Source of the DNA: Paenibacillus sp. RC67
Lineage (GTDB): Bacteria > Bacillota > Bacilli > Paenibacillales > NBRC-103111
Direction: 5' to 3'
Assembly: GCF_030020805.1 (NCBI RefSeq)
Contig: NZ_CP125098.1
Span: 2,336,001 to 2,400,000 of the forward strand
Length of the DNA stretch: 64,000 nt
Position numbers and translations under genes: made by a program
Notes under the pieces: generated by a model
What the model was told of the DNA's origin: nothing
Seen by the model: only the letters and a program-made list of their open reading frames with translations
The model's database searches: none
Shown here: one piece after another, positions 1 to 64,000 of the stretch
Numbering within the stretch: position 1 is the first letter of the stretch
Layout: every line of letters starts with the position of its first letter

Positions 1-58
1 ACTGGCATCGGAAACATAATCGCATCTTAGAAACGGATGGAAGAGAAGGGATGAATGG

Positions 59-1081
59 ATGAAGCAAATCCTTATCGTCGATGATGAACCCATGATCCGG
101 GCTGGATTAATGAAGCTGATCAAGCAGTATAACCAGGCCATTCAAGTTCAAGCGGTTCCTAATGGAGTCGAGGCTTTGGCAGAAATTCGCAAGCATAATC
201 CGGATATGGTATTTACGGATATTCGGATGCCCAAAATGGATGGCTTGGAACTGTGCAGAGAAATTTCCCAAATGAATCTGCATCTACGTACGGTTGTCAT
301 CTCAGGTTACGGAGATTTCACGTATGCTCAGAAATGCTTGACTTACGGTGTGAAAGAGTATTTATTAAAGCCGGTAACTGAAGTGGAGCTGTATCCTGTA
401 TTAGACCGTTTCCTTTATGAGGAGCAAACGCATTCTATCTCGATCTCCGCTTATGAGGAGTGGCTGGAGCAGGCTGAAGCAGCTATTTGGGCGTCTGATT
501 TCGAGGTCGTCGATCGTTTGCTTGCGCGCTGGAGGGGAGACGATCTGTCCGGCAGATTGACGACAGAGCAGCTGCAGCAGACGGTTGCGGAAGCATTGAG
601 AGTTTTGATTAAGAAATTGAACGGGCGCGAGCTGTATCAGTTCAACTTGCAATCTCCTTTTAAAACGCTGCTTAATCATGACGAAGTGCTTGAACGCTTC
701 GAGTCAGAGCTCATTCATTTATGTGACCAACTGGTTCAATGGCGCGGAGGCAATCAGAAGAATGTATTTGAAGAGGCCAAAGCCTACATTGATGAACATA
801 TAACGGAAGAAATCAGTTTAGAGGCGGTTGCGGAGAAGGTTGGGCTTGCTCCTACCTATTTCAGTTATTATTTTAAAAAAATGACCAATGAAACTTTCGT
901 CCAATACCGGATGAAAAAGCGAATCGAAATGGCAAAAAGACTTCTTGAGATGCCGCATTATAAAATTGTGGATGTAGGGATGGAAATCGGTTATCAAAAC
1001 TATCCTCATTTTTCTAAAATTTTCAAGAAAATGACCGGTATCTCTCCTTCGGAATATCGGCAGTTGTTAGGGATCAAATAA
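59..1081 (+). CDS. Response regulator, CheY receiver plus AraC-type HTH (YesN-like)
   Basis: Cytoplasmic response regulator that should bind DNA when phosphorylated by the kinase encoded directly downstream. Residues 1-120 form a CheY receiver: acidic pocket at DDE (8-10), phosphoacceptor Asp54 in FTDIRMPK, and conserved Lys in LLKPV. Residues 240-340 carry two AraC-type helix-turn-helix motifs ending in the usual ISPSEYR. The middle region is the variable linker typical of YesN regulators. The start at 59 follows AGAGAAGGG. The stop is followed at once by the kinase ATG, so the two are co-translated. In Bacilli such pairs usually control sugar ABC transporters, and the lipoprotein and glycosidase downstream are the likely targets; that is inference. 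Confidence 0.93.
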   Translation: MKQILIVDDEPMIRAGLMKLIKQYNQAIQVQAVPNGVEALAEIRKHNPDMVFTDIRMPKMDGLELCREISQMNLHLRTVVISGYGDFTYAQKCLTYGVKEYLLKPVTEVELYPVLDRFLYEEQTHSISISAYEEWLEQAEAAIWASDFEVVDRLLARWRGDDLSGRLTTEQLQQTVAEALRVLIKKLNGRELYQFNLQSPFKTLLNHDEVLERFESELIHLCDQLVQWRGGNQKNVFEEAKAYIDEHITEEISLEAVAEKVGLAPTYFSYYFKKMTNETFVQYRMKKRIEMAKRLLEMPHYKIVDVGMEIGYQNYPHFSKIFKKMTGISPSEYRQLLGIK

Positions 1082-2953
1082 ATGAAATCCAGCTTAGCCT
1101 TAAAAATGTTTTTTTATTTTATTATTGTCATCGTGTTATCATCCTCCATTATCGGAGTGACGCTTTACTTCCAATCTTCGAAGGAGCTCGATCGTCAAAC
1201 AGAGAAGCTATTAACCCAGATTGTTGACAATGGAATGCACCACACGGACTTATACTTAAAAAACTATGAACGAGTTACTTTATCGGCGCTGGCTTCATCG
1301 ACGGTCAAGGAGTTCCTGGATGTGAATGACAAAAGCTTCTATTCCATGTTCACACTGCCAAACCAGATTAAAGAAAAAGTCATGCAGCCTAGCTTCATCA
1401 ACAATCCGGAAATCAGTTTAATGTACTTCGTCGGCTACAACGGCACTAGTGTTGTGGATGTGAATGCAGCAAACCTATCGATTAACGGGTCGATGATAGC
1501 CGATAGTTTGGATGAATTGAAAAATATGACGAAGGAAGACGGCAGCCTGACCATCTTGGATTGGAGCTTTACTAATGGGAATTTGGCATTAGCTCGTAAA
1601 ATTTCTGGCAGACAGACCTCAAAGGCGTTTAAGGGGATTCTCGGCATCGAGCTGAAAATTGAAGAGTTGAACACGCTGTGGAAAGGGATTAACCTTGGGG
1701 AGAACGGTTATTTTTATATCGTGAATGACCGGGGGCGCATCGTCTATCATCCTATCGCTTCCAAGATCGGCAAGCAGCTCGAAGGTCAATTGTTCAAGCA
1801 GCTGCAGGAGAACTCCAATCGCTTCTTCGTATCCGAGGATGAAAGCGAGAGAATGAACTTTAGCAGGCGCTCCGATTATTCCGGCTGGACGCTTGTCGCC
1901 TCCATGCCATTAAATGAGCTGAGGCAGCCGGTTTTGAATATTCGGCAGACGACAATTATTACATGTGCGGTAGCACTATGCCTCGCATTCTTGCTTGCGT
2001 TTCGGTTCGGAAAAACCATTATTCGACCCATTCAACGCCTGGAACTGGGAATGCGTCAGACGGAGAAGGGGAACTGGACACAAGTTCCGATGACAGGAGA
2101 TAAGGATGAAATTGACCGCTTGATTCGAAGCTATAACGTGATGGTAGCAAGGCTATCGGATCTGGTTGATCAGGTCTACGCGGCGGAGCTAAAAAATCAG
2201 GAGGATCAGCTTAAAAGGCAGGCAGCCGAATTTCAAGCGCTTCAGCTGCAGATCAATCCACACTTTTTGTACAATACATTAGAAACCGTTATTTGTTATG
2301 CAGTGGTGCAGGATTCAGAAGAGATCAAAGATATCGTTCGATCGCTTTCCTACATGCTGAGATATTCGATCCGAACCGATTTAGAGGAAATAACCGTAGC
2401 GAACGAGTTGAAGCATATTCTTCATTTTATGACGATTATGAATCATCGATTTGAGAGGCAGTTCGAGATTCAAGTCGATATCCCGCCGGAATATTTGCTG
2501 AAAACCATGGTGCGACTTTCATTGCAACCGGTGGTCGAGAATGCGTTTAAGCATGCGTTTCCCGACGGGATCGAGGAACATCATTATATTCGTATCGGGA
2601 TGAAGGTCGAAGAGAACGATCTGCTGGTAACGATTGCGGATAATGGCATAGGAGTTACTGAAGAGCGGCAAAAGGAGCTGACAGAGCTGCTATCCGGAAT
2701 GGCAGTTCAACGAGCTGCAGGGGCAGAGGGGCCGGATGGAGGGATCGGACTGCTGAATGTGCATAACCGGATTCGGATGGTTTTCGGAGAGCAATACGGC
2801 CTCTCAATTCATGGCGTGTCAGGACAAGGAACGACGATAACGTTACGAATGCCGGACAAGCGTCCATTTGATTTTACGGCAAAAATACTCTCCAACTCCG
2901 GTACTCCGAAGGAAGTGCGGTCACTTCAAAGCGCTCTAGAAATGCGCGGGTAA
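1082..2953 (+). CDS. Membrane sensor histidine kinase, YesM type
   Basis: Partner kinase of the preceding regulator. Membrane segments lie at about residues 9-30 and 289-309 and enclose an extracytoplasmic dCACHE-like sensor of about 255 residues. HAMP (310-362) follows, then a short coiled coil. The His_kinase motif INPHFLYN is at 391-398, with His394 as the likely phosphorylation site. A HATPase domain has an N-box (VENAFKHAF), a G1 box (DNGIGV) and a G2 region (GGIGLLNVHNRI). The length of 623 residues is normal for this LytS/YesM class. There is no gap to the regulator gene. The C-terminal 30 residues after the ATPase core look unstructured. The ligand cannot be told from sequence; a sugar or sugar-binding-protein signal is inferred from context. 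Confidence 0.93.
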   Translation: MKSSLALKMFFYFIIVIVLSSSIIGVTLYFQSSKELDRQTEKLLTQIVDNGMHHTDLYLKNYERVTLSALASSTVKEFLDVNDKSFYSMFTLPNQIKEKVMQPSFINNPEISLMYFVGYNGTSVVDVNAANLSINGSMIADSLDELKNMTKEDGSLTILDWSFTNGNLALARKISGRQTSKAFKGILGIELKIEELNTLWKGINLGENGYFYIVNDRGRIVYHPIASKIGKQLEGQLFKQLQENSNRFFVSEDESERMNFSRRSDYSGWTLVASMPLNELRQPVLNIRQTTIITCAVALCLAFLLAFRFGKTIIRPIQRLELGMRQTEKGNWTQVPMTGDKDEIDRLIRSYNVMVARLSDLVDQVYAAELKNQEDQLKRQAAEFQALQLQINPHFLYNTLETVICYAVVQDSEEIKDIVRSLSYMLRYSIRTDLEEITVANELKHILHFMTIMNHRFERQFEIQVDIPPEYLLKTMVRLSLQPVVENAFKHAFPDGIEEHHYIRIGMKVEENDLLVTIADNGIGVTEERQKELTELLSGMAVQRAAGAEGPDGGIGLLNVHNRIRMVFGEQYGLSIHGVSGQGTTITLRMPDKRPFDFTAKILSNSGTPKEVRSLQSALEMRG

Positions 2954-2998
2954 CGATGGATGAATGTCATTTCATCTGGAAAAGGTTAGGTAAAAGCG

Positions 2999-4642
2999 AT
3001 GCATAAAGATAAGACTGCAATGCTTGTTCTCCTTGCTGGCACGCTTATGTTAATCAACGGATGTGAGCCCGAGGAGGAGCGGAAAGACAAAGAGAATGTG
3101 GCTATTACCGTTAGTCCTGCCGGTGTTTTCCCTATAACGAAAGAACCGACCAAGATCAGGATCATGGTCATGGACAATAACCGAGTTGAGAATTTTGCCA
3201 CAAATGAATTTAGCAAATGGATCGAAGAAAAAACAAATCTGCGTATTGAGTGGGAGGTCGTGCCTGCAAAAAGCGCCGAACAAAAATTGTCTTTATCGTT
3301 AGCAAGCGGCAACTATCCGGACATTTTTCTGGGATTGAATGTAAAACCATTGCTGCAATCCTTGTATGGCAAGGACGGAGTATTTCTTCCTCTTAATGAT
3401 TTGATCGATAAATACGGAACTGAGACGAAGAAAATGTTTGATGAAGCGCCGTATGTTAAAGATATGATAACGGCACCGGATGGCAGTATATACGGCTTGC
3501 CCTTAATCAACGAATGCTACCATTGCACAATGGGAACGAAGATGTGGATCAATTCGGTATGGTTGAGCAATCTGGGATTACAAGTGCCGACAACGGTGGA
3601 TGAGTTCTTCGAGGTTCTGAAAGCGTTTAAGGAGAGGGATCCGAACATGAATGGGGAAGCTGACGAGATTCCGCTAGTAGGGGCAACGAATGCTCCCTCA
3701 GGAAATATCGAATCGTTCATAATGGAATCTTTCATTGAAAGTGACGGCAATCATATGTTTGTGAAGGATGGAACCATTCAGGCGGCATATATCCAGCCGG
3801 GATGGAAGGACGGTCTAAAATATTTACATAAGCTGTACGATGAAGGTCTGCTTGCAGCCCAATCCTTTACGCAGGATCGCAACCAACTGAAGCAACTAGG
3901 TGATAGCCCGAACGACGCGCTGATTGGAGCAACGCCTGCACAGAACCCATCAGTATTCAGCTCCATGGACAAGAGCCGGTGGAAGCAGTATGTGACCGTA
4001 CCTCCGCTAAAGGGACCAGGTGGCTGGCGAACGGCTGTGACTAATCCTTATGGCTCGGTCGCACAGGGCGCTTTTATTATTACTAATAAAGCTCGAAGCC
4101 CGGAAGCTGCATTTCGATTGGCTGATTTGCTCTACAGTGGGGAAGCTGCGTTAAGAGGAACAGTTGGCCGTCCGGGGAAGGAATGGACCTGGGCCGAGGA
4201 AACCGACAACGGGATTGACGGTCACCACGCCAGATGGAAGCAGCTTGTTAGCTTCGGCAAGATGCAGAACGTTCACTGGTCTCAAACAGGGCCCTCCTTC
4301 CGATCCAGCGAGTGGCGGTTGAGTCAGGCGGCAGATGCTGAGAATCCGTTGGAAGTTGTATTGTATCAGGAAACCAAGAAGAATTATGAGCCTTTTAAAA
4401 TGGATGCTTCCAAGGTCGTTCCGCCCATGTTTTTTACGAATGATCAAGCGGAAGAACTAACTGATTTAATCAGCCCTATTGATAACTACCGCAGGGAATT
4501 TTTAGCGAGAGCCGTCATGGGGGATGCCGACATTGATGCGGAATGGGATAGCTATGTCCAGACATTGGATAAAAGCTTGAACTTGAAGCGTTACTTGGAA
4601 ATCTACCAAGAGGCGTACGATAACCGTCTAAAGAAGTCGTAA
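2999..4642 (+). CDS. Extracellular solute-binding lipoprotein (family 1, LplA-like)
   Basis: Lipid-anchored binding protein of a carbohydrate ABC importer. The N-terminus has a short positive stretch, a hydrophobic core and a lipobox ending at Cys22 (INGC); Asn at -2 is slightly unusual. The mature 525 residues match the long LplA-type binding proteins of Paenibacillus, with features such as a conserved early strand ending in W and an LKA-x-DPN-region. No permease gene follows: a glycosidase comes next, so the membrane partners must lie before base 1 or elsewhere. It follows the YesN/YesM-like pair by 45 bp and is likely in the same transcript. The substrate cannot be assigned. Confidence 0.88.
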   Translation: MHKDKTAMLVLLAGTLMLINGCEPEEERKDKENVAITVSPAGVFPITKEPTKIRIMVMDNNRVENFATNEFSKWIEEKTNLRIEWEVVPAKSAEQKLSLSLASGNYPDIFLGLNVKPLLQSLYGKDGVFLPLNDLIDKYGTETKKMFDEAPYVKDMITAPDGSIYGLPLINECYHCTMGTKMWINSVWLSNLGLQVPTTVDEFFEVLKAFKERDPNMNGEADEIPLVGATNAPSGNIESFIMESFIESDGNHMFVKDGTIQAAYIQPGWKDGLKYLHKLYDEGLLAAQSFTQDRNQLKQLGDSPNDALIGATPAQNPSVFSSMDKSRWKQYVTVPPLKGPGGWRTAVTNPYGSVAQGAFIITNKARSPEAAFRLADLLYSGEAALRGTVGRPGKEWTWAEETDNGIDGHHARWKQLVSFGKMQNVHWSQTGPSFRSSEWRLSQAADAENPLEVVLYQETKKNYEPFKMDASKVVPPMFFTNDQAEELTDLISPIDNYRREFLARAVMGDADIDAEWDSYVQTLDKSLNLKRYLEIYQEAYDNRLKKS

Positions 4643-4693
4643 ACATTGTGGCTTAGGCTGAAATAGACGATACCTTATAAGGAGAGTGTAACT

Positions 4694-6798
4694 ATGTTAA
4701 ACAAGGAATGGAAACAAACCGCACCCGGCATTTGGACCTTGAAGGCTGGAGAAACAGCTTCTCTATCTCCGATGTCCGTGATAGGAAGGAGCCTAAAACC
4801 GAAGCTTTGCAAGCAATGAACACGGCTTCTTTTCCATTGGATTCGGAACAAATCCACGTGCAGGTTACAGGAAAGCAAACGGTCATTACGCTGCCCTTGG
4901 AGCGGGAGGAAGGGCTGTATGGGCTGGGACTTCAGCTGTTAAAGCTTAACCATCGGGGGCGTACCCGCTATTTGCGGGTGAACAGTGATCCTAAACAGGA
5001 TACGGGAGAAACTCATGCTCCGGTTCCCTTCTACGTATCGAGCCGGGGATATGGAGTTATGGTTAATACATCACGGATTGTTTCCATATACTGCGGTTCT
5101 GCTGTTCGTCTTTATAGCGGATTAAGCGGGGAAGCTAAGGATCGCAATGCGGATCGGTCTTGGAAAGCTACACCGGTTTCAGATACGGTAGAAATTGTGA
5201 TCGATGAGCCTGGCGTAGAGCTGTACTTGTTCGGCGGGCCGACAACGTTGGACGTTGTAAGAAGGTATAATCTGTTCCATGGAGGCGGGGTGCTGCCGCC
5301 CAAGTGGGGTCTGGGCTTCTGGCATCGTGTGCCGAAAGCATACACGGCTGAGCAGGTCATGGATGAGGCTATGTCTTTCCGCGAAAAAGAGTTTCCATGT
5401 GATGTTATCGGCTTAGAGCCCGGCTGGCACAGCAAAAGCTACCCTGTCACTTATGAATGGAACCGCGAGAGGTTCCCTGAACCCGAAAGCTTCGTTAAGG
5501 GCATGGCCGAGCAAGGCTTTCAAATCAATTTGTGGGAGCATCCTTATGTCTCACCGGATGCAGCCATCTATGAGCCGTTAGTACCGCTATCCGGTTCCCA
5601 TACGGTATGGCATGGGCTTGTACCGGACTACACACTGGAAGAAGCCAGAGAAATCTATATGAAGCAGCACGGGACCGAGCATGTTGATATCGGTGTATCC
5701 GGCTACAAGCTGGATGAATGCGATGGTAGTGAGCTAACCCGCAATTCATGGATTTATCCGGCGCATGCAAAGTTCCCTTCGGGAGCAGATGGCGAGCAGA
5801 TGCGACAGCTGTACGGTCTTATGATTCAGAAAATGACGGATGATGTATATCGCAGCAAAAATCGTCGCACATATGGACTGGCTCGAGCTTCCTCAGCTGC
5901 GGCTTCCTCGCTGCCTTACGTTCTCTACTCTGATTTATACGATCATCGTCAATTCGTGAGAGGGATGTGCAGCTCCAGCTTTAGCGGGCTTCTCTGGACT
6001 CCGGAGGTACGCAAGGCACGGAATGCGGAGGATTGGGTGCGGCGTATGCAGGTCGTATGCTTCTCGCCGCTTGCGATGGTCAATGCTTGGGCGGACGGAA
6101 CGAAGCCATGGTCATATCCTGAAGTGGAAGCGATTGTAAAAAAATATATTACACTGCGTATGCGGCTTATTCCATATTTATATTCTGCGTTTGCTCGATA
6201 CTGCTTTGAAGGAATTCCACCGATTCGTTCCATGCAGCTGGAGGCGGGCTCTTCTGTGGAAGCTGCAGGACAAGAACATGCTCTTGACTCCACAGACTTT
6301 GCTTACGGAGGTGTGAGCGATACAGATGTGGACGACCAGTTCATGGTAGGTGATTCCTTGCTAGTTGCGCCTCTATTTGAGGGGGAAAGCGAGCGCAATG
6401 TTTATTTACCTTCTGGTGTCTGGTATGACTTTGAAACCGGTGAGCGATTGGAAGGAGGCCGTACGATCCGGGTAAGCGCAGGCTTGGAGCGAATTCCTGT
6501 GTTTGTGAAGAACGGTGCGATTATCCCTATGATGCCGGTGATGCAGCATGCTCCTAAAGCAGGAGAAGCTGTTGCACTAGAGCTGCATCATTACGGTAAT
6601 GCTCCCGGACGGTTTGAACTATTCGATGACGATGGCGTTAGCTTCGCTTATGAATCGGGTGAGTATCGTTGGATAACCTTGGAAGTACAAGCAGGAGCAG
6701 ACGGTATGTTAACCGGATCGGTTTCTGATGCAGGGGAAGACTGGAGCTCGGCCTACAGTACATTGGATTGGGTATTTCATCATCAGTCAGAAAAATAG
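4694..6798 (+). CDS. Glycoside hydrolase family 31 (alpha-xylosidase/alpha-glucosidase type), apparent -1 frameshift near the N-terminus
   Basis: Cytoplasmic retaining alpha-glycosidase. The long open frame runs 4708-6798 and holds the whole GH31 core: GLGFWHRVPKAY, a (beta/alpha)8 barrel with the likely nucleophile Asp336 in GYKLDECDG, and a C-terminal beta domain. The only good ribosome site (AAGGAG, 4679-4684) serves ATG 4694, which is in another frame. That frame reads like a family N-terminus (APGIWTLKAGE) and stops at 4817. The main frame from 4708 begins with an unconvincing peptide and has no properly spaced ribosome site. The two frames join if one base is re-read near 4783-4800. This may be a sequencing error, a recent one-base deletion or real frameshifting. 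The substrate is probably an imported plant-polysaccharide oligosaccharide. Confidence 0.8.
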
Positions 6799-6801
6799 AC
6801 G

Positions 6802-6813
6802 ATAAACGTTTAT
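6802..6813. promoter_or_regulatory. Perfect 12-bp palindrome with central CG (possible operator)
   Basis: ATAAACGTTTAT is its own reverse complement and lies 3 bp after the GH31 stop and 45 bp before the esterase start. A central CG in an A/T-rich palindrome is typical of LacI-family operators. It does not match the CcpA cre consensus well at the outer positions. The regulator is unknown. Confidence 0.3.
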
Positions 6814-6858
6814 GAAAATTGAATTACAATATCATTTAATATTGGGGTGGATGCAACC

Positions 6859-7494
6859 ATGTCGACATGGATTGAGCAAGGAGATATCGTATTATTTCAA
6901 GGGGATAGTATAACGGATGCCAAGCGAGTCAGGGAAGACGGGAACGATCTGGGAAAAGGATACGCCCTTATGGCTGCTGCTCAGTTCTCTGCTCTTTATC
7001 CGGAGAAGCAGGTGCAGTTTCTTAATCGCGGAATTAGCGGCAACCGGGTTAAGGATCTTCAATCACGATGGGTTGAAGACTGCCTTGATCTGAAACCGAA
7101 CGTAGTATCCATTTACATCGGAATTAATGATACATGGAGAAGATATGATCGCAATGATCCTACTTCGACAGAGCAGTATGAATCAGGATACAGAGATTTG
7201 CTGGGCCAGATGGCAAAGCTGGAAGCCAAGCTAATCCTGATCGAGCCGTTCGTGCTCCCAGTGCCGGAGGACCGTAAGCTGTGGAGAGAAGACTTGGACC
7301 CGAAAATTCATGTCGTTCGGGAGCTGGCACGTGAATACGGAGCCAAGCTAGTGTCGTTAGACGGCTTATTTGCGCAAGCTTCCATAAGGGCAAATTCGGC
7401 TTACTGGGCACCGGATGGTGTGCATCCTTCTCCGGCAGGTCATGCGCTGATCGCTAGAGCGTGGCTTCAAGCCGTAGGAGCGGTACAATTGTAA
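6859..7494 (+). CDS. SGNH/GDSL-family esterase
   Basis: Cytoplasmic serine esterase of the SGNH fold, probably removing acetyl groups from imported oligosaccharides. Block I is FQGDSITD, with nucleophile Ser17. Block II Gly is in RGISGNR, block III in IGINDTW, and block V carries the Asp/His pair in DGVHPS. At 211 residues it is a single domain with no signal peptide. ATG 6859 is preferred over GTG 6847 because GGGGTGG (6844-6850) sits 8 bases upstream of it. Related rhamnogalacturonan acetylesterases of the YesT/YesY type occur in similar loci, but assignment to pectin rather than xylan is inference from the neighbourhood. Confidence 0.85.
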   Translation: MSTWIEQGDIVLFQGDSITDAKRVREDGNDLGKGYALMAAAQFSALYPEKQVQFLNRGISGNRVKDLQSRWVEDCLDLKPNVVSIYIGINDTWRRYDRNDPTSTEQYESGYRDLLGQMAKLEAKLILIEPFVLPVPEDRKLWREDLDPKIHVVRELAREYGAKLVSLDGLFAQASIRANSAYWAPDGVHPSPAGHALIARAWLQAVGAVQL

Positions 7495-7498
7495 TTTG

Positions 7499-7565
7499 AA
7501 AAAAGCCCCGACGGGAACGGGATGCGTTGAATTTCACAGCGCGTCCTGCCTGTCGGGGCTTTTTG
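7499..7565. terminator. Bidirectional rho-independent terminator
   Basis: The 12-bp arms AAAAGCCCCGAC (7501-7512) and GTCGGGGCTTTT (7552-7563) pair perfectly around a 39-base loop. A-run and T-run on either side let it serve both the + strand esterase and the convergent - strand isomerase gene. Confidence 0.85.
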
Positions 7566-7567
7566 TA

Positions 7568-8416
7568 TTATTCTAGTCCTGCTGCACGGTACACTGTACG
7601 GAAGGCTTCCTGTGACCGCTTCAATAGCAGCTCACTAGGCTCCTCCAAAGGCTTCGGAGTCAAAATCTCTTGAGCAATGACCCCTCGATACCCAATTTGC
7701 TGCAAGGCTTGAAGAAATCCTGTAAGGTCAATGACTCCTTCACCGGGAAACAGTCTGTCATTATCTAATACATCGGCGACAGCGACGTTTGGAGCGTCGT
7801 TGATATGTACAAGGACAATTTGCGATGCATCCAGCTTTAGGATGTCATCTATTTCAAGCTCATTTGTATACCAATGGTAGCTGTCAAACAGCAAGCCCAC
7901 ATTTCGTTCCCCAATGGTCTCGATCCAATCCACCGTTTCTTGCAATCCCCAAATGAAAGGATTTTTCCAGTTCGTACGAAGGTGATGCGGGCCTACGAAT
8001 TCCAAACCAAGGCGAATGCCGAAGGGGGCTAAGATTTGAGCGCAGGTTCGCAATCTCCGGGTAGCTAGGGCCATAAAATGGGCTGAGTCATGGTCTGTAG
8101 ACGGCAGCACATAAGTGCAGCAGGCTGTGCAGCCCAGAGATGCGGCAGCTTCTGCCTGGCGAGTTAGGGTTGGAAGCCCAGCAAGAAATTCCTCCTCCGT
8201 AGTCCGCCATTGAACGGGAAGTCCTATTGTGGCTATTTGTATGCCGTACTCTTTTAGAATAGCTTGAGCGCCGGTGAGACCTCTATGGTCTATCCATTGC
8301 TCAAGTTCTTTTCCATCGACAGCGATGGCATCGAAACCGTAATTCGCAGCAGCTTGAATAAACGGCTCAATGGAACCTACATTGCCTATCCCGGCACGTG
8401 TCAAACCCTTTAACAT
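7568..8416 (-). CDS. Sugar phosphate isomerase/epimerase (xylose-isomerase-like TIM barrel)
   Basis: A 282-residue AP_endonuc_2-type TIM barrel. Likely metal ligands sit at strand ends: Glu in LGLEFVG, Asp in LLFDSYHW, His in VLVHINDAP and Glu in IAQEIL. Such proteins act on keto sugars, inosose or sugar phosphates in the cytoplasm; the substrate is not predictable here. It lies downstream of the Gfo/Idh/MocA gene on the same strand with 60 bp between, and the two are probably one operon. Isomerase/dehydrogenase pairs of this kind often work in oxidation and epimerisation of unusual sugars or inositols. The ribosome site AAGGAGG is clear upstream of the start. Confidence 0.85.
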   Translation of the reverse strand: MLKGLTRAGIGNVGSIEPFIQAAANYGFDAIAVDGKELEQWIDHRGLTGAQAILKEYGIQIATIGLPVQWRTTEEEFLAGLPTLTRQAEAAASLGCTACCTYVLPSTDHDSAHFMALATRRLRTCAQILAPFGIRLGLEFVGPHHLRTNWKNPFIWGLQETVDWIETIGERNVGLLFDSYHWYTNELEIDDILKLDASQIVLVHINDAPNVAVADVLDNDRLFPGEGVIDLTGFLQALQQIGYRGVIAQEILTPKPLEEPSELLLKRSQEAFRTVYRAAGLE

Positions 8417-8476
8417 GGTGCAGCCTCCTTTAGTTCATGTGTATTCCTAATCCGTACGGCCAACATATAGGACGGG

Positions 8477-9550
8477 TTATACAGTCCAATCCAAAATAAC
8501 CTCGTGACCGGTTCGGGATGATTCATAGATAGCATCAAGAATCAGATTATTAGTAAATCCGGTCATGACTGAAGTATCAGGCTGCTTGCCTTCGCGAATG
8601 CACTCGATAAAATGTCGGCTCAAGCGAATTCTGCCACCTTCGTCTTTATCAGGAGTGGCTAAGCTCACTTCTGCAGCACGTTCAAATGTTTCCGTGAGCA
8701 GCTTTCCTTGATTGCCGCGAATAGAAGCTCCGCCTTCAGAGCCCATCAGATGAATGAAATGCTGGCTGTCCGTGTCCATATGAACGGCCCAGCTGACTTC
8801 TAGGGACAACGTGCTGCCGTCTTCCATTTTGATAAGAGCGGTTGCCAGGTCCTCGACATCGAAGCGACCGTTCCAATTAGGTGTGCCCCAAGTACCGATA
8901 CCACGCTTTTTCGGTCCGAATTCCGCATAGGTAGAACCATAAACGGAAACAGGCTTCGGATTACCCATGAGGAAGAAGGCCAAGTCCAGCATATGTACCC
9001 CGATATCGATTAAGGGGCCTCCTCCGGATTCCTCACTTTGGGTGAACCATGTTCCCCAGCCAGGAATTCCTTTACGTCGAAACCAACCGACCTTAGCGTT
9101 GTATATACGCCCAAATGAGCCTTTATCAACCTGCTGCTTCAGCTGAAGTGGAAGCCATTCCCAGCGCATTTGATGAGGTATCATGAGCACCCTACCGCTC
9201 TCGCGTTGAGCGTTAACGATTTCTCGCGCTGACGGGACGTCAATGGCCATCGGCTTTTCCAACAATACATGCTTACCGGCTTTAAGAGCTTGAACGGCAA
9301 GCGGAGCATGCCATTTGTTAGGAACTCCGATCACAATGGCGTCGATTTCCGGATCGGAGATGAGCTGCTCTGCCGTTTCGTAACAGTGGGGAATGTTATA
9401 CTCGACAGCGCGCTGCTGTGCGAGAGGTAAATAAGTATCCGTAACGGCTGTTACAACGGCGTCTTGCGGGAGCTTTTGAAAGGTTTCGATATGGACTCGG
9501 CCTATGTTGCCTGCTCCTATGACGCCGATGCGGATTTTTTCTGATTTCAT
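8477..9550 (-). CDS. Gfo/Idh/MocA-family NAD(P)-dependent oxidoreductase
   Basis: A cytoplasmic sugar or cyclitol dehydrogenase of 357 residues. The N-terminal Rossmann fold begins GVIGAGNIG, the conserved catalytic Lys is in EKPMA (about residues 96-100), and the C-terminal alpha/beta dimerisation domain follows with the His in DIGVHMLDLA. Its ribosome site (AAGGAGG in the sense strand) overlaps the edge of the 41-bp tandem repeat array that fills the space in front of it, so the array lies in its promoter or 5' leader. Three oxidoreductases of this superfamily occur in the window and differ clearly from each other. Confidence 0.9.
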   Translation of the reverse strand: MKSEKIRIGVIGAGNIGRVHIETFQKLPQDAVVTAVTDTYLPLAQQRAVEYNIPHCYETAEQLISDPEIDAIVIGVPNKWHAPLAVQALKAGKHVLLEKPMAIDVPSAREIVNAQRESGRVLMIPHQMRWEWLPLQLKQQVDKGSFGRIYNAKVGWFRRKGIPGWGTWFTQSEESGGGPLIDIGVHMLDLAFFLMGNPKPVSVYGSTYAEFGPKKRGIGTWGTPNWNGRFDVEDLATALIKMEDGSTLSLEVSWAVHMDTDSQHFIHLMGSEGGASIRGNQGKLLTETFERAAEVSLATPDKDEGGRIRLSRHFIECIREGKQPDTSVMTGFTNNLILDAIYESSRTGHEVILDWTV

Positions 9551-9562
9551 GATTGGACCCTC

Positions 9563-9767
9563 CTTAGAGTTTTTCGAAGAAAAACTAACTTCGAAAGCAT
9601 AGACTTAGAGTTTTTCGAAGAAAAACTAACTTCGAAAGCATAGACTTAGAGTTTTTCGAAGAAAAACTAACTTCGAAAGCATAGACTTAGAGTTTTTCGA
9701 AGAAAAACTAACTTCGAAAGCATAGACTTAGAGTTTTTCGAAGAAAAACTAACTTCGAAAGCATAAG
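9563..9767. repeat. Five perfect tandem copies of a 41-bp unit
   Basis: Units begin with CTTAGAG at 9563, 9604, 9645, 9686 and 9727. A sixth begins at 9768 but diverges after CTTAGA. Copies are identical except for two bases at the very end of the last unit. Each unit can form two mutually exclusive hairpins: AGTTTTT/AAAAACT with a 5-base loop, or TTTCGAAG/CTTCGAAA with a 9-base loop. The array sits between two divergently transcribed genes and reaches the ribosome site of the oxidoreductase. Copy number is likely to vary between strains. Confidence 0.97.
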
Positions 9768-9814
9768 CTTAGAAACCGAATATTGTCAGGAAGCGATTTC
9801 TTTCTTATAGTAAG

Positions 9815-10771
9815 ATGGAACGGAATAAAATGCGTCCCATTTATTACGGTAGTTATCCCAATATTTCAGCAGGGGTGAAATTGGCTATGGCTGTCATTCC
9901 GCGATATGTAACCCACTATCCGAATATGGATTCATCGCTTCCTTTTCATGTGAAAATTCATAGGCTGGAAAACGGATTTGAATCGCATCGGCACGATTTT
10001 ATGGAGTTCTCGTATGTGATTGAGGGATACGGTTCGGAAATCATTAACGGAGTGGAGCACCGGATGATGCCGGGTACGTTTACGCTTGTCTTGCCGTATC
10101 AATATCACGAGATCATCTCAGAGCCAGGCACTCCGCTGGTTTTATATAATTGCAATTTTGGGATTCATTTGTATGGTCAAGGGGAGCAAATGCCGGGAAT
10201 CGATTGGCTCCATGCAGAGGAATCGCTGCCGCCTTTTGCTCAAATAGCCGAGGCGGAGCATGCCTATTTTGTTGCGGCCTTGGAGGAAATGCTCAGGGAA
10301 TATGTGGGGGAAGGTGTGTGGAAGCACGCACTGCTCAAAGCCAAGCTGACGGAAGTGTTAGTCCGCTTTGATCGATTCCGCAGAAGTGCAGGACTCTCCG
10401 CCGCAAAGACAGAATATCTGTGCCTGAGGGATAGATCACAGCCGAAGGGGAACATTTGGCAGGTCATTCGTTACATCCACACTCACTATCAAGATGAGCT
10501 GACGTTAACGGGCGTTGCAGAGAGATTCGGATTCAGTGTGCCGTATTTGAGTGAGCTGTTCAAAAAAGCTATTGGACAAAATTTTCTAGCTTTTGTACAT
10601 GAGGTACGAATTCGTCAAGCCTGTGCACTGCTTATTTCTACCGAAATGAATGTCTCGGACATTGCTTTGGAAACAGGTTATGGATCTTATAACACCTTTT
10701 CTCGAATTTTTCGGGAAATGAAGGGAATGACTCCTGCAGCTTATCGCAAGCTGAAGGGGATACAACAATAA
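9815..10771 (+). CDS. AraC-family transcriptional regulator with cupin-like sensor
   Basis: A one-component regulator of 318 residues. Residues 45-135 form a cupin-like ligand pocket (SHRHDFMEFSYV and a later PYQYHEI), and residues 215-315 carry the double AraC HTH ending MTPAAYRKLKG. It is divergent from the oxidoreductase-isomerase pair and 71 bp upstream of the alginate-lyase-family gene, so it probably controls one or both; this is inferred from position. The start is uncertain: ATG 9815 lacks a well-spaced ribosome site, whereas ATG 9830 has GGAACGGA just upstream and would remove five residues. Confidence 0.88.
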   Translation: MERNKMRPIYYGSYPNISAGVKLAMAVIPRYVTHYPNMDSSLPFHVKIHRLENGFESHRHDFMEFSYVIEGYGSEIINGVEHRMMPGTFTLVLPYQYHEIISEPGTPLVLYNCNFGIHLYGQGEQMPGIDWLHAEESLPPFAQIAEAEHAYFVAALEEMLREYVGEGVWKHALLKAKLTEVLVRFDRFRRSAGLSAAKTEYLCLRDRSQPKGNIWQVIRYIHTHYQDELTLTGVAERFGFSVPYLSELFKKAIGQNFLAFVHEVRIRQACALLISTEMNVSDIALETGYGSYNTFSRIFREMKGMTPAAYRKLKGIQQ

Positions 10772-10842
10772 TTGTTCATTCTAACTATCAATATACACAA
10801 AACAGCAGCGTTAGCTGGCTGTCATGGATAAGGAGCTCGATT

Positions 10843-12009
10843 ATGAGAACAACTGAGGATAAGACACCGAATCTGTTTATCTGGAATGCGGAAGCGCTGA
10901 AACTCGCTAAGACTCGCTTGCAGGACGGAGACGAAGATTTGCTTCCAGCACTGAATCGGCTTCGCTCGGATGCAGAAGCAGCTCTCTTGAGTGAGCCAGC
11001 TACTGTTGTTAACAAGCCTAAGCTTCCTCCTAGCGGGGATAAGCATGATTACATGAGCATGGGGCCTTATTGGTGGCCCAATCCAGATACGGCTGATGGC
11101 CTTCCGTATATTCGTCGCGACGGAGAGGTCAATCCGGCTTCAAGGTTATTCGATCTGCCCAAGTTGGAGACTTTATGCGATCAAGTCGAGACGCTGGCTC
11201 TTGCCTACTATTATCTTGATTCGGAGCTTTACGGGGAACGGGCGGCAGTGCTGTTGCGGACGTGGTTTCTGGATGAGGAGACGAAAGTGAATCCGAACTT
11301 GAACTTTGGACAGGGGATACCGGGAATTTGTGATGGGCGAGGTATCGGCATTATTGAAACCTGGAATTATTGCAAGCTGGTGGAGGCGGTAGGTTTGCTG
11401 GAGCAATCTCCTGCATGGAGCCGGGCAGATCATCAAAGACTGCAGCAGTGGTTCCGCGATTTCCTGCAGTGGCTCCTCAGCAGCACCTACGGATTAGAGG
11501 AAGCGAAGGAGCATAATAATCACGGCACCTATTACGATTTGCAGGTAGTCCAATTTGCATTATTCTCGGAGCAGAAGGAGCTTGCTTGGGAGGTGCTAAG
11601 GACTAACGTGTATGGACGCATTCAATCGCAGATTGAACCGGATGGGCTCCAGCCTCATGAGGCGGGGAGGACGCTTGGCTTAAGCTACTCGGTTATGAAT
11701 CTTCTCGGGTTTTGCTTCCTTTCAAGAATGGGTCAACGCCTCGAATCTGATATACAGGGCTATGTATCGGGGGACGGAAGAAGTATCGAGAAAGGAATGG
11801 ATTACTTGCTTCCGTATCTTATTTCGGAGGAACGTTGGCCATATGAACAGATTAAGCCGATGAAAACAGGCTGGGGATTGGAGCTTATAAGCGCTGCGGC
11901 GATGATCTATCCGAAGGAATCGTATCTTAGCACTGTTCGAGAGCTGAGACTACGCGGAGAATTATCTTCAAATCGAAACAACTTGATTTATCCTTTGGTT
12001 ACTATATAA
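10843..12009 (+). CDS. Alginate-lyase-family (PF05426) polysaccharide lyase-like protein
   Basis: A 388-residue (alpha/alpha)-barrel protein recognisable by the family signature MGPYWWPNPD (residues 72-82) and by NNHGTYYD (225-232), which supplies the Asn/His/Tyr of the active groove. There is no signal peptide, so it should act on imported oligosaccharides, unlike secreted alginate lyases. It stands alone behind the AraC gene and ends at a terminator. Family members act on alginate or other uronate-containing chains; the substrate is unproven, but the pectin/uronate genes elsewhere in the window fit. Start ATG 10843 has an AAGGAG site ending 8 bases before it. Confidence 0.85.
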   Translation: MRTTEDKTPNLFIWNAEALKLAKTRLQDGDEDLLPALNRLRSDAEAALLSEPATVVNKPKLPPSGDKHDYMSMGPYWWPNPDTADGLPYIRRDGEVNPASRLFDLPKLETLCDQVETLALAYYYLDSELYGERAAVLLRTWFLDEETKVNPNLNFGQGIPGICDGRGIGIIETWNYCKLVEAVGLLEQSPAWSRADHQRLQQWFRDFLQWLLSSTYGLEEAKEHNNHGTYYDLQVVQFALFSEQKELAWEVLRTNVYGRIQSQIEPDGLQPHEAGRTLGLSYSVMNLLGFCFLSRMGQRLESDIQGYVSGDGRSIEKGMDYLLPYLISEERWPYEQIKPMKTGWGLELISAAAMIYPKESYLSTVRELRLRGELSSNRNNLIYPLVTI

Positions 12010-12023
12010 GCAAAGGAAAAGGG

Positions 12024-12062
12024 AAAGCCCCGAGAGACTTGAATCGTCGCTCAGGGCTTTTT
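12024..12062. terminator. Bidirectional terminator shared by convergent genes
   Basis: AAAGCCCCGAG (12024-12034) pairs with CTCAGGGCTTT (12050-12060) with one mismatch, followed by Ts. The last codons of the - strand gene lie inside its right arm. Confidence 0.8.
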
Positions 12063-13637
12063 ACTAGCTATTGGAATGGAGTAGGGCTGTGATTGACCTA
12101 GTACGGTTTCTTTTTCATCCACAACTTTGACTTGCAGCTCAAGGCTTGTTGATTTCTCTATAAGTTCTTTCGGAATAACGGCTGTCATCGTTTCCTCGGA
12201 AATCCATGTTGTCGTCTGCGGTTTGCCGTTGGCATAGATAGTAGAAGCAATTCCGAAGCGGCCTCCTTTGACGGTAACCGTCGTTGTCTTCTTAAGGTCG
12301 GAGACAATGCTGTCTCCTGACGCTATTTTGTCCGGAGTTACAGATGTAATGAAAGGGTCGCCATAACCCATGATGAATGTGGAGGTAGCAGGTTCCTCGG
12401 ATTGCTCCTGACCGCTGGTCCCAAACAATATTTGTTCTTGTCTTGCTTTGTATTCGGTCAAATCTTCTTCTTTGATGTTCATGGCTTCATAGTACTGTGT
12501 CGGTGGAATGATAGGGATTTGCTTGGACAGCCGCGATAGGTAGTCGGTAAAGCTGCTACCTTTGAGCTTGGCAAGCTGCAAAACATACGGTCCGAGAAAG
12601 GAAGGACTAATATGCAGCGTTTCTTTGGCATTCGGCATATAGTTGTTCCATACGACTACCGGGACATTGTGCATTTTCTCCAGAAAATTCGGATCTTTCT
12701 CACCTTGAATATACTGGCTTTCACGATATACGAAGTAATCATCTTCCAGAAAAGGGAGATGATCGCCGAAAAAGACGATAATAGTCGGTTCCTTCACTTG
12801 GCTATAGTGATCTACTAGCTCATGAAGCATTGCATCCGCTCCGCTGGCTCCTTGTGCATACGTTTCCAAAAGACTTAACGCTTCACCCGACATATTGCCT
12901 TTCGTATCTTTAATTTCAATTGTATTGCGTTTAAATTTGTTAGACCAGTAGTGATAATGATTTTCCATCGTATTGGCAAAAATAAAATCGGGTCCTTCAC
13001 TGCGTTCATTTTCTTCAATAATTCGTTTGGCTACGGCATGATCACCGATATAAGGCCCAACATATTCGTTAGGATCGAAATATTCAAAGCTGATGAAGCG
13101 GGAGAAGCCGAAATGCCTGTACACGTTGCGGCTGTCAAAATACCAATTATAAAAAGGACTGATGGCCGTAGTCGTATAACCTTGTCTTGCTAAAATGCTT
13201 GCCAGGGAATCAACGTCCCTTTTAATAAACTGTTCGTAAGCAATCGAGCCTTCTGGCAAAAAACGCATCGAGTTGCCTGTCAGCACCTCAAGCTCTACAT
13301 TAGCAGTACCTCCTCCGAATTGAGGAGACAGCATCCACCCGCTCGTATACTTCTCTTTCAGAGCATGATAGGTCGGGATAGGGTCTCTGCTGAAGGTAAG
13401 GCCTTCAATGAGGGTTGGATCCCAGAACGCTTCACTTAGAACGACGATCACATTGGGGCTTCGCTCAAGCTCCTCTTTGCTCCAATCCTCTGTAGTAATA
13501 TCCAGCTGAAGCGGTTTTCTAGGTGCAGGAGCCTCTTCCGTAGAGGAAGTGCGAAGTAGTGCGAATAACCCTGCTGCAATGAAGAATGCGGCCAGACGCA
13601 TCCAAGCAGGGAAGCGGCGAAATGATTTGAACGACAT
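12051..13637 (-). CDS. LtaS-like sulfatase-fold membrane protein with C-terminal IPT-like domain
   Basis: A membrane-anchored, outward-facing alkaline-phosphatase-superfamily enzyme of about 528 residues. One N-terminal transmembrane helix (about 11-30) is followed by a PF00884 sulfatase domain (60-370). Candidate catalytic residues by analogy with LtaS are Glu69 (VVLSEAFWD), Thr111 (GGGTANVE), and Asp292/His293 (FFGDHLP). Residues 428-520 look like an IPT/TIG immunoglobulin-like domain. Canonical LtaS has five membrane helices and no IPT domain, so this is a reduced form. ATG 13637 is chosen because TAGGAG lies just before it; the upstream extension to 13721 lacks a signal. A role in lipoteichoic acid or other glycerophosphate transfer is plausible but unproven. 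Confidence 0.85.
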   Translation of the reverse strand: MSFKSFRRFPAWMRLAAFFIAAGLFALLRTSSTEEAPAPRKPLQLDITTEDWSKEELERSPNVIVVLSEAFWDPTLIEGLTFSRDPIPTYHALKEKYTSGWMLSPQFGGGTANVELEVLTGNSMRFLPEGSIAYEQFIKRDVDSLASILARQGYTTTAISPFYNWYFDSRNVYRHFGFSRFISFEYFDPNEYVGPYIGDHAVAKRIIEENERSEGPDFIFANTMENHYHYWSNKFKRNTIEIKDTKGNMSGEALSLLETYAQGASGADAMLHELVDHYSQVKEPTIIVFFGDHLPFLEDDYFVYRESQYIQGEKDPNFLEKMHNVPVVVWNNYMPNAKETLHISPSFLGPYVLQLAKLKGSSFTDYLSRLSKQIPIIPPTQYYEAMNIKEEDLTEYKARQEQILFGTSGQEQSEEPATSTFIMGYGDPFITSVTPDKIASGDSIVSDLKKTTTVTVKGGRFGIASTIYANGKPQTTTWISEETMTAVIPKELIEKSTSLELQVKVVDEKETVLGQSQPYSIPIASKKP

Positions 13638-13767
13638 GGACACGGCTCCTATTTCAACATAACTGTTCCTATTATAGCACGGAGCCTTACGGGGTAAAAC
13701 CACTTTAGAAAGCGTTATCATTATTCCATTTCATGGGTAGATTTCTTGATTTTATTTGAAAAATCCG

Positions 13768-13796
13768 TTGACGTCCCTCAGAGTATCCACTAAAGT
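13768..13796 (+). promoter_or_regulatory. Possible sigma-A promoter for the ABC exporter operon
   Basis: TTGACG (13768-13773), a 17-base spacer and TAAAGT (13791-13796). It would leave a leader of about 170 bases before the exporter start. The 332-bp stretch between the two divergent genes (13638-13969) shows nothing else convincing: no terminator and no small gene. Confidence 0.3.
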
Positions 13797-13969
13797 TACA
13801 TTCATACGCTTTTTTACCATATAGGAAAGATTGAGTTCGCTAAAGTACTAACGGAGTGTGAAGATTTTCTATTGGTGATAAAAACTACCGATGAACGCGG
13901 TCGTGCATCTATGAAAGGATGTAGACAGAGCTTTTTCGTAAAAAGGGATGTAAGTAAGGAGGCATTTGG

Positions 13970-15721
13970 ATGAAGCAAAAAATACCGATAAAGGATTATG
14001 CTATTTTACTGTCCAGCTATTTGCGGCAGCAGCGGGGGAGTATCGTATGGCTGTCGGTGCTGCTTATAGGCGGCATTATTATGCAGCTCGTGAACCCGCA
14101 AATCATTCGATACTTTATCGATACAGCCAAAACACAGGAAAGCACAGCGCCCCTTTTGTATGCGGCAGGGCTGTTTATTGGGGTATCGCTCCTACAGCAG
14201 GTTATTACGGTAATTGCGACCTATATAGGTGAAAACATTGGCTGGATAGCTACCAACAAGCTTCGCGGAGATGTTGCTGAGCACTGCATGAAGCTTGATA
14301 TGTCGTTCCATAAGTCACATACGTCCGGGGCAATTATTGAAAGAGTGGACGGGGACATTAACAATTTGGCCAATTTCTTTTCCAACTTTGTGGTGACGCT
14401 GCTCAGCAACCTGCTGCTTGTTGTCGGAATGCTGGTGCTTTTGTTCCGTGAGGGTTGGATTATCGGGACAGGAATGACTCTATTTGTCTTTCTTGCGATC
14501 TATGCTATTCAATACATAAGGCAGTTTGCTGTCCCTCATTGGGGAGCCTTGCGTCAAATGAGCTCCCGTTTTTACGGGTTTCTCGGGGAGCATTTGGAAG
14601 GCACGGAGGATACAAGAGCAAACGGGGCTACGGGGTATGTCATGTATCGTTTTCACCTGCTCATCCGCGAGTGGCTGCCGCTTCGAATCAAAGCCTTTTT
14701 TGGCTGGGCTAGTATGTGGATTACAACCTTAGTCGTCTTTACTATCGGGAATGCCATAGCGTTTGCCCTCAGCGCTTATTTCTGGAAAGAAGGCGCTATA
14801 ACGCTTGGAACCGTCTATATGATCTTCTATTATACGGAGCTGATGGGCAAACCGATTGAGAAAATCCGGACGCAAATGGAGGATTTGCAAAAAGCGGACG
14901 CCAGCATCATCCGCATTCGCGAGCTGTTGGCTACAGTTCCTGCTATTCGGGACGGAATTGGTTTACCTCTGCCGTCAGGTCCGCTATCCGTATCGTTCGA
15001 CCATGTCGCGTTTGGTTATGAAGACAATACGACGACGCTGCATCATATCGACTTTAAGCTGGAGCGAGGAAAAGTGCTTGGAGTGCTTGGTCGCACCGGG
15101 AGTGGCAAAACGACGCTGGCACGGCTTATGCTGCGCTTTTATGATGTGCGTGACGGTGGCATCTCTTTAGAAAATGTGGACATACGGGATGCTACGCTGC
15201 GAGATCTTCGAGGTAGAGTCGGTATGGTAACGCAAAATATCGAAATCTTTCAAGGAACGGTTCGCGACAATCTGACGTTCTTCCGTGAGGATGTTCAGGA
15301 TCGGCGAATTGTTGAAGTGCTGGAGGAATTAGGCTTAAAAGAATGGCTCGATTCATTGCCGAGCGGCTTAGACAGCCAGCTGGAATCGGGTGGAGGCGGA
15401 CTATCAGCTGGAGAGGCACAGCTTCTGTCATTCGCTCGAGTATTTCTGACGAATCCAGGGCTCATTATTCTTGATGAAGCCTCTTCAAGACTAGATCCTG
15501 CTACGGAACAAAAAATCGAGCAGGCCATCAGCCGCTTGTTAGAGAATCGGACCTGCATCATTATCGCTCATCGGTTAGCGACGATTCAGCGCGCAGATCA
15601 AATTCTTATTTTGGATCAAGGTAGGGTTATGGAGTTTGGGGAGAGAACCCGCCTTGCCGCCGATCACCGTTCACGTTATAACCAAATGCTGCAAGTCGGA
15701 ATGGAGGAGATGCTCGCATGA
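13970..15721 (+). CDS. ABC exporter half-transporter A (membrane plus ATPase domains)
   Basis: A membrane-fused ATPase of 583 residues. Six membrane helices (about residues 20-300) precede the nucleotide-binding domain, with Walker [10 protein letters not shown] (374-382), signature LSAGEAQ (478-484) and Walker B LIILDE (498-503) carrying the catalytic Glu503. The signature deviates from LSGGQ. It overlaps the next gene by ATGA and the two should form a heterodimer. With its partner's Asp in place of the catalytic Glu, the pair shows one consensus and one degenerate ATP site, as in BmrCD and TM287/288. Export of a drug, lipid or peptide is possible; no substrate clue is present. The ribosome site AAGGAGG is strong. 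Confidence 0.93.
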
Positions 15722-17502
15722 GTACATTTACTTTTTTATGGCGGCTTATGCGCTATCGTCCGATCTTATATACGATTAATGCCATTGCCTGGTCGTTAAT
15801 TTACTTGGCTCCTATCGCTCCGGGTTGGATTACGAAGCAGTTTTTCGACACGCTGTCTGGAGGTTCCGTATACGGCTTCAGCATTGGGATGCTTATCGTT
15901 CTGCTGATTGCATCGGCGTTGGCTAAGGGGGTATTGATCCTATTCGGATTTGTTACGGATGTACAGTTCCGATTTCGTATCGGTGCCTTGCTGCGCCGAA
16001 ATATGCTGATGCGTATTTTGAAGGAACCGGGAGCGAAGGCTATCCCCTGTTCTCCTGGAGAAGCCATTAGCAGCTTCCGGGATGATGTGGATCAAATCGA
16101 AGAGACGGTGAGCTGGTCGGTCGACGCATTCGGAATGACCTGCTTTGCGGTCGTTTCCTTTTATATATTGTATGGAATCAATCCGACCATGACTTTGTGG
16201 GTGTTTTTACCTCTGGTGATTGTAGTGACTATTGCCCAACTTTCGACAACCCTGCTGCAAAAGTATCGAGCGGCCAGCCGGGAGGCGACGAGCCAGGTTA
16301 CAGGCGCGATTAGCGAGATGTTCAGCACCGTACAATCAATACAAGTCGCAGGAGCGGAAGAGCGGGTCATCAACCGGTTCCGGCAGCTGAACGATAACCG
16401 GCGTCAGGCGATGCTGAAGGATAAGCTGCTGAATCAAGTGCTTGATTCCGTATTTTCGAACACAGTCAACATCGGAACAGGGTTTATATTGTTGTTGGCG
16501 GCTCAGTCGATGCGAGATGGCAGCTTTACAGTAGGAGATTTTGCCTTGTTTGTCTATTACTTGACATTCATAACACAGTTCATTCAAAATTTCGGAAAGT
16601 TTTTGACTTATTTCAAACAGAGCTCCGTTGCCAAACAGCGCTTGGAGCAGCTGCTGCAAAGCTCCGATATTAGTGCCGCTGTAGAATATCATCCGCTACA
16701 TTTGCGTTCGGAGATGAAGGACCCAGGAGCAGAGGAGCAAAAAGCATCCGATGCGGATCGGCTCAGAGAGCTGGAGGTCCGCGGGATAACTTATCGTTAT
16801 CCAGAAACAGGACGCGGGATAGAAGATATCTCGTTCCGAATTCGGCGCGGCTCGTTTACGGTTATTACTGGCAGAATAGGTTCGGGCAAGACTACCTTGG
16901 TCCGAACACTGCTAGGACTGCTGCCGATGGATACTGGCACCATTCTTTGGAATCATGAGCGTGTTGACCAGCCAGGCGAGTTTTTTGTTCCACCACATAG
17001 CGCTTACACGCCTCAGGTTCCGCGTTTATATAGTGACACGCTAAGAAACAACATTCTGCTTGGGATGAATCGGGATTCGGAACAGCTCCAAGAAGCTGTC
17101 CGTTCTGCTATTCTCGATCCTGATATCGATCAATTGCAGAATGGGATGGACACTGTGATCGGACCGAGAGGCGTCAAGCTGTCTGGAGGGCAGGCACAGC
17201 GTACGGCAGCGGCAAGGATGTTTGTTCGTGATGCGGAGCTGCTAGTATTCGATGACTTGTCCAGTGCCCTAGATGTCGAGACCGAGCGCAAGCTCTGGGA
17301 GCGCATCTACGAGCAGCGGCAGGGCCAGGCGACTTGCCTCGTCATTTCTCATCGCAAGACGGCATTGGCGCATGCCGATCACATCATAGTTCTTAAGAAT
17401 GGTCGTGTGGAGGCCGAAGGAACGCTGGAATTCCTTCTTCAGACAAGTGAGGAGCTTCGTCATTTGTGGAATCGGGAAGAAGGTAAGGAAAGCGTAGGGT
17501 GA
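15718..17502 (+). CDS. ABC exporter half-transporter B (degenerate Walker B)
   Basis: Second half of the exporter, 594 residues. It has a six-helix membrane domain, then Walker [10 protein letters not shown] (385-393), a canonical signature LSGGQAQ (488-494) and Walker B LLVFDD (508-513), where Asp513 replaces the catalytic glutamate. An insertion of about 25 charged residues (330-352) lies between the membrane and ATPase parts. It is translationally coupled to the upstream half by a 4-base overlap and followed by a terminator at 17579. The Asp substitution together with the odd signature of the partner supports an asymmetric heterodimer rather than two homodimers. Confidence 0.93.
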
Positions 17503-17578
17503 GGTATAGGAGATAAATCCCCAAGTATGCTGCGTTAGAAGATTTAATAGCGGAGCTTGGACGCTCTATAGCTCGGAG

Positions 17579-17634
17579 AAGATCGCTTTTTCTGCAAAAC
17601 CTTAAGGGTCCTGCGGAAGGGGCGATCTTTTTTT
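17579..17634 (+). terminator. Rho-independent terminator of the exporter operon
   Basis: AAGATCGC (17579-17586) pairs with GCGATCTT (17622-17629), followed by a T-run. The gap 17503-17829 holds only this hairpin and presumably the promoter of the next gene; no small gene was seen. Confidence 0.75.
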
Positions 17635-17829
17635 AGTAATGTCAGGTTGCTACTTCTTCCAGATGGTGGTCGAGTTGCTTCTTCTCCGAAAAAATCCGAC
17701 ATAAAACCATGTATTCACAACATGAAGACATAGATTTGCCTTTATGAATGCTAGCATAATAGAGTGGAGCTGTTAAGGCTACCAGGCGTTAAGAAGTTCA
17801 CCTATTAATATTAAAAGGGATGCGAGAAG

Positions 17830-18894
17830 ATGAATATACCATTAAAAACGATCATTGTCGGAACAGGCGGTTGGGGAAAAACCTGGTGTACGAGAACGCT
17901 TCCTAAAGCCATTCAAGAAGGAATGGTTGAGGTTGTAGCGGCGGTGGATGTCAATCAGGATCATTTAAGAATAGCTGCGCAGCATCTTGGCTTGAAGGAT
18001 AATCATTGCTTTACGGATGTTAAGGCAGCCTTGGAACAGACACAGCCGCAAATATGCATTATAGCTTCTCCGCCTCATACGCATGAGGAAACGGCGATTC
18101 TGGCCATGGAATACGGCTGTGACGTGCTGAGCGAGAAGCCGATTGCCGATACATTGGAGTCTTCTTTGCGAATTGTAGAAACGTCGCGCAGATTAAATAA
18201 AAAAATGGGTATAACGATGACTCATCGTTTTAGACGCCCAATCTGGACGTTCCGTGACTTAGTTCGTTCCGGGGCCTATGGAGAGCTGGACTACCTCATT
18301 ATGAACTTTAACTGGCACCGCCGCGACGGTCTTAAAGAAAGACAAGCCAAAATGTGGAATACAATGCTCATTGAGGGAGCGATTCATCAGTTGGATTTGC
18401 TGGAGAACTTAGCTGGAGCGCATTGCGAAAGCGTGTATATGGATTCATGGACTCCTAAATGGGGGAACTACACTGGGAGTGCGCAGGCTTTGCTGACTAT
18501 GCGGTTTGAGAATTCGGTCCGGGCCTCGTATGAGACAGCTTGGTGTAACGCTTCTCCTCAGCATAGCTGGGAGCAAGAGTACATCCGCGCTGAATTCGAG
18601 AAAGCCACCATTGTACTGAATCGAGGAGGCGTAGAGGTATTCTTAGAGGAAGACAATCGTATGCAAGGTAATCCCATCGGCAAGCCCGTAGAGTTTAAGG
18701 AAAGTGCAAAATGGGGAAATGACTATTTGCTCGAAGCCTTTATTCAATGGGTCCATGGAGGACAAAAAATGGAGACCGATATCGAATCGAATCTCCACTC
18801 TATGATATTGTTGTTCGCCTCTATGGAAAGCAGTAAGCAGGGAATACCTGTGAATGTCAAAACGTTTGCTCGTGAGAATGGAAGGATAGACTAG
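17830..18894 (+). CDS. Gfo/Idh/MocA-family oxidoreductase
   Basis: A cytoplasmic NAD(P)-dependent dehydrogenase of 354 residues with the Rossmann start VGTGGWGKTW (an unusual Trp after the glycine motif), catalytic Lys in SEKPIAD and a C-terminal dimerisation domain containing EGAIHQLDLL. The start follows AAAAGGGA. It ends 3 bp from the stop of the convergent orphan regulator domain, with no terminator between. It is monocistronic and upstream of the heparinase II/III-like gene by about 860 bp. The substrate is unknown; a uronic or deoxy sugar is possible from the surroundings. Confidence 0.9.
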   Translation: MNIPLKTIIVGTGGWGKTWCTRTLPKAIQEGMVEVVAAVDVNQDHLRIAAQHLGLKDNHCFTDVKAALEQTQPQICIIASPPHTHEETAILAMEYGCDVLSEKPIADTLESSLRIVETSRRLNKKMGITMTHRFRRPIWTFRDLVRSGAYGELDYLIMNFNWHRRDGLKERQAKMWNTMLIEGAIHQLDLLENLAGAHCESVYMDSWTPKWGNYTGSAQALLTMRFENSVRASYETAWCNASPQHSWEQEYIRAEFEKATIVLNRGGVEVFLEEDNRMQGNPIGKPVEFKESAKWGNDYLLEAFIQWVHGGQKMETDIESNLHSMILLFASMESSKQGIPVNVKTFARENGRID

Positions 18895-18897
18895 GGT

Positions 18898-19521
18898 TTA
18901 CAATTCACTGCTAAGCAGATGTTTCATTTTGGATTCGGTCTCAGACTCTGGCAGCGGCGTATAAACACAGCAGCGCAGGTCGGCATGGGCATACACTTGA
19001 AAAGAGGTAATCTCGAATCTCATATTTCCGGCATGCGGATGATTGAATTCTCGTACCGTAACAGGGGCTGTGGATGAAGCTATTTCGCCACGCTCCCAAA
19101 GCTTTGTAAACTGCGGGTTGATCCGGCCACAGAGCTCAGCGAATTCTGCATACCATGGATCGCCGGCATATTGACCATAATAATTGCGGAATATTGTCAA
19201 AAAGTCTTTGGCGAAGTCTTCCCAATTAACGACAAGCTCGCGCATTTCCTGCTTCATAAAAGAAAGCCAGACGATGTTCCGCTCATCACTGCCGATATGT
19301 CCAATGCCGCTCATGACTGCGCTAGCTGCTTTATTCCATCCTATAATGTTGCAGCGCCGATCGGCGATGAAGGCAGGACAGGGGCACAAGTAGTCAAGAA
19401 TGCGCTGTAATGTGGGACTCATCATAGGCTGGTCTCCGGTGAAATCAGGATATGGAAACGGATAATCCGTTAATCTATGTAAAGGTTGTTCTACTATTTC
19501 ATAATCTTCTATTAATGTCAC
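18898..19521 (-). CDS. Stand-alone MmyB-like ligand-binding domain protein without HTH
   Basis: A 207-residue protein matching the MmyB-type ligand-binding domain (MLTR_LBD) normally found behind an XRE helix-turn-helix: PCPAFIADRRCNIIGWNKAA near the start, then a region with WER and TVREFNHPHAG, and the usual F-x-Y-HADL-x-CCVYTPL ending. No HTH precedes it. Upstream in-frame sequence to 19647 encodes a hydrophobic, AT-rich peptide that is not an HTH. GTG 19521 has GGAG 8 bases upstream, so translation signals are intact. It may be a truncated regulator, or a PAS-like ligand sensor acting through a partner. It overlaps nothing and faces the oxidoreductase. Confidence 0.75.
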   Translation of the reverse strand: MTLIEDYEIVEQPLHRLTDYPFPYPDFTGDQPMMSPTLQRILDYLCPCPAFIADRRCNIIGWNKAASAVMSGIGHIGSDERNIVWLSFMKQEMRELVVNWEDFAKDFLTIFRNYYGQYAGDPWYAEFAELCGRINPQFTKLWERGEIASSTAPVTVREFNHPHAGNMRFEITSFQVYAHADLRCCVYTPLPESETESKMKHLLSSEL

Positions 19522-19756
19522 TTTCGTCACTCCGTAATAAGACGTACAAGTGATTATAAAATATACGGAAGTAAAAAACAATATGTTGAATTCGACGAAT
19601 TTTTTTGTAAATTTTAACTCTGTTTTACGGCATTCGATAGGATACATAAAATAACGACATTTTTACACAATAGACCGTAACTTTGAGGGTCCAATTTCTG
19701 GTACTCTGATCATAGAACACCAAGTTGATTTAACGATAGGACAGGGGGATTAGTCT

Positions 19757-21763
19757 ATGTGGAGCATTGATTTTTTTGAGCGTATCCGTGAAAAATGTAA
19801 GCGTTACCCAGAGGCTCAGAGGATTTATGAGCGATTTCGAGCTCAGCCGGAGACCATGCTGGCACAGCCTTTTGACATACCGCTTCTTGGCGGTGGATGG
19901 AGTCATGACTATAACTGCCCTACGGATGGAGACCGCCTTGTCTTGATCGACAGACATCATCATCGCTGTCCAACCTGTGATAGCGTCTGGAGTGGCTCGC
20001 CATGGGATGAAGTAGCCATAGCTAACGAGCATTGGAATTATAGTAAAACATGCCGAAATGCGGCTGTATTATACGGAATAGACGGGGAAGGCCGCTGGGC
20101 AGATTGGGCTAAGCAGGTGCTATTGTTCTACGCTGATCACTATGAACGGTTTCCTCTGCACGATCGCCACGGGGGTGCCAGCCATACCTCCGGCAAGGTG
20201 ATGTGCCAGACTCTTTCAGAGGCGAGCTGGCTGTGTCTGCTGGCGCAGGGTTTTCACATTCTCAAGCTTCAAAATGTGTTTACTTCCAAAGAAATCAATC
20301 ACATTACTAACAATCTGCTGCTCCCCGCGTTGGATGTCATTGCGAACAATCCCGCAGGGATATCGAATTGGCAAACTTATCATAATGCGGCCAAAGCTCT
20401 AGTTGCTGCTGCTTTGGATGATCAGGAGTTAATGCAGCAAGTCGTGAGTGATCCGAATAACGGGTTTTACTTTCAAATGGAAAATAGCCTGGGTCAGGAC
20501 GGCTTTTGGTATGAAGGGGCATGGGGGTATCATTTCTACACTTTGGAGGCTCAAACATTGATCGTGCTAGCGGCAGAAAGCTTTGGTCTGCAGCTTTACG
20601 AAGATTCGCGTTTTCAATCGATGTACCGTGCTCCGCTGGAATGCATGTTCCCTGATGGAACACTCCCTCCGATTCATGATTCTGGTGAGGTGAAGGTGGA
20701 GAAATATTCCCATCTGTTTGAATTTTCAGCGAAATATATCGGCGTAGGACAAGAAGTTATTCACAGGGGCGGGATTAGAGAATCGTTATACAGCCTTTTA
20801 TTCGGTTTTGAGGAAGATATGGCATCCCGAAACGAGTCAACCCGCTCTATAGCGCAAAACGGATTCGTTCATCTTGAAAAAGCGGGGATGCTATTTCTTA
20901 AACAGGAGGCGGACTCTCCCGAGAAGGGGCGCCTTGCGATGATCGATTACGGCGAGCATGGCGGGTGGCACGGGCATCAGGATAAGCTAAACCTGCTTTA
21001 CTATGGCGGAGGCCATCCTTGGCTGACAGATGCGGGGATGCTGCCCTACGGCAATCCAATCCATTTTGACTATTTCAAACAGACGGTGGCGCATAACACG
21101 GTTGTCGTCGGGGGTAGATCACAAGCAGAGGCCGAAGGCCGTATATTGCATATGGGGACAAATACGGATGGAGCAATGGAAGCTGCCATGGAAGTTAGTG
21201 GCGCTTATCCTGATGCTGTACTTAGACGTAAAATTATTTTAAAGGACGACTTCCTCCTGGACGTATTTCATGTCCAATGCGCGGAAGAGCAGGATGTTGA
21301 TTGGATTATTCATACGCAAGGAGTACCCGTGGCAGATGGGGAAGCCGAGGAAGCGCCGCGCTGGAGTAGGGCTGCTGGAGAGGTTCTGGGTACTGAGGAT
21401 GGTTATAAGTATCTGCACAATCCTAAATCAATTGAGGTTGCTGAGAGCCAATGTACGATGCAATGGATGTGGAACGTAGAATCCGCTAATAAGGACCGTC
21501 TTTCACTGATAGCATTGGATGTTCAGGCGGGGGAAGAACTCTATCTGGCTGAATCGATGGCAATGCCTTCTATCGGCAAGAGAAGCACGTTCCTTCGTAG
21601 AAGGAAGCAGGTTAAGGAAACCGTATTTATAGCTGTCTTCCAAGCAAATGGAATCGACAGCAAAGCTGCTGCTTGTAAGGCGAATTATGATGCATCTTCA
21701 GAAGAAGTTGTCATTCATATCGAAGGGAAAGCTCCGTTCATATTATCGACAAGGATAATTTGA
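19757..21763 (+). CDS. Heparinase II/III-family polysaccharide lyase-like protein
   Basis: A 668-residue protein. An N-terminal (alpha/alpha)-toroid (about 60-330) is followed by a Hepar_II_III beta-sandwich domain (about 385-660), recognised by GEHGGWHGHQDKLN and by TVAHNTVVVGG. Conserved His and Tyr residues in these motifs form the lyase centre. No signal peptide is present, so it acts inside the cell on imported oligo-uronates. Family members cleave heparin, alginate or other uronate chains; the exact substrate cannot be named. The start follows ACAGGGGGA at 19741-19749. It appears monocistronic. Confidence 0.87.
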   Translation: MWSIDFFERIREKCKRYPEAQRIYERFRAQPETMLAQPFDIPLLGGGWSHDYNCPTDGDRLVLIDRHHHRCPTCDSVWSGSPWDEVAIANEHWNYSKTCRNAAVLYGIDGEGRWADWAKQVLLFYADHYERFPLHDRHGGASHTSGKVMCQTLSEASWLCLLAQGFHILKLQNVFTSKEINHITNNLLLPALDVIANNPAGISNWQTYHNAAKALVAAALDDQELMQQVVSDPNNGFYFQMENSLGQDGFWYEGAWGYHFYTLEAQTLIVLAAESFGLQLYEDSRFQSMYRAPLECMFPDGTLPPIHDSGEVKVEKYSHLFEFSAKYIGVGQEVIHRGGIRESLYSLLFGFEEDMASRNESTRSIAQNGFVHLEKAGMLFLKQEADSPEKGRLAMIDYGEHGGWHGHQDKLNLLYYGGGHPWLTDAGMLPYGNPIHFDYFKQTVAHNTVVVGGRSQAEAEGRILHMGTNTDGAMEAAMEVSGAYPDAVLRRKIILKDDFLLDVFHVQCAEEQDVDWIIHTQGVPVADGEAEEAPRWSRAAGEVLGTEDGYKYLHNPKSIEVAESQCTMQWMWNVESANKDRLSLIALDVQAGEELYLAESMAMPSIGKRSTFLRRRKQVKETVFIAVFQANGIDSKAAACKANYDASSEEVVIHIEGKAPFILSTRII

Positions 21764-21786
21764 GCGGATTATAGAAGCTCAAATAC

Positions 21787-21830
21787 AGTCGGCAGGCTAT
21801 CTTAGAGATAAGACGGCTGCCGGCTTATTT
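21787..21830 (+). terminator. Probable terminator of the heparinase-like gene
   Basis: GTCGGCAG (21788-21795) pairs with CTGCCGGC about 20 bases further on, allowing one G-T pair. A smaller TATCT/AGATA hairpin lies in the loop. The T-run is interrupted, so termination may be weak. Confidence 0.45.
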
Positions 21831-21925
21831 GTCCGTTTTCTGGTTACTTGGTCCAGATTGACATTGAATAAACAAAAATATAAAATATCTATATATTAAT
21901 AAATTTTGCAAGGAAGTGTTTGATT

Positions 21926-23077
21926 GTGGAATATTCTGAATTGTTTTGGAAGGTTCCTCTTAAGGAATTGAAGCAAGGCTATAGTTATCAAGATAGCACA
22001 GAACAATATATATGTCTTGTTTGCGGTAAAGCTTTTGAGAAAGGGATCATCTATAAAGATGAAGATACCATGTATGAAGCGGAGAAGTATGCAAGTCTCC
22101 ATATGACTAAAGAACACGGCTCCATGTTTGATTATTTGCTCGGCTTGAACAAGAAGCTGACCGGGCTGTCCGATCTGCAAAAAAATTTGCTCAGAATGTT
22201 CTATGACGGGTATAGCGATAATGAGATAGTTAAGCAGTTGGATGGAGGAAGCGCTTCGACCATCCGTAATCACCGCTTCGCTCTACGTGAGAAGGAGAAG
22301 CAGGCGAAGCTGTTTCTTGCCATTATGGAGCTTCTGGAGCAAAAGAACGGCAAACCTCGAACGCATGAGAAAGCTACGGCCAAGAAGCAGCTGGTACCGG
22401 TTCATCGAACGGCAACGATTCGGGATGAGCGGTATGCAGTAACGGAAGAGGAATATCAGAGCATCGTACTGTCGTACTTTAAGGAGGGACTGGATGGTCC
22501 GCTCAGTCTCTTTCCGAAAAAGGAAAAACGTAAGATAGTCGTACTCAGTCACCTGATTACCCGTTTTGAACCGGGCCATCGATATTCCGAGAAGGAAGTC
22601 AACGAGGTGCTGGAAAAGGCGTTTGTTGATTATGTTACGCTGCGGCGCTATTTAATTGAATATGGCTTTATGGACCGTGAGGAGGACGGTAGTGCCTACT
22701 GGGTTAAGGAAGGAATGCCAGCGGTGAACATAGACCGTCGTAAGGAGCTTTTGCAGGCATATAAAGAGTTGAAGCGTGAATCGGGCGTCTATGCAATTCG
22801 CAATATGGAAAATGATAAGATATTAGTTGGCAGCAGTGTGAATTTGGATGCGATCTGGAATCGTATCCAATTCGAGCTCGATATGAAGGGCTATCGCAAC
22901 AAGCAGTTACAGAAGGATTGGAAGGAATTCGGTAAAGAAGCATTTGCTTTTGAAGTGCTAGAGCAGCTCAAAGAACCAAAGGGCGGTCAGGAAGAACAGT
23001 TGAAACGCCTCGCCGAGTTGGAAGCCACATGGATAGATAAGCTGCAGCCTTTTGAAGAGAAAGGCTATAATGAGTGA
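21926..23077 (+). CDS. Zinc-finger/HTH/DUF2087/GIY-YIG fusion protein
   Basis: A multidomain protein of 383 residues. A C2H2-like finger (Cys30, Cys33, His59, His64) comes first, then a LuxR-like HTH (about 80-120: GYSDNEIVKQL and STIRNHRFALRE). A linker follows, then DUF2087 (about 195-260), which resembles a winged helix, and a C-terminal GIY-YIG-like domain (about 287-365) with GVYAIRN and ILVGSS. The GIY and YIG tripeptides are imperfect, so nuclease activity is uncertain. DUF2087 proteins are often regulators. GTG 21926 is chosen over TTG 21920 because AAGGAAG (21910-21916) is 9 bases before it. It is monocistronic. Confidence 0.8.
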   Translation: MEYSELFWKVPLKELKQGYSYQDSTEQYICLVCGKAFEKGIIYKDEDTMYEAEKYASLHMTKEHGSMFDYLLGLNKKLTGLSDLQKNLLRMFYDGYSDNEIVKQLDGGSASTIRNHRFALREKEKQAKLFLAIMELLEQKNGKPRTHEKATAKKQLVPVHRTATIRDERYAVTEEEYQSIVLSYFKEGLDGPLSLFPKKEKRKIVVLSHLITRFEPGHRYSEKEVNEVLEKAFVDYVTLRRYLIEYGFMDREEDGSAYWVKEGMPAVNIDRRKELLQAYKELKRESGVYAIRNMENDKILVGSSVNLDAIWNRIQFELDMKGYRNKQLQKDWKEFGKEAFAFEVLEQLKEPKGGQEEQLKRLAELEATWIDKLQPFEEKGYNE

Positions 23078-23109
23078 TTTGCCGATATAAAACGCTGGAT
23101 TGAATCCTT

Positions 23110-23145
23110 AGAGCCTGCCGTCATTACGACAGTAAGGTTCTTTTT
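23110..23145 (+). terminator. Probable terminator after the DUF2087/GIY-YIG gene
   Basis: An imperfect stem starts with AGAGCCTG and closes with AGGTTCT, followed by TTTTT. The following 220 bp up to the pectinesterase start hold no gene I can support. Confidence 0.5.
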
Positions 23146-23371
23146 GTTGTTTGCAGAACTATGTATATCTCCCACGCATCTATTTAATACGTTTACGCTA
23201 ATTTCAAACAGAGATACAAATGACAAAAATAATGAATTTATTCTTGAATCAAGCATTAAATGATAAAGATACTTCATTTGGCATGTGCTATTATGTTGCC
23301 GTTAAGTTATAGATCGAGGCATGTGAAAGCGTAGGAACGGATATATCAGGTTTTGAAAGGAAGCGAAACTA

Positions 23372-24268
23372 ATGAAATTTGTTGTAGATGGGCAAGGCAA
23401 GGGAGATTTCAGTACTTTACAGGCCGCGGTTGACGCATCACCGGACGGCAGCGAGCATAAGATTACGATCTTTATCAGGAACGGAATTTATGAGGAAAAG
23501 CTTGTTGTACCTAAGGAGAAGCGTAATTTGCATTTTATTGGGGAATCTCGGGATGGGGTCATATTGACCTATTCGGATAATGCCAAAACTTTAGGTGCCG
23601 ATGGGGAGCCTCTAGGTACCTTCCGCAGCTCCAGCTCTTACTTTCACGGAGATGATTTCACAGCAGAGCATTTGACCATTCGCAATACTTCGGGTCAGGG
23701 GACAGGGCAGGCGGTAGCCGTATTCGTAACTGGAGACCGGGCGGTGTTCCGCCATGTAACGATGCTAGGCTTTCAAGATACGCTTTATACAGGGGAAAGT
23801 AGACAATTTTACGAAGAGTGCCGGATTGAGGGGGACGTGGATTTTATATTCGGCCCTGCCTGCGCTGTGTTTCAGAGATGTGTGATTCATAGTAAACGGA
23901 AAGGAGGCTATTTGACCGCGGCCTCTACACCGGAGCAGCAAACGTTCGGATATGTTTTTCTGGATTGCCAAGTAACCGCTGATCCCGGGATGACCGACGT
24001 ATATCTAGGCAGACCGTGGAGACCTTTCGCCAATGTGGTCTGGATTAGGACGGAAATGGACGCGTCCATCAAGCCGGAGGGCTGGCACAACTGGAATGAC
24101 CCTGAACGGGAAACCACAAGTCGTTACTATGAATTTTCCAGCCGTGGGCCGGGGGCTAATCCTGGCTCGAGAGTGGCTTGGTCGAAGCAGCTGTCAGCTG
24201 AAGAAGCGGATCGTTATACGGTTAGCGCAATATTGAGCGGAAGGGACGGATGGAATCCGGAACGTTAG
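23372..24268 (+). CDS. Pectinesterase (CE8), cytoplasmic
   Basis: Pectin methylesterase with the right-handed beta-helix fold, 298 residues. The active site is complete: Gln113 (GQAVAV), Gln135/Asp136 (GFQDTLY), Asp157 (VDFIFG), Arg214 and Trp216 (LGRPWR). It should remove methyl esters from galacturonate residues, releasing methanol. There is no signal peptide, so it works on imported methylated oligogalacturonides rather than on polymer. This fits uxaC and uxaE about 34 kb downstream. It is monocistronic, with a good ribosome site (AAAGGAAG) and a strong terminator behind it. Confidence 0.93.
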   Translation: MKFVVDGQGKGDFSTLQAAVDASPDGSEHKITIFIRNGIYEEKLVVPKEKRNLHFIGESRDGVILTYSDNAKTLGADGEPLGTFRSSSSYFHGDDFTAEHLTIRNTSGQGTGQAVAVFVTGDRAVFRHVTMLGFQDTLYTGESRQFYEECRIEGDVDFIFGPACAVFQRCVIHSKRKGGYLTAASTPEQQTFGYVFLDCQVTADPGMTDVYLGRPWRPFANVVWIRTEMDASIKPEGWHNWNDPERETTSRYYEFSSRGPGANPGSRVAWSKQLSAEEADRYTVSAILSGRDGWNPER

Positions 24269-24305
24269 CGGAAGCCCTATCAATGGCAGCATCTCATTAC
24301 AAAAT

Positions 24306-24350
24306 AATCCATGCTTGCAGCAGTTTTTCTGCGCTTGCGTGGATTTTTTT
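24306..24350 (+). terminator. Rho-independent terminator after pectinesterase
   Basis: AATCCATGC (24306-24314) pairs with GCGTGGATT (24337-24345) through one G-T pair. An inner GCAG/CTGC pairs as well, and a long T-run follows. Confidence 0.8.
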
Positions 24351-24465
24351 ATACATACTCATCCATTACGGCACTTGTTAACGGATGGCCCGTAAGACAG
24401 ACAGATGGAAAGCTAGTGCAATTGGCAATCTTGTTGTACAATATATGGCGCTGGGACTTATTATG

Positions 24466-24484
24466 AATTGACATGAAGTCAATT
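24466..24484. promoter_or_regulatory. Inverted repeat upstream of the DeoR gene (possible operator)
   Basis: AATTGAC and GTCAATT form perfect 7-bp arms around a 5-base centre, about 108 bp before the DeoR start. No T-run follows, so it is not a terminator. Autoregulation is possible. The rest of the 24351-24591 gap shows no gene. Confidence 0.4.
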
Positions 24485-24591
24485 ATTTTGAGTCGTTCCT
24501 ATACAAGGCTACGAAGTGCAACTGCAAGAAGGACGGGAGCAGGCATAGCGATAATCGCGCTTTGAATATTAGAATTGAATGAGGGATTAGG

Positions 24592-25359
24592 ATGTTGGTT
24601 GCTCAAAGATGGCAAAAAATCGTACAGCTCGTCAATGAACGAGGCAGTATCCGGGTGACGGAGCTCAGTGCAATATGCGAAGTGACGGAAGAAACGATCC
24701 GCCGGGATTTGGATAAGCTAGAAAGCGAAGGCAAGCTGCTGCGCAGCCATGGCGGAGCCATCAGCATTCCTTCCTCGCAGTATGAAACACCGTATATGGA
24801 GCGGGAAACGACAAATGCGGATGAGAAGCGCAGAATTGCTGAACAGGCGGTCAGCTATGTGAACGAGCTTGACCGGATCATTCTTGATGCCAGCTCTACT
24901 GCTTGGTACATGGCACAGCTGCTGCCGGATATTTCTTTAACCGTATTGACGAATTCGATCAAGGTTGCGATGGAATTGAGTACGAAAGAGAAGATCAAGG
25001 TCATCTCCACCGGAGGCTTGCTCTCCTCTCGTTCATTATCTTACGTCGGTCCGCTGGCCGAGCGTTCGCTTAGCACGTATCATGTGGACAAAGCTTTCAT
25101 TTCCTGTAAAGGCCTTCATATTGGACGGGGGCTGAGCGAGTTCAATGAACTGCAGGCATTGATTAAGCAAAAAATGATAGGCATTGCCGATACCACCTAT
25201 GTGCTTGCTGATTATAGTAAGTTTGGACAGCAATCACTAGCCCAGGTCGCATCTTGGGAAGACATTCAATATGTCATTACGGACGAGAAGACGGACCCGG
25301 AGATTATAGCTCAGCTAACGGAGCAGTCTGTCAATGTGATTCAGATTCACAGTAATTAA
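24592..25359 (+). CDS. DeoR-family transcriptional regulator
   Basis: A 255-residue sugar-metabolism repressor. Residues 1-58 form the DeoR HTH (GSIRVTELSAICEVTEETIRRDLDKLE, shown here only as landmark motifs: VTELS, TEETIRRDL). The rest is the DeoRC sugar-phosphate sensor with the typical ILDASSTAWYMAQLL and a later ADYSKFG. DeoR regulators respond to phosphorylated sugars and usually sit beside their targets. No sugar operon adjoins this one: the pectinesterase is upstream on the same strand and the amidase downstream. Start ATG 24592 follows AGGGATTAGG. Confidence 0.92.
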   Translation: MLVAQRWQKIVQLVNERGSIRVTELSAICEVTEETIRRDLDKLESEGKLLRSHGGAISIPSSQYETPYMERETTNADEKRRIAEQAVSYVNELDRIILDASSTAWYMAQLLPDISLTVLTNSIKVAMELSTKEKIKVISTGGLLSSRSLSYVGPLAERSLSTYHVDKAFISCKGLHIGRGLSEFNELQALIKQKMIGIADTTYVLADYSKFGQQSLAQVASWEDIQYVITDEKTDPEIIAQLTEQSVNVIQIHSN

Positions 25360-25401
25360 GACGAAGGGGTACTTCGGGTTTGCAAAAGGTATAATGATAA
25401 G

Positions 25402-25426
25402 AAGCTTGAGTAATCAAGCTTTTTTG
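25402..25426 (+). terminator. Rho-independent terminator after deoR-like gene
   Basis: AAGCTTGA and TCAAGCTT form a perfect 8-bp stem with a GTAA loop, followed by a T-run. Confidence 0.85.
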
Positions 25427-25553
25427 TGTATTTTACCTGACCTACATTGCCTTGGAGAGTTCAGTCATAGTTATTCTTTACCCAGTGGATCAAGAAAGCT
25501 CGTGGTAAAATATTAGAATTAGGAGATGCAACTAGGATGAGGAGGAGATGCTT

Positions 25554-27017
25554 ATGTTTCAGCTTGAGGAAGCTACTATTGCTGAGATGCAGCAGGCAAT
25601 GGAGCGAGGGGAATGCTCGTCTTTCGAGCTTGTGCAGCAATACTTGAAACGCATCGCAGCGTACGATCAGCAGGGACCAAAGATTAATTCCGTATTGGAG
25701 CTAAACCCGGATGCGCTTCATTTGGCGGAAGCGTCTGATGCGGAGCGGTGCGCAGGTATGCTACGCGGTCCGCTGCATGGCATTCCGGTACTGCTTAAAG
25801 ACAATATCCAGACGGCGGACAAAATGCACACGAGTGCCGGTTCCATTGCATTAGCAGACCATTATGCTAGTGAAGACGCTTTTCTTGTAACCCGCTTGAG
25901 AGAAGCAGGTGCTATCATTTTAGGTAAGGCCAATATGACGGAATGGGCCAATTTTATGGCCGAGGGGATGATTGCCGGTTATAGCTCCAGGGGCGGACAA
26001 GTGTTGAATCCGTATGGGCATGACTTTTTTGCAGGGGGTTCAAGCACGGGCTCTGCTGTGGCCGTAGCAGCCAATCTAACAGCGGTATCAGTCGGGACAG
26101 AAACATCGGGATCGATTATCAGTCCTGCCATTAACAATTCGCTTGTCGGCATTAAGCCTACCTTGGGGCGTATTAGCCGAAGTGGCGTCATTCCCTTGTC
26201 CCACAGTCAAGATACCGCGGGACCGCTGGCTCGTACGGTTGCCGATGCTGCTATCCTGCTTGGAGCGATGTGCGGAATCGATTCGAAAGATCCTGTTACC
26301 CGATGCGCTGCAGGTACTGAAGTTTCCGATTTTACCGAATTTTTGGACAAAAGCGGTTTGCAAGGGGCTCGTATCGGCGTGCCGCGCAATGGTTTTCATG
26401 ATGAATTGGATGAAGAACAAAATGAACTCTTTGATCAGGTTCTACTAGAATTAGCCGACGCAGGCGCCCAACTAATAGATCCTGCTGATATCGCCTCGGC
26501 TGAGGAGCTATCTCGATTTCGATCCAGCGTGCTGCAGCACGATTTCAAAGCGGATATCAATGCCTTTTTGAGCAAGCTTCCCCCGCAGCTTCCCGTTCAT
26601 TCGCTTAAGGAGCTTATTGCTTTTAATGAAGCTAATGCGGACCAAGCGTTGAAATACGGTCAAAAAAGACTTATTGCTGCGGAGCAAACATCAGGTCTTT
26701 TAAAAGAACCTAAATACATAGAGGATCGTTTGACAGATATTCGCTTGTCTCGAACAGAAGGCATAGATCGAACGTTGGAAAAGCATCGCCTTGATGCCTT
26801 ACTTTTTCCAGAGACGTTAGGAGATACTATTGCGGCCAAAGCTGGGTATCCCTCTATGGCTGTGCCTGCGGGGTATCTTCAAGATGGAAGGCCGTTTGGA
26901 ATCATGTTCGTTGGAGCCGCTTTCTCTGAGCCTGTGCTTATTAAGCTGGCTTATGCATTTGAACAGCTTCGGGCTCGCCGAAAACCGCCGATACTTGAAA
27001 AAGGAAATGAGCAATAG
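25554..27017 (+). CDS. Amidase-signature-family hydrolase
   Basis: A cytoplasmic amidase of 487 residues with the Ser-cisSer-Lys centre. Lys is in VLLKDNIQT, the glycine/serine loop is GGSSTGSAVA, and the nucleophile Ser lies in TETSGSI (residue 187 from this start). The enzyme hydrolyses an amide bond of unknown substrate. The lack of gatC/gatB neighbours and the TETSGSI loop argue for a general amidase rather than the glutamyl-tRNA amidotransferase subunit. Start ATG 25554 has AGGAGGAG ending about 8 bases upstream; ATG 25548 is too close to it. It ends 29 bp before a GNAT gene that may be co-transcribed. Confidence 0.88.
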   Translation: MFQLEEATIAEMQQAMERGECSSFELVQQYLKRIAAYDQQGPKINSVLELNPDALHLAEASDAERCAGMLRGPLHGIPVLLKDNIQTADKMHTSAGSIALADHYASEDAFLVTRLREAGAIILGKANMTEWANFMAEGMIAGYSSRGGQVLNPYGHDFFAGGSSTGSAVAVAANLTAVSVGTETSGSIISPAINNSLVGIKPTLGRISRSGVIPLSHSQDTAGPLARTVADAAILLGAMCGIDSKDPVTRCAAGTEVSDFTEFLDKSGLQGARIGVPRNGFHDELDEEQNELFDQVLLELADAGAQLIDPADIASAEELSRFRSSVLQHDFKADINAFLSKLPPQLPVHSLKELIAFNEANADQALKYGQKRLIAAEQTSGLLKEPKYIEDRLTDIRLSRTEGIDRTLEKHRLDALLFPETLGDTIAAKAGYPSMAVPAGYLQDGRPFGIMFVGAAFSEPVLIKLAYAFEQLRARRKPPILEKGNEQ

Positions 27018-27046
27018 TAGCTTATAAAAAGAAGAGGGTATGAACG

Positions 27047-28018
27047 TTGAACGTTAGTTTACACTCAGAAGATCGTAACGATTATTACGCAATAGCTGAA
27101 CTGAATGCTCTAACCTTTAACTATGGTTATGGTATGGGAGAGACCTGCTTAATTAGCCTGCTTCGTAACCGACAGACATTTGATCCTGATTTGTCTATCG
27201 TTGCTCGAATCGATGGTCGAATCGATGGTCGAATAGTAGGACACGTGTTATTTACTCCTCAACCTGTTCTTTTCAAAGGGAAATTGCTTCAAGCGGTCAT
27301 TCTTGCACCTCTGGTCGTTCATCCCGAGTTTCAAAATCAGGGTATTGGATCGAAGCTGGTGGAAGAGGGCATCCGCCGCTGCATTGAAAAAGGCTTCGAC
27401 CTGTCCCTTGTATTGGGACATTCTGAATATTATTCTCGTTTTGGGTATCGGCCTAACATGTGGAGCTCGGCTTCTTTACATATCGCTATGTCGGATATTC
27501 CTACACTTCAAACCACCGTTTCAGAACGGCGCTTAGAGGAGCGGGACGTGCCTGCACTACGTGCGATGTGGGAGGACTGGTTCGTGGATAGCGAAATGGC
27601 TATTGCACCAGGCGACTCCGTATTGGACTGGATCAGCTGCGACAGAGGGGTCCGGGCTTCTGCATTGAGTATGAATGGAGAATTAGTCGGATATATTCGA
27701 TATGATACATCCAACCCCTCGAGAATCATTAGCTTCTTGGCGAAAGATTCAATTGCATTTACCCATATGAGCAGTTATATGAAGTCATTGCTTCGAGCCA
27801 CTGAACTTGAAACGTTGGAGCTGCCGCTGCATCCCTTGAGCAAGGGAGTTCGTAGTATCGTTAATCTCCCTTACACTTCAAACATAATAACAGGAGAAGT
27901 CAGGATGCTTCGTGTGTTAAATAAGAATGAGGAGCTTCACCGTTATTGTGATGAAGTAGATAATGGGAAGACGACTCCAGGCAGTATTCTTTGGCCAGTT
28001 GAGTTTGATGTATTATAA
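27047..28018 (+). CDS. GNAT-family N-acetyltransferase (large, YhbS/Eis-like)
   Basis: A 323-residue protein. Its N-terminal half is a GNAT domain: the beta-4 strand AVILAPLVVHPEFQNQGIGSKLVEEGI contains the acetyl-CoA pyrophosphate loop QNQGIG, and the later FYSRFGY-like motif (YYSRFGYRP) is typical of YhbS-type members. The C-terminal half resembles a second, degenerate GNAT-like fold. The start is TTG 27047, with AGAGGG 8 bases upstream; an overlapping ATG at 27040 opens only a five-codon frame. It contains an in-frame 12-bp duplication giving RIDGRIDG. The acceptor is unknown. It is possibly co-transcribed with the amidase. Confidence 0.85.
   Translation: MNVSLHSEDRNDYYAIAELNALTFNYGYGMGETCLISLLRNRQTFDPDLSIVARIDGRIDGRIVGHVLFTPQPVLFKGKLLQAVILAPLVVHPEFQNQGIGSKLVEEGIRRCIEKGFDLSLVLGHSEYYSRFGYRPNMWSSASLHIAMSDIPTLQTTVSERRLEERDVPALRAMWEDWFVDSEMAIAPGDSVLDWISCDRGVRASALSMNGELVGYIRYDTSNPSRIISFLAKDSIAFTHMSSYMKSLLRATELETLELPLHPLSKGVRSIVNLPYTSNIITGEVRMLRVLNKNEELHRYCDEVDNGKTTPGSILWPVEFDVL
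27206..27229 (+). repeat. In-frame 12-bp tandem duplication inside the GNAT gene
   Basis: CGAATCGATGGT occurs twice in direct succession, and a partial third copy (CGAAT) follows. The product gains one extra RIDG in a loop between beta strands. The reading frame is kept. Confidence 0.9.
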
Positions 28019-28032
28019 AAAGACTAAAGTCC

Positions 28033-28061
28033 AAGCAGGTGCATGAAGCATCTGCTTTTTT
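28033..28061 (+). terminator. Rho-independent terminator after the GNAT gene
   Basis: AAGCAGGTGC pairs with GCATCTGCTT through one G-T pair across a short loop, followed by six Ts. Confidence 0.8.
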
Positions 28062-28104
28062 GTGATCAAATTGGTATATTTTATAACGAGGAATGTGGTA
28101 AAAT

Positions 28105-28884
28105 GTGGGAAAACTGCTGGAGGGTGCGATGCGAGCAACTCAGGATATACTTCAGATATGGAACCTATTTGATTCCCATCCAATGGAGACATTAACGAAG
28201 GCTTGGTACGCTGCGATCTCAGGAGAAGGCAAGCAAAGAAGCGTGGAGACTATGGAAGAACACCGACATCGGTACGGATTGTCGGGTAACTGCTTTGACT
28301 TGGCGCTTTGGCTCATTCATGCCTATAGAGCAAACGGAATGAACGCCTATGGAGTAGGACATAACCTGCATACGCCTAAAGCTCATGTAGCTGTAGTTGC
28401 TGTAAATTATAGGGGACAGCGTTATTTTTGCGATTTGGGCGATCAATGGATTGAACCTATCTTAGTAGACTCCACAAGTGCAGATTATTGCGAAGAAGCG
28501 CTCGAAGGCTTTGTAACCGGAGGAAAAGTGAAACCAGAAACGATCGCTGAAGGAATCCGTTTTGCCTATATAAGGCCTAACGGCAAAGTAAGCTATCAAT
28601 CTTTCAATTTAACGCCAATACAAGAAAATGAACTGGTAGCTGCTGGTCATTATTCTCAATCGCTGCTGAGACATCCGTTAGTGGAAATTCGTTTGAAGAA
28701 AGCGAATGAAATCGTACACTGGGAGTTTGATCGTTGGAGCAGCTTTATAAGCTGCAATGACGGTTTGGTTCATGAGTCGAAACTGGGGGATAACGAGCAG
28801 TGGGCTGAACGAATTCATGAACAAACAGGAATGAATCGGGAAATCGTCATGAAAGCTTTAGCTTTGTATGCAGCGGGTCCATAA
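28105..28884 (+). CDS. Arylamine N-acetyltransferase-like/transglutaminase-fold protein
   Basis: A 259-residue protein of uncertain function. A Cys-His-Asp arrangement like that of NAT or transglutaminase enzymes is visible: Cys63 in GNCFDLA, His94 in KAHVAVV and Asp110 in YFCDLGDQW, with the right order and spacing. The C-terminal 100 residues do not resemble a known domain. The start may be GTG 28105, or ATG 28129, which has GGAGGG only 4 bases upstream; the second would remove eight residues. It is followed closely by the GrpB-type gene and probably belongs to the same transcript. Confidence 0.6.
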   Translation: MGKLLEGAMRATQDILQIWNLFDSHPMETLTKAWYAAISGEGKQRSVETMEEHRHRYGLSGNCFDLALWLIHAYRANGMNAYGVGHNLHTPKAHVAVVAVNYRGQRYFCDLGDQWIEPILVDSTSADYCEEALEGFVTGGKVKPETIAEGIRFAYIRPNGKVSYQSFNLTPIQENELVAAGHYSQSLLRHPLVEIRLKKANEIVHWEFDRWSSFISCNDGLVHESKLGDNEQWAERIHEQTGMNREIVMKALALYAAGP

Positions 28885-28913
28885 TATTGCTTTAGTTAGG
28901 AGGATTACAGCAG

Positions 28914-29438
28914 ATGTCTGGAAGCAAGCAAGAGGTCATCTTGTCGGAATACGACCCGGAATGGGTTGACCTGTTCGAGTTAGAGAAAAAGGAGATTGTC
29001 CCGTTATTGCAGGACATTCTGATCGGGATAGAGCATATTGGCAGTACATCGATACCTGGCATGACCGCCAAACCTGTTATTGACATTATGGTTGGAATTG
29101 CCGGGCTGGAACAGCTTTCAACGGTACATATCCAACGACTAGAACTTATCGGTTATGAACATGTGGAGCATGTGCATTTTCCGGAAAGGAAGTTTTTTAG
29201 AAAAGGGAAGCGCGGGGCAGGGACTCATCATCTGCATATTTATCTGTATGAGGGAGAGCATTGGAAAGCGAATAGGGGATTTAGAAATTACTTGCGCATG
29301 TATCCGGAGACAGCAGTAGAATATGCCGAATTAAAAAGTAAGCTTAATGAAATATATGCTTACAACAGAGAAGCCTACACGAAAGCGAAGGCTCCTTTTA
29401 TTCAAAGAATTTTACAACAAGCAGAGGAAATAACCTAA
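28914..29438 (+). CDS. GrpB-family (UPF0157) nucleotidyltransferase-fold protein
   Basis: A 174-residue GrpB protein with the signature EHIGSTSIPGM followed by AKPVIDIMVG, a nucleotidyltransferase-like glycine/serine and Asp-x-Asp-like arrangement. The C-terminal part has the family HHLHIYL and FRNYLR-type motifs. Family members are small cytoplasmic proteins, some fused to dephospho-CoA kinase, and their reaction is not settled. The start follows AGGAGG with good spacing. It forms part of a run of small accessory genes on the + strand. Confidence 0.9.
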   Translation: MSGSKQEVILSEYDPEWVDLFELEKKEIVPLLQDILIGIEHIGSTSIPGMTAKPVIDIMVGIAGLEQLSTVHIQRLELIGYEHVEHVHFPERKFFRKGKRGAGTHHLHIYLYEGEHWKANRGFRNYLRMYPETAVEYAELKSKLNEIYAYNREAYTKAKAPFIQRILQQAEEIT

Positions 29439-29478
29439 GCGAGAAGCAGGATATGGGTAACGAAAGGAGACGGAACGT

Positions 29479-29652
29479 ATGACAACGGTTGTCATCCTTC
29501 TTTGGATTTTATCGATCTTGGCTACTTTTTGGGTTTGGTCTGATGCTTCAGACAAACGGGGAGCCAATATAGGTTGTCTTTGGGCACTGGTAGTTCTTAT
29601 TTTGGGACCTATCGGTTTCATTGCCTATATTTTTGTTAGAAACGCAGATTAG
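29479..29652 (+). CDS. Small two-helix membrane protein (57 aa)
   Basis: The 58-codon frame encodes two hydrophobic helices (about residues 3-20 and 31-52) joined by a short polar loop, WSDASDKRGAN. This resembles the small PLDc_N-like membrane proteins of Bacilli. AAAGGAGA sits 9 bases before the ATG, and the gene fits neatly between GrpB and the next small gene. The short loop with charged residues and Gly-Ala-Asn argues for a real membrane hairpin. Function unknown. Confidence 0.7.
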   Translation: MTTVVILLWILSILATFWVWSDASDKRGANIGCLWALVVLILGPIGFIAYIFVRNAD

Positions 29653-29710
29653 ATTTCGTGTTAATATATAAGATGGATAATAAAAGATTAGCATTTTGGA
29701 GGATATTCAC

Positions 29711-29884
29711 ATGAAAAAGGAACTATTGATAGTATGGCTCGAAGAAAAAATTCAACAAATTAAGGATACGCCGGTTAGCGTCGTAGATACGAAGGAAAAG
29801 CAGCATTATTTGCTGGGCAGCATGAAAACATTGGAATTAATCAAAGAACAGCTGGAACAAGGCAAGTTTGATGCATTAGACTAA
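29711..29884 (+). CDS. Small hypothetical protein (57 aa)
   Basis: A short, charged, mostly helical protein beginning MKKELLIVWLEEKI and ending QGKFDALD. GGAGG (29698-29702) is placed 8 bases before ATG 29711, which decides the start over the GTG at 29696. No family is recognised with certainty; similar short helical proteins of Bacilli have no known role. It is in line with the GrpB/membrane-protein run. Confidence 0.65.
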   Translation: MKKELLIVWLEEKIQQIKDTPVSVVDTKEKQHYLLGSMKTLELIKEQLEQGKFDALD

Positions 29885-29952
29885 GTGATATAGGAGCTCG
29901 TGGCAAACGGGAGAGACTCGAAAATAAAGGTGCGGTGCGGAGAACGGTCGAG

Positions 29953-30426
29953 ATGATGGAGATTCAGCTATGCGGTGAACAGGATTGTTGGAAGGTTGCC
30001 GAGTTGTACATAGAGCTAATGAATGAAATTATCGGTTCTACGGGAGGCGATATAAGCGTCCTTAATCCCAACGGCGCACCTGAGTTATGCAAAATGCTTA
30101 TCTCCATGGGAGCCTTAAACATATTGAAGGCTGTACACAAGGAGACAAGAGAAATCGTTGGGTTTCTGTCGATGTGTGAGAGCAGCTCTTTGTATGCAAA
30201 CGGACATTTTGGCATCATTCAAGAGCTGTATATACGCAGCGAGTATCGTTCTCACGGCGTCGGAAAAAATTTAGTAGGCGCCGCCATAGAGTACGCTAAG
30301 AACAAAGGCTGGAAACGATTAGAGGTCAGCACTCCTCCTCTGCCTGAATTTGAAAGAAGCCTAGCTATTTATCAAAGGGAAGGCTTCGTGATAACGGGTG
30401 GGGAGAAGCTAAAGCTTCTGTTATAA
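29953..30426 (+). CDS. GNAT-family N-acetyltransferase
   Basis: A single-domain GNAT of about 157 residues. Beta-4 is IIQELYIRSEYRSHGVGKNLVGAA, with the acetyl-CoA loop SHGVGK, and the last strands end in YQREGFVITG, typical of the family. The start is uncertain: ATG 29953 has GGAGA about 9 bases before it, while GTG 29935 would add six residues. The acceptor is unknown. A terminator follows at 30447. Confidence 0.83.
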   Translation: MMEIQLCGEQDCWKVAELYIELMNEIIGSTGGDISVLNPNGAPELCKMLISMGALNILKAVHKETREIVGFLSMCESSSLYANGHFGIIQELYIRSEYRSHGVGKNLVGAAIEYAKNKGWKRLEVSTPPLPEFERSLAIYQREGFVITGGEKLKLLL

Positions 30427-30446
30427 ATAGGATCATACACAACATG

Positions 30447-30484
30447 GCCGGAACGAGAATGCATTTTTCGTACCGGCTTTTTTA
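30447..30484 (+). terminator. Rho-independent terminator
   Basis: GCCGGAACGA (30447-30456) pairs with TCGTACCGGC (30468-30477) with one mismatch, followed by a T-run. Confidence 0.8.
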
Positions 30485-30516
30485 TTATCTTAATTATGTA
30501 TTTTGAGGTGAGGGGA

Positions 30517-31110
30517 ATGAGGGAAGACGTATTTTTTCATGAAACGATTATCCTTGAAAATCAACGCGTCAAGCTTGTTCCTTTATCGGAACAGCACGAG
30601 GAGGGGCTTCGAAGTATTATTTTTGACGAGGAATTGTGGAAGTTTTCTATTCAATGCAGATCGGAAGAGGATGTTAGAAGCTATATTAATAAAACGATGG
30701 AGCACAGGAAAGCAGGCCGAGCGTATCCTTTCGTTGTTATTGATAAGCAAACTAATGAAGTGGCTGGGGCAACCCGATTTGGGAATATCGTATTCCCTAA
30801 TAAGAGGCTGGAAATCGGTTGGACTTGGTACGGAAGCAAGTTTCGAGGGAGCGGTTTGAATCAAGCTTGTAAATTCGAGCTGCTGAACTATGTTTTTGAA
30901 CAAATGCGTTTTCGCAGAGTACAGTTCAGTACAGATATTGATAACCTTCGCTCTCAGAAAGCGATTCTCAAGCTTGGCGCAAAGCAAGAAGGCATATTCC
31001 GTGCTAATTACATTAACGCAGCTGGAGAGAGCAGGGATGATGTGTATTTCAGTATTATTCACTCGGAATGGGAAGCCATTAAAAATCGCATATTTAAGGA
31101 CTATCTATAA
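30517..31110 (+). CDS. GNAT-family N-acetyltransferase (RimJ/RimL-like)
   Basis: A 197-residue GNAT_3-type acetyltransferase. Landmarks are RVKLVPLSEQH near the N-terminus, WTWYGSKFRGSGLNQACK in the acetyl-CoA region and a final DNLRSQKAILKLGA, where an aligned Asn is usual. RimJ/RimL relatives modify ribosomal proteins or antibiotics, but the acceptor here is unknown. ATG 30517 is preferred because GAGGTGAGGGG lies just upstream of it; ATG 30496 has no such site. It is followed after 19 bp by an APH-type kinase and may be co-expressed. Confidence 0.87.
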   Translation: MREDVFFHETIILENQRVKLVPLSEQHEEGLRSIIFDEELWKFSIQCRSEEDVRSYINKTMEHRKAGRAYPFVVIDKQTNEVAGATRFGNIVFPNKRLEIGWTWYGSKFRGSGLNQACKFELLNYVFEQMRFRRVQFSTDIDNLRSQKAILKLGAKQEGIFRANYINAAGESRDDVYFSIIHSEWEAIKNRIFKDYL

Positions 31111-31129
31111 GAAAGGCTCGGGTGGTGAC

Positions 31130-32107
31130 GTGGAACCAGCACTTCTTCTTAGCATTATTTCTAATTATGATCTATCAGCTCCCATTATTGAGTTTATTAG
31201 ACATAATGAGAATCGGACGTATAAAGTAACGGATACAATGACAGGAGCGGCTTTTTTATTGCGCATTCATCAACCTGTAACAGAAAGCTTCCTGGGAGTG
31301 CAGCATACTCGTGAAGGACTAGCTTCAGAGATGAAGCTTCTGAAGACATTAGCGGAGCAAACGGAGCTTACTGTCCAGACCCCCGTCCTGAACCGATCAG
31401 GAGAATACGTAACAACATGTGAAATAGATGAGGAAACGATCTGCTGTACACTGCTGCGATGGCTCCATGGTAACATCCTATCGGATCAAGATTTGTTTAA
31501 AGATGAGAATGTTCGTCGATTGGGAACCGATATGGCTAAGCTGCATACATATTCCCGTAGCTATGAGGGAGTGTATTACAGCAGTAGACCAGAGTATGGC
31601 TTGGAGCGAAATGAGAAAATGCTGGGACGAATACTTTGCGGTGAGCAAATCGGATTATTTGGAATGAAAGAACGGAGTGTATTAGAGGAGGTTTTTAAGC
31701 TTATCCATCATAGGCTAGCTGCTCTTGACATCCATTCGGGCACTTGGGGTATGGTTCATGCCGATATCAATCTGAGTAATATCATAGTGTCGGATGAGGG
31801 ATGGTCGTTTATTGATTTCTGCTTATCCGGTTACGGCTTTTATTTAATGGATGTAGGTGCAGGGGCCCTTATGATGAAGGAAGAGAAGAAAGAGCTTTTT
31901 CTGAATAGCTATACGGATGCTTGTTCTTTGCCAGACGATCCTGTCAAACTCCTTGAGGGCTTTATGCTACTTGCAATATTCGGCTATTATGCCTTTCATA
32001 TGCAAAACCCGGAGAAACACAGATGGATCCGTGAAAGATTGCCGCGATTATGCGATATGCACTGTAAACCATTTTTGGAAGACAAACCGATTTTTTATCA
32101 GCTTTAA
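31130..32107 (+). CDS. APH-family phosphotransferase (SrkA/homoserine-kinase-like)
   Basis: An aminoglycoside-phosphotransferase-fold kinase of about 325 residues. The catalytic loop is VHADINLSN (HxD..N) and the metal-binding Asp is in FIDFCLSG. The N-lobe has a short beta-rich part with YKVTD and ITQ-like strands. The open frame extends upstream into the GNAT gene, but GTG 31130 is the sensible start: it lies 19 bp after the GNAT stop, with GGTGG close before it. The start could be a few codons off. The substrate is unknown; antibiotics, sugars and amino alcohols are all possible in this family. Confidence 0.82.
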   Translation: MEPALLLSIISNYDLSAPIIEFIRHNENRTYKVTDTMTGAAFLLRIHQPVTESFLGVQHTREGLASEMKLLKTLAEQTELTVQTPVLNRSGEYVTTCEIDEETICCTLLRWLHGNILSDQDLFKDENVRRLGTDMAKLHTYSRSYEGVYYSSRPEYGLERNEKMLGRILCGEQIGLFGMKERSVLEEVFKLIHHRLAALDIHSGTWGMVHADINLSNIIVSDEGWSFIDFCLSGYGFYLMDVGAGALMMKEEKKELFLNSYTDACSLPDDPVKLLEGFMLLAIFGYYAFHMQNPEKHRWIRERLPRLCDMHCKPFLEDKPIFYQL

Positions 32108-32230
32108 CATGGACATATCATTTTACAAAAAGGGTTGTATTCGGATAGTATAGATTTATGGGTATTACTTCCATATTTGTAGGATACAATAAGCCTCGGT
32201 CCTATCATTCTCTAGAAAAGAGGGAACAGC

Positions 32231-32716
32231 ATGAGAGCTATCTATCCGGGGTCCTTCGACCCGTTTACGTTAGGGCATTTGAACATTTTGGAGAGAGCGA
32301 CACGACTGTTTGAGCAAATTGACGTCGTTATAGCCAGCAACAAATCGAAGTCGCATATGTTTTCTCCAGAAGAAAGGTATCGGATTGCCCGATTGTCAAC
32401 CATTCATCTGAACCAAGCCGTTCGTGTAGTCCATTATTCTGGCATCATTGCCGACTATATTAAAGAACATCATATCGATGTCATTATACGGGGCATTAGA
32501 GGATCGACCGATTTGGATTACGAAATTAAGCTGGAGCAGTACAACCAAAAGGCTTGTTTAGCCGAAACCGTTTATTTAACGCCGACCACTCAGCATTTGA
32601 ACACTAGCAGCACTTTAGTCAAAATGTTTTTGCAGACTCAGAGGATCGAGCTGGCGTCAGCGTACATGACCGATAACGCGTTGAATTACATTCAAACTGT
32701 ACTTGAGAGCCGTTAA
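32231..32716 (+). CDS. coaD: Phosphopantetheine adenylyltransferase-like protein (CoaD, divergent)
   Basis: A 161-residue nucleotidyltransferase matching CoaD in length and N-terminal half. It has YPGSFDPFTLGH (TxGH nucleotide loop), a Lys in SNKSKSHMF and RGIRGSTDLDYE. CoaD adenylates 4-phosphopantetheine in coenzyme A synthesis. The C-terminal part is unusual: the SSSLVKE-type motif is present as TSSTLVK, but the glycine-rich stretch that normally follows is replaced. It may be a second, diverged copy. The next gene is a broken pgsA, 40 bp downstream. The start follows GAGGGAAC. Confidence 0.82.
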   Translation: MRAIYPGSFDPFTLGHLNILERATRLFEQIDVVIASNKSKSHMFSPEERYRIARLSTIHLNQAVRVVHYSGIIADYIKEHHIDVIIRGIRGSTDLDYEIKLEQYNQKACLAETVYLTPTTQHLNTSSTLVKMFLQTQRIELASAYMTDNALNYIQTVLESR

Positions 32717-32756
32717 CAACCCTATTATGGAAAAAAATGGAAGAGTTGTGCCGAAG

Positions 32757-33314
32757 ATGAATTTGGCAAATAAGATAACGTTCTTTCGGATCGGCTTGAT
32801 CCCTCTATTCATTATATTTCTGTATCCATACCCGACTAATTCTTGGGACACTTCCAGCATTATTGCCGCAGCGATATTTTTGATTGCAGCAGTTACGGAT
32901 CAATTAGACGGATACATAGCAAGAACCTATAACCAGGTTACTCGCCTCGGGATGCTGCTAGATCCGCTTGCAGATAAGCTATTAATATGTGCAGCATTAA
33001 TTATTTTGGTTTAGAATCATAAGCTTTCTTCCTGGATCGCCGTCGTCATTATTGCGCGGGAAATGATCATAACGGGCATTCGAATCGTTGCAGCTAGTAA
33101 AGGCATTGCGCTTGCTGCTGACCGTTATGGAAAAATCAAGCTTGTTGTACAGGTAGCCGCGGTGACGGCTGTCATATTGAACAATCAGCCGTTTCAATGG
33201 TGGATAGGAATCCCCGTCGATCAGATCCTCATGTACAGTGCCGCTGCGCTAACGATATACTCTGGCTACAACTACATAAAGAACAATATGAAAAGATTGG
33301 AGCTGCATCTGTAG
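32757..33314 (+). pseudogene. pgsA: pgsA-like CDP-alcohol phosphatidyltransferase interrupted by an amber codon
   Basis: The frame starts MNLANKITFFRIGLIP, as PgsA does, and contains the full DG..AR.{8}G...D...D signature (DGYIARTYNQ... then LLDPLADK). TAG at 33012-33014 stops it after about 85 residues. The same frame then continues without further stops, from NHKLSSW to the normal C-terminus near NNMKRLE at 33314. Replacing that codon by a sense codon would restore about 185 residues of usual length. The CDS is therefore a recent pseudogene, or depends on readthrough, or is a sequencing error. PgsA is essential, so an intact copy should exist elsewhere. Confidence 0.8.
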
Positions 33315-33340
33315 CTGCAACTTGGAGAGGAAGTTGTGTG

Positions 33341-33799
33341 ATGCGAATTATCGTCACAGGTGGAGCTGTCATTAAGGATAAGCATGGCAGAATATTAATG
33401 CAAAGAAGATCGGATTATGGGAATTGGGGACTTCCCGGAGGTGGAATGGATGCCGGTGAATCGGTAGAAGAGACGATGAAGCGGGAGGTTCTTGAAGAAA
33501 CCGGGCTTGCTGTAGAAGAGTGTGCGATCTATGCGGTCTACAGTGGTCCTAGAATGCAGTATCGGTACCCTGACGGGAATGAAGTGGTCTTCGTCATGTT
33601 TATTTTTGATGCTAGAGTAGACTTAGAGAATCGGATTGCCGCAGACGGGAAAACATTATTGTTCCAAGACAGCCATAATGAATCTCTGGTCCTGGAGTTT
33701 AAGCATTTGGAAGAAGTTTACATTGGGGAAGTTAGCAGTGTACAGCGCCCGTTATTTGAGGATTTGAAAAAGGGAGAACAGGCGTTACTTCGAACGTGA
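33341..33799 (+). CDS. Nudix hydrolase
   Basis: A 152-residue Nudix enzyme with the box GGGMDAGESVEETMKREV followed by LEETGL, matching GX5EX7REUXEEXGU. It cleaves a nucleoside diphosphate linked to something; YtkD-, MutT- or ADP-sugar-type substrates are all possible. ATG 33341 is preferred: GAGAGGAAG ends 7 bases before it. The ORF upstream of that only reads through the pgsA remnant in another frame. The gene is 27 bp after the pgsA remnant and 44 bp before an APH-type kinase gene. Confidence 0.88.
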   Translation: MRIIVTGGAVIKDKHGRILMQRRSDYGNWGLPGGGMDAGESVEETMKREVLEETGLAVEECAIYAVYSGPRMQYRYPDGNEVVFVMFIFDARVDLENRIAADGKTLLFQDSHNESLVLEFKHLEEVYIGEVSSVQRPLFEDLKKGEQALLRT

Positions 33800-33843
33800 G
33801 CTTGTAGATTAAAGTAGATTCAATAGAGGAGGGAGCGTTTTGT

Positions 33844-34638
33844 ATGGAAATAGGACAAAAGCTCGGACAGGGACGGCAAGCCGAGGTTTTTGGTTATGAC
33901 AAGGCGCAGATTATTAAGCTGTTTTATCCCAATACTCCTCTCTATATTATTGAACATGAATACAAAATAGCTTCAGTCGTACAAGATTCAGGTTTGCCCG
34001 TTGCAAAAGCATTCGAGATCATTACAGTTGGCGGGAGGACGGGAATCGTTTACGAAAAGCTTGAAGGTCCGACACTGTTGCAAGTGCTCTTAAGCGATAT
34101 TTCCAAAGCAGCATGGATAGGTGAGGTGAGTGCGCGTCTGCATGCCAAGGTGCATCAGAGCCACAGCGATAGCCTTCCTTCACAGAAGGAAGATTTTGAG
34201 AAGAAAATAAGAGCGGTTAGGATCGAGTCTGTCTTGAAAGACAAGGCGCTTCGATTGCTGGATATGCTGCCCGAATCTAATGAGGTATGTCACGGAGATT
34301 TCCATCCAGATAATATCTTGCTTTCGCCGAGCGGACCGAACGTCATCGACTGGATTAATGCCAAAAGAGGGAATCGCTTGGCTGATTTTGTGTTAAGCGC
34401 CCTGATTCTCAAAATTGCAGAGCTACCGGATTTTATTCCTCACTTTGAAAACTTTCATAATTCAAGGTCTATACTATTCAAGGCTTACACTCAAACTTAC
34501 TTGAGTGAGCTGCCCACGGACAAAGCAGATATCTTGCCATGGATTCCGTTTGCGGCGATCTTCCGTCTAGAACAAGGAATCGAATCGGAGCATTCACGTT
34601 TGGTCAGGATCATTAAGAAGGGACTAAGCAGTGTATGA
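33844..34638 (+). CDS. APH-family phosphotransferase
   Basis: A 264-residue kinase-fold protein. The N-lobe begins with IGQGRQAEVFGY (glycine-rich loop), and the catalytic loop VCHGDFHPDNILL is canonical. The metal-binding Asp is in VIDWINA, where the usual DFG is DW as in APH relatives of the YcbJ type. Fused phosphotransferase and DUF402 pairs occur in Bacilli. It overlaps the downstream DUF402 gene by ATGA, so the two are translationally coupled. The substrate is unknown. Confidence 0.87.
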   Translation: MEIGQKLGQGRQAEVFGYDKAQIIKLFYPNTPLYIIEHEYKIASVVQDSGLPVAKAFEIITVGGRTGIVYEKLEGPTLLQVLLSDISKAAWIGEVSARLHAKVHQSHSDSLPSQKEDFEKKIRAVRIESVLKDKALRLLDMLPESNEVCHGDFHPDNILLSPSGPNVIDWINAKRGNRLADFVLSALILKIAELPDFIPHFENFHNSRSILFKAYTQTYLSELPTDKADILPWIPFAAIFRLEQGIESEHSRLVRIIKKGLSSV

Positions 34639-35189
34639 AGCAAAAAATCGCAAATCGACCGAATTGGACTCGTATATTAAAAAAAAGATACTACCAACAC
34701 TATGTAAGCGACGAGGTGTTCGAGGGCTATATGAGCTTTCTTTATCTCGATCAAGTAAGAGAGCCTCTCTTTATACAGTACGCTGGTGAGAGTGTGTGTA
34801 TCGCAGATCATGGTTATTCATGGATTATGCTGTTCCCCAGGGACAGTCATCATAGTGTAACGATTATGCTAGATAGTAACGATCAGGTGCTGCAGTGGTA
34901 CTTTGATGTGACTTGGCTGACAGAGCTGAACGATGAAGGAGTGCCTGTCATCCATGATCTGTATTTGGATCTCGTCCAGCTGCCGAATGGAAACCATTTT
35001 GTTTTGGATGAAGACGAGCTGCTGGATGCACGTCATAAGGGTATTATCAATGAGGATGTCTATGAATTAGCCGTACAAGAGATGCAAGCCATTCAGCAAA
35101 GTCTTGAAAGCGGAGATAATAAGTATATACTTCACACGGGAAAGTACATAGAGCAGTTAAGAAACCAGAGATTGCATGAGTACAAATGA
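34635..35189 (+). CDS. DUF402-family protein (FomD-like)
   Basis: A 184-residue DUF402 protein. The conserved part (about 90-160) reads WYFDVTW followed by DLYLDLVQLP and DEDELLDA, providing the metal-binding Asp residues seen in FomD-like phosphatases. These hydrolyse nucleoside diphosphate linkages, and FomD acts in fosfomycin synthesis. Coupling by ATGA to an APH-type kinase suggests the two act in one reaction sequence, perhaps phosphorylation and release of a small molecule; this is inference. A terminator follows. Confidence 0.87.
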   Translation: MKQKIANRPNWTRILKKRYYQHYVSDEVFEGYMSFLYLDQVREPLFIQYAGESVCIADHGYSWIMLFPRDSHHSVTIMLDSNDQVLQWYFDVTWLTELNDEGVPVIHDLYLDLVQLPNGNHFVLDEDELLDARHKGIINEDVYELAVQEMQAIQQSLESGDNKYILHTGKYIEQLRNQRLHEYK

Positions 35190-35214
35190 ACTTATTGAAT
35201 ATTTTGGGTAAAAG

Positions 35215-35260
35215 AAAAGTCGCATCTCTTCCTAAGTATAAGGAGGAACGCGACTTTTTT
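35215..35260 (+). terminator. Terminator after the DUF402 gene
   Basis: AAAAGTCGC (35215-35223) pairs with GCGACTTTT (from 35250), followed by more Ts. It can also serve the convergent regulator gene. Confidence 0.8.
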
Positions 35261-35279
35261 GGGCTGTAAAGGGACCGTT

Positions 35280-36230
35280 CTAGCTCTCATATAAGAGCTG
35301 TCCAGTGAGCGATAAATCATAACCTTGAATGGAGCGAAGCTCATTCTGAAACGATTCCGATTGTAAAATTTGAATCACGGCATCAATCCATTCCTGATTA
35401 TCCGGTTTACGAACCATGACAAGGTCATAACGTTCTTGAATTAACGGAATAAAATCGACATTGCCGACGATAGTCGCCGCCTTCTCGATCCCGACCCCAA
35501 TATCAGCTTCACCGGAAGCGACTTTGCCTGCAACCGCCATATGGTTCGATTCTTCTCTCAAATATCCATCCAGTTGATTGGCGCGAATATGATGAAGACG
35601 AAGCTGCTCGTCAAGCAGAACTCGGGCTCCAGAGCCTTTCTCACGATTGACTATACGCAGGCCCGGTCGACTGAGATCGCTCCAACCGCTGATGTTCATC
35701 GGATTCCCCCGTTGGACATACAATCCGGCTTTCCTCGAAAGCATATTGACAACAGTGTAAGAAAACCCTACAAGCAGCTTGCGAATGTAAGGGATATTAT
35801 ACTCCCCGGTATCCCCGTCCAATAAATGTGTACTGACGATGTCGGATTCACCGCGATACATCGCCATCAGGCTATCGAGGCTGCCTACATAGGAGCGGAG
35901 AGGGCGAATTCCCTGTATTTTTTTCTCCATATGCTTAGCCAATATATCTAGGCTTATATCTTGTCCTGTTATTACGATGGAACGAGAATCGCCCAGAGAA
36001 CGCAATGGAGCTGAGGATATGGAGGGGCCTTGTCCTATGTTTGGTTCTATAAATTGAGCATTCTTGGCTCTTTGTTTGTAAAGGTTCAGATCGGCAGCGT
36101 CCACACGCATTTGTTTGCCTACTCGATAAGAGGGCAGTTCGCCTTTTTTTATCAAATCATAAACGGTGAGCTTCGATATTTTCAACAGCTTGGCGATCTC
36201 TTCTGTCGTATAGGACATATCGCTGGACAT
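35280..36230 (-). CDS. HTH (excisionase type) plus PBP-like regulator, divergent to modAB
   Basis: A molybdate-type transcriptional regulator of about 316 residues. A MerR/excisionase-type winged HTH lies at about 1-50: YTTEEIAKLLKISKLTVYDLIKKGELPSYRV contains TEEIAKLL and YRVGK. A PBP_like domain of the periplasmic-binding fold follows (about 80-310), with NREKGSGARVLLDE and ADIGVGIEKAA. This architecture is standard for regulators of modABC in Firmicutes. ATG 36230 is chosen since GGGAGG lies 6 bases upstream; ATG 36248 lies ahead of that site. It is transcribed away from modA across a 112-bp gap that holds repeated 8-bp half-sites. Confidence 0.88.
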   Translation of the reverse strand: MSSDMSYTTEEIAKLLKISKLTVYDLIKKGELPSYRVGKQMRVDAADLNLYKQRAKNAQFIEPNIGQGPSISSAPLRSLGDSRSIVITGQDISLDILAKHMEKKIQGIRPLRSYVGSLDSLMAMYRGESDIVSTHLLDGDTGEYNIPYIRKLLVGFSYTVVNMLSRKAGLYVQRGNPMNISGWSDLSRPGLRIVNREKGSGARVLLDEQLRLHHIRANQLDGYLREESNHMAVAGKVASGEADIGVGIEKAATIVGNVDFIPLIQERYDLVMVRKPDNQEWIDAVIQILQSESFQNELRSIQGYDLSLTGQLLYES

Positions 36231-36283
36231 GGTTATCCTCCCTGCCATTTTCAGTTTTCAATTTACATTTTCAATAACTTGTC

Positions 36284-36327
36284 GTTATAATGATATTTAA
36301 TTATAACTAATTATATCTAATTATAAC
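36284..36327. promoter_or_regulatory. Operator-like repeats in the modA/regulator intergenic region
   Basis: GTTATAAT (36284-36291) and ATTATAAC (36300-36307) form a perfect inverted repeat with an 8-base centre. The same ATTATAAC recurs at 36320-36327. Between 36298 and 36327 a 10-base unit occurs three times (TAATTATAAC, TAATTATATC, TAATTATAAC). The site lies just before modA and is the likely target of the divergent PBP-like regulator. Confidence 0.55.
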
Positions 36328-36342
36328 AAAGGAGAATATATA

Positions 36343-37197
36343 ATGGTTAAATATGGTAAAAAAAGAAACATCGCCATTTCACTTCTTGTCGGGCTTGCCG
36401 TTGTGATTTCCGGCTGTGGAACTCAGCAAGGCTCTAACGCTAATTCAAACGCCTCGAGCCCAACTCCAGCGGCTCAAAGTCCAGCACCGGTAACAAAGGT
36501 TGAATTGACGATTTCGGCCGCAGCCAGCTTAACCGATGCGTTGAAAGAGATTCAGACTACATATGAAGCTAAGCACAGCAACGTCAAATTGAACTTTAAT
36601 TTCGGGGCTTCCGGATCACTGCAGCAGCAGATTGAACAGGGGGCGCCGGCAGACTTATTCCTATCGGCTGCGACCAAGAATATGCAGGCGCTAGTTGATA
36701 AGCAGCTGATCGATAAGGGGCAGCAAAAGAACCTGCTGACCAATGAATTGGTCGTTGTCGTTCCAGCTGATGCCAAGCAAGCCATTAGCAAGGAAGCGGA
36801 TTTAGTGAATCCGTCCGTGAAAAGCATAGCTGTAGGGATTCCAGAAAGCGTGCCTGCCGGAAATTATGCCAAAGAGGCACTGACGAACGCAAAGCTGTGG
36901 GATACAATTCAGCCGAAAACCGTTCAGGGCAAGGATGTAAGACAAGTACTTCAGTATGTGGAAACAGGCAATTCCGATGCCGGCTTCGTCTATAAGACGG
37001 ATGCGCTGACCTCGAAGAAGGTACAGGTTGCATTCGCCGTTAATCCTTCATGGTACACGCCCGTAGAATATCCGATTGGGATTGTTAAGGCAACAAAGCA
37101 CAACAAGGAAGCCGAAGAAGTATACACCTATTTGCAGTCGAAGGAAGCTCTAGATGTATTCGTGAAATACGGCTTCACGGTACCTAAGAGCTCATAA
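36343..37197 (+). CDS. modA: Molybdate ABC transporter, substrate-binding lipoprotein
   Basis: A lipid-anchored molybdate-binding protein, 284 residues. The signal peptide ends at the lipobox VISGC (Cys near residue 26), followed by a low-complexity Ser/Asn/Ala/Pro linker to residue 50. The ModA fold begins ISAAASLTDALKEI, the family start with the oxyanion-binding serine. NFGASGSLQQQI and SDAGFVYKTDA are also diagnostic. AAAGGAGA precedes the start. The stop codon shares a base with the modB ATG. Confidence 0.95.
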   Translation: MVKYGKKRNIAISLLVGLAVVISGCGTQQGSNANSNASSPTPAAQSPAPVTKVELTISAAASLTDALKEIQTTYEAKHSNVKLNFNFGASGSLQQQIEQGAPADLFLSAATKNMQALVDKQLIDKGQQKNLLTNELVVVVPADAKQAISKEADLVNPSVKSIAVGIPESVPAGNYAKEALTNAKLWDTIQPKTVQGKDVRQVLQYVETGNSDAGFVYKTDALTSKKVQVAFAVNPSWYTPVEYPIGIVKATKHNKEAEEVYTYLQSKEALDVFVKYGFTVPKSS

Positions 37198-37856
37198 TGA
37201 ACGGTGCTCAGTTTTGGTCACCTGTCCAATTATCGCTGCAAGTAGCACTATTGTCCAGTGTGGTGGTTACGATACTGGGGGTTTGGTTAGCTTGGTGGAT
37301 GTCACGGAGGATGTTTAGAGGGAAAATAATCATAGAGACGGCTTTCATGCTGCCGCTGGTGCTGCCGCCGACAGTTGTCGGCTTTCTGCTGCTTGTACTT
37401 CTTGGACGAAAAAGCGGGCTGGGCCGTTTGATTGAATGGATCTTCTCGACGCCGATTATTTTTTCTTGGTGGGCTGCCGTCGTTGCTTCTATTGTTGTTG
37501 CCTTCCCTCTGGTCTACCAAACGATGAAAGTCGGTTTTGCCTCCATAGACAAAAACCTGGAGGATGCAGGTAGATCCATGGGAGCCAGTGAGTGGCAGGT
37601 GTTCTGGCATGTGACGCTTCCATTGGCTGCCCATTCCTTAATGACAGCCTTTATTCTCGGCTTTGCTCGTGCGCTTGGGGAGTTCGGAGCCACACTTATG
37701 ATAGCAGGCAATATTCCGGGCAAAACCCAGACGATTCCGACAGCGATCTATGTAGCCGTAGATTCCGGCAATATGCCATTAGCGTGGGCATGGACGGGGA
37801 GCATGATCCTAATTTCATTCATTATGCTTCTGTTAACCGGCAGGAAGAGAAGCTAG
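37197..37856 (+). CDS. modB: Molybdate ABC transporter permease
   Basis: Inner-membrane permease of 219 residues with five to six helices. The EAA loop, EDAGRSMGASEWQVFWHVTLPLA, contains the usual GASEWQ and LPLA; the C-terminal helix carries the family PTAIYVAVD. It overlaps modA by one base and is translated with it. No modC ATPase gene follows: the next gene runs the other way from 38581. The permease needs an ATPase supplied from elsewhere, or the operon has lost one. Confidence 0.95.
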   Translation: MNGAQFWSPVQLSLQVALLSSVVVTILGVWLAWWMSRRMFRGKIIIETAFMLPLVLPPTVVGFLLLVLLGRKSGLGRLIEWIFSTPIIFSWWAAVVASIVVAFPLVYQTMKVGFASIDKNLEDAGRSMGASEWQVFWHVTLPLAAHSLMTAFILGFARALGEFGATLMIAGNIPGKTQTIPTAIYVAVDSGNMPLAWAWTGSMILISFIMLLLTGRKRS

Positions 37857-37900
37857 TCAGGAGTAGTGCTGCCATTCACAATGAACACATCTCTTCAAGA

Positions 37901-38581
37901 TTATGGGTTATCTGCTGCTGGAGTTTTCGGATCTTGTTCAGATAGTCGATCCAATACGATTTGCACCGCTATAGCATCATCCAAATACCCAATGGGAAAA
38001 ACATAATCCGGAATGATATCCGTTGACAAAATAAAGTAAAGAAGAGCGCTCCCCAAGATCGCTCTTTTTTGCGTTGGAAGCTCTTTTTTGCAAAATAGCT
38101 CATACATCTGCCTGAGCTCGTCAATGAACGGTCCGGCGCTATTGACACTCTCGACTTTAGTTTGAAAATCATCTACAATAATTCGCTGTCCTTCTTCCGT
38201 CAGTGCATACTGCTCGTATTTATTCAACTCCTTGCGAACCAGCTCTGTTGTGAATTGGGAATCAAACAAATTGTAATTCAAGAGAACGTCCTTGATACTG
38301 TCTACTGAAGCGTGAATATCCGAATAGTGGGGAACGGAGCGGACGCCGGTCTCGAGTCCTGCTGCTTGAAACAATTGCTCCGATGGAATGCCGAGATGGA
38401 CAGCAAAAAGATGCAAATGGTCCATTTTCGCTTTTTGCTTGCCATTGATAATTCTTGAGATGATAGCCGTATCAATACCGGTAAGAGCGCTTAATTTACG
38501 CATGGACAGGGCTCGCTCTTTCAGTAACGCTTTTAACATTTCGCCCAGATCCTGGCCCTGCTCTTGTTCATTATTGTTCAT
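37901..38581 (-). CDS. XRE-family HTH protein with DUF1232 domain
   Basis: A regulator of 226 residues. The XRE HTH (about 13-70) reads LSMRKLSALTGIDTAIISRIINGKQKAK. A DUF1232 domain near the C-terminus has the characteristic ALLYFILSTDIIPDYVFPIGYLDDA motif, here seen as FILSTDIIPDYV and IGYLDDA. DUF1232 in other proteins is small and membrane-proximal. ATG 38581 is chosen as AAGGAG precedes it; an extension to 38677 lacks one. It is divergent from the ytaF-like gene, with a cluster of CTCAA/TTGAG half-sites between them that may be its operator. Confidence 0.88.
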   Translation of the reverse strand: MNNNEQEQGQDLGEMLKALLKERALSMRKLSALTGIDTAIISRIINGKQKAKMDHLHLFAVHLGIPSEQLFQAAGLETGVRSVPHYSDIHASVDSIKDVLLNYNLFDSQFTTELVRKELNKYEQYALTEEGQRIIVDDFQTKVESVNSAGPFIDELRQMYELFCKKELPTQKRAILGSALLYFILSTDIIPDYVFPIGYLDDAIAVQIVLDRLSEQDPKTPAADNP

Positions 38582-38609
38582 AAGAGTAACTCCTTCCCTA
38601 GTCAAGCTG

Positions 38610-38670
38610 TGTTGACGGGTGTTGATATTTCTCAACAATAATTGAGGTGGATAAGCACGTTTTCTCAACA
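38610..38670. promoter_or_regulatory. Cluster of TTGAG/CTCAA half-sites between XRE-DUF1232 and ytaF-like genes
   Basis: CTCAA (38631-38635) and TTGAG (38642-38646) form an inverted repeat around a 6-base centre. TGTTGA occurs at 38610 and 38620, exactly 10 bases apart, and its complement TCAACA recurs at about 38632 and 38665. The arrangement fits cooperative binding by an XRE repressor, perhaps autoregulation and control of ytaF. No binding data exist for this inference. Confidence 0.4.
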
Positions 38671-38714
38671 TCCTCAATACTATGTGTGTATAAAGAAAAG
38701 AGGAGTGGAGCTCA

Positions 38715-39350
38715 ATGGCATGGCTTTTTATATTAGGATTCGCTTTTTCATCGAGTTTAGATAATTTGGGAGTAGGGATATCCTACGGAATTCGTGGAAT
38801 TCGAATAGGTCTTATATCTAATATCATTATGGCTCTCATCTGTTTTTTGCTGAGTGAGGTTGGGATTATTGGCGGTCAATGGATTTCCAAGGTTTTACCA
38901 GGTATATTTTCTTCGTTGGTTGGGGCTTTTGTGCTGATCATTATCGGGATTCGCATCGTATTATTGGCCGTCCCACGGAAAAAGCACTCGCCTCAAGCAT
39001 TGGAGCCAGAGAAATCGGAAACCGCCTCGTTAAAAGGCCTATTGCAAAATCCGGAAAAAGCGGATCTCGATAAATCAGGCGAAATCGGGTATGGTGAAGC
39101 GGTTATTCTTGGCTTGGCACTTTCTGCTAATGCTGTAACAAATGGATTGGGAGCGGGACTTCTCGGCTTATCGCCTTTAGCCATATCTTTAACAGCTGCT
39201 ATCGGAAGTTTTATAACCGTATGGCTGGGTACGGCTTTAGGACGTAAAGTTGCTGAAATTCGAATCGGTTCCTTTAATTTAGGCCAAATGGGTACGCTAT
39301 TGAGCGGTGTTATCTTGCTGCTGATCGCATGCAATGCTTTATTCGGCTAA
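38715..39350 (+). CDS. ytaF: Sporulation membrane protein YtaF-like (MntP-type)
   Basis: A 211-residue membrane protein with six hydrophobic segments in two inverted halves. The halves carry the MntP-like acidic/polar motifs SLDNLGVGISYG (about residues 14-25) and SANAVTNGLGAG (about 137-148). A hydrophilic loop joins the halves (about 85-125). YtaF is known in spore formers. The start follows GAGGAG. A terminator is present at 39418. Confidence 0.85.
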   Translation: MAWLFILGFAFSSSLDNLGVGISYGIRGIRIGLISNIIMALICFLLSEVGIIGGQWISKVLPGIFSSLVGAFVLIIIGIRIVLLAVPRKKHSPQALEPEKSETASLKGLLQNPEKADLDKSGEIGYGEAVILGLALSANAVTNGLGAGLLGLSPLAISLTAAIGSFITVWLGTALGRKVAEIRIGSFNLGQMGTLLSGVILLLIACNALFG

Positions 39351-39417
39351 CGAAGGCTGCATAGAAACTTGTCTATTTATTTTACTGACAACGAATGCTT
39401 ATTATGACAGAAGTTTG

Positions 39418-39443
39418 GTGCTCGCATAGCGGGCACTTTTTTT
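39418..39443 (+). terminator. Rho-independent terminator after ytaF-like gene
   Basis: GTGCTCGC pairs with GCGGGCAC through one G-T pair across an ATA loop, followed by seven Ts. Confidence 0.85.
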
Positions 39444-39571
39444 GATTAAAGACAATTAATAAGGTATGGAAAGGAAAGAATTTACTGCAACAATATGTCA
39501 TTTTGTGGTAGCATATAGGGGATTGGTGAATTTCAAGTATAACGACCTGTATTCATTAAGGAGGAGAACCT

Positions 39572-40018
39572 TTGCTAACGTTTATTTCGGATCTTCCTAC
39601 TGACAAGCCCATCGCGGGAGTTCATTGCGTGCCCGTATTGGACAACGGAGATATGATGATGGTGTGGGATAAAGACGAACTAGCCTTAACGACCATTGGC
39701 GGAAGGCTGGAAGGTAACGAGACGATTAAAGAAGGTTTACATAGAGAAGTGATGGAAGAAGCAGGCATTGTGATCAGGGATGAGGCAATGCCTTTTGCAA
39801 GCTGGTATTGGGAAGAAACGGATACATATACCGTGTTCTTCTTAGCAAGGGTTGAAAGCTTTCATCCGATACCGGATGGTTTTGAAAAAACAGGCTATGT
39901 CATTATGAATTTTGAAACAGCAGTTCAGCTGTTAACCAAGCTGGAAGGTAATGGAGCGAGAACGGACATTATAGCTAGAGCGGAGGAACTGGTGGGAAAA
40001 TACCTGGCTTACCAATAG
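39572..40018 (+). CDS. Nudix hydrolase-like protein
   Basis: A 148-residue Nudix-fold protein with the box GGRLEGNETIKEGLHREV followed by MEEAGI, which keeps REVMEEAG. The start is TTG 39572 after AAGGAGGAG (39559-39567). It is the first of a run of tightly spaced + strand genes up to the histidine kinase at 44854, with only 15 bp before the next gene. The nucleotide substrate is unknown. Confidence 0.85.
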   Translation: MLTFISDLPTDKPIAGVHCVPVLDNGDMMMVWDKDELALTTIGGRLEGNETIKEGLHREVMEEAGIVIRDEAMPFASWYWEETDTYTVFFLARVESFHPIPDGFEKTGYVIMNFETAVQLLTKLEGNGARTDIIARAEELVGKYLAYQ

Positions 40019-40033
40019 AATGGAGGGAAAACG

Positions 40034-40807
40034 ATGATCATTCGTGAAACGGAACATGAATTTATAATGACAACTCAGCATAATCATGCTGGTTTATCCG
40101 GTCAATTTGCGGCGCATTTTTGCGATGATCTCTTTCTTGGGAATGCTTATATTCCAGTTGTCCTGCAGGCTATACATGAACATGATCGAGCTTGGATCCG
40201 ACTGGATCAAACACCGATTTGGAATGATGAGGATCATGTCCCGTTTTCATTTAGCGATTATCCTATGCTGCCCAAGCTGGTTCTTTATAAACTGGGAATC
40301 GATGAAGTGGAGCAAATAAATGCTTACGCAGCTTTACTCTGCAGTATGCACTATGCTTCTTTTCAGCATATACGAAATTCCTTGCACCCTGACTGTATTG
40401 CTTTTTGCAGCGGTGAGGCTAGTCGGCAAGCGCGCCTTGAGGAGAATCTTAAAGTTCCAAAGGAAGTGCTGGAAAGACATTTCCACCTGCTTCAGCTCTG
40501 TGACGATCTTTCTTTGTACGTATGTTTAAATAACCCTGGAGCAAGCAAGGAAAAGGAGCATCCTTGGTATCGGGAAGGCTTCAAACGTTCAGAGCCGCTT
40601 CTACTAGAAGGCGGTAGGAGGCTTATGGCAGAGTGGATAAGCGAGAACGAAATCAAGATGACTCCTTTCCCGTTTAAACACGATTTTAAGATGATTGTAC
40701 CTATCAAGCGCGTTTCAAAGGATGCAATACGAACGCTTGGGATGAACAAAGCGTACGCTAAGACAATGATGCAGGAGCAGGAAATCACTTGTGTAAAGTC
40801 ATCGTAA
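40034..40807 (+). CDS. DUF3891-family protein
   Basis: A 257-residue cytoplasmic protein of the DUF3891 family. Landmarks are TTQHNHAGLSGQFAAHF near the N-terminus, IHEHDRAWIRLD, and a central MHYASFQH. The repeated His/Asp pairs (QHNH, HEHD, HYASFQH) recall a metal-dependent HD-like active site, but no activity is known to me. The start follows GGAGGGAAAACG. It sits between a Nudix and an alpha/beta hydrolase gene in an unbroken run, which hints at small-molecule processing. Confidence 0.83.
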   Translation: MIIRETEHEFIMTTQHNHAGLSGQFAAHFCDDLFLGNAYIPVVLQAIHEHDRAWIRLDQTPIWNDEDHVPFSFSDYPMLPKLVLYKLGIDEVEQINAYAALLCSMHYASFQHIRNSLHPDCIAFCSGEASRQARLEENLKVPKEVLERHFHLLQLCDDLSLYVCLNNPGASKEKEHPWYREGFKRSEPLLLEGGRRLMAEWISENEIKMTPFPFKHDFKMIVPIKRVSKDAIRTLGMNKAYAKTMMQEQEITCVKSS

Positions 40808-40819
40808 AGGGGGTAGTTG

Positions 40820-41671
40820 ATGATTGGCTGGGAAAGAAAAAGGGTTACGACGAATAGAGGAGCCTTTGAATATTTTGTTTCAGGTACAGGTCCCCCTCTT
40901 TGTGTAACGCATTTTTACTCTGCTTTCACGGACAAAGGTAATTATTTTGCAGACATGTTCTGTGAGCGATTCCAGGTTTATCTTATTAATTTGAAGGATG
41001 CGGGCAACTCGGATAAGCCGAACGATGAATCCGAGCTCAGTATGCTGGAGTCTGTGCGGGATCTGGAAGAAATAAGGGAATCGCTTCAGCTTGATTCATG
41101 GTCCTTTGCAGGCCACTCGACAGGTGGGATGCTCGGGCTGCTGTATGCGGTTCATTATGGTGCAAGTCTACATTTATTAATCGCTGTTGGAGCTGCAGCT
41201 TCTGACGATTATATGAGGCATGAAGATAGCATTTACTGTATTGCTAACAGCAACAATAAGAGGCTCAAGGAAATTTTTACTATACTAAGAGAATCTGAAT
41301 CGAAGGAAGAGATAGCAGCTGCGGCTCGTGAGTGGACGGAGATGTCGCTTCATCACCCTGAACGATGGGACCGTTATTTCTCCAGACCGAGCAGCGGAAG
41401 AACGGTGCAGTCTAGACTAAACTATTACAACAAGCATTTAAAGAACTACGATATACGCTCCCTTTTATCTCGGATCAAGTCGCCGAGCCTTATTATGTGC
41501 GGCCGCTACGATGCGCAATGTCCTGTGTCGTTCTCGGAAGAAATTCACCGTTTGATCCACGAATCTACCCTTGTGATCCTTGAAGATAGCAATCATTGTC
41601 CACATCTGGAAGAACCCGAATCTTTTCTGAAAGCAGTGTACTCATTTTTTCATCATCGAGGAGATGTTTAG
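40820..41671 (+). CDS. Alpha/beta hydrolase
   Basis: A 283-residue alpha/beta-hydrolase fold protein. The nucleophile is the Ser in AGHSTGGMLGL, the acid is probably Asp in MCGRYDAQCP, and the His lies in DSNHCPHLE. ATG 40820 has AAAGGGGG 6 bases upstream; TTG 40817 is also possible. It may act as an esterase, epoxide hydrolase or C-C hydrolase. Its stop is immediately followed by the next ATG, so it is translated with the neighbouring Nudix gene. Confidence 0.88.
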   Translation: MIGWERKRVTTNRGAFEYFVSGTGPPLCVTHFYSAFTDKGNYFADMFCERFQVYLINLKDAGNSDKPNDESELSMLESVRDLEEIRESLQLDSWSFAGHSTGGMLGLLYAVHYGASLHLLIAVGAAASDDYMRHEDSIYCIANSNNKRLKEIFTILRESESKEEIAAAAREWTEMSLHHPERWDRYFSRPSSGRTVQSRLNYYNKHLKNYDIRSLLSRIKSPSLIMCGRYDAQCPVSFSEEIHRLIHESTLVILEDSNHCPHLEEPESFLKAVYSFFHHRGDV

Positions 41672-42160
41672 ATGGCTTATCATATTCGTGTAAGACCCAG
41701 TGCCTTAATCATTCAATCCAATTGTTTATTAATGGTCGAATATGAAGACAAGAACGGCATTCACTACAATTTGCCTGGTGGAGGCGCTGAACCGGGCGAA
41801 ACGCTTGTGGAAGGCGTAGCTAGAGAGGTGTTGGAGGAAACTTGCGCCTCCGTAGACGTCGGACCGATTGCTTTTGTCTATGAAATGACGCCTCATAAGC
41901 AGTCAGGGGACTATCCGAACTCTCCTCATACGTTGTCCGTTATTTTTGAATGCTCTTTAAAAGAAAATGAGGTTCCGAGATTGCCAGCCGAGCCCGACTT
42001 GCATCAAACCGCGGTGAAGTGGGTTCCGTTGTCGAGTCTCGATTCTATTGTTCTATACCCCAACATTAAAAGTCATATCCAGCAATATGCAGAACAACGA
42101 AGAACGATCGAAATGATTGAAGACCATAAGCTGGACAGCTACTTGGGCATAATACGATGA
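41672..42160 (+). CDS. Nudix hydrolase
   Basis: A 162-residue Nudix enzyme with the box GGGAEPGETLVEGVAREV followed by LEETCASV; the last Gly of the classical box is replaced by Cys, a mild deviation. The start directly follows the stop of the alpha/beta hydrolase. The 3' end overlaps the next gene by four bases. This is the second Nudix gene in the same run, so a nucleotide-linked intermediate may be handled. Confidence 0.88.
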   Translation: MAYHIRVRPSALIIQSNCLLMVEYEDKNGIHYNLPGGGAEPGETLVEGVAREVLEETCASVDVGPIAFVYEMTPHKQSGDYPNSPHTLSVIFECSLKENEVPRLPAEPDLHQTAVKWVPLSSLDSIVLYPNIKSHIQQYAEQRRTIEMIEDHKLDSYLGIIR

Positions 42161-43068
42161 ACTCATTCATGATCGGCCAGCACGGCTCATTCAGTTATAC
42201 CAAATATAATCGGGATTTCCGGGACGGTTTCTATGGGATCGAAGCCTGTTTATTCGAGCAGGAAGAAGATACGCAGCATTTGATTCGAGAGGCTCAGAAC
42301 CAGCAATTTCATATTGGAATTCATTTTCCGCTAAGGGCAGGACAATCCAAGGTGCGCGATGCGCTGTTTTTATCCATGGTTCCTCCATTAAGAGAGCAGG
42401 CATACCGTTATGCCCAGAAAGAACTGGAATATATAGGAAATATTCGTCCGGATTATGTACTGTTCCATTATCCAAAGCCGGTTATTCTCGATGATCGTTT
42501 TGATTGGAGTTTGTGGAAGTTCGATCAACCTGAAGAATATGTATACGAAAGCGAGATCAGCTTCAATCAGTTCAGGGAGCAAACGGAGCAGTGGTTTCAA
42601 TGGCTGACAATCAAGAGCGAAGAGTATGCTTTTACCCCGGTGTTGGAGATCGATGCGCTGAACAGATACATATATGACACTGATATGCTGGAACAATTGC
42701 TGAACAGGTACGATAAAATTAAGCTATGTCTGGATACGGCCAGACTTTATCTCCAATCAAGAATCGATCCTTATTTCGATGCGGAGTATATCCTGCAAAC
42801 CTATGCCCGATATGCGAAGATCATTCATCTTAGCAATGCACAATTCACGGATCGGATAATACAAAGGCACTATCCCGTACTTCCGACTCTCCGTTCCGAA
42901 GAGGGATGGGCTCCTATCGAAACGTATTTGAACATCATTAGGCGGCAAAACCGCGATGTGAAAATTCTGTTCGAGCATCGATCGGATTTAATTGAAGATC
43001 ATGAGCTGGATGCTTGTTACAGATGGGTTGACCAAATCATGAACGAATATGATAAGGAGGAGCTATGA
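42157..43068 (+). CDS. Xylose-isomerase-like TIM barrel protein
   Basis: A 303-residue AP_endonuc_2/TIM-barrel protein, beginning IGQHGSFSYTKY and containing VLEIDALNRYIYDTD, KLCLDTARLYL and IHLSNAQ, which place Glu, Asp and His at metal-binding positions. Family members isomerise sugars or cut abasic DNA; this one is nearer the sugar phosphate isomerase branch, but has no close named match I can give. It is coupled by ATGA to the Nudix gene before it and to a 38-codon gene after it. Confidence 0.75.
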   Translation: MNSFMIGQHGSFSYTKYNRDFRDGFYGIEACLFEQEEDTQHLIREAQNQQFHIGIHFPLRAGQSKVRDALFLSMVPPLREQAYRYAQKELEYIGNIRPDYVLFHYPKPVILDDRFDWSLWKFDQPEEYVYESEISFNQFREQTEQWFQWLTIKSEEYAFTPVLEIDALNRYIYDTDMLEQLLNRYDKIKLCLDTARLYLQSRIDPYFDAEYILQTYARYAKIIHLSNAQFTDRIIQRHYPVLPTLRSEEGWAPIETYLNIIRRQNRDVKILFEHRSDLIEDHELDACYRWVDQIMNEYDKEEL

Positions 43069-43181
43069 GCCTTTCAAACTCAAAATGGCTAAAGCAATTT
43101 TCTGAATTTATTCCTCATGACAAGCATCATATTCAACAGATCGAACAATGCATAGGGGATGCACATAGGAGTGCAGTATGA
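43065..43181 (+). CDS. Small protein (38 aa) coupled between two genes
   Basis: The ATG at 43065 shares ATGA with the stop of the TIM-barrel gene, and its own stop TGA (43179-43181) shares ATGA with the ATG of the YjbR gene (43178). AAGGAGG lies 7 bases before it. The product starts MSLSNSKWLKQF and ends AHRSAV. It has no membrane segment and no known family. Overlapping starts and stops at both ends plus an excellent ribosome site make it a likely real gene, or at least a coupling device. Confidence 0.6.
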   Translation: MSLSNSKWLKQFSEFIPHDKHHIQQIEQCIGDAHRSAV

Positions 43182-43570
43182 CTTATCATAAACCAATAAC
43201 GTCCAAAGAAGGACTAGAGCTAGTAGAGAAGATAAGGAAGCATTGCTCTCAATTTCCTGAAGTAACGGAGAACGTTGATTCATTCGGCCATACTTCGTTT
43301 CGTATAAGTGATAAGCCGTTCGTCATGCTGGGAGAGAAGGAAACGGTCTCCTTATCAATCAAGGCAGATAAGCATACGCAGGAATTTCTTCTGCAACAAG
43401 AAGACACTAATTATGTGAAAACGCCCTATATCGGGCATCACGGATGGGTTACGGTGCTGGATCTTGATCGAGCTGATTGGAAAGAAATTGAAGAGCTCAT
43501 CATCGAGGGTTACTTTAGAACCGCTCCAAAGAAATATGTGAATATGCTTAAACGAGCAGAGCACAGGTAG
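43178..43570 (+). CDS. MmcQ/YjbR-family protein
   Basis: A 130-residue YjbR-like (CyaY-fold) protein with typical landmarks: SFGHTSFRISDKPFVM, then VSLSIKADKHTQEFLL, and YIGHHGWVTVLDLDRADW. The family binds DNA weakly in structural work, with no settled role; an alternative is a small-molecule binding role. The start overlaps the stop of the 38-codon gene. The gene is 27 bp before the histidine kinase. Confidence 0.87.
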   Translation: MTYHKPITSKEGLELVEKIRKHCSQFPEVTENVDSFGHTSFRISDKPFVMLGEKETVSLSIKADKHTQEFLLQQEDTNYVKTPYIGHHGWVTVLDLDRADWKEIEELIIEGYFRTAPKKYVNMLKRAEHR

Positions 43571-43597
43571 TTATCGCGGGAAGAACTGGGAGAACGT

Positions 43598-44854
43598 ATG
43601 CTGATCTATTTTAAAGATTATTTATTGAACTTATTTTTTATTTTTTCTCCATTCGTACTGTACCCTTATATTTATAAGACGAAGCGAAAGCCTCTGCTGT
43701 ACCAGTTCCTGGTCTATACTCTTTTTTCATGCGCTTTGGTCGTGACGATGTCGTTTCCTACGCATCTTGACGGGCTGCTCTTTGACTTTCGGTCTATTCC
43801 TCTAGCTCTCGGCTCGCTGTATGGGGGTTCTGTTGTTTCAGCCATTCTGTATATAACCCTTATGGCTTACCGCTTTATTATGGGGAACCCTAATAATCTT
43901 ATTTATGTTGTTTCATTAGCACCGAGCTTCTTAATTCTTTTGTATTACGTCAAAAGGTATTCGTCTTTCAAGCTGCATCAGAAAGTATGGTGCGCCATCC
44001 TATTATGCAGCTTCATCAAATTGATAACCTTTACGATGTATCTTTCATTGACAGATCATTTGGAGCTATTATGGATCGAGCCTATTACGAAGCTGGAAAC
44101 CTACTTACTTCAAGGGATTATTGCCGGCTTATGTGTGTACTTGATTGAATTTTTGAATTCTTACTTTTATATGCAAGAAGAAGTTATTAACAGTGAAAAG
44201 ATAAAAATCGTCAGCGATATGGCGGCGTCAGTAGCCCACGAGATTCGCAATCCCTTAACCACAGTAAGAGGCTTCATTCAATTGCTCGGATCGGCAAGCT
44301 TGGATCAAGAAAAAAAGCAATTTTATCAAAAGCTTTGCCTTGAGGAATTGGATCGTGCTCAGGTTATTATTACTGATTACCTTTCCCTGGCTAAACCGGA
44401 TCCGGAAGTGATAGAAAGAATCAATGTTAATGAAGAGGTGCGGTATTTATCCAATGTGCTTCTTACCTATGCCAATTACCACAATATCCAGATCGATGGG
44501 AATGTGCTGCAAGACGAATCTCTGTTTATAGTTGGAGATAAATATAAGTTTAGGCAGGCATTCATCAATATCGGTAAAAATGCGATTGAAGCGATGATCA
44601 ACGGGGGGCTCTTGGCTATTAATGTCAAAAGTAAGGAGAGCCATATTTCCATCGTTGTAAGCGACACAGGAGTTGGAATGACAGAGGAACAGGTTCGTCG
44701 ACTTGGAACGCCATACTATTCCACTAAGGAAAAGGGGACAGGCCTCGGGACGATGGTTTCCTTTGGAATTATTAAAAAGATGAATGGGAAAATTGAGCTG
44801 AAGAGCGAGCTGGGGAAGGGAACCGAATATACGATCGTGTTTCCGAGGGTTTGA
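43598..44854 (+). CDS. Sporulation-type sensor histidine kinase (KinB-like)
   Basis: A membrane histidine kinase of 418 residues. Six hydrophobic helices (about 8-188) form a 5TM/KinB-like sensor, e.g. LGSLYGGSVVSAILYI and IMGNPNNLIYVV. HisKA carries the phosphorylated His214 in VAHEIRNPLTTV, and the HATPase has NIGKNAIEAM, SDTGVGM and KEKGTGLGT. KinB-like kinases feed the Spo0 phosphorelay. No response regulator lies beside it, as expected for an orphan phosphorelay kinase. The start follows GGGAGAACGT (43586-43595). A terminator is at 44896. Confidence 0.88.
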   Translation: MLIYFKDYLLNLFFIFSPFVLYPYIYKTKRKPLLYQFLVYTLFSCALVVTMSFPTHLDGLLFDFRSIPLALGSLYGGSVVSAILYITLMAYRFIMGNPNNLIYVVSLAPSFLILLYYVKRYSSFKLHQKVWCAILLCSFIKLITFTMYLSLTDHLELLWIEPITKLETYLLQGIIAGLCVYLIEFLNSYFYMQEEVINSEKIKIVSDMAASVAHEIRNPLTTVRGFIQLLGSASLDQEKKQFYQKLCLEELDRAQVIITDYLSLAKPDPEVIERINVNEEVRYLSNVLLTYANYHNIQIDGNVLQDESLFIVGDKYKFRQAFINIGKNAIEAMINGGLLAINVKSKESHISIVVSDTGVGMTEEQVRRLGTPYYSTKEKGTGLGTMVSFGIIKKMNGKIELKSELGKGTEYTIVFPRV

Positions 44855-44895
44855 TATTAAAAATAAATAAAAACCGCTCTTTGCGGTCAGTTCGG

Positions 44896-44939
44896 AGAGA
44901 AACCCTGAAGATTAAAGTGATACCAGGGCTTCTCTTTTT
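44896..44939. terminator. Terminator between the kinase and a convergent small gene
   Basis: AGAGAAACCCTG (44896-44907) pairs with CAGGGCTTCTCT (44924-44935) with one mismatch and is followed by Ts. The A-rich left flank allows use in the other direction. Confidence 0.75.
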
Positions 44940-44951
44940 GTCTGAACCGGT

Positions 44952-45152
44952 TTAGGCGGTTTCTATAAGCTCGGTTAAAAAGATGCTCGTTTTAATAACC
45001 GTTCCATTTTTCTCAAGTTTAACATAAATCCATTCGGTCTGTTTATCTATGACCGTCCCTTTACCTTCTCTTGTTAAAACCTTAGTTTTGTTCAACAACA
45101 CTTGAAATGGATAATGTGCAGATTGACTTCTAAGAACTTTCTTCGGCATCAT
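44952..45152 (-). CDS. Small hypothetical protein (66 aa)
   Basis: A small basic protein, MMPKKVLRSQSAH..., with alternating hydrophobic residues in VIDKQTEWIYVKLEKNGTVI that suggest a small beta barrel (an SH3- or Sm-like fold is possible). ATG 45152 is chosen because AAGGAAG lies 8 bases before it; an extension to 45197 has no such site. Upstream, TGTATACA and TGTACACA repeats may be operator-like. Function unknown. Confidence 0.6.
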   Translation of the reverse strand: MMPKKVLRSQSAHYPFQVLLNKTKVLTREGKGTVIDKQTEWIYVKLEKNGTVIKTSIFLTELIETA

Positions 45153-45247
45153 TATAACTTCCTTTTTATGAGAGATGTATACATCTATTGTGTACACATT
45201 ATTCTAGCATTTCCTCAAGAAAGATTCTGTTTAAAAAATCACACAAA

Positions 45248-45524
45248 ATGAAATTCATATCCATAAAAACGGGAGGTGTGTAAGCTAAATCCCATCATTA
45301 GACCGAGTGAGAAGGCTATCAACCGTTTGCAGGAAATACAAGTTCCTTGTTTAGTTCTGAGCGGTCAATACGATCTGGACGATTTCAAAGCGATGGCGGC
45401 TATATTAGCAGAAAAGCTTGAAATGGCGATTGTTCAAGAAATTCCGGATGCCGGTCATTTAGCCAATATGGAAAATCCGGACTGCTTTAATCGATATACG
45501 ATACAATTTCTTGACGGACTTTGA
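45248..45524 (+). pseudogene. Remnant of an alpha/beta hydrolase gene
   Basis: From 45276 the frame encodes only the last part of an alpha/beta hydrolase: VPCLVLSGQYDLDDF (acid region) and IPDAGHLANMENP (His region). The nucleophile part is absent. At 45248 an ATG opens MKFISIKTGGV and then stops, resembling the first residues of such a protein in another frame. The whole nucleophile-containing centre is missing, so an internal deletion is likely. GGGAGG at 45271 may be spurious. No function is expected. Confidence 0.65.
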
Positions 45525-45621
45525 TGGTTTTCTACAAAATACGCTATTTTCCACCCGTTTACAATTAATTGGACTTGCATCACAATGAAATGGAGTACAA
45601 TATATTGCGGGAGGGATTCCC

Positions 45622-46176
45622 TTGTCCAAAAAAATTCTTATCATCACCGGAGATGCCGTAGAAGCGCTTGAAGTGTATTATCCGTATTATCGTGTGCTGG
45701 AGGCTGGCTATGAAGCCGTGATTGCCTCGCCGACGAAGAAGACGCTGCGTACCGTTGTGCATGATTTTGAAGGCTGGGATACCTATACGGAGAAGCCGGG
45801 TTATCAGCTTGATTCCCATATCTCCTTCTCGGAAGTAGATCCTTCACAATTTGACGGACTGATTATCCCGGGGGGAAGAGCTCCTGAATATATTCGTCTT
45901 GATGAGAATGTCCCGGGCATTTTAGCGCATTTCTTTGAGACGAATAAACCGGTTGGAGCCATTTGCCATGCGGCATTAGTGCTAGGAGCATTGAAGGACA
46001 AATCATTTTTTGAAGGTCGAACAATGACGGCTTATACAGCCTGCCGGTTCGATGTAGAGCAGCTAGGAGCGACGTTTACCTCAGATACGCTGCATGTGGA
46101 CGGAAATATCGTGTCGGGACATGCGTGGCCGGATTTACCAGGATTCATGAGAGAGTTTTTGAAGCAGCTTTCTTAA
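45622..46176 (+). CDS. DJ-1/PfpI-family protein
   Basis: A 184-residue class I glutamine amidotransferase-like protein. The nucleophile elbow is AICHAALVLG with Cys near residue 115. The conserved Glu lies early (near VEALEVYYPY) and the pattern LIIPGGRAPEYIR matches the family. Members act as proteases, glyoxalases or chaperones for damaged molecules. The start is TTG 45622 following GGGAGGG (45609-45615). It ends at a strong terminator shared with the convergent asd gene. Confidence 0.9.
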   Translation: MSKKILIITGDAVEALEVYYPYYRVLEAGYEAVIASPTKKTLRTVVHDFEGWDTYTEKPGYQLDSHISFSEVDPSQFDGLIIPGGRAPEYIRLDENVPGILAHFFETNKPVGAICHAALVLGALKDKSFFEGRTMTAYTACRFDVEQLGATFTSDTLHVDGNIVSGHAWPDLPGFMREFLKQLS

Positions 46177-46191
46177 ATATAAACTTATAAA

Positions 46192-46240
46192 AAATGCGCC
46201 GGTTAACGGAGGGATCGCCTCTGACTCCGGCGCTTTTTTT
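46192..46240. terminator. Bidirectional terminator
   Basis: GCGCCGG (46196-46202) pairs with CCGGCGC (46227-46233). An inner GGAG/CTCC pairs too, an A-run lies left and a T-run right, serving the DJ-1 gene and asd. Confidence 0.85.
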
Positions 46241-46247
46241 CTGGCAG

Positions 46248-47315
46248 CTAGAATAAACCTTTATCCAGCATGGATTCGGCGAGCAGTACGGCACCTTTGC
46301 CGGCACCCATTTTCGTATTATGTGAGACGAGGACGTATTTAACCCCACCTAAAACAGGGTCTTCCTCCAATCGGCCGATACTGGTTGTCATGCCGTCACC
46401 TAGTTCCCGGTCTAGTCTGGGCTGAGGACGATACGGATCATCAAAAATGTGAATCATTTCAGCAGGAGCAGAATGAAGGGGACGTGTGCGGTAAGGATTA
46501 TATCCAGAGAGCGTTTCTTTAATTTCGGTTAGTTTTGCTTTTTGCTTCAAGCCGACAAAGACAGCTTCTGTATGGCCGTCAAGAACATTGGCTCTTGTGC
46601 ATATACAATTGATATTGATATCTGCGGGAGCGAGCTGATTTTCCGTTACATTCCCCAATATTTTCAACAGCTCGTTACGGACCTTGCCTTCCTCTTTGGG
46701 AATGTAGGGGATGATATTATCCAAAATATCGAGGCAACGAACGCCTGGGCTTCTCCCTGCACCACTGATGGATTGCATAGATACCATGAGCACCTTATCG
46801 ATTCCGAAACGCAGCTGTAGAGGTTGAAGCGTTATTGCGAGGCCTGTCACAGTGCAGTTCGGAACAGGCAGCACGAAGCCTTTCCAGCCTCTGCGTCTTT
46901 GCTGCGTTCGGATTAGATGAGCATGATCATCGTTAATGCCTGTGATTAACAAGGGGGTATCCTCTTCATAGCGGAAGGCAGAAGCGGTAGAAAAGGTAGG
47001 GGTGGTTTTGGCAAACCATGGTTCCAGCTCTTGCGCTAAGTCCGATTCGATTGCAGTAAAAATGACGTCGACCGACTCCGGTTTAAAATCCTTCGAAGCT
47101 ACGACAGGAATCCGTCTCATATCTTCGGGAATCGGCGAATTTTGCGTCCAGCGAGAACTGCCGTTAGATTCTAGTAATGCCTTTTCATAATGAATAGCAT
47201 TTCTTGAAGTGACCATCTGAACGACCTCGAATTGAGGATGGCCGGTCAACGCTTGAACGAACTGCTGTCCAGCCATACCTGTTGCACCCACGATTGCAGC
47301 TTTTAAACGGCTCAT
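46248..47315 (-). CDS. asd: Aspartate-semialdehyde dehydrogenase, archaeal/fungal type
   Basis: A cytoplasmic enzyme of 355 residues. It makes aspartate-4-semialdehyde for lysine, threonine and methionine. The Rossmann N-terminus is AIVGATGMAGQ, and the active-site Cys154 lies in PVPNCTVTGLA, the motif of the archaeal/fungal branch (the bacterial branch has a different sequence around Cys). GHTEAVFV near residue 255 supplies the His region. Presence of this branch in a Bacillota genome suggests transfer or a second, specialised copy. It ends at a bidirectional terminator. The ribosome site AAGGAG is 8 bases upstream. Confidence 0.9.
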   Translation of the reverse strand: MSRLKAAIVGATGMAGQQFVQALTGHPQFEVVQMVTSRNAIHYEKALLESNGSSRWTQNSPIPEDMRRIPVVASKDFKPESVDVIFTAIESDLAQELEPWFAKTTPTFSTASAFRYEEDTPLLITGINDDHAHLIRTQQRRRGWKGFVLPVPNCTVTGLAITLQPLQLRFGIDKVLMVSMQSISGAGRSPGVRCLDILDNIIPYIPKEEGKVRNELLKILGNVTENQLAPADININCICTRANVLDGHTEAVFVGLKQKAKLTEIKETLSGYNPYRTRPLHSAPAEMIHIFDDPYRPQPRLDRELGDGMTTSIGRLEEDPVLGGVKYVLVSHNTKMGAGKGAVLLAESMLDKGLF

Positions 47316-47435
47316 AAAAACAGGCTCCTTCCTGGATATGGATAATTTATCCTATTCTACCACAATGAAATGTTGAATTCATTAGTAAAAAGCCGAAAGT
47401 GAAGCTATTCATTTGCGATCAATTGTCACAGGCTT

Positions 47436-47582
47436 TTATAGCATACTGATCATGCCAAACGCTATAGTGCCTAAAATCCAATCCAGCATAGAAATCTGAG
47501 AAGCCCAATGATATTTGGCTGTACGTTCAACTTCCACTTGGCGTTCTTTCATTTGCATTTCAAGTTCAAATAAGTTCATCAT
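47436..47582 (-). CDS. Small membrane-anchored protein (48 aa)
   Basis: The frame encodes 48 residues, with a charged helix first (ELEMQMKERQVEVERTAK) and a C-terminal hydrophobic helix (about 32-48: WILGTIAFGMISML). AAAAGGAG precedes ATG 47582 (a second ATG follows at once). It ends in the hydrophobic segment, giving a tail-anchored topology. No family is recognised. It lies in the 370-bp gap between asd and the SgrR-like gene and looks real by its ribosome site. Confidence 0.6.
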   Translation of the reverse strand: MMNLFELEMQMKERQVEVERTAKYHWASQISMLDWILGTIAFGMISML

Positions 47583-47686
47583 GGTCATCCACTCCTTTTG
47601 TTTATTGATTATAGCTGGATAAAGATGAATAAAAAGTGTAGAATGTGGAATGGATTCTTCATCTTTTATTTGTGGAGGGGATATTC

Positions 47687-49507
47687 ATGCTCGAACATTA
47701 CTATCTGACCCTTCGAAAGCAGCTTCCGAATGCGCTTGAAAAAGAAGAAATAGAAGTTACGCTCCCTCAATTAACGGAATGGCTTCATTTCTCAAGTCGA
47801 AATGTGAATTTGGTATTGAGAAAAATGGAAGAACAGTCGTGGATTCAGTGGCTTCCGGGTCGAGGAAGAGGACATCGTTCCAGAATCGTATTCCAGATTA
47901 GTCGCGAGACACTCATTCTGCGGATGGCCCAGGGCCATGTGGGGAAAGGGGATCTGCAAAAAGCGTTTGCCTGTATCGATGAGCATGATTACTTACCTAA
48001 TTTGAGGGATCAGTTTGTCTACTGGCTGGAGAGCCAATTCGGATACCGACCGGAAGGAAATGATGAGGATAGGACGGATACCCTTCGCGTTCCATACCAC
48101 AAGCCGATTCAATGTCTTGATCCTCCATTCATCACCTTTGTTGTTGAGTCCCATATGGCCAAACAAATTTTTGACAACATTGTACGCTACAATAGGCAAA
48201 CCAAAACCATTGAACCCCATCTGGCTCATCATTGGTGCCACGATAAGACAGGAACAAGCTGGCTCTTTTATCTTCGCAAAGGCGTTCTGTTCCACCACGG
48301 AAGAGAAATGACAGCGCAGGATGTCAAGTTCTCGTTAGATCGAATACGTGATGAAGGTATAGACTCCCCTTACCGATGGATGTTTGAAAATGTGGAAAAG
48401 ATTGAAGTATATGACCGGTATGCCGTCAGGATTAAGCTTTCACAGCCGAATTCCTTATTTTTGCATTGTTTAAGCTTTGATAGAGCTTCTATCGTACCTG
48501 AAGATATGGTACTTTCTCTTGGCGATGCATTCGGACGTAACCCTGTTGGAACGGGGCCGTTTCAAGTCGTTTCGCATGACAATAATATGCTAGTGTGTGA
48601 AGCGTTTAACCGCTATTTCGATAAAAGGGCTCATCTGGATCGGATTGAAATATGGTATACTCCCGATCTACAATGCAAAGTAAGCTGCGAAGAACGTACC
48701 ATGTATCGGATTCGAACCCGCGGAGGGGAAGAATCACAGGAGCAGCGGAATAACATAAAAATACTATCAGATGGCTGTAGCAAAATGCTGACCTTTAATC
48801 TCAAGCTGAAAGGCCCTCAACAGCAGCTTTGCTTCCGTCAAGCCATTATACATGGAATTGATCGCAGGAGGAGTGAACTTCTAAATTCTGACGATGCCTA
48901 TTTGGCGGACTGGTTTGTCCCTCGACAGGATACTTCTAGCCAAGATATGCTGTACAATCCTGAGTTGTCGGAACAGTTGCTTAAGGAAAGTGGGTATCAA
49001 GGAGAACCAATTCTCTTAGCTGTATCACAAGCTAATGTGGAAGAAGCGGAGGCGCTTAAAAAGCTGATGGGTGAAATGGGCATCCATTTGCAGTTGGAGG
49101 TTTTCAGTGACGACCCTAAGCAGCGGATCGAAACGGTAGAGCGAAGCCATCTTTGTTTGTACGTCATCATATTAGATGATGATTTGGTGTTGTCGATATT
49201 GGAATTGTTTTTGGCAGATAACAGCTTCGTTCGCAGACATCTTAGCGATGAACTATTTGCAGAGTTAAAGCAGATCATCGGGAATATATTTAGAATCGAT
49301 TTAGAGTACGGTTCAGATGGTCAAATGGAATGGATAAACGAGCTGGAACGATTAGTGAAAAAAAACGCCGCAGTATTTTTTATGTATCGTTGGCAGCAGA
49401 GGACCTTTTACCATCCGTCATTAAGAGGAGTTTCATTGAATGCCTTAGGTTGGGTGCCATTTCGCGATGTATGGTTTGAGCCGGTTGCACTGCATCGTGA
49501 AGCCTAA
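47687..49507 (+). CDS. SgrR-family regulator (HTH plus SBP_bac_5)
   Basis: A 606-residue transcription factor. Residues 1-100 are the SgrR_N winged HTH (TLPQLTEWLHFSSRNVNLVLRKMEE: TLPQLTEWL then NLVLRKM), and residues 140-590 resemble an oligopeptide/nickel-binding protein: HHGREMTAQDVKFSLDRI, AFNRYFDKRAHLDRIEIWY. In E. coli SgrR senses sugar phosphate stress, and Bacillota relatives often control transporters. ATG 47687 is preferred: GGAGGGG is 6 bases upstream. No transporter adjoins the gene. A terminator follows. Confidence 0.88.
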   Translation: MLEHYYLTLRKQLPNALEKEEIEVTLPQLTEWLHFSSRNVNLVLRKMEEQSWIQWLPGRGRGHRSRIVFQISRETLILRMAQGHVGKGDLQKAFACIDEHDYLPNLRDQFVYWLESQFGYRPEGNDEDRTDTLRVPYHKPIQCLDPPFITFVVESHMAKQIFDNIVRYNRQTKTIEPHLAHHWCHDKTGTSWLFYLRKGVLFHHGREMTAQDVKFSLDRIRDEGIDSPYRWMFENVEKIEVYDRYAVRIKLSQPNSLFLHCLSFDRASIVPEDMVLSLGDAFGRNPVGTGPFQVVSHDNNMLVCEAFNRYFDKRAHLDRIEIWYTPDLQCKVSCEERTMYRIRTRGGEESQEQRNNIKILSDGCSKMLTFNLKLKGPQQQLCFRQAIIHGIDRRRSELLNSDDAYLADWFVPRQDTSSQDMLYNPELSEQLLKESGYQGEPILLAVSQANVEEAEALKKLMGEMGIHLQLEVFSDDPKQRIETVERSHLCLYVIILDDDLVLSILELFLADNSFVRRHLSDELFAELKQIIGNIFRIDLEYGSDGQMEWINELERLVKKNAAVFFMYRWQQRTFYHPSLRGVSLNALGWVPFRDVWFEPVALHREA

Positions 49508-49583
49508 TTGGCGAGCACTACGATGGTTATGAATTCGAGAATGCAAAAATGAGAACGAAGTCAAGGATCTTAAAGACTCCTAT

Positions 49584-49606
49584 GGAGTTTGCTAAGCTCC
49601 TTTTTT
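49584..49606 (+). terminator. Terminator after the SgrR-like gene
   Basis: GGAGTTT and AAGCTCC form a 7-bp stem with one G-T pair and a 3-base loop, followed by six Ts. The rest of the 336-bp gap (49508-49843) shows no other gene. Confidence 0.7.
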
Positions 49607-49843
49607 CTTTGATTTAAAAGTAGGATTGATTGAAATGATGTGAATTCATCAACAATAAGTAACTTTATATACGAGCCCCATTCCGTGTACTCCTTGTCTT
49701 TATCGCAGCGGCACAGGCGGCAATCGCTTTGCGCAATCGACATAATAACATTTTTGGGAGAGTCTTATTATAATAAAGGTGAGATTGGGTAATAATGGTT
49801 AATCCATTCATTAACAATGACGGCGGGACGAGGTGCAGTAATC

Positions 49844-50287
49844 TTGGAAAAAACATTTTTGATGGTCAAACCCGATGGTGTACAACGGGGATTAATAGGT
49901 AAAATAGTTCAACGCTTCGAGGACAAAGGATTTCAGCTCATAGGAGCTAAGCTAATCCATATAAGCACGGAGACAGCACAGACGCATTATGCGGAGCATG
50001 CAAGCAAACCATTTTACGGTGAGCTCGTGGATTTCATCACTTCAGGTCCCGTATTCGCCATGGTATGGCAGGGGGAACAGGTCGTTGCCTTATCCAGGTC
50101 AATGATGGGGAAGACGAGACCGATGGAGGCTGCTCCTGGAACGATCCGTGGGGATTATGTGGTCCGCACCGAAAGCAATATTATTCATGGATCGGATTCG
50201 CCTGAAAGCGCTGAACGGGAAATCTCCTTGTTTTTTAAACCGGAAGAGCTATTGAGTTACGAACGGGCTATTCAAACCTGGATTTAG
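49844..50287 (+). CDS. ndk: Nucleoside diphosphate kinase
   Basis: A 147-residue enzyme that makes (d)NTPs from (d)NDPs using ATP. It begins [18 protein letters not shown] and has catalytic His115 in [16 protein letters not shown], with the Lys, Arg and Asn of the active site in place. Length is one to two residues short of the usual 148-149. TTG 49844 is chosen because CGAGGTG (49829-49835) is 8 bases upstream and the family starts M-EKTF. ATG 49817 would add nine residues not seen in the family. A terminator follows. Confidence 0.95.
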
Positions 50288-50320
50288 ACTTTTATAGGTC
50301 TTATCTGTGAGTCGAAGTAA

Positions 50321-50359
50321 AGTCACTCCTTGATGGGAACATCGGGAGTGGCTTTTTTT
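50321..50359 (+). terminator. Rho-independent terminator after ndk
   Basis: AGTCACTCC (50321-50329) pairs with GGAGTGGCT (50345-50353) through one G-T pair. An inner GATG/CATC pair extends it, and a long T-run follows. Confidence 0.85.
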
Positions 50360-50475
50360 CTGGCAGGATACAGCTCATTTCTCTCTCTAAAAAATGCTCG
50401 TTTGATGTTTTATTAAAAATTGGTTACATTGATATGTAGGTATTGCCATAGAAATCAGGTAAGTAAAATATACTT

Positions 50476-50504
50476 TTGTATGGTTAGTCCCGCTATGTTA
50501 TACG
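50476..50504 (+). promoter_or_regulatory. Probable sigma-A promoter for ampS
   Basis: TTGTAT (50476-50481), a 17-base spacer and TATACG (50499-50504), 25 bases before the start. It matches the -35 and -10 consensus at four to five of six positions each. Confidence 0.45.
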
Positions 50505-50528
50505 AACCGATAAGGAGAGATTTGTAAG

Positions 50529-51644
50529 ATGAGAGATCCAAGATTAAAAGTATTGGCAAGCAATTTAATTCGATATTCCGTGAACCTTCAGCCGGGTGAA
50601 AATATTTTGATTGAAATGATTGGGATCAAAGATCAAGAGTTAACCAAATGCTTAATTGAAGAAGTACATGCTGCCGGCGGACATCCGTTTATCGAGCTTC
50701 GCGACCCAGCCGTAACCCGCAGCTTGATGCTGCATGGTACCAAAGAGCAGTATCATACGCTTAAAGAGCTGGAACTGAACCGAATGAAACAGATGCAAGC
50801 CTATATTGCTGTTCGCAGCGGTGACAACATTACTGAAACATCGGATGTTCCTGAAGCGCAAATGAAGCTGTACGTCACAGAATACCAGCGTCCAGTAACG
50901 GATCAGCGTGTAAATCATACCAAATGGTGTGTCATGCGCTACCCTAATCCGTCTATGGCGCAACTAGCGAATACAAGCACCGAGGCTTTCGAAGACTTTT
51001 ATTTCCAAGTGTGCAACCTGGATTACAGCAAAATGGGAAAGGCGATGGAATCGCTTGTTAATCTGATGAATCGTACGGATAAAGTAAGGCTCGTAGCTCA
51101 AGGGACGGACCTGACGTTCTCCATCAAGGATATCCCGGCCATTCCATGTGCAGGGAAAAATAATATCCCGGACGGCGAAGTATTCACCGCACCTGTGAAA
51201 AATACGGTTAACGGCACCTTGTCCTACAACACGCCAACGATCTACCAAGGAACCTCCTTTGAGAATGTGGTTCTGCGCTTTGAGAATGGTAAAATCGTAG
51301 AAGCAACGAGCAACAATACGAAGAAGCTGAACGAAATTTTGGATACGGATGAAGGCGCGAGATACATAGGCGAATTCGCTATTGGAGTGAATCCGTACAT
51401 TAAGTATCCGATGAAAGATATATTGTTCGATGAAAAAATCGACGGCAGCATTCACTTCACGCCGGGTAATGCTTATGAAGATGCGGATAACGGTAATCGT
51501 TCCTCCGTTCACTGGGATATGGTGTTGATTCAGCGTCCGGATTTCGGCGGTGGAGAAATTTACTTCGACGACGTATTGATTCGTAAAGACGGTAAATTCG
51601 TTATTGCGGAGCTGGAGCAGTTGAATCCGGAAAATCTAATTTAA
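50529..51644 (+). CDS. ampS: Aminopeptidase, M29 family
   Basis: A 371-residue cytoplasmic metallo-aminopeptidase of family M29. Landmarks are LASNLIRYSVNLQPGENILIEMIG at the N-terminus, GKNNIPDGEVFTAPVKNTVNG (PDGEVFTAP with the first metal Glu) and HWDMVLIQRP (HWDMV, His and Asp metal ligands) with EFAIGVNP between. Cuts N-terminal residues from peptides, needing Zn or Co. It ends at a perfect hairpin terminator. AAGGAGAG lies upstream of the ATG. Confidence 0.92.
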   Translation: MRDPRLKVLASNLIRYSVNLQPGENILIEMIGIKDQELTKCLIEEVHAAGGHPFIELRDPAVTRSLMLHGTKEQYHTLKELELNRMKQMQAYIAVRSGDNITETSDVPEAQMKLYVTEYQRPVTDQRVNHTKWCVMRYPNPSMAQLANTSTEAFEDFYFQVCNLDYSKMGKAMESLVNLMNRTDKVRLVAQGTDLTFSIKDIPAIPCAGKNNIPDGEVFTAPVKNTVNGTLSYNTPTIYQGTSFENVVLRFENGKIVEATSNNTKKLNEILDTDEGARYIGEFAIGVNPYIKYPMKDILFDEKIDGSIHFTPGNAYEDADNGNRSSVHWDMVLIQRPDFGGGEIYFDDVLIRKDGKFVIAELEQLNPENLI

Positions 51645-51656
51645 TTAAATAAAAAG

Positions 51657-51690
51657 AGGACGCAGCACAAATGCTGCGTCCTTTGATTTT
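51657..51690 (+). terminator. Rho-independent terminator after ampS
   Basis: AGGACGCAGCA (51657-51667) and TGCTGCGTCCT (51672-51682) form a perfect 11-bp stem with a CAAA loop and a broken T-run. Its left arm can also pair with TGCATCCTCTTT at 51899-51910, across the repeated element described next. Confidence 0.85.
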
Positions 51691-51704
51691 TGTGAAAGGA
51701 ATTC

Positions 51705-51880
51705 TTTGAGAAATATGCTGAAAAGTAAGTGGGGTGTGCCTCGGAGGAGTTTACGTCCGCCTTTGAAATTCGTGAAAATACCAATTAATCTAATCCAATT
51801 CACGGGTTTCAACAGCGGCTGGAGGGGCATACCCCACTGGAATTTCTTAGCAATATTTTTAGTTTCGTTGCTTTCTCAAA
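51705..51880. repeat. Structured intergenic element, copy 1
   Basis: A long imperfect hairpin, 176 bp. From outside in it has TTTGAGAAA/TTTCTCAAA (51705-51713 with 51872-51880), AATATGCT/AGCAATATT with one bulge, AGTGGGGTGTGCC/GGCATACCCCACT (51728-51740 with 51826-51838, one G-T), an asymmetric loop (23 bases at 51741-51763 and 14 at 51812-51825), and TGAAATTCGTGAA/TTCACGGGTTTCA (51764-51776 with 51799-51811, two G-T). The apex is AT-rich. A second copy with the same internal loop lies at 55340-55529. It ends at the AraC stop codon of the other strand. Confidence 0.85.
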
Positions 51881-51908
51881 AATCCCAGCACCAAACGGTG
51901 CATCCTCT

Positions 51909-52796
51909 TTACTTCCCCGCCCACTTGCGATATTGCAGCGGTGACATGCCGCAAGCCGACTTGAAGATGCGCCCGAAATGAGTACTGCTGTCGAACCCAA
52001 CCTGCTCTGTAATGCCGGTTACGGACATTCGAGTGGATTTGAGCAGCTTCTGGGCTTCCTGCACACGCAAGCTGTTGACGTATTCAATGACACCGAAGCC
52101 TGTTACTTCTTTATAAATGCGGCACAAGTAGTAAGGACTAATATGAAAATGCCCTGATAACTCCTTTAATGACATCGGCTCACGAAAATGTTCGTTAATA
52201 TATTTCACAATATCGGATACTTTACGATGCAATGTAGTTGGGTGCTCGGAAGTTTTGCCTCTGCTGTCTGAATGCTGAACGTGGCGATAAATCATAAGCA
52301 GCAGTTCTCCAAGCAGCAGCCTAATATAACCTTCAGTACCATATTGAATTTGCCGCTGCTCCCTTAGCATTTTTTCCACAATAGACTCTACCATAATGAG
52401 CTCTCTTGCATCGGGATGAAGAATAGGCCCTTCCTCGAACACCTCGAATAAATCTTCCAGGATCGAACGATACATCGGTTCCATAAAATAGTCTTTGAAA
52501 TTAATTAATATCCGCTCGTGATGAGGAGAATTCGCTTCCATTGTTTTGTGCAGCACGTTAGGCTGGATGAGGACCAAATCCCCTTTTTTTACATGGTAGG
52601 AGCGATCTTTGATGAAATAATAACGCTCCCCCGCGCGCATATAATAGATTTCGTATGAATCATGAGAATGGTTTTGCTTCATATTGAACGTATTCTTACG
52701 AATGGAATGATCCAGATGAAAGCCATCCTTTTCGGCAACGAAAGAAAACGGATTTGGCGCTGGCTTCAACATGTCTGGTGGTATGGAATGTTTCAT
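51909..52796 (-). CDS. AraC-family transcriptional regulator with cupin-like sensor
   Basis: A one-component regulator of 295 residues. Residues 15-130 form an AraC cupin (HSHDSYEIYYMRAG, VLIQPNVLHKT), and residues 190-290 form the HTH pair: EPMSLKELSGHFHISPYYLCRIYK and GFDSSTHFGRIFKSACGMSPLQYR (ISPYYLCRIYK, SSTHFGRIFK). AGGGAGG is 8 bases upstream. It is divergent from the Gfo/Idh/MocA gene with 141 bp between them, a typical pair in which the regulator controls its sugar-derivative dehydrogenase. The sensed ligand is unknown. Confidence 0.9.
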   Translation of the reverse strand: MKHSIPPDMLKPAPNPFSFVAEKDGFHLDHSIRKNTFNMKQNHSHDSYEIYYMRAGERYYFIKDRSYHVKKGDLVLIQPNVLHKTMEANSPHHERILINFKDYFMEPMYRSILEDLFEVFEEGPILHPDARELIMVESIVEKMLREQRQIQYGTEGYIRLLLGELLLMIYRHVQHSDSRGKTSEHPTTLHRKVSDIVKYINEHFREPMSLKELSGHFHISPYYLCRIYKEVTGFGVIEYVNSLRVQEAQKLLKSTRMSVTGITEQVGFDSSTHFGRIFKSACGMSPLQYRKWAGK

Positions 52797-52937
52797 AAAG
52801 ACCGACCTCCCTGAAATTATGAAAAAGGGGCTTGTGCAATATAAGTTGAAAAAAATGAAATGTAAGCAATTTCCGTGCTGTTTTCGAATATTTATTGCGC
52901 TATACTCACAATAACACAGACAAGGGAGGAAATATAG

Positions 52938-54224
52938 ATGTCAAGTCGTAAACGCTATGCACTCGTGGGTACAGGAGGTAGAGCCGGATTTTTCTACACG
53001 TCCATTGCTCGCGATTATAAAGAAACGTCTGAGCTAGTTGCATTTTGCGACATCAACCAAACCCGGATGAATGTTGCTAACCAAAAATTGGAGCCGTTCG
53101 GTGTGGGCCCGATTCCTACTTATAAATCACAAGATTTTGAACGTATGATTGAAGAAACGAAACCGGACATCGTTATTGTAACAACGGTGGACCGGACTCA
53201 TCATACTTATATCATCCGCGCAATGGAGCTAGGCTGCGATGTCATTACAGAGAAGCCGATGACAGTGGATGAAGTGAAGTGTCAAGAAATTTTGGATGCG
53301 GTGAACAGAACAGGCCGCAACCTGCGCGTAACATTTAACTACCGTTATTCTCCGCACAATACGAAAATCCGCGAGCTCATTATGGATGGCGCGATTGGAG
53401 ATGTGCACTCGGTGCATTTCGAATGGCTGCTCAATACGAAGCATGGCGCTGACTATTTCCGTCGTTGGCACCGCGATAAACGCAACAGCGGTGGTCTGCT
53501 CGTGCATAAATCGACACATCACTTCGACCTGGTTAACTTCTGGCTTGGAACACAGCCTAAGACCGTATTTGCGCTGGGTGACCTCATGTTCTACGGTCGT
53601 GAAAATGCAGAGAAACGCGGTGTGACCGAGTTCTATTCTCGTGCTCAAGGAAGTGAATATGCTAAGAACGATCCATTCGCTCTGCATTTGGAGCAAAATG
53701 AGAACTTGAAGGCTATGTACTTGGATGCCGAGAAGGAAGACGGATATTATCGTGATCAAAGCGTGTTCGGAGACGGCATCAACATCGAAGATACGATGGG
53801 TGTCATGGTTAAATACCGGAACAATGCGATCCTAACGTATAACTTATATGCATATGCACCTTGGGAAGGCTTCCGTGTATGCTTCAACGGCAGCAAAGGC
53901 CGTATCGAAATGAACGTTATTGAAGCTTCCTACGTCAATTCTGGCGGCGAGCAAGCGTTGGAAGGTGCGGTCAAAGGGAAGAAGATTACTGTATTCCCAA
54001 TGTTTGACGCTCCATACGAGGTAAAAGTTGAAGAAACAAAAGGCGGCCATGGAGGCGGAGACCCTGTTCTGTTGAACGACTTGTTCGGAGAAAAAGCGCC
54101 GGATCGCTTCAATCGTGCAGCTTCTCACGTAGATGGCGCAATGTCTATCCTGACAGGTATTGCGGGCAATCAGTCTATCAAAACCGGACTTCCGGTTCAA
54201 GTCGCTAACTTGGTTAAGTTCTAA
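52938..54224 (+). CDS. Gfo/Idh/MocA-family oxidoreductase (long form)
   Basis: A 428-residue dehydrogenase. It is longer than the two others in the window, because of an insertion in the C-terminal domain (about residues 215-275, GDLMFYGRENAEKRGVTEFYSRAQG and following). The Rossmann start is LVGTGGRAGFFY, the Lys lies in TEKPMT, and HKSTHHFDLVNFW gives the usual His. Codons favour AAC, CGT and GGT, as in the uxaE/uxaC genes, which suggests strong expression. The start follows GGGAGG. It is divergent to the AraC gene and ends at a strong terminator. Confidence 0.9.
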   Translation: MSSRKRYALVGTGGRAGFFYTSIARDYKETSELVAFCDINQTRMNVANQKLEPFGVGPIPTYKSQDFERMIEETKPDIVIVTTVDRTHHTYIIRAMELGCDVITEKPMTVDEVKCQEILDAVNRTGRNLRVTFNYRYSPHNTKIRELIMDGAIGDVHSVHFEWLLNTKHGADYFRRWHRDKRNSGGLLVHKSTHHFDLVNFWLGTQPKTVFALGDLMFYGRENAEKRGVTEFYSRAQGSEYAKNDPFALHLEQNENLKAMYLDAEKEDGYYRDQSVFGDGINIEDTMGVMVKYRNNAILTYNLYAYAPWEGFRVCFNGSKGRIEMNVIEASYVNSGGEQALEGAVKGKKITVFPMFDAPYEVKVEETKGGHGGGDPVLLNDLFGEKAPDRFNRAASHVDGAMSILTGIAGNQSIKTGLPVQVANLVKF

Positions 54225-54241
54225 TCTACTCATTCCATCAT

Positions 54242-54287
54242 AAAGCGTGGGGAAATCGCTTGAAGAAGCGATCCTACGCTTTTTTTG
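54242..54287 (+). terminator. Rho-independent terminator
   Basis: AAAGCGT/ACGCTTT forms the outer stem and ATCGCTT/AAGCGAT the inner stem around GAAG; a T-run follows. Confidence 0.85.
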
Positions 54288-54354
54288 CGGGAACGAATCG
54301 TTTATACTTTGGATATCTATGAAAATCTATAAAGACAGTTAGGAGAATGCGAGA

Positions 54355-55059
54355 ATGGGTCAAGGCTTTCTAGCAATTTTCATGCTTATTGCAGGATTTG
54401 TTCATTTTGTATCAGTGAGTAATGAAGGTGTGGCAACGGTCGTGCCTGAAGAAGTCAATGTCATTGAGGAAAAGGCTGTGCCGAGCGAACCTCCAGCAGT
54501 AGTAAAGGAGAAAAGCAAATCGTATGCAACCGCTCCGGAGATGTCTATCGATGTCAACAAAACTTATGAGGCTACCCTACATACGAACAAAGGTGATTTT
54601 ACAATGGAATTGTTCCCGAAAACAGCACCGTTGACGGTCAACAATTTCGTATTCCTTGCCAGAGACGGGTTTTATGAGGATGTTGAGTTTCACCGCATTA
54701 TTGAATCGTTCATGATACAGACTGGAGATCCTACGGGGACAGGGGCAGGAGGACCTGGGTACAAGTTTGCCGATGAGCTGAAATCGCCTTATAAGTACGA
54801 GCCAGGAATCGTTGCTACGGCTAACGCAGGCCCTAACACGAACGGCAGCCAGTTCTTTATTTGCACCGGCGAAGACAGCAAAGGCTTGAATCAGTACCCG
54901 AACTATACGATTTTTGGTAAAATTACCGACGGAATGGACACCGTTCTCCAAATTGCTGGGACTCCTGTAGCTATGTCTAAGCAGGGTGGAGAAAAAAGTC
55001 GACCCGTAGAATCGGTTAAGATACTGAAGGTAGATATTATCGAGCATGATGCCAAGTAG
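54355..55059 (+). CDS. Cyclophilin-type peptidylprolyl isomerase, membrane-anchored or exported
   Basis: A 234-residue PpiB-type cyclophilin with an N-terminal hydrophobic segment (5-22, a signal anchor or signal peptide) and a linker to about residue 65. The domain starts ATLHTNKGDFTMELFPKTAPLTVNNFVFLA. The proline-isomerase residues are visible: Arg in FHRIIESFMIQTGDP, Gln in NGSQFFICTG, and Trp121 of human cyclophilin A is replaced in LNQYPNYTIFGK (cyclosporin-insensitive type). The linker carries Pro/Glu residues typical of exported forms. The start follows TAGGAG. Confidence 0.92.
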   Translation: MGQGFLAIFMLIAGFVHFVSVSNEGVATVVPEEVNVIEEKAVPSEPPAVVKEKSKSYATAPEMSIDVNKTYEATLHTNKGDFTMELFPKTAPLTVNNFVFLARDGFYEDVEFHRIIESFMIQTGDPTGTGAGGPGYKFADELKSPYKYEPGIVATANAGPNTNGSQFFICTGEDSKGLNQYPNYTIFGKITDGMDTVLQIAGTPVAMSKQGGEKSRPVESVKILKVDIIEHDAK

Positions 55060-55076
55060 AATGACAGGTAAAGTTG

Positions 55077-55307
55077 GTGAATAAGATGGAACAATATTCA
55101 ACATTGATTGGAGTTATATTGGAAAAGCTCGATCAAACGTATAAGGATTTACAGTTTAATTATAATGGCATGGACAGTGTTCTGAAGCAGCATACGCAGG
55201 AAGAACGATCTAATACACCGGAGCTTCTTACCCTTACCGAGCTTCGCGATGTGTATGGCGAGCTGATACGCAGCCTGGAGGAACGACTACCTGGTATTAA
55301 AGATTAA
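55077..55307 (+). CDS. Small hypothetical protein (about 76 aa)
   Basis: A small acidic, helical protein: QYSTLIGVILEKLDQTYKDLQF then LTELRDVYGELIRSLEERLPG. It has no membrane segment and no recognised family. The start is uncertain: GTG 55077 is 7 bases after AGGT and is used here; ATG 55086 would drop three residues. It lies 18 bp after the cyclophilin gene, so it is probably co-transcribed. The structured element copy 2 and its terminator follow. Confidence 0.6.
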   Translation: MNKMEQYSTLIGVILEKLDQTYKDLQFNYNGMDSVLKQHTQEERSNTPELLTLTELRDVYGELIRSLEERLPGIKD

Positions 55308-55339
55308 AGAAAATGACCTGCTCAGGTCGTAAGTCTGAC

Positions 55340-55529
55340 GAGAAACCTGGTCTGCGTGAAATTTGCTATATACGGTAGGTGGGGTTTGCCCCGGAGGAGT
55401 TTACGTCCGCCTTTGAAACCCGTGAATATACCTGTGAATTTCTAATCAAATTCACGGGTTTCAACAGCGGCTGGAGGGGCATATCCCACCGTAGTATACT
55501 AGCAATATTTCAAGTTTCTTGGGTTTCTC
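55340..55529. repeat. Structured intergenic element, copy 2
   Basis: Same plan as copy 1. GAGAAACC/GGTTTCTC (55340-55347 with 55522-55529), TGAAATTTGCTA/TAGCAATATTTCA with one bulge, GGTGGGGTTTGCC/GGCATATCCCACC (55378-55390 with 55478-55490), the internal loop, and a perfect 13-bp TGAAACCCGTGAA/TTCACGGGTTTCA (55414-55426 with 55451-55463). The loop strands match copy 1 at 22 of 23 and 14 of 14 bases. The outer helices differ from copy 1 yet still pair, and the apex differs in length. Flanking arms also pair with each other further out. Confidence 0.85.
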
Positions 55530-55538
55530 CACTCTCAT

Positions 55539-55560
55539 ACGACCTAACAGGTCGTTTTTC
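55539..55560 (+). terminator. Rho-independent terminator after element copy 2
   Basis: ACGACCT (55539-55545) and AGGTCGT (55549-55555) form a perfect 7-bp stem with an AAC loop and a T-run. A similar GACCT/AGGTC hairpin lies at 55315-55328, and the two can pair across the whole element. Confidence 0.8.
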
Positions 55561-55591
55561 TTTGCTACACTAGGAAAAGAGGAAGATCAAC

Positions 55592-56707
55592 ATGAATCGG
55601 ATACTGGAAACGATCCTCGTAACGTTTGCCGGGGGACTGCTGTTTACGCTGCTTCACGTTCCGCTCAGCTGGATGCTCGGTCCGTTAACGGCAGTACTTC
55701 TATGGTCAGCCTTCACTCGTCGAAGGCTGACATGGCCTGCCGGACTTCGCAATGCGGGCTTAGCGATTTTGGGTTACGGAATGGGACTTACCTTCACGGC
55801 GGAAAGTGCCAGACAGATTTCTTCGCAGCTGCCTACGATGCTGATGGCAACTGCTTTAACGATTGCCTTTAGTTTGGCCGCTGCGTTCATCACAGCGCGC
55901 TATACCGGAATCAGCATGTCAAGCAGTGCTATCGGGAGCATCCCCGGCGGTTTGTCGCAAATGGTTGTATTAAGTGAAGAGATTGAGGGAGCGGAGACGA
56001 CGGTCGTGGCCTTCATGCAGACGATACGGCTGCTGACGGTGATTTTCACGGTTCCATTTCTTGCTGTTCATGGATTAGCTAACGGAGTAAGTACAGACGC
56101 TGCATCAGACTTGGGCAAGCAGGGGAGCAGCAACAGCTTTATTGATTCTTTAATGTTATGGCTTCACGATGCTGCATCAAGGCCGATGTTCTTCGTGATC
56201 GTTGTTGCTCTTATAGCTGCTTCAGCTTGGCTTGCCGTTAAGCTCCGGTTTCCGACCCCTTATTTCCTTGGCCCCATTATTGCCGCAGGTATACTTACCG
56301 TGACAGGCTTTGATCTGCCGCATCTGCCAACCTTGCTTACGATCCTCGCTCAATGGAGCCTTGGCATTTATATGGGACTAGGCATTAAATTGAGCAGCCT
56401 CTCCAATTGGAAGAAGCTGTTGCCGTTCTCCATAGCAGGAAGCATTGCTGTGGTCGCATTTTCACTAGGATTATCCTATGTGTTGAGTATCGTTCACCCG
56501 ATATCGCTGCTAACCGGATTTCTGAGTACTTCTCCGGGCGGAATGACGGAAATGGGCGTAACGGCTTCACTAATAGGAGCGGATGTTTCGATGGTCGTCG
56601 CTTATCAAATGTTTCGAATCTTGTTTATTTTATTTATTGTTCCTTACGCTCTACGCTGGGGCTTCCGCCGCTTCAGCGGCTCACGATCCGCTGAAGGCAG
56701 TGGCTAA
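55592..56707 (+). CDS. AbrB-family membrane transporter
   Basis: A 371-residue membrane protein of the AbrB family (PF05145; not the transition-state regulator of that name). About ten hydrophobic helices occur in two repeats. Characteristic sequences are GALL-like start FAGGLLFTLLHVPLSWMLGPLTAVL, and SSAIGSIPGGLSQM in the first half echoed by STSPGGMTEMGV in the second. Related proteins are proposed to be small-molecule transporters or ammonia monooxygenase-like membrane proteins; no substrate is known. The start follows GAGGAAG. It overlaps the convergent AraC gene by four bases at the 3' end. Confidence 0.87.
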   Translation: MNRILETILVTFAGGLLFTLLHVPLSWMLGPLTAVLLWSAFTRRRLTWPAGLRNAGLAILGYGMGLTFTAESARQISSQLPTMLMATALTIAFSLAAAFITARYTGISMSSSAIGSIPGGLSQMVVLSEEIEGAETTVVAFMQTIRLLTVIFTVPFLAVHGLANGVSTDAASDLGKQGSSNSFIDSLMLWLHDAASRPMFFVIVVALIAASAWLAVKLRFPTPYFLGPIIAAGILTVTGFDLPHLPTLLTILAQWSLGIYMGLGIKLSSLSNWKKLLPFSIAGSIAVVAFSLGLSYVLSIVHPISLLTGFLSTSPGGMTEMGVTASLIGADVSMVVAYQMFRILFILFIVPYALRWGFRRFSGSRSAEGSG

Positions 56708-57561
56708 CGCTGATGCTTCCGGTATTCGTGAGGGGTCAGCTTCGTCAGCTTTTTGAACATACGGCCGAAATGAGCAATATTCTCGAACCCAACGCTGTCG
56801 GCAATATCGATGATTTTGCGGTTCGACTCCCTGAGAAGCTTCTGTGCCTCTCGTATTCTGGTCATGTTCACGTATTCAATAAAGGTAAAGCCGGTAATTT
56901 CTTTAAAAGCTCGGCTCATATAATAGGGACTCATAAAGAAAAGCTCCGAGATGCCAGATAAGGTCATAGGCTCCTGATAGTGCCCATTGATGTGCTGGAC
57001 AATTTCGGAGATTTTTTTATGCAGCGGGCTTGCATGCTCGAAGGGCACGGACCCATGGCGGTCGGCATAACGGCTTGAGAACAGTAGAAGCTCGACTAAC
57101 AAAAGCTTGATATAGGTTTCAAACCCGGTTTGCTTATCTTTAAGCTCCTTGGTTAGCTTGTTCATAATGGTCTGAACAAAGATTTGATCCTGCAGGTTAA
57201 GACTTAAGACATGAGCTGATTGCTGGTAGACGCCGAACAAGGAGGCATGGTAAAAGGGATGATCCGTTCCGATGAAATTGTCGCTAAAATTAATAACGAT
57301 TCTTTCATGTCCGGGCTGCCCTACATCCGAGGTTTTGTGGACGTCATGCTTATTGATGAATACGAGATCGCCCGGGGAAATTAGATAGGAGCGGTCTTTA
57401 ATAAAATACGTCCGTTGTCCTGATAATAAATAATAGATTTCGTACGTTCCGTGAAAATGGTTCGTCCGCTCGAAAGGCTCCGTCCGCTTAATATGCTGTA
57501 TATAAAAATCTCCTTCTTCCGCACCATAGGTGAAGGACACGGTTTCGCTCATATGGATCAC
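56704..57561 (-). CDS. AraC-family transcriptional regulator with cupin-like sensor
   Basis: A 285-residue AraC regulator related to the one at 51.9-52.8 kb: cupin part with HFHGTYEIYYLLSGQRTYFIKDRSYLI near the start (FHGTYEIYYL, FIKDRSYLI) and HTH motifs EPMTLSGISELFFMSPYYMSRAFK and GFENIAHFGRMFKKL. It is divergent from uxaE with a 178-bp gap, so control of galacturonate use is likely but inferred. The start is uncertain: GTG 57561 (GGGAAG 4 bases upstream) or ATG 57552. Confidence 0.87.
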   Translation of the reverse strand: MIHMSETVSFTYGAEEGDFYIQHIKRTEPFERTNHFHGTYEIYYLLSGQRTYFIKDRSYLISPGDLVFINKHDVHKTSDVGQPGHERIVINFSDNFIGTDHPFYHASLFGVYQQSAHVLSLNLQDQIFVQTIMNKLTKELKDKQTGFETYIKLLLVELLLFSSRYADRHGSVPFEHASPLHKKISEIVQHINGHYQEPMTLSGISELFFMSPYYMSRAFKEITGFTFIEYVNMTRIREAQKLLRESNRKIIDIADSVGFENIAHFGRMFKKLTKLTPHEYRKHQR

Positions 57562-57739
57562 ATCACTTCCCTACTAGGTTTATCCCGCTAAACGGGACTT
57601 TTCATTCATTGTAGCAGAGAATGATACTTTTTCATAGCAAGATGCGCATAGGTTTGTTGAAATTAGACAAAATAGGCGAAGAAAGTGGTATGATTTTGCG
57701 CTATGATCGAGATATCTTATTAATCAAGGAGGCTTTTTC

Positions 57740-59236
57740 ATGAGCAAGTTTCAAGCGATCGCCCAAGCAGTAAAAGAGGGTAACGTAAGCCAAATCGACG
57801 CTAATGGTATCAAAGTGTATCCGCATTCATTGTCGGAGTCCGGTAACGTAAAGCTGGTTATGGTGAAGGACGGTCAAACCAAATTGATTTTGGCTGTTGG
57901 TGAAGGTCCGTTGTTCGACGAACTGCAAGGAACTGTAGAAGGCGGTATTAAAGCCTGCCCATTAACACATGAAAACCGTCTGGTTTTAAATAAATATTTT
58001 GATTACACTGTACCTCGCGCATTCGGTACGCAAGTAGCAACCATCGGTCTTGGTGACCGTCTTGGTATCGCTTCTCCAGGTCACATCAAAACGGTAGCTG
58101 GCAGAAACGTACGTCCAATCTTAGCTCAACAAAGTATTCGTGAGTTGAACCTTACTGGTCGTGACTATAAGCAAGTCGTTGACGCTGCTTGCTATGCAGC
58201 ATTCCAAGAAGGCTACAAAGACGGCTTCGGCGCTGACGGCGACCACTTGAAAGTAGAAGCTGACATTGAATTGGCACTTGGTCTTGGCTTTACCATGCTG
58301 ACTTTGGATTGCTCCGAGTATATCGATAATTCCATCGAGAGCACTTCCGTTGAAGAGCAAGCTGCCAAATACAACGCGCTGTCTGCGGATATCCGCAATC
58401 ATTACGAGTCCCGTTACTTGAACCAAACCTTCGAAGTAGCTGGAACTTCCATCACGTTCGATAAAGAAACTTTGATTAAAAACGTGTTGATCTATGGACC
58501 GGCTATCGATTTCATGGAGCATATTTTCAACAAATATATCAAAACGGCTGAACGCGAAATCGACTTTGAAATTTCGATCGACGAAACGGCTACTCCTACG
58601 GCTCCTGAGTCTCATTTCCTGGTTGCCAAAGAGTTGTACGGTCGCGGCTTGACAATCTACAGCATGGCGCCACGCTTTATCGGTGAGTTCCAAAAAGGGA
58701 TCGACTACATCGGCGACATCGCTCAATTCGAGAAAGAATTGATCATCCATGCAGGTATTGCTGACGATTTTGGTTACAAGCTCAGTATCCACTCTGGTAG
58801 TGACAAGTTCAGCGTATTCCCTATTATCGGGAAATACACCAAAGGCCGTTTCCATGTGAAAACCGCTGGAACTAACTGGCTGGAGGCTGTAAGAACCGTA
58901 GCTAAAGTGAACCCAAGCCTGTACCGCAAAATGCACCAATACGCTTTGGATCATTTTGAAGAAGCAACAGCTTACTACCATGTAACGACAGACTTAAGCA
59001 AAATCGTTCCTTTGGATCAAGTTGCTGACGCTGATCTGGCTGATACTTATATGAACGAGAACAATGCTCGTCAAGTGATTCATATCACTTACGGTATCCT
59101 GCTGCAAGCGAAGGATGCTCAAGGCAACTCCTTGTTCAAGGACGAGTTCTTCAGCACTTTGAGCGATCAAGAGGAAGCATTCGAGCAATCGCTGATTTCC
59201 CACATCGGCAAACATTTGGATCTGTTGGGCAAGTAA
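57740..59236 (+). CDS. uxaE: Tagaturonate epimerase
   Basis: A cytoplasmic enzyme of 498 residues. It converts D-tagaturonate to D-fructuronate by C4 epimerisation, an alternative to the UxaB/UxaA route of galacturonate breakdown. The sequence has the family landmarks RAFGTQVATIGLGDRLG, DGFGADGDHLKVEADI (DGDHLK with metal-binding His) and IHSGSDKFSVFP (HSGSDK). It lies just ahead of uxaC and is divergent from an AraC gene. Codons favour CGT, GGT, AAC and ATC, suggesting strong expression. AAGGAGG is well placed. An extended -10-like TGGTATGAT lies near 57686. Confidence 0.9.
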   Translation: MSKFQAIAQAVKEGNVSQIDANGIKVYPHSLSESGNVKLVMVKDGQTKLILAVGEGPLFDELQGTVEGGIKACPLTHENRLVLNKYFDYTVPRAFGTQVATIGLGDRLGIASPGHIKTVAGRNVRPILAQQSIRELNLTGRDYKQVVDAACYAAFQEGYKDGFGADGDHLKVEADIELALGLGFTMLTLDCSEYIDNSIESTSVEEQAAKYNALSADIRNHYESRYLNQTFEVAGTSITFDKETLIKNVLIYGPAIDFMEHIFNKYIKTAEREIDFEISIDETATPTAPESHFLVAKELYGRGLTIYSMAPRFIGEFQKGIDYIGDIAQFEKELIIHAGIADDFGYKLSIHSGSDKFSVFPIIGKYTKGRFHVKTAGTNWLEAVRTVAKVNPSLYRKMHQYALDHFEEATAYYHVTTDLSKIVPLDQVADADLADTYMNENNARQVIHITYGILLQAKDAQGNSLFKDEFFSTLSDQEEAFEQSLISHIGKHLDLLGK

Positions 59237-59247
59237 TATACAATCCG

Positions 59248-59278
59248 AGCCGGAAGGTGCTTAGAGCACGTTTCGGCT
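59248..59278 (+). other. Intercistronic hairpin between uxaE and uxaC
   Basis: AGCCGGAA pairs with TTTCGGCT (one G-T pair), and inside it GTGC/GCAC pairs around TTAGA. No T-run follows, so it is more likely a processing or stability hairpin that tunes the ratio of the two products than a full terminator. Confidence 0.5.
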
Positions 59279-59320
59279 TGGTCATAATTAAAGACCATGG
59301 TGAGAAGGGATGATTATTGT

Positions 59321-60730
59321 ATGAAACAATTTCTCGACGAGAATTTTTTGTTATCCAATGAAACGGCAGTACGTTTGTATCATGATTATGCCAAAGCTAT
59401 GCCAATTATCGATTACCACTGCCACCTGAGCCCCCAAGAAATTTACGAGAATAAAACGTTCAAGAACATTACGGAAGCTTGGCTGTACGGAGATCACTAC
59501 AAATGGAGAGCAATGAGATCCAACGGTGTGGAAGAGAAGTTCGTTACTGGTGGAGAAGGCGCTTCCGACTATGACCGTTTCCTGGCTTGGGCCAAAACCG
59601 TTCCGCAAACGATTGGTAACCCGCTCTATCACTGGTCCCATCTTGAGCTGCAGCGCTACTTTGACATTCATGATCTGATTAATGAGAAGAATGCTCCTGC
59701 AATTTGGGAGAAAGTAAACGCACAGCTGAACGGCGAAGGCTTCGGAGCGAGAGATTTCATTAAGAAATCGAACGTTAAAGTCGTGTGTACAACAGACGAT
59801 CCTACGGATTCCTTGGAATACCACATCAAAATCAAAGAAATTAAAGATTTCGACGTATTGGTTCTGCCTTCATTCCGTCCGGATAAAGGTCTCGAAATCA
59901 ACCGTGCTACATTTGTTCCTTGGGTAGAGAAGCTGGGTCAAGTTTCTGGTCAAGCTATCGATAACTATGATCAATTGCTAACTGCTTTGGAAGCAAGAAT
60001 TCGTTTCTTCCATTCCGTCGGCGGACGTGTGTCTGACCATGCGTTGGATTACGTTGCTTACGCTGAAACGACAAAAGAGCAAGCAGCAGCAATTTTTGCA
60101 AAAGCTCTAAAAGGCGAAGCGGTAAGCCTGGAGGAAGAAAAACAATACAAAACGTATACTCTTGTATTTATGGGCAAGCTGTATGCAGAGCTCGGCTGGG
60201 CTATGCAGTTCCATATTAATGCAGCTCGTAACAACAACAGCCGTATGTTCGGCGAGCTGGGTCCGGATACCGGTTACGATTCTATCAATGACAGCTCGTT
60301 GGCTTATCCGCTTGCTAAGCTGCTTGATGCATTGGACAGCGAGGATGCTTTGGCCAAAACCATTTTGTACTCCTTGAATCCAAAAGACCACTACGTGCTT
60401 GGCACGATTATCGGAAGCTTCCAAGGCGGCGGCATTCCAGGTAAAATTCAATTAGGCTCTGCTTGGTGGTTCCTTGATACTAGAGATGGCATGCTGGAGC
60501 AAATGAAAGCTCTGTCGAACCTGGGCTTGTTCAGCCGCTTTGTCGGTATGCTGACAGACTCCAGAAGCTTCTTGTCTTACACAAGACATGAGTACTTCAG
60601 ACGCATCGTATGTAACCTGATCGGTGAATGGGTTGAGAATGGTGAGGCACCTAACGATCTTGAGCTGCTCGGTAACATCGTTCAGAACATTTCTTACAAT
60701 AACGCGAACGAGTATTTCAACTTCTCGTAA
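59321..60730 (+). CDS. uxaC: Uronate isomerase
   Basis: A cytoplasmic amidohydrolase-fold enzyme of 469 residues that isomerises D-galacturonate to D-tagaturonate and D-glucuronate to D-fructuronate. It has the metal motif DYHCHLSP (His33, His35), TTDDPTDSLEYH and the FHSVGGRVSDHALDY region with the catalytic Asp/His. Length is normal. ATG 59321 follows AGAAGGGA; ATG 59297 is an unneeded upstream extension. It forms an operon with uxaE; UxaC product is UxaE substrate. A terminator follows at 60751. The bias toward CGT and GGT codons is as in uxaE. Confidence 0.95.
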   Translation: MKQFLDENFLLSNETAVRLYHDYAKAMPIIDYHCHLSPQEIYENKTFKNITEAWLYGDHYKWRAMRSNGVEEKFVTGGEGASDYDRFLAWAKTVPQTIGNPLYHWSHLELQRYFDIHDLINEKNAPAIWEKVNAQLNGEGFGARDFIKKSNVKVVCTTDDPTDSLEYHIKIKEIKDFDVLVLPSFRPDKGLEINRATFVPWVEKLGQVSGQAIDNYDQLLTALEARIRFFHSVGGRVSDHALDYVAYAETTKEQAAAIFAKALKGEAVSLEEEKQYKTYTLVFMGKLYAELGWAMQFHINAARNNNSRMFGELGPDTGYDSINDSSLAYPLAKLLDALDSEDALAKTILYSLNPKDHYVLGTIIGSFQGGGIPGKIQLGSAWWFLDTRDGMLEQMKALSNLGLFSRFVGMLTDSRSFLSYTRHEYFRRIVCNLIGEWVENGEAPNDLELLGNIVQNISYNNANEYFNFS

Positions 60731-60750
60731 GCATCATATTGAAGTGCGCA

Positions 60751-60787
60751 AGTCCGGTATATTGTCCATATACCGGGCTTTTTTCTT
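60751..60787 (+). terminator. Rho-independent terminator after uxaC
   Basis: CCGGTATA (60754-60761) and TATACCGG (60769-60776) pair perfectly across a 7-base loop; GCTTTTTT follows. Confidence 0.85.
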
Positions 60788-60874
60788 GTTTTGCTTGAAG
60801 GATACACAAGGTGGATATGGAATACAGTTAAGAGATGTTAATAAATGTTAACTTACCTGATGGAGGAGCTTCTG

Positions 60875-62239
60875 ATGGAAAGCAGCAATTTGGTGTCGCG
60901 GCTCAATGAATCTCATGAAACATCATTGCCTTTAAAGAAGCTGCTGGCATTCTTTATTCCGCTGGGAGCGTCGGCCAGTCTGGTTATGATCTCCCACATT
61001 ATTATTAATGGAACTTTGGCGAGGGCAGCTCATCCGGAGCTCCTGATTGCGAGCTACAGCATAGCGATGAGCTTGATGGATGTCATTGAGAGGCCTGCGG
61101 TTCTGCTGCGGCAAACCTGCTCTGCGTTGGTCCGGGATCGAGTGTCGTTCCGGGCGATGTCGCATATCGCGGTGTACTTGCTGTTATGCAGCTTTTTGAT
61201 TGGCTCAGCGATCAGCTACACGCCATTAGGGGACTGGGTCTTTTTGAACTTTTTTGGGGCGAACCGTGAACAGCTCCCAGATATAGCGAACGTATTCAAG
61301 CTGCTCAACTTTGTTATTATATTTTCAGGGATAAGATGCTTGTATCACGGAATTATTATTTATAATTTAAGGACGAAGTGGCTGACGATAGGGATGGCTA
61401 TTCGTTTGGTAGGGATGTTTCTCGTTGCTGCTTATTTTGTGGTCACTGACAAAGTAACGAGCGGAGCCGTAGGGGCGCTTATCTTTCTCATCGGGATGGC
61501 GATCGAGTGTGTAATAAGTGTCATCGAAGGGCGCTCCTTATTGAAGCGTTCGATCCCTGAAAAGCAGGAAGGGCACTCGATCACGAATAAAGGCCAAATC
61601 TTTCGCTTTTATCGTCCTTTGATGTATTCCTCCTTTCTAGCGGTCATTATTGATCCTTCCATCAACGCATTTCTTAGCCAAACGGGGAACATGGAGCTGG
61701 CGATCGCCTCTTTTGCCATTGCTTTGAATCTGGCTCATTTGATGCAAAGCTTTTTTTCCTATATGCACCAGATCGTATTGAATTTTTATCGTGTGAATGC
61801 GAGGAAAGTATTTCGCTTTGCACTCTTGATGAGCTTTTTTCCCGCCGCTTTGGTATCGATTATAGCCTATACGCCGGCAGGGCCATGGTTCCTGGAACAT
61901 ATAATGGGGCTACAGGCTGGAAGTCCGTTAATGAATGAGAGCTTGCGGGCACTGCGTTTTTTTATGATTATGAATGTGGTGTTTCCATGGTTGGACTATT
62001 GTCACGGGATCATCATGCTTAGAGGGCAGACTAGAATCATGGTATGGTCGCAAGCGTTCAACGTTGTCGTCACTTTGGTGACACTGTTTGTGCTGGTTAA
62101 GCTAGTACCAGGGTGGAGCGGATCTATCGGCGCATTGGCACAGTCGCTTGGACTGACGGGAGAGATCCTCATTGTTCTTTTCATTCTCCGTTCCACTGGT
62201 CATACGCGGCTAGGAGCGTCGTTTGGGCGTTCGTTGTAG
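60875..62239 (+). CDS. MatE-like multidrug/MOP-type membrane transporter
   Basis: A 454-residue membrane protein with about 12 hydrophobic helices arranged in two bundles, similar to the multi antimicrobial extrusion (MatE) proteins of Paenibacillus. The N-terminal helix is LLAFFIPLGASASLVMISHIIING; FYRVNARKVFRFALLMSFFPAALV is near the middle of the second half. The classical MATE acidic residues cannot be placed with certainty. It may export drugs or flip lipid-linked sugars. ATG 60875 is preferred: GGAGGAG ends 7 bases upstream; ATG 60845 lacks a site. Confidence 0.8.
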   Translation: MESSNLVSRLNESHETSLPLKKLLAFFIPLGASASLVMISHIIINGTLARAAHPELLIASYSIAMSLMDVIERPAVLLRQTCSALVRDRVSFRAMSHIAVYLLLCSFLIGSAISYTPLGDWVFLNFFGANREQLPDIANVFKLLNFVIIFSGIRCLYHGIIIYNLRTKWLTIGMAIRLVGMFLVAAYFVVTDKVTSGAVGALIFLIGMAIECVISVIEGRSLLKRSIPEKQEGHSITNKGQIFRFYRPLMYSSFLAVIIDPSINAFLSQTGNMELAIASFAIALNLAHLMQSFFSYMHQIVLNFYRVNARKVFRFALLMSFFPAALVSIIAYTPAGPWFLEHIMGLQAGSPLMNESLRALRFFMIMNVVFPWLDYCHGIIMLRGQTRIMVWSQAFNVVVTLVTLFVLVKLVPGWSGSIGALAQSLGLTGEILIVLFILRSTGHTRLGASFGRSL

Positions 62240-62300
62240 ATATTAGTTTCAAGCTTTATAATAAACATGAACTAGATTCAAGATAGGGGAGGGTTCTACG

Positions 62301-63023
62301 ATGAAAGTAGAAATTTGGTCGGACATTATGTGTCCATTTTGTTATATTGGCAAAAGACGCTTTGAAGCCGGGCTGGAGCAGTTTGCGCACAAAGAAGATG
62401 TAGAGATTGTTTATCGCAGCTTCGAGCTCTCACCGAACTCTCCAAAAGATTCAACGAACAACATTCATGAAATGCTTGCCTCCAAGTACGGGATGAGCAT
62501 TGAGCAAGCAAAGGCTATGAATGCGGATGTCGGGAAGCAAGCAAAGGCAGTCGGTCTTGATTTTGAATTTGATACGATGGTATTAACGAATACGTTCGAC
62601 GCACATCGCTTAATCCAGTTCGGAACTCAGCACGGTAAAGGGAAAGAAGTCGCGGAATTGCTCTTCAAAGCATACTTCACCGATTCCCGTCATGTAGGTG
62701 AGCACGAGACATTACTCGAGATCGCCGAGAAAGCGGGACTTTCCCGTGAGGAAACGGCAGCTATGCTGACAGGCACTCAATACTCGGAGGAAGTTAGGGC
62801 TGATGAAGAAGAAGCTCGCCGACTTGGCGTGAACGGAGTACCGTTCTATGTCATTAATCGTAAATACGGCGTTTCAGGAGCGCAGCCGAGTGAAGCTTTC
62901 TTGGAAGTGCTTGAGAAGGTATGGGATGAAGACAAACCGCTTCAAGTTATTCAAAGTGATGCGGGTCAAGCTTGCACAGACGGGGTTTGCGCACCGGGGG
63001 AACCGAATCAAGGCAGCAAGTAA
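62301..63023 (+). CDS. DsbA-family thioredoxin-fold protein (FrnE-like)
   Basis: A cytoplasmic 240-residue DsbA/FrnE-type oxidoreductase with the redox motif CPFC (Cys11, Cys14) in IMCPFCYIGKRRFE, an all-helical insert, and a cis-Pro loop GVNGVPFYVINRKYGVSGAQP. A Cys pair near the C-terminus (CTDGVC) is characteristic of this branch. No signal peptide is present. FrnE relatives resist oxidative stress or handle disulphide exchange. The start follows GGGGAGGG, and a perfect terminator lies 20 bases after the stop. Confidence 0.92.
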   Translation: MKVEIWSDIMCPFCYIGKRRFEAGLEQFAHKEDVEIVYRSFELSPNSPKDSTNNIHEMLASKYGMSIEQAKAMNADVGKQAKAVGLDFEFDTMVLTNTFDAHRLIQFGTQHGKGKEVAELLFKAYFTDSRHVGEHETLLEIAEKAGLSREETAAMLTGTQYSEEVRADEEEARRLGVNGVPFYVINRKYGVSGAQPSEAFLEVLEKVWDEDKPLQVIQSDAGQACTDGVCAPGEPNQGSK

Positions 63024-63041
63024 GTAGTTCATAAACATGGC

Positions 63042-63070
63042 AAAACCGTCCTTCATTCAGGACGGTTTTT
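63042..63070. terminator. Bidirectional rho-independent terminator
   Basis: AAAACCGTCC (63042-63051) pairs perfectly with GGACGGTTTT (63060-63069) around a short loop. It serves the DsbA-like gene and may serve the convergent exonuclease. Confidence 0.85.
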
Positions 63071-63090
63071 GTCGTAGGAGCGTCTTCAGT

Positions 63091-63843
63091 TTATGCAAGC
63101 TGCTGTTTTCTGGCTTTTCTGCCATACTTGGCTTGAAAAAATTTGGTGAACAGCTCTTTGACCATCTCGATTTCCTCAGGCTTCAGCCTCATCACCTGCA
63201 CATATTTTTGCGTTTTTTCATCCTTGATGAATTGATTCCAGGTTAACGTTTGTTCCTTTTCCAACGCGCTGTCCAATGAAAGAGTAATCCATTTTTTTAT
63301 TCCGCCTGTACATAGCTTGAATTGATTCGGTACAAAATAGTCTGTAGATGTCACGACTTCAGGCTTCAATTGAAGCAGCTGGGCCGTATTCAAAGCGTCA
63401 TCCAGCGCGGAATGATGCTGTCCTATAGGCTCCAGATGATGATCCGCCAGCGCCTGCTGCAGTCCGCCTTCAAAATAAGCCGTAACGTCCAGTAGATTGA
63501 CGAGCCATGCATCACTCAGTTGATTTACCTTACAGTCCAGGAACAGGTGGAAAAAGTCGCCGCCTCCCCAAGCCAGCAGGGTGTATTCCTCACCGCAAAA
63601 ATCTCGAAAGGCTTGTACCACATCAGCAAAACGTTTGCTCCGGTGCAGCGTTTCTTTAGATATACCGCAAAATTGCAGGGCAAATCTATTAATATAAAAA
63701 TTAGGATTAATATAGCTTTGGAACGTATCGATGACCTCCAACTGTTCATTTAGCTTAACAGCTCCGATTTCGATAATTTCCATGGGATAAATATCGTAAT
63801 GCTTTCTACCGTTAAATTCGAGGTCTATCACGATGTAATTCAT
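63091..63843 (-). CDS. DEDDh-family 3'-5' exonuclease
   Basis: A 250-residue RNase T/DnaQ-type exonuclease. The metal-binding residues of ExoI are Asp7 and Glu9 in YIVIDLEFNG; ExoII is in AWGGGDFFHLF, and ExoIII is HSALDDALNTA with His and Asp. KapD-like proteins of Bacilli (an inhibitor of the KinA pathway) have a similar architecture; the identification is not certain. ATG 63843 has GGGGGTG 6 bases before it; an extension to 63867 has no such support. It faces the DsbA-like gene across a terminator. Confidence 0.87.
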   Translation of the reverse strand: MNYIVIDLEFNGRKHYDIYPMEIIEIGAVKLNEQLEVIDTFQSYINPNFYINRFALQFCGISKETLHRSKRFADVVQAFRDFCGEEYTLLAWGGGDFFHLFLDCKVNQLSDAWLVNLLDVTAYFEGGLQQALADHHLEPIGQHHSALDDALNTAQLLQLKPEVVTSTDYFVPNQFKLCTGGIKKWITLSLDSALEKEQTLTWNQFIKDEKTQKYVQVMRLKPEEIEMVKELFTKFFQAKYGRKARKQQLA

Positions 63844-64000
63844 TCTTTCACCCCCTGGTACAAGCATACCACGTTAGGGGGCTATTTTTGTAATGTTTTT
63901 CGTTACCAGCCTTGACGAAACAAGTCGACAGAAGGTCATTTATCGGTTTTCTCACAAACCTTTCGTACTTTAACGCTTTTCTTGTTCATAATGTGACGAG

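Follow-up and report, generated by a model that had tools for sequence, protein, structure and literature searches.

The window, i.e., the 64,000 nt stretch of the Paenibacillus sp. RC67 genome that we analysed, holds two copies of what is almost certainly a structured repeat family. Overall, we read its conserved core as a cis-acting RNA module of 3' UTRs and intercistronic regions that is spread by non-autonomous transposons, similar to the bcr or REP repeats, and assign this reading a probability of roughly 0.5. The earlier note on this DNA had described a two-copy element. This number cannot be maintained: the RC67 genome provides 40 DNA-search matches (74-100% identical; 40/88 candidates scored) as well as 110 matches with E<=0.01 (150/1353 candidates scored) to R1, a covariance model derived from 57 diverse cores. 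The extents given earlier were also too short; when compared by eye with other copies, the elements span about 51684-51886 and 55330-55538. The respective features are as follows.

50529-51644: M29 peptidase gene, left neighbour of copy 1 (based on Pfam)
51655..51684, + strand: terminator-like hairpin left of copy 1, at the end of the M29 peptidase gene (terminator scan)
51684..51886, + strand: whole element, copy 1 (approximate, by eye against the consensus; ends degenerate)
51724..51845, + strand: structured core, copy 1 (R1 match, 123.7 bits, E 4.5e-31; C1:2387724-2387845 in contig numbering)
51888..51910, + strand: decayed right hairpin of copy 1, related to the left hairpin (terminator scan)
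51909-52796, - strand: convergent AraC-type gene, whose stop lies inside the decayed right hairpin of copy 1
55315..55330, + strand: left hairpin of copy 2, GACCTGCTCAGGTC (direct reading, terminator scan)
55330..55538, + strand: whole element, copy 2 (boundaries by eye)
55374..55497, + strand: structured core, copy 2 (R1 match, 120.4 bits, E 4.0e-30; C1:2391374-2391497 in contig numbering)
55539..55560, + strand: right terminator hairpin of copy 2 with T-tract, ACGACCTAACAGGTCGTTTTT (terminator scan)

That is, hairpins of host terminators stand on both sides of each window element. Copy 2 shows IS1182-like ends (AGTCTGACGAGAAACC ... GGGTTTCTCCACTCTCA), while a search for IS1182-like end pairs found no clear pair for copy 1. 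To score the duplication of the flanks, we used flanks swapped between copies as control. The gapped duplication score of copy 1 is 10 and reached by 1.3% of these controls. For copy 2, a score of 8 is reached by 15% of the controls, such that the hairpin duplication is not significant for this copy alone.

Both copies fold more stably than their shuffled versions, with z values of -6.3 (copy 1) and -9.0 (copy 2) and none of 200 shuffles reaching either. As had been reported earlier, the loop strands 51741-51763 and 51812-51825 agree with copy 2 at 22/23 and 14/14 positions (direct reading), and the same holds for the inner helix: TGAAATTCGTGAA pairs with TTCACGGGTTTCA in copy 1, whereas copy 2 has TGAAACCCGTGAA opposite an unchanged TTCACGGGTTTCA, so that C-G replaces T-G at two pairs. 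The strands of the proposed internal loop are conserved, but the asymmetric loop itself is better described by a three-way junction with a small hairpin, next to a 3x3 GGA/GGA loop. The conserved core of about 120 nt is composed of P1 (about 12 bp), the GGA/GGA internal loop followed by two GG/YC pairs, the mini-hairpin P2 at the three-way junction, and P3. P2 is closed by C-G in 31/57 rows and by U-A in 25/57. P3a reads CCGC/GCGG, in other cases UCGC/GCGA, and is followed by a CU/CA loop and the freely varying P3b; the apical loop is ACCRCU in many copies.

We assessed covariation with two alignments. A1 is a MAFFT alignment that was not fitted to the structure. It covers both window copies and 55 of the 64 cluster representatives of 141 candidate cores; nine representatives were left out, two of which are broken or chimeric. 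Since its rows were found via anchors within the conserved loops, the loop conservation that we observe across genera is partly a matter of selection. For A1, RNAalifold predicts 29 pairs, 24 of them with changes on both sides. Given the 32-pair structure including the mini-hairpin, 90.0% of the cells are paired vs. 39.5-48.3% with slid partners, and 270 cells show double changes compared to 79.8±9.9 in shuffles (reached by 0/500). Similar results are observed for A2, a model-fitted alignment that covers 100 of 305 loci as distinct rows, including more divergent ones. Here, 93.5% of the cells are paired and 731 show double changes (220±17 in shuffles). In both alignments, G-U cells are more frequent than A-C cells (123:38 in A1, 161:45 in A2), where about equal numbers are expected without selection on one strand. 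Judging from the alignments, selection thus seems to act on the sense strand in its folded, single-stranded form, although single-stranded DNA is not excluded.

No known family could be assigned. Within the window, Rfam 15 yields 0 matches at or above the gathering threshold, and a relaxed search only sub-threshold ones, with mir-263 over copy 2 at E 1.3. For 20 other loci, the relaxed search provided sub-threshold T-box and MIR950 matches, neither of which lies on the core. Neither Rfam nor the class-wide R1 search revealed a link to the bcr family. We furthermore found no tRNA or tmRNA in the window. Short ORFs overlap the copies, yet the loops of different copies vary in length by 1-2 nt, which rules out a common reading frame and thereby protein coding. 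By sequence, the core does not qualify as an intrinsic terminator, since there is no T-tract directly after it in the window and the aligned RC67 copies; in copy 2, a T-tract follows the right-hand hairpin, which is a separate structure (terminator scan). A guide-RNA system was dropped by reasoning only, i.e., because the loops are conserved rather than variable. A literature search, with most subscription journals out of its scope, returned no description of the element, nor of an order-wide fold with different carriers, fixed operon sites or a hairpin-duplicating insertion.

With regard to taxonomic range, R1 matches (E<=0.001) occur in 83/104 genomes of the family and in 257/296 genomes of the order, covering 35/48 genera. 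Within a class sample of 398 genomes, 39 match, and among those listed 38 belong to the order and 1 does not; the latter shows two weak R1 matches only (best E 6.8e-5). We infer that the order is Paenibacillales. Scanning named species genomes with a DNA pattern yielded 74 stretches, every one with Paenibacillus in its title. Two complete genomes from another family of the order, G139 and G137, contain 81 and 87 R1 matches (E<=0.001). The earlier suggestion of a so far undescribed RNA element or a family of intergenic Paenibacillus repeats is therefore borne out in both parts by range, covariation and the lack of an Rfam family at threshold. The covariance model search proposed along with it gave many matches in relatives, and pairing is kept beyond shuffled and slid controls. 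None of the outcomes that would have refuted it, namely no copies in relatives, a known Rfam family or changes that do not keep pairing, occurred.

Some matches deserve separate mention. At least 13 of the 81 matches in G139 are weak and of odd length (about 168 nt; e.g., C1:2599638-2599806) and may represent a separate repeat family. Several core copies in a row are found at single sites in G137 (C1:5421634-5422123 and 3776959-3777490) and at locus L322. Two IMG/VR contigs (L188, L189) carry the core, i.e., contigs classed as viral can hold it; each was used once in the alignments.

To study mobility, we considered 106 of the 110 RC67 matches, leaving out four short weak ones. Many copies sit in rho-independent terminators with a hairpin of about 20 bp duplicated on both sides. 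An ungapped flank score of at least 10 is reached by 44/106 copies vs. 0.6% of the swapped-flank controls. For gapped scores, a value of at least 12 is found for 40/106 (controls 0.4%) and of at least 14 for 28/106 (controls 0). In the best cases, the whole stem-loop is copied exactly or near-exactly, often with a T-tract after the right-hand one only. An IS1182-like end pair is present within 2 mismatches in 46/106 copies, while a recognised pair is missing in 60/106. An ORF of at least 90 aa overlaps 13/106 copies, where ORFs were called by length only; this counts against our main reading.

A locus from a related species (L096) links these elements to a transposase. It holds an IS1182-family element (Pfam DUF772, DDE_Tnp_1_6) that is split over two ORFs, begins with CAGACTGTCGAGAAAG, finishes with GGGTTTCTCGACACTCTG and is flanked by perfect 24-bp copies of ACTTCCCTTAGACATAAGGGAAGT, with six T after the right copy. 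Its right end is identical to that of well-preserved copies of our element (e.g., L006). Given this shared right end and the hairpin duplications, the window elements resemble MITEs whose parent, an IS1182-type element, targets terminators and leaves the hairpin in duplicate, as far as can be judged from sequence. We thus consider it probable that the window version is mobile by an IS1182-type transposase. Evidence for current mobility in RC67 is less favourable. The partner transposase was not found in this genome, since PF13751 matches are only three and fragmentary (one over cut-off) and no intact IS1182 transposase is among them. These fragments, together with the 60/106 copies without end pair, count against current mobility. 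The sequence GAGTCTGTCGANAAA occurs at 15 sites in the RC67 genome, each of which is a full or partial copy; none of the 15 is an autonomous IS.

In two related species, the terminator that carries copy 2 is also occupied, each time by a different family member, which points to repeated targeting or to replacement. None of the related loci examined provided a clean empty site for copy 2. At the eight others, the upstream region differs and no copy is visible by eye within 330 nt.

Based on these observations, we propose that the copies are short non-autonomous mobile elements that share one conserved structured RNA as cargo, and infer that an IS1182-type transposase moves, or once moved, the window version. 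Insertion in a terminator would duplicate the whole hairpin while the T-tract stays behind the right-hand copy. Termination would thus be preserved, and the element would become part of the upstream gene's 3' UTR or of the intercistronic RNA of an operon. The mobile contexts of the core, i.e., IS1182-like ends with hairpin duplications, can also be explained differently. Namely, the fold might be a transposition signal, recognised by a transposase or a host replication factor in the form of DNA or single-stranded DNA, such that operon copies are mere leftovers. Single-stranded DNA also tolerates G-T pairs, so that the observed wobble excess is compatible with such a signal. We regard this explanation as rather doubtful given the following results. 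To begin with, the core was not seen in the L096 flanks and ends examined, despite the same right end.

Furthermore, the sequences indicate that the core is not tied to the IS1182-like element type, since it occurs with other ends, and no one transposase can explain a core with different ends. We find arms GTGTTCAAAA/TTTTGAACAC (L051, L064), AGGTGAAACG/CGTTTCACCT (L230) and CCTTGAAAGT/ACTTTCAAGG (L323, with duplicated hairpins). In G137 and G139, the arms are ATTTACAC/GTGTAAAT (5/15 loci) or GATTGAACTTG/CAAGTTCAATC (3/15). These arms have not all been shown to be transposon ends, and some may be stem extensions instead. In support of a transposition signal, the core of two loci (L220, L221) lies downstream of adjoining ORFs with Zn_Tnp_IS91 and Y2_Tnp domains. 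A related tail adjoins the core in L235, L236 and several others, which was identified by eye only and without domain scan of the ORFs.

A further argument against a mere transposition signal comes from two operon sites, at each of which the core has kept its place in six genomes. Within one genus, the core is located between the same two genes in 6/6 genomes, and likewise for a second gene pair (6/6). From their translated ends, we take the genes of the first site to be those of citrate synthase and isocitrate dehydrogenase (citZ-icd), and those of the second presumably encode ketol-acid reductoisomerase and isopropylmalate synthase (ilvC-leuA). All twelve sites retain the core along with partly conserved flanks. 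Among the six citZ-icd copies, two (L233, L246) fold weakly and are diverged in the P3b stem. Some gene clusters thus seem to have kept their core copies. In G139 and G137, copies are found between genes that we assume to be secA-prfB (one locus per genome), pheS-pheT, rnc-smc, hisH-hisA and fabD-fabG. The genes next to the copies examined show no common theme, with gene names partly assigned without a search.

In L223, L228 and their orthologues, a conserved and partly palindromic stretch ending in GACGAG precedes the core by about 50-150 nt. It occurs at both operon sites of the one genus.

We also compared the orientation of the core with that of its neighbouring genes. In RC67, the upstream ORF is sense to the core for 83/106 copies (binomial P 4e-9), and the downstream ORF is on the core's strand for 55/106. 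Tandem settings show 47 sense and 15 antisense cases. The bias is more pronounced for 30 loci from G139 and G137 (best 15 of 81 and best 15 of 87, respectively). Here, the upstream ORF is sense in 28/30 copies and the downstream ORF in 25/30, with 25/30 copies located between co-oriented ORFs. The upstream preference argues against a signal read during transposition. On the other hand, RC67 copies with clear duplications in tandem settings show a weaker bias (16 sense, 8 antisense), which such a signal would explain. It is mainly due to this weaker bias and the IS91-like association that the transposition signal stays open as a rival. Assuming that the origin is at the contig start, 70/106 RC67 copies are on the leading strand vs. 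289/386 nearby ORFs. The respective numbers are 49/61 in G139 and 57/71 in G137, i.e., for 61 of the 81 and 71 of the 87 matches, with weaker and unlisted ones omitted. Tandem cases on the lagging strand (2 sense, 3 antisense) are too few to separate replication from transcription.

A fold of the sense strand with fixed loops in 3' UTRs and operon gaps fits a cis-acting mRNA element that is bound by a common factor. We therefore favour a core that acts in cis on the sense RNA, within the 3' UTR or the intercistronic RNA. It would most likely be bound by a protein and act as a decay barrier or processing site, thereby determining how long the mRNA lasts or how much neighbouring genes yield relative to each other, in line with proposals for REP and bcr repeats. 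This role in mRNA decay or processing is inferred without any transcript or decay data, and we see about even odds for it. Signs that the predicted strand is transcribed are indirect only, namely the sense bias and the excess of G-U over A-C cells. A more ambitious version is possible but tentative: one RNA module with a partner of its own (a protein, or catalysis by the RNA itself) could have been captured by several unrelated transposon types across the order, and hosts could have retained it repeatedly between genes of core operons, where it would be domesticated as a control element of 3' UTRs and intercistronic regions.

The fixed nucleotides around the three-way junction, next to stems that vary freely, and the sense orientation between co-oriented genes would also suit an RNA with its own activity, i.e., a self-cleaving ribozyme, a ligand-binding RNA or a transcription read-through element. 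We consider this unlikely, as no Rfam ribozyme, riboswitch or other family matches the core at threshold and the genes beside the copies examined share no visible theme; still, neither a ribozyme nor a ligand-binding RNA can be ruled out. That the core is merely a decorated terminator or attenuator hairpin recurring by chance is hardly credible, since, even though many RC67 copies sit at terminators and the element is a long hairpin, the aligned RC67 cores lack a following T-tract with terminator hairpins being separate, most of the 30 G139/G137 copies considered lie between co-oriented ORFs, and loops are conserved across genera (for rows found with loop anchors).

A cis-acting, MITE-borne element would have known counterparts, as MITE-borne structured repeats are a known kind. 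REP/BIME sequences are likewise folded and intergenic, occur in 3' UTRs as well as in operons, and have a link to HUH (RAYT) transposases and a proposed role in mRNA stability. In contrast, the element presented here is longer and forms a three-way junction with fixed loops, and the HUH link observed so far is an IS91-like Y2 transposase in two loci rather than a Y1 RAYT. Among the literature found, the bcr repeats of Bacillus cereus are the nearest published case. Reportedly, bcr1-3 are MITE-like and often located within UTRs or operon gaps, and bcr3-bearing mRNAs show longer half-lives, where the authors caution about confounding (PMC3446304). The likeness to the bcr repeats (bcr1-bcr18), drawn without a direct sequence comparison, is that both are interspersed, folded and found in UTRs or operon gaps, and that bcr1-3 are MITE-like as well. 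They differ in that our element belongs to a different, order-wide lineage (with only one weakly matching genome outside the order among those listed), shows duplications of terminator hairpins and has a core common to several end types. With regard to insertion, IS1272 and TnSha1 of the IS1182 family target hairpins and terminators, and IS1272 deletes or replaces its target hairpin without duplication, as reported (PMC4923244, PMC5678879). The transposase of the L096 element is of the same IS1182 family. In contrast to IS1272, the whole hairpin is present on both sides in L096 and many RC67 copies, which does not fit deletion or replacement of the target.

It has long been asked whether REP, BOX and bcr repeats are junk or act as functional RNAs. 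The fold described here can be traced in about 100 copies in a genome, in most sampled genomes of the order, with several carriers and at fixed operon sites. Given the wide range of copies and the strong covariation, this question becomes directly testable in ordinary laboratory strains of Paenibacillus. Moreover, an element that inserts into a terminator and duplicates the whole hairpin would keep termination intact, which suggests a harmless way to land beside genes.

Finally, two further repeats were observed. Within the window, five tandem units of about 41 bp with CTTTCGAAGTTAGTTTT are located at 9565-9775 on the minus strand and extend up to an AGGAGG-like ribosome-binding site. A second repeat combines CTTACGAAGNAAGTTTT with a hairpin downstream, whose end TTAGGAGG directly precedes a start codon. 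This repeat is found at L228:1681-1697, L254:2193-2209, L256:2175-2191, L018:1715-1731 and others, and the exact pattern occurs in 9/364 loci.
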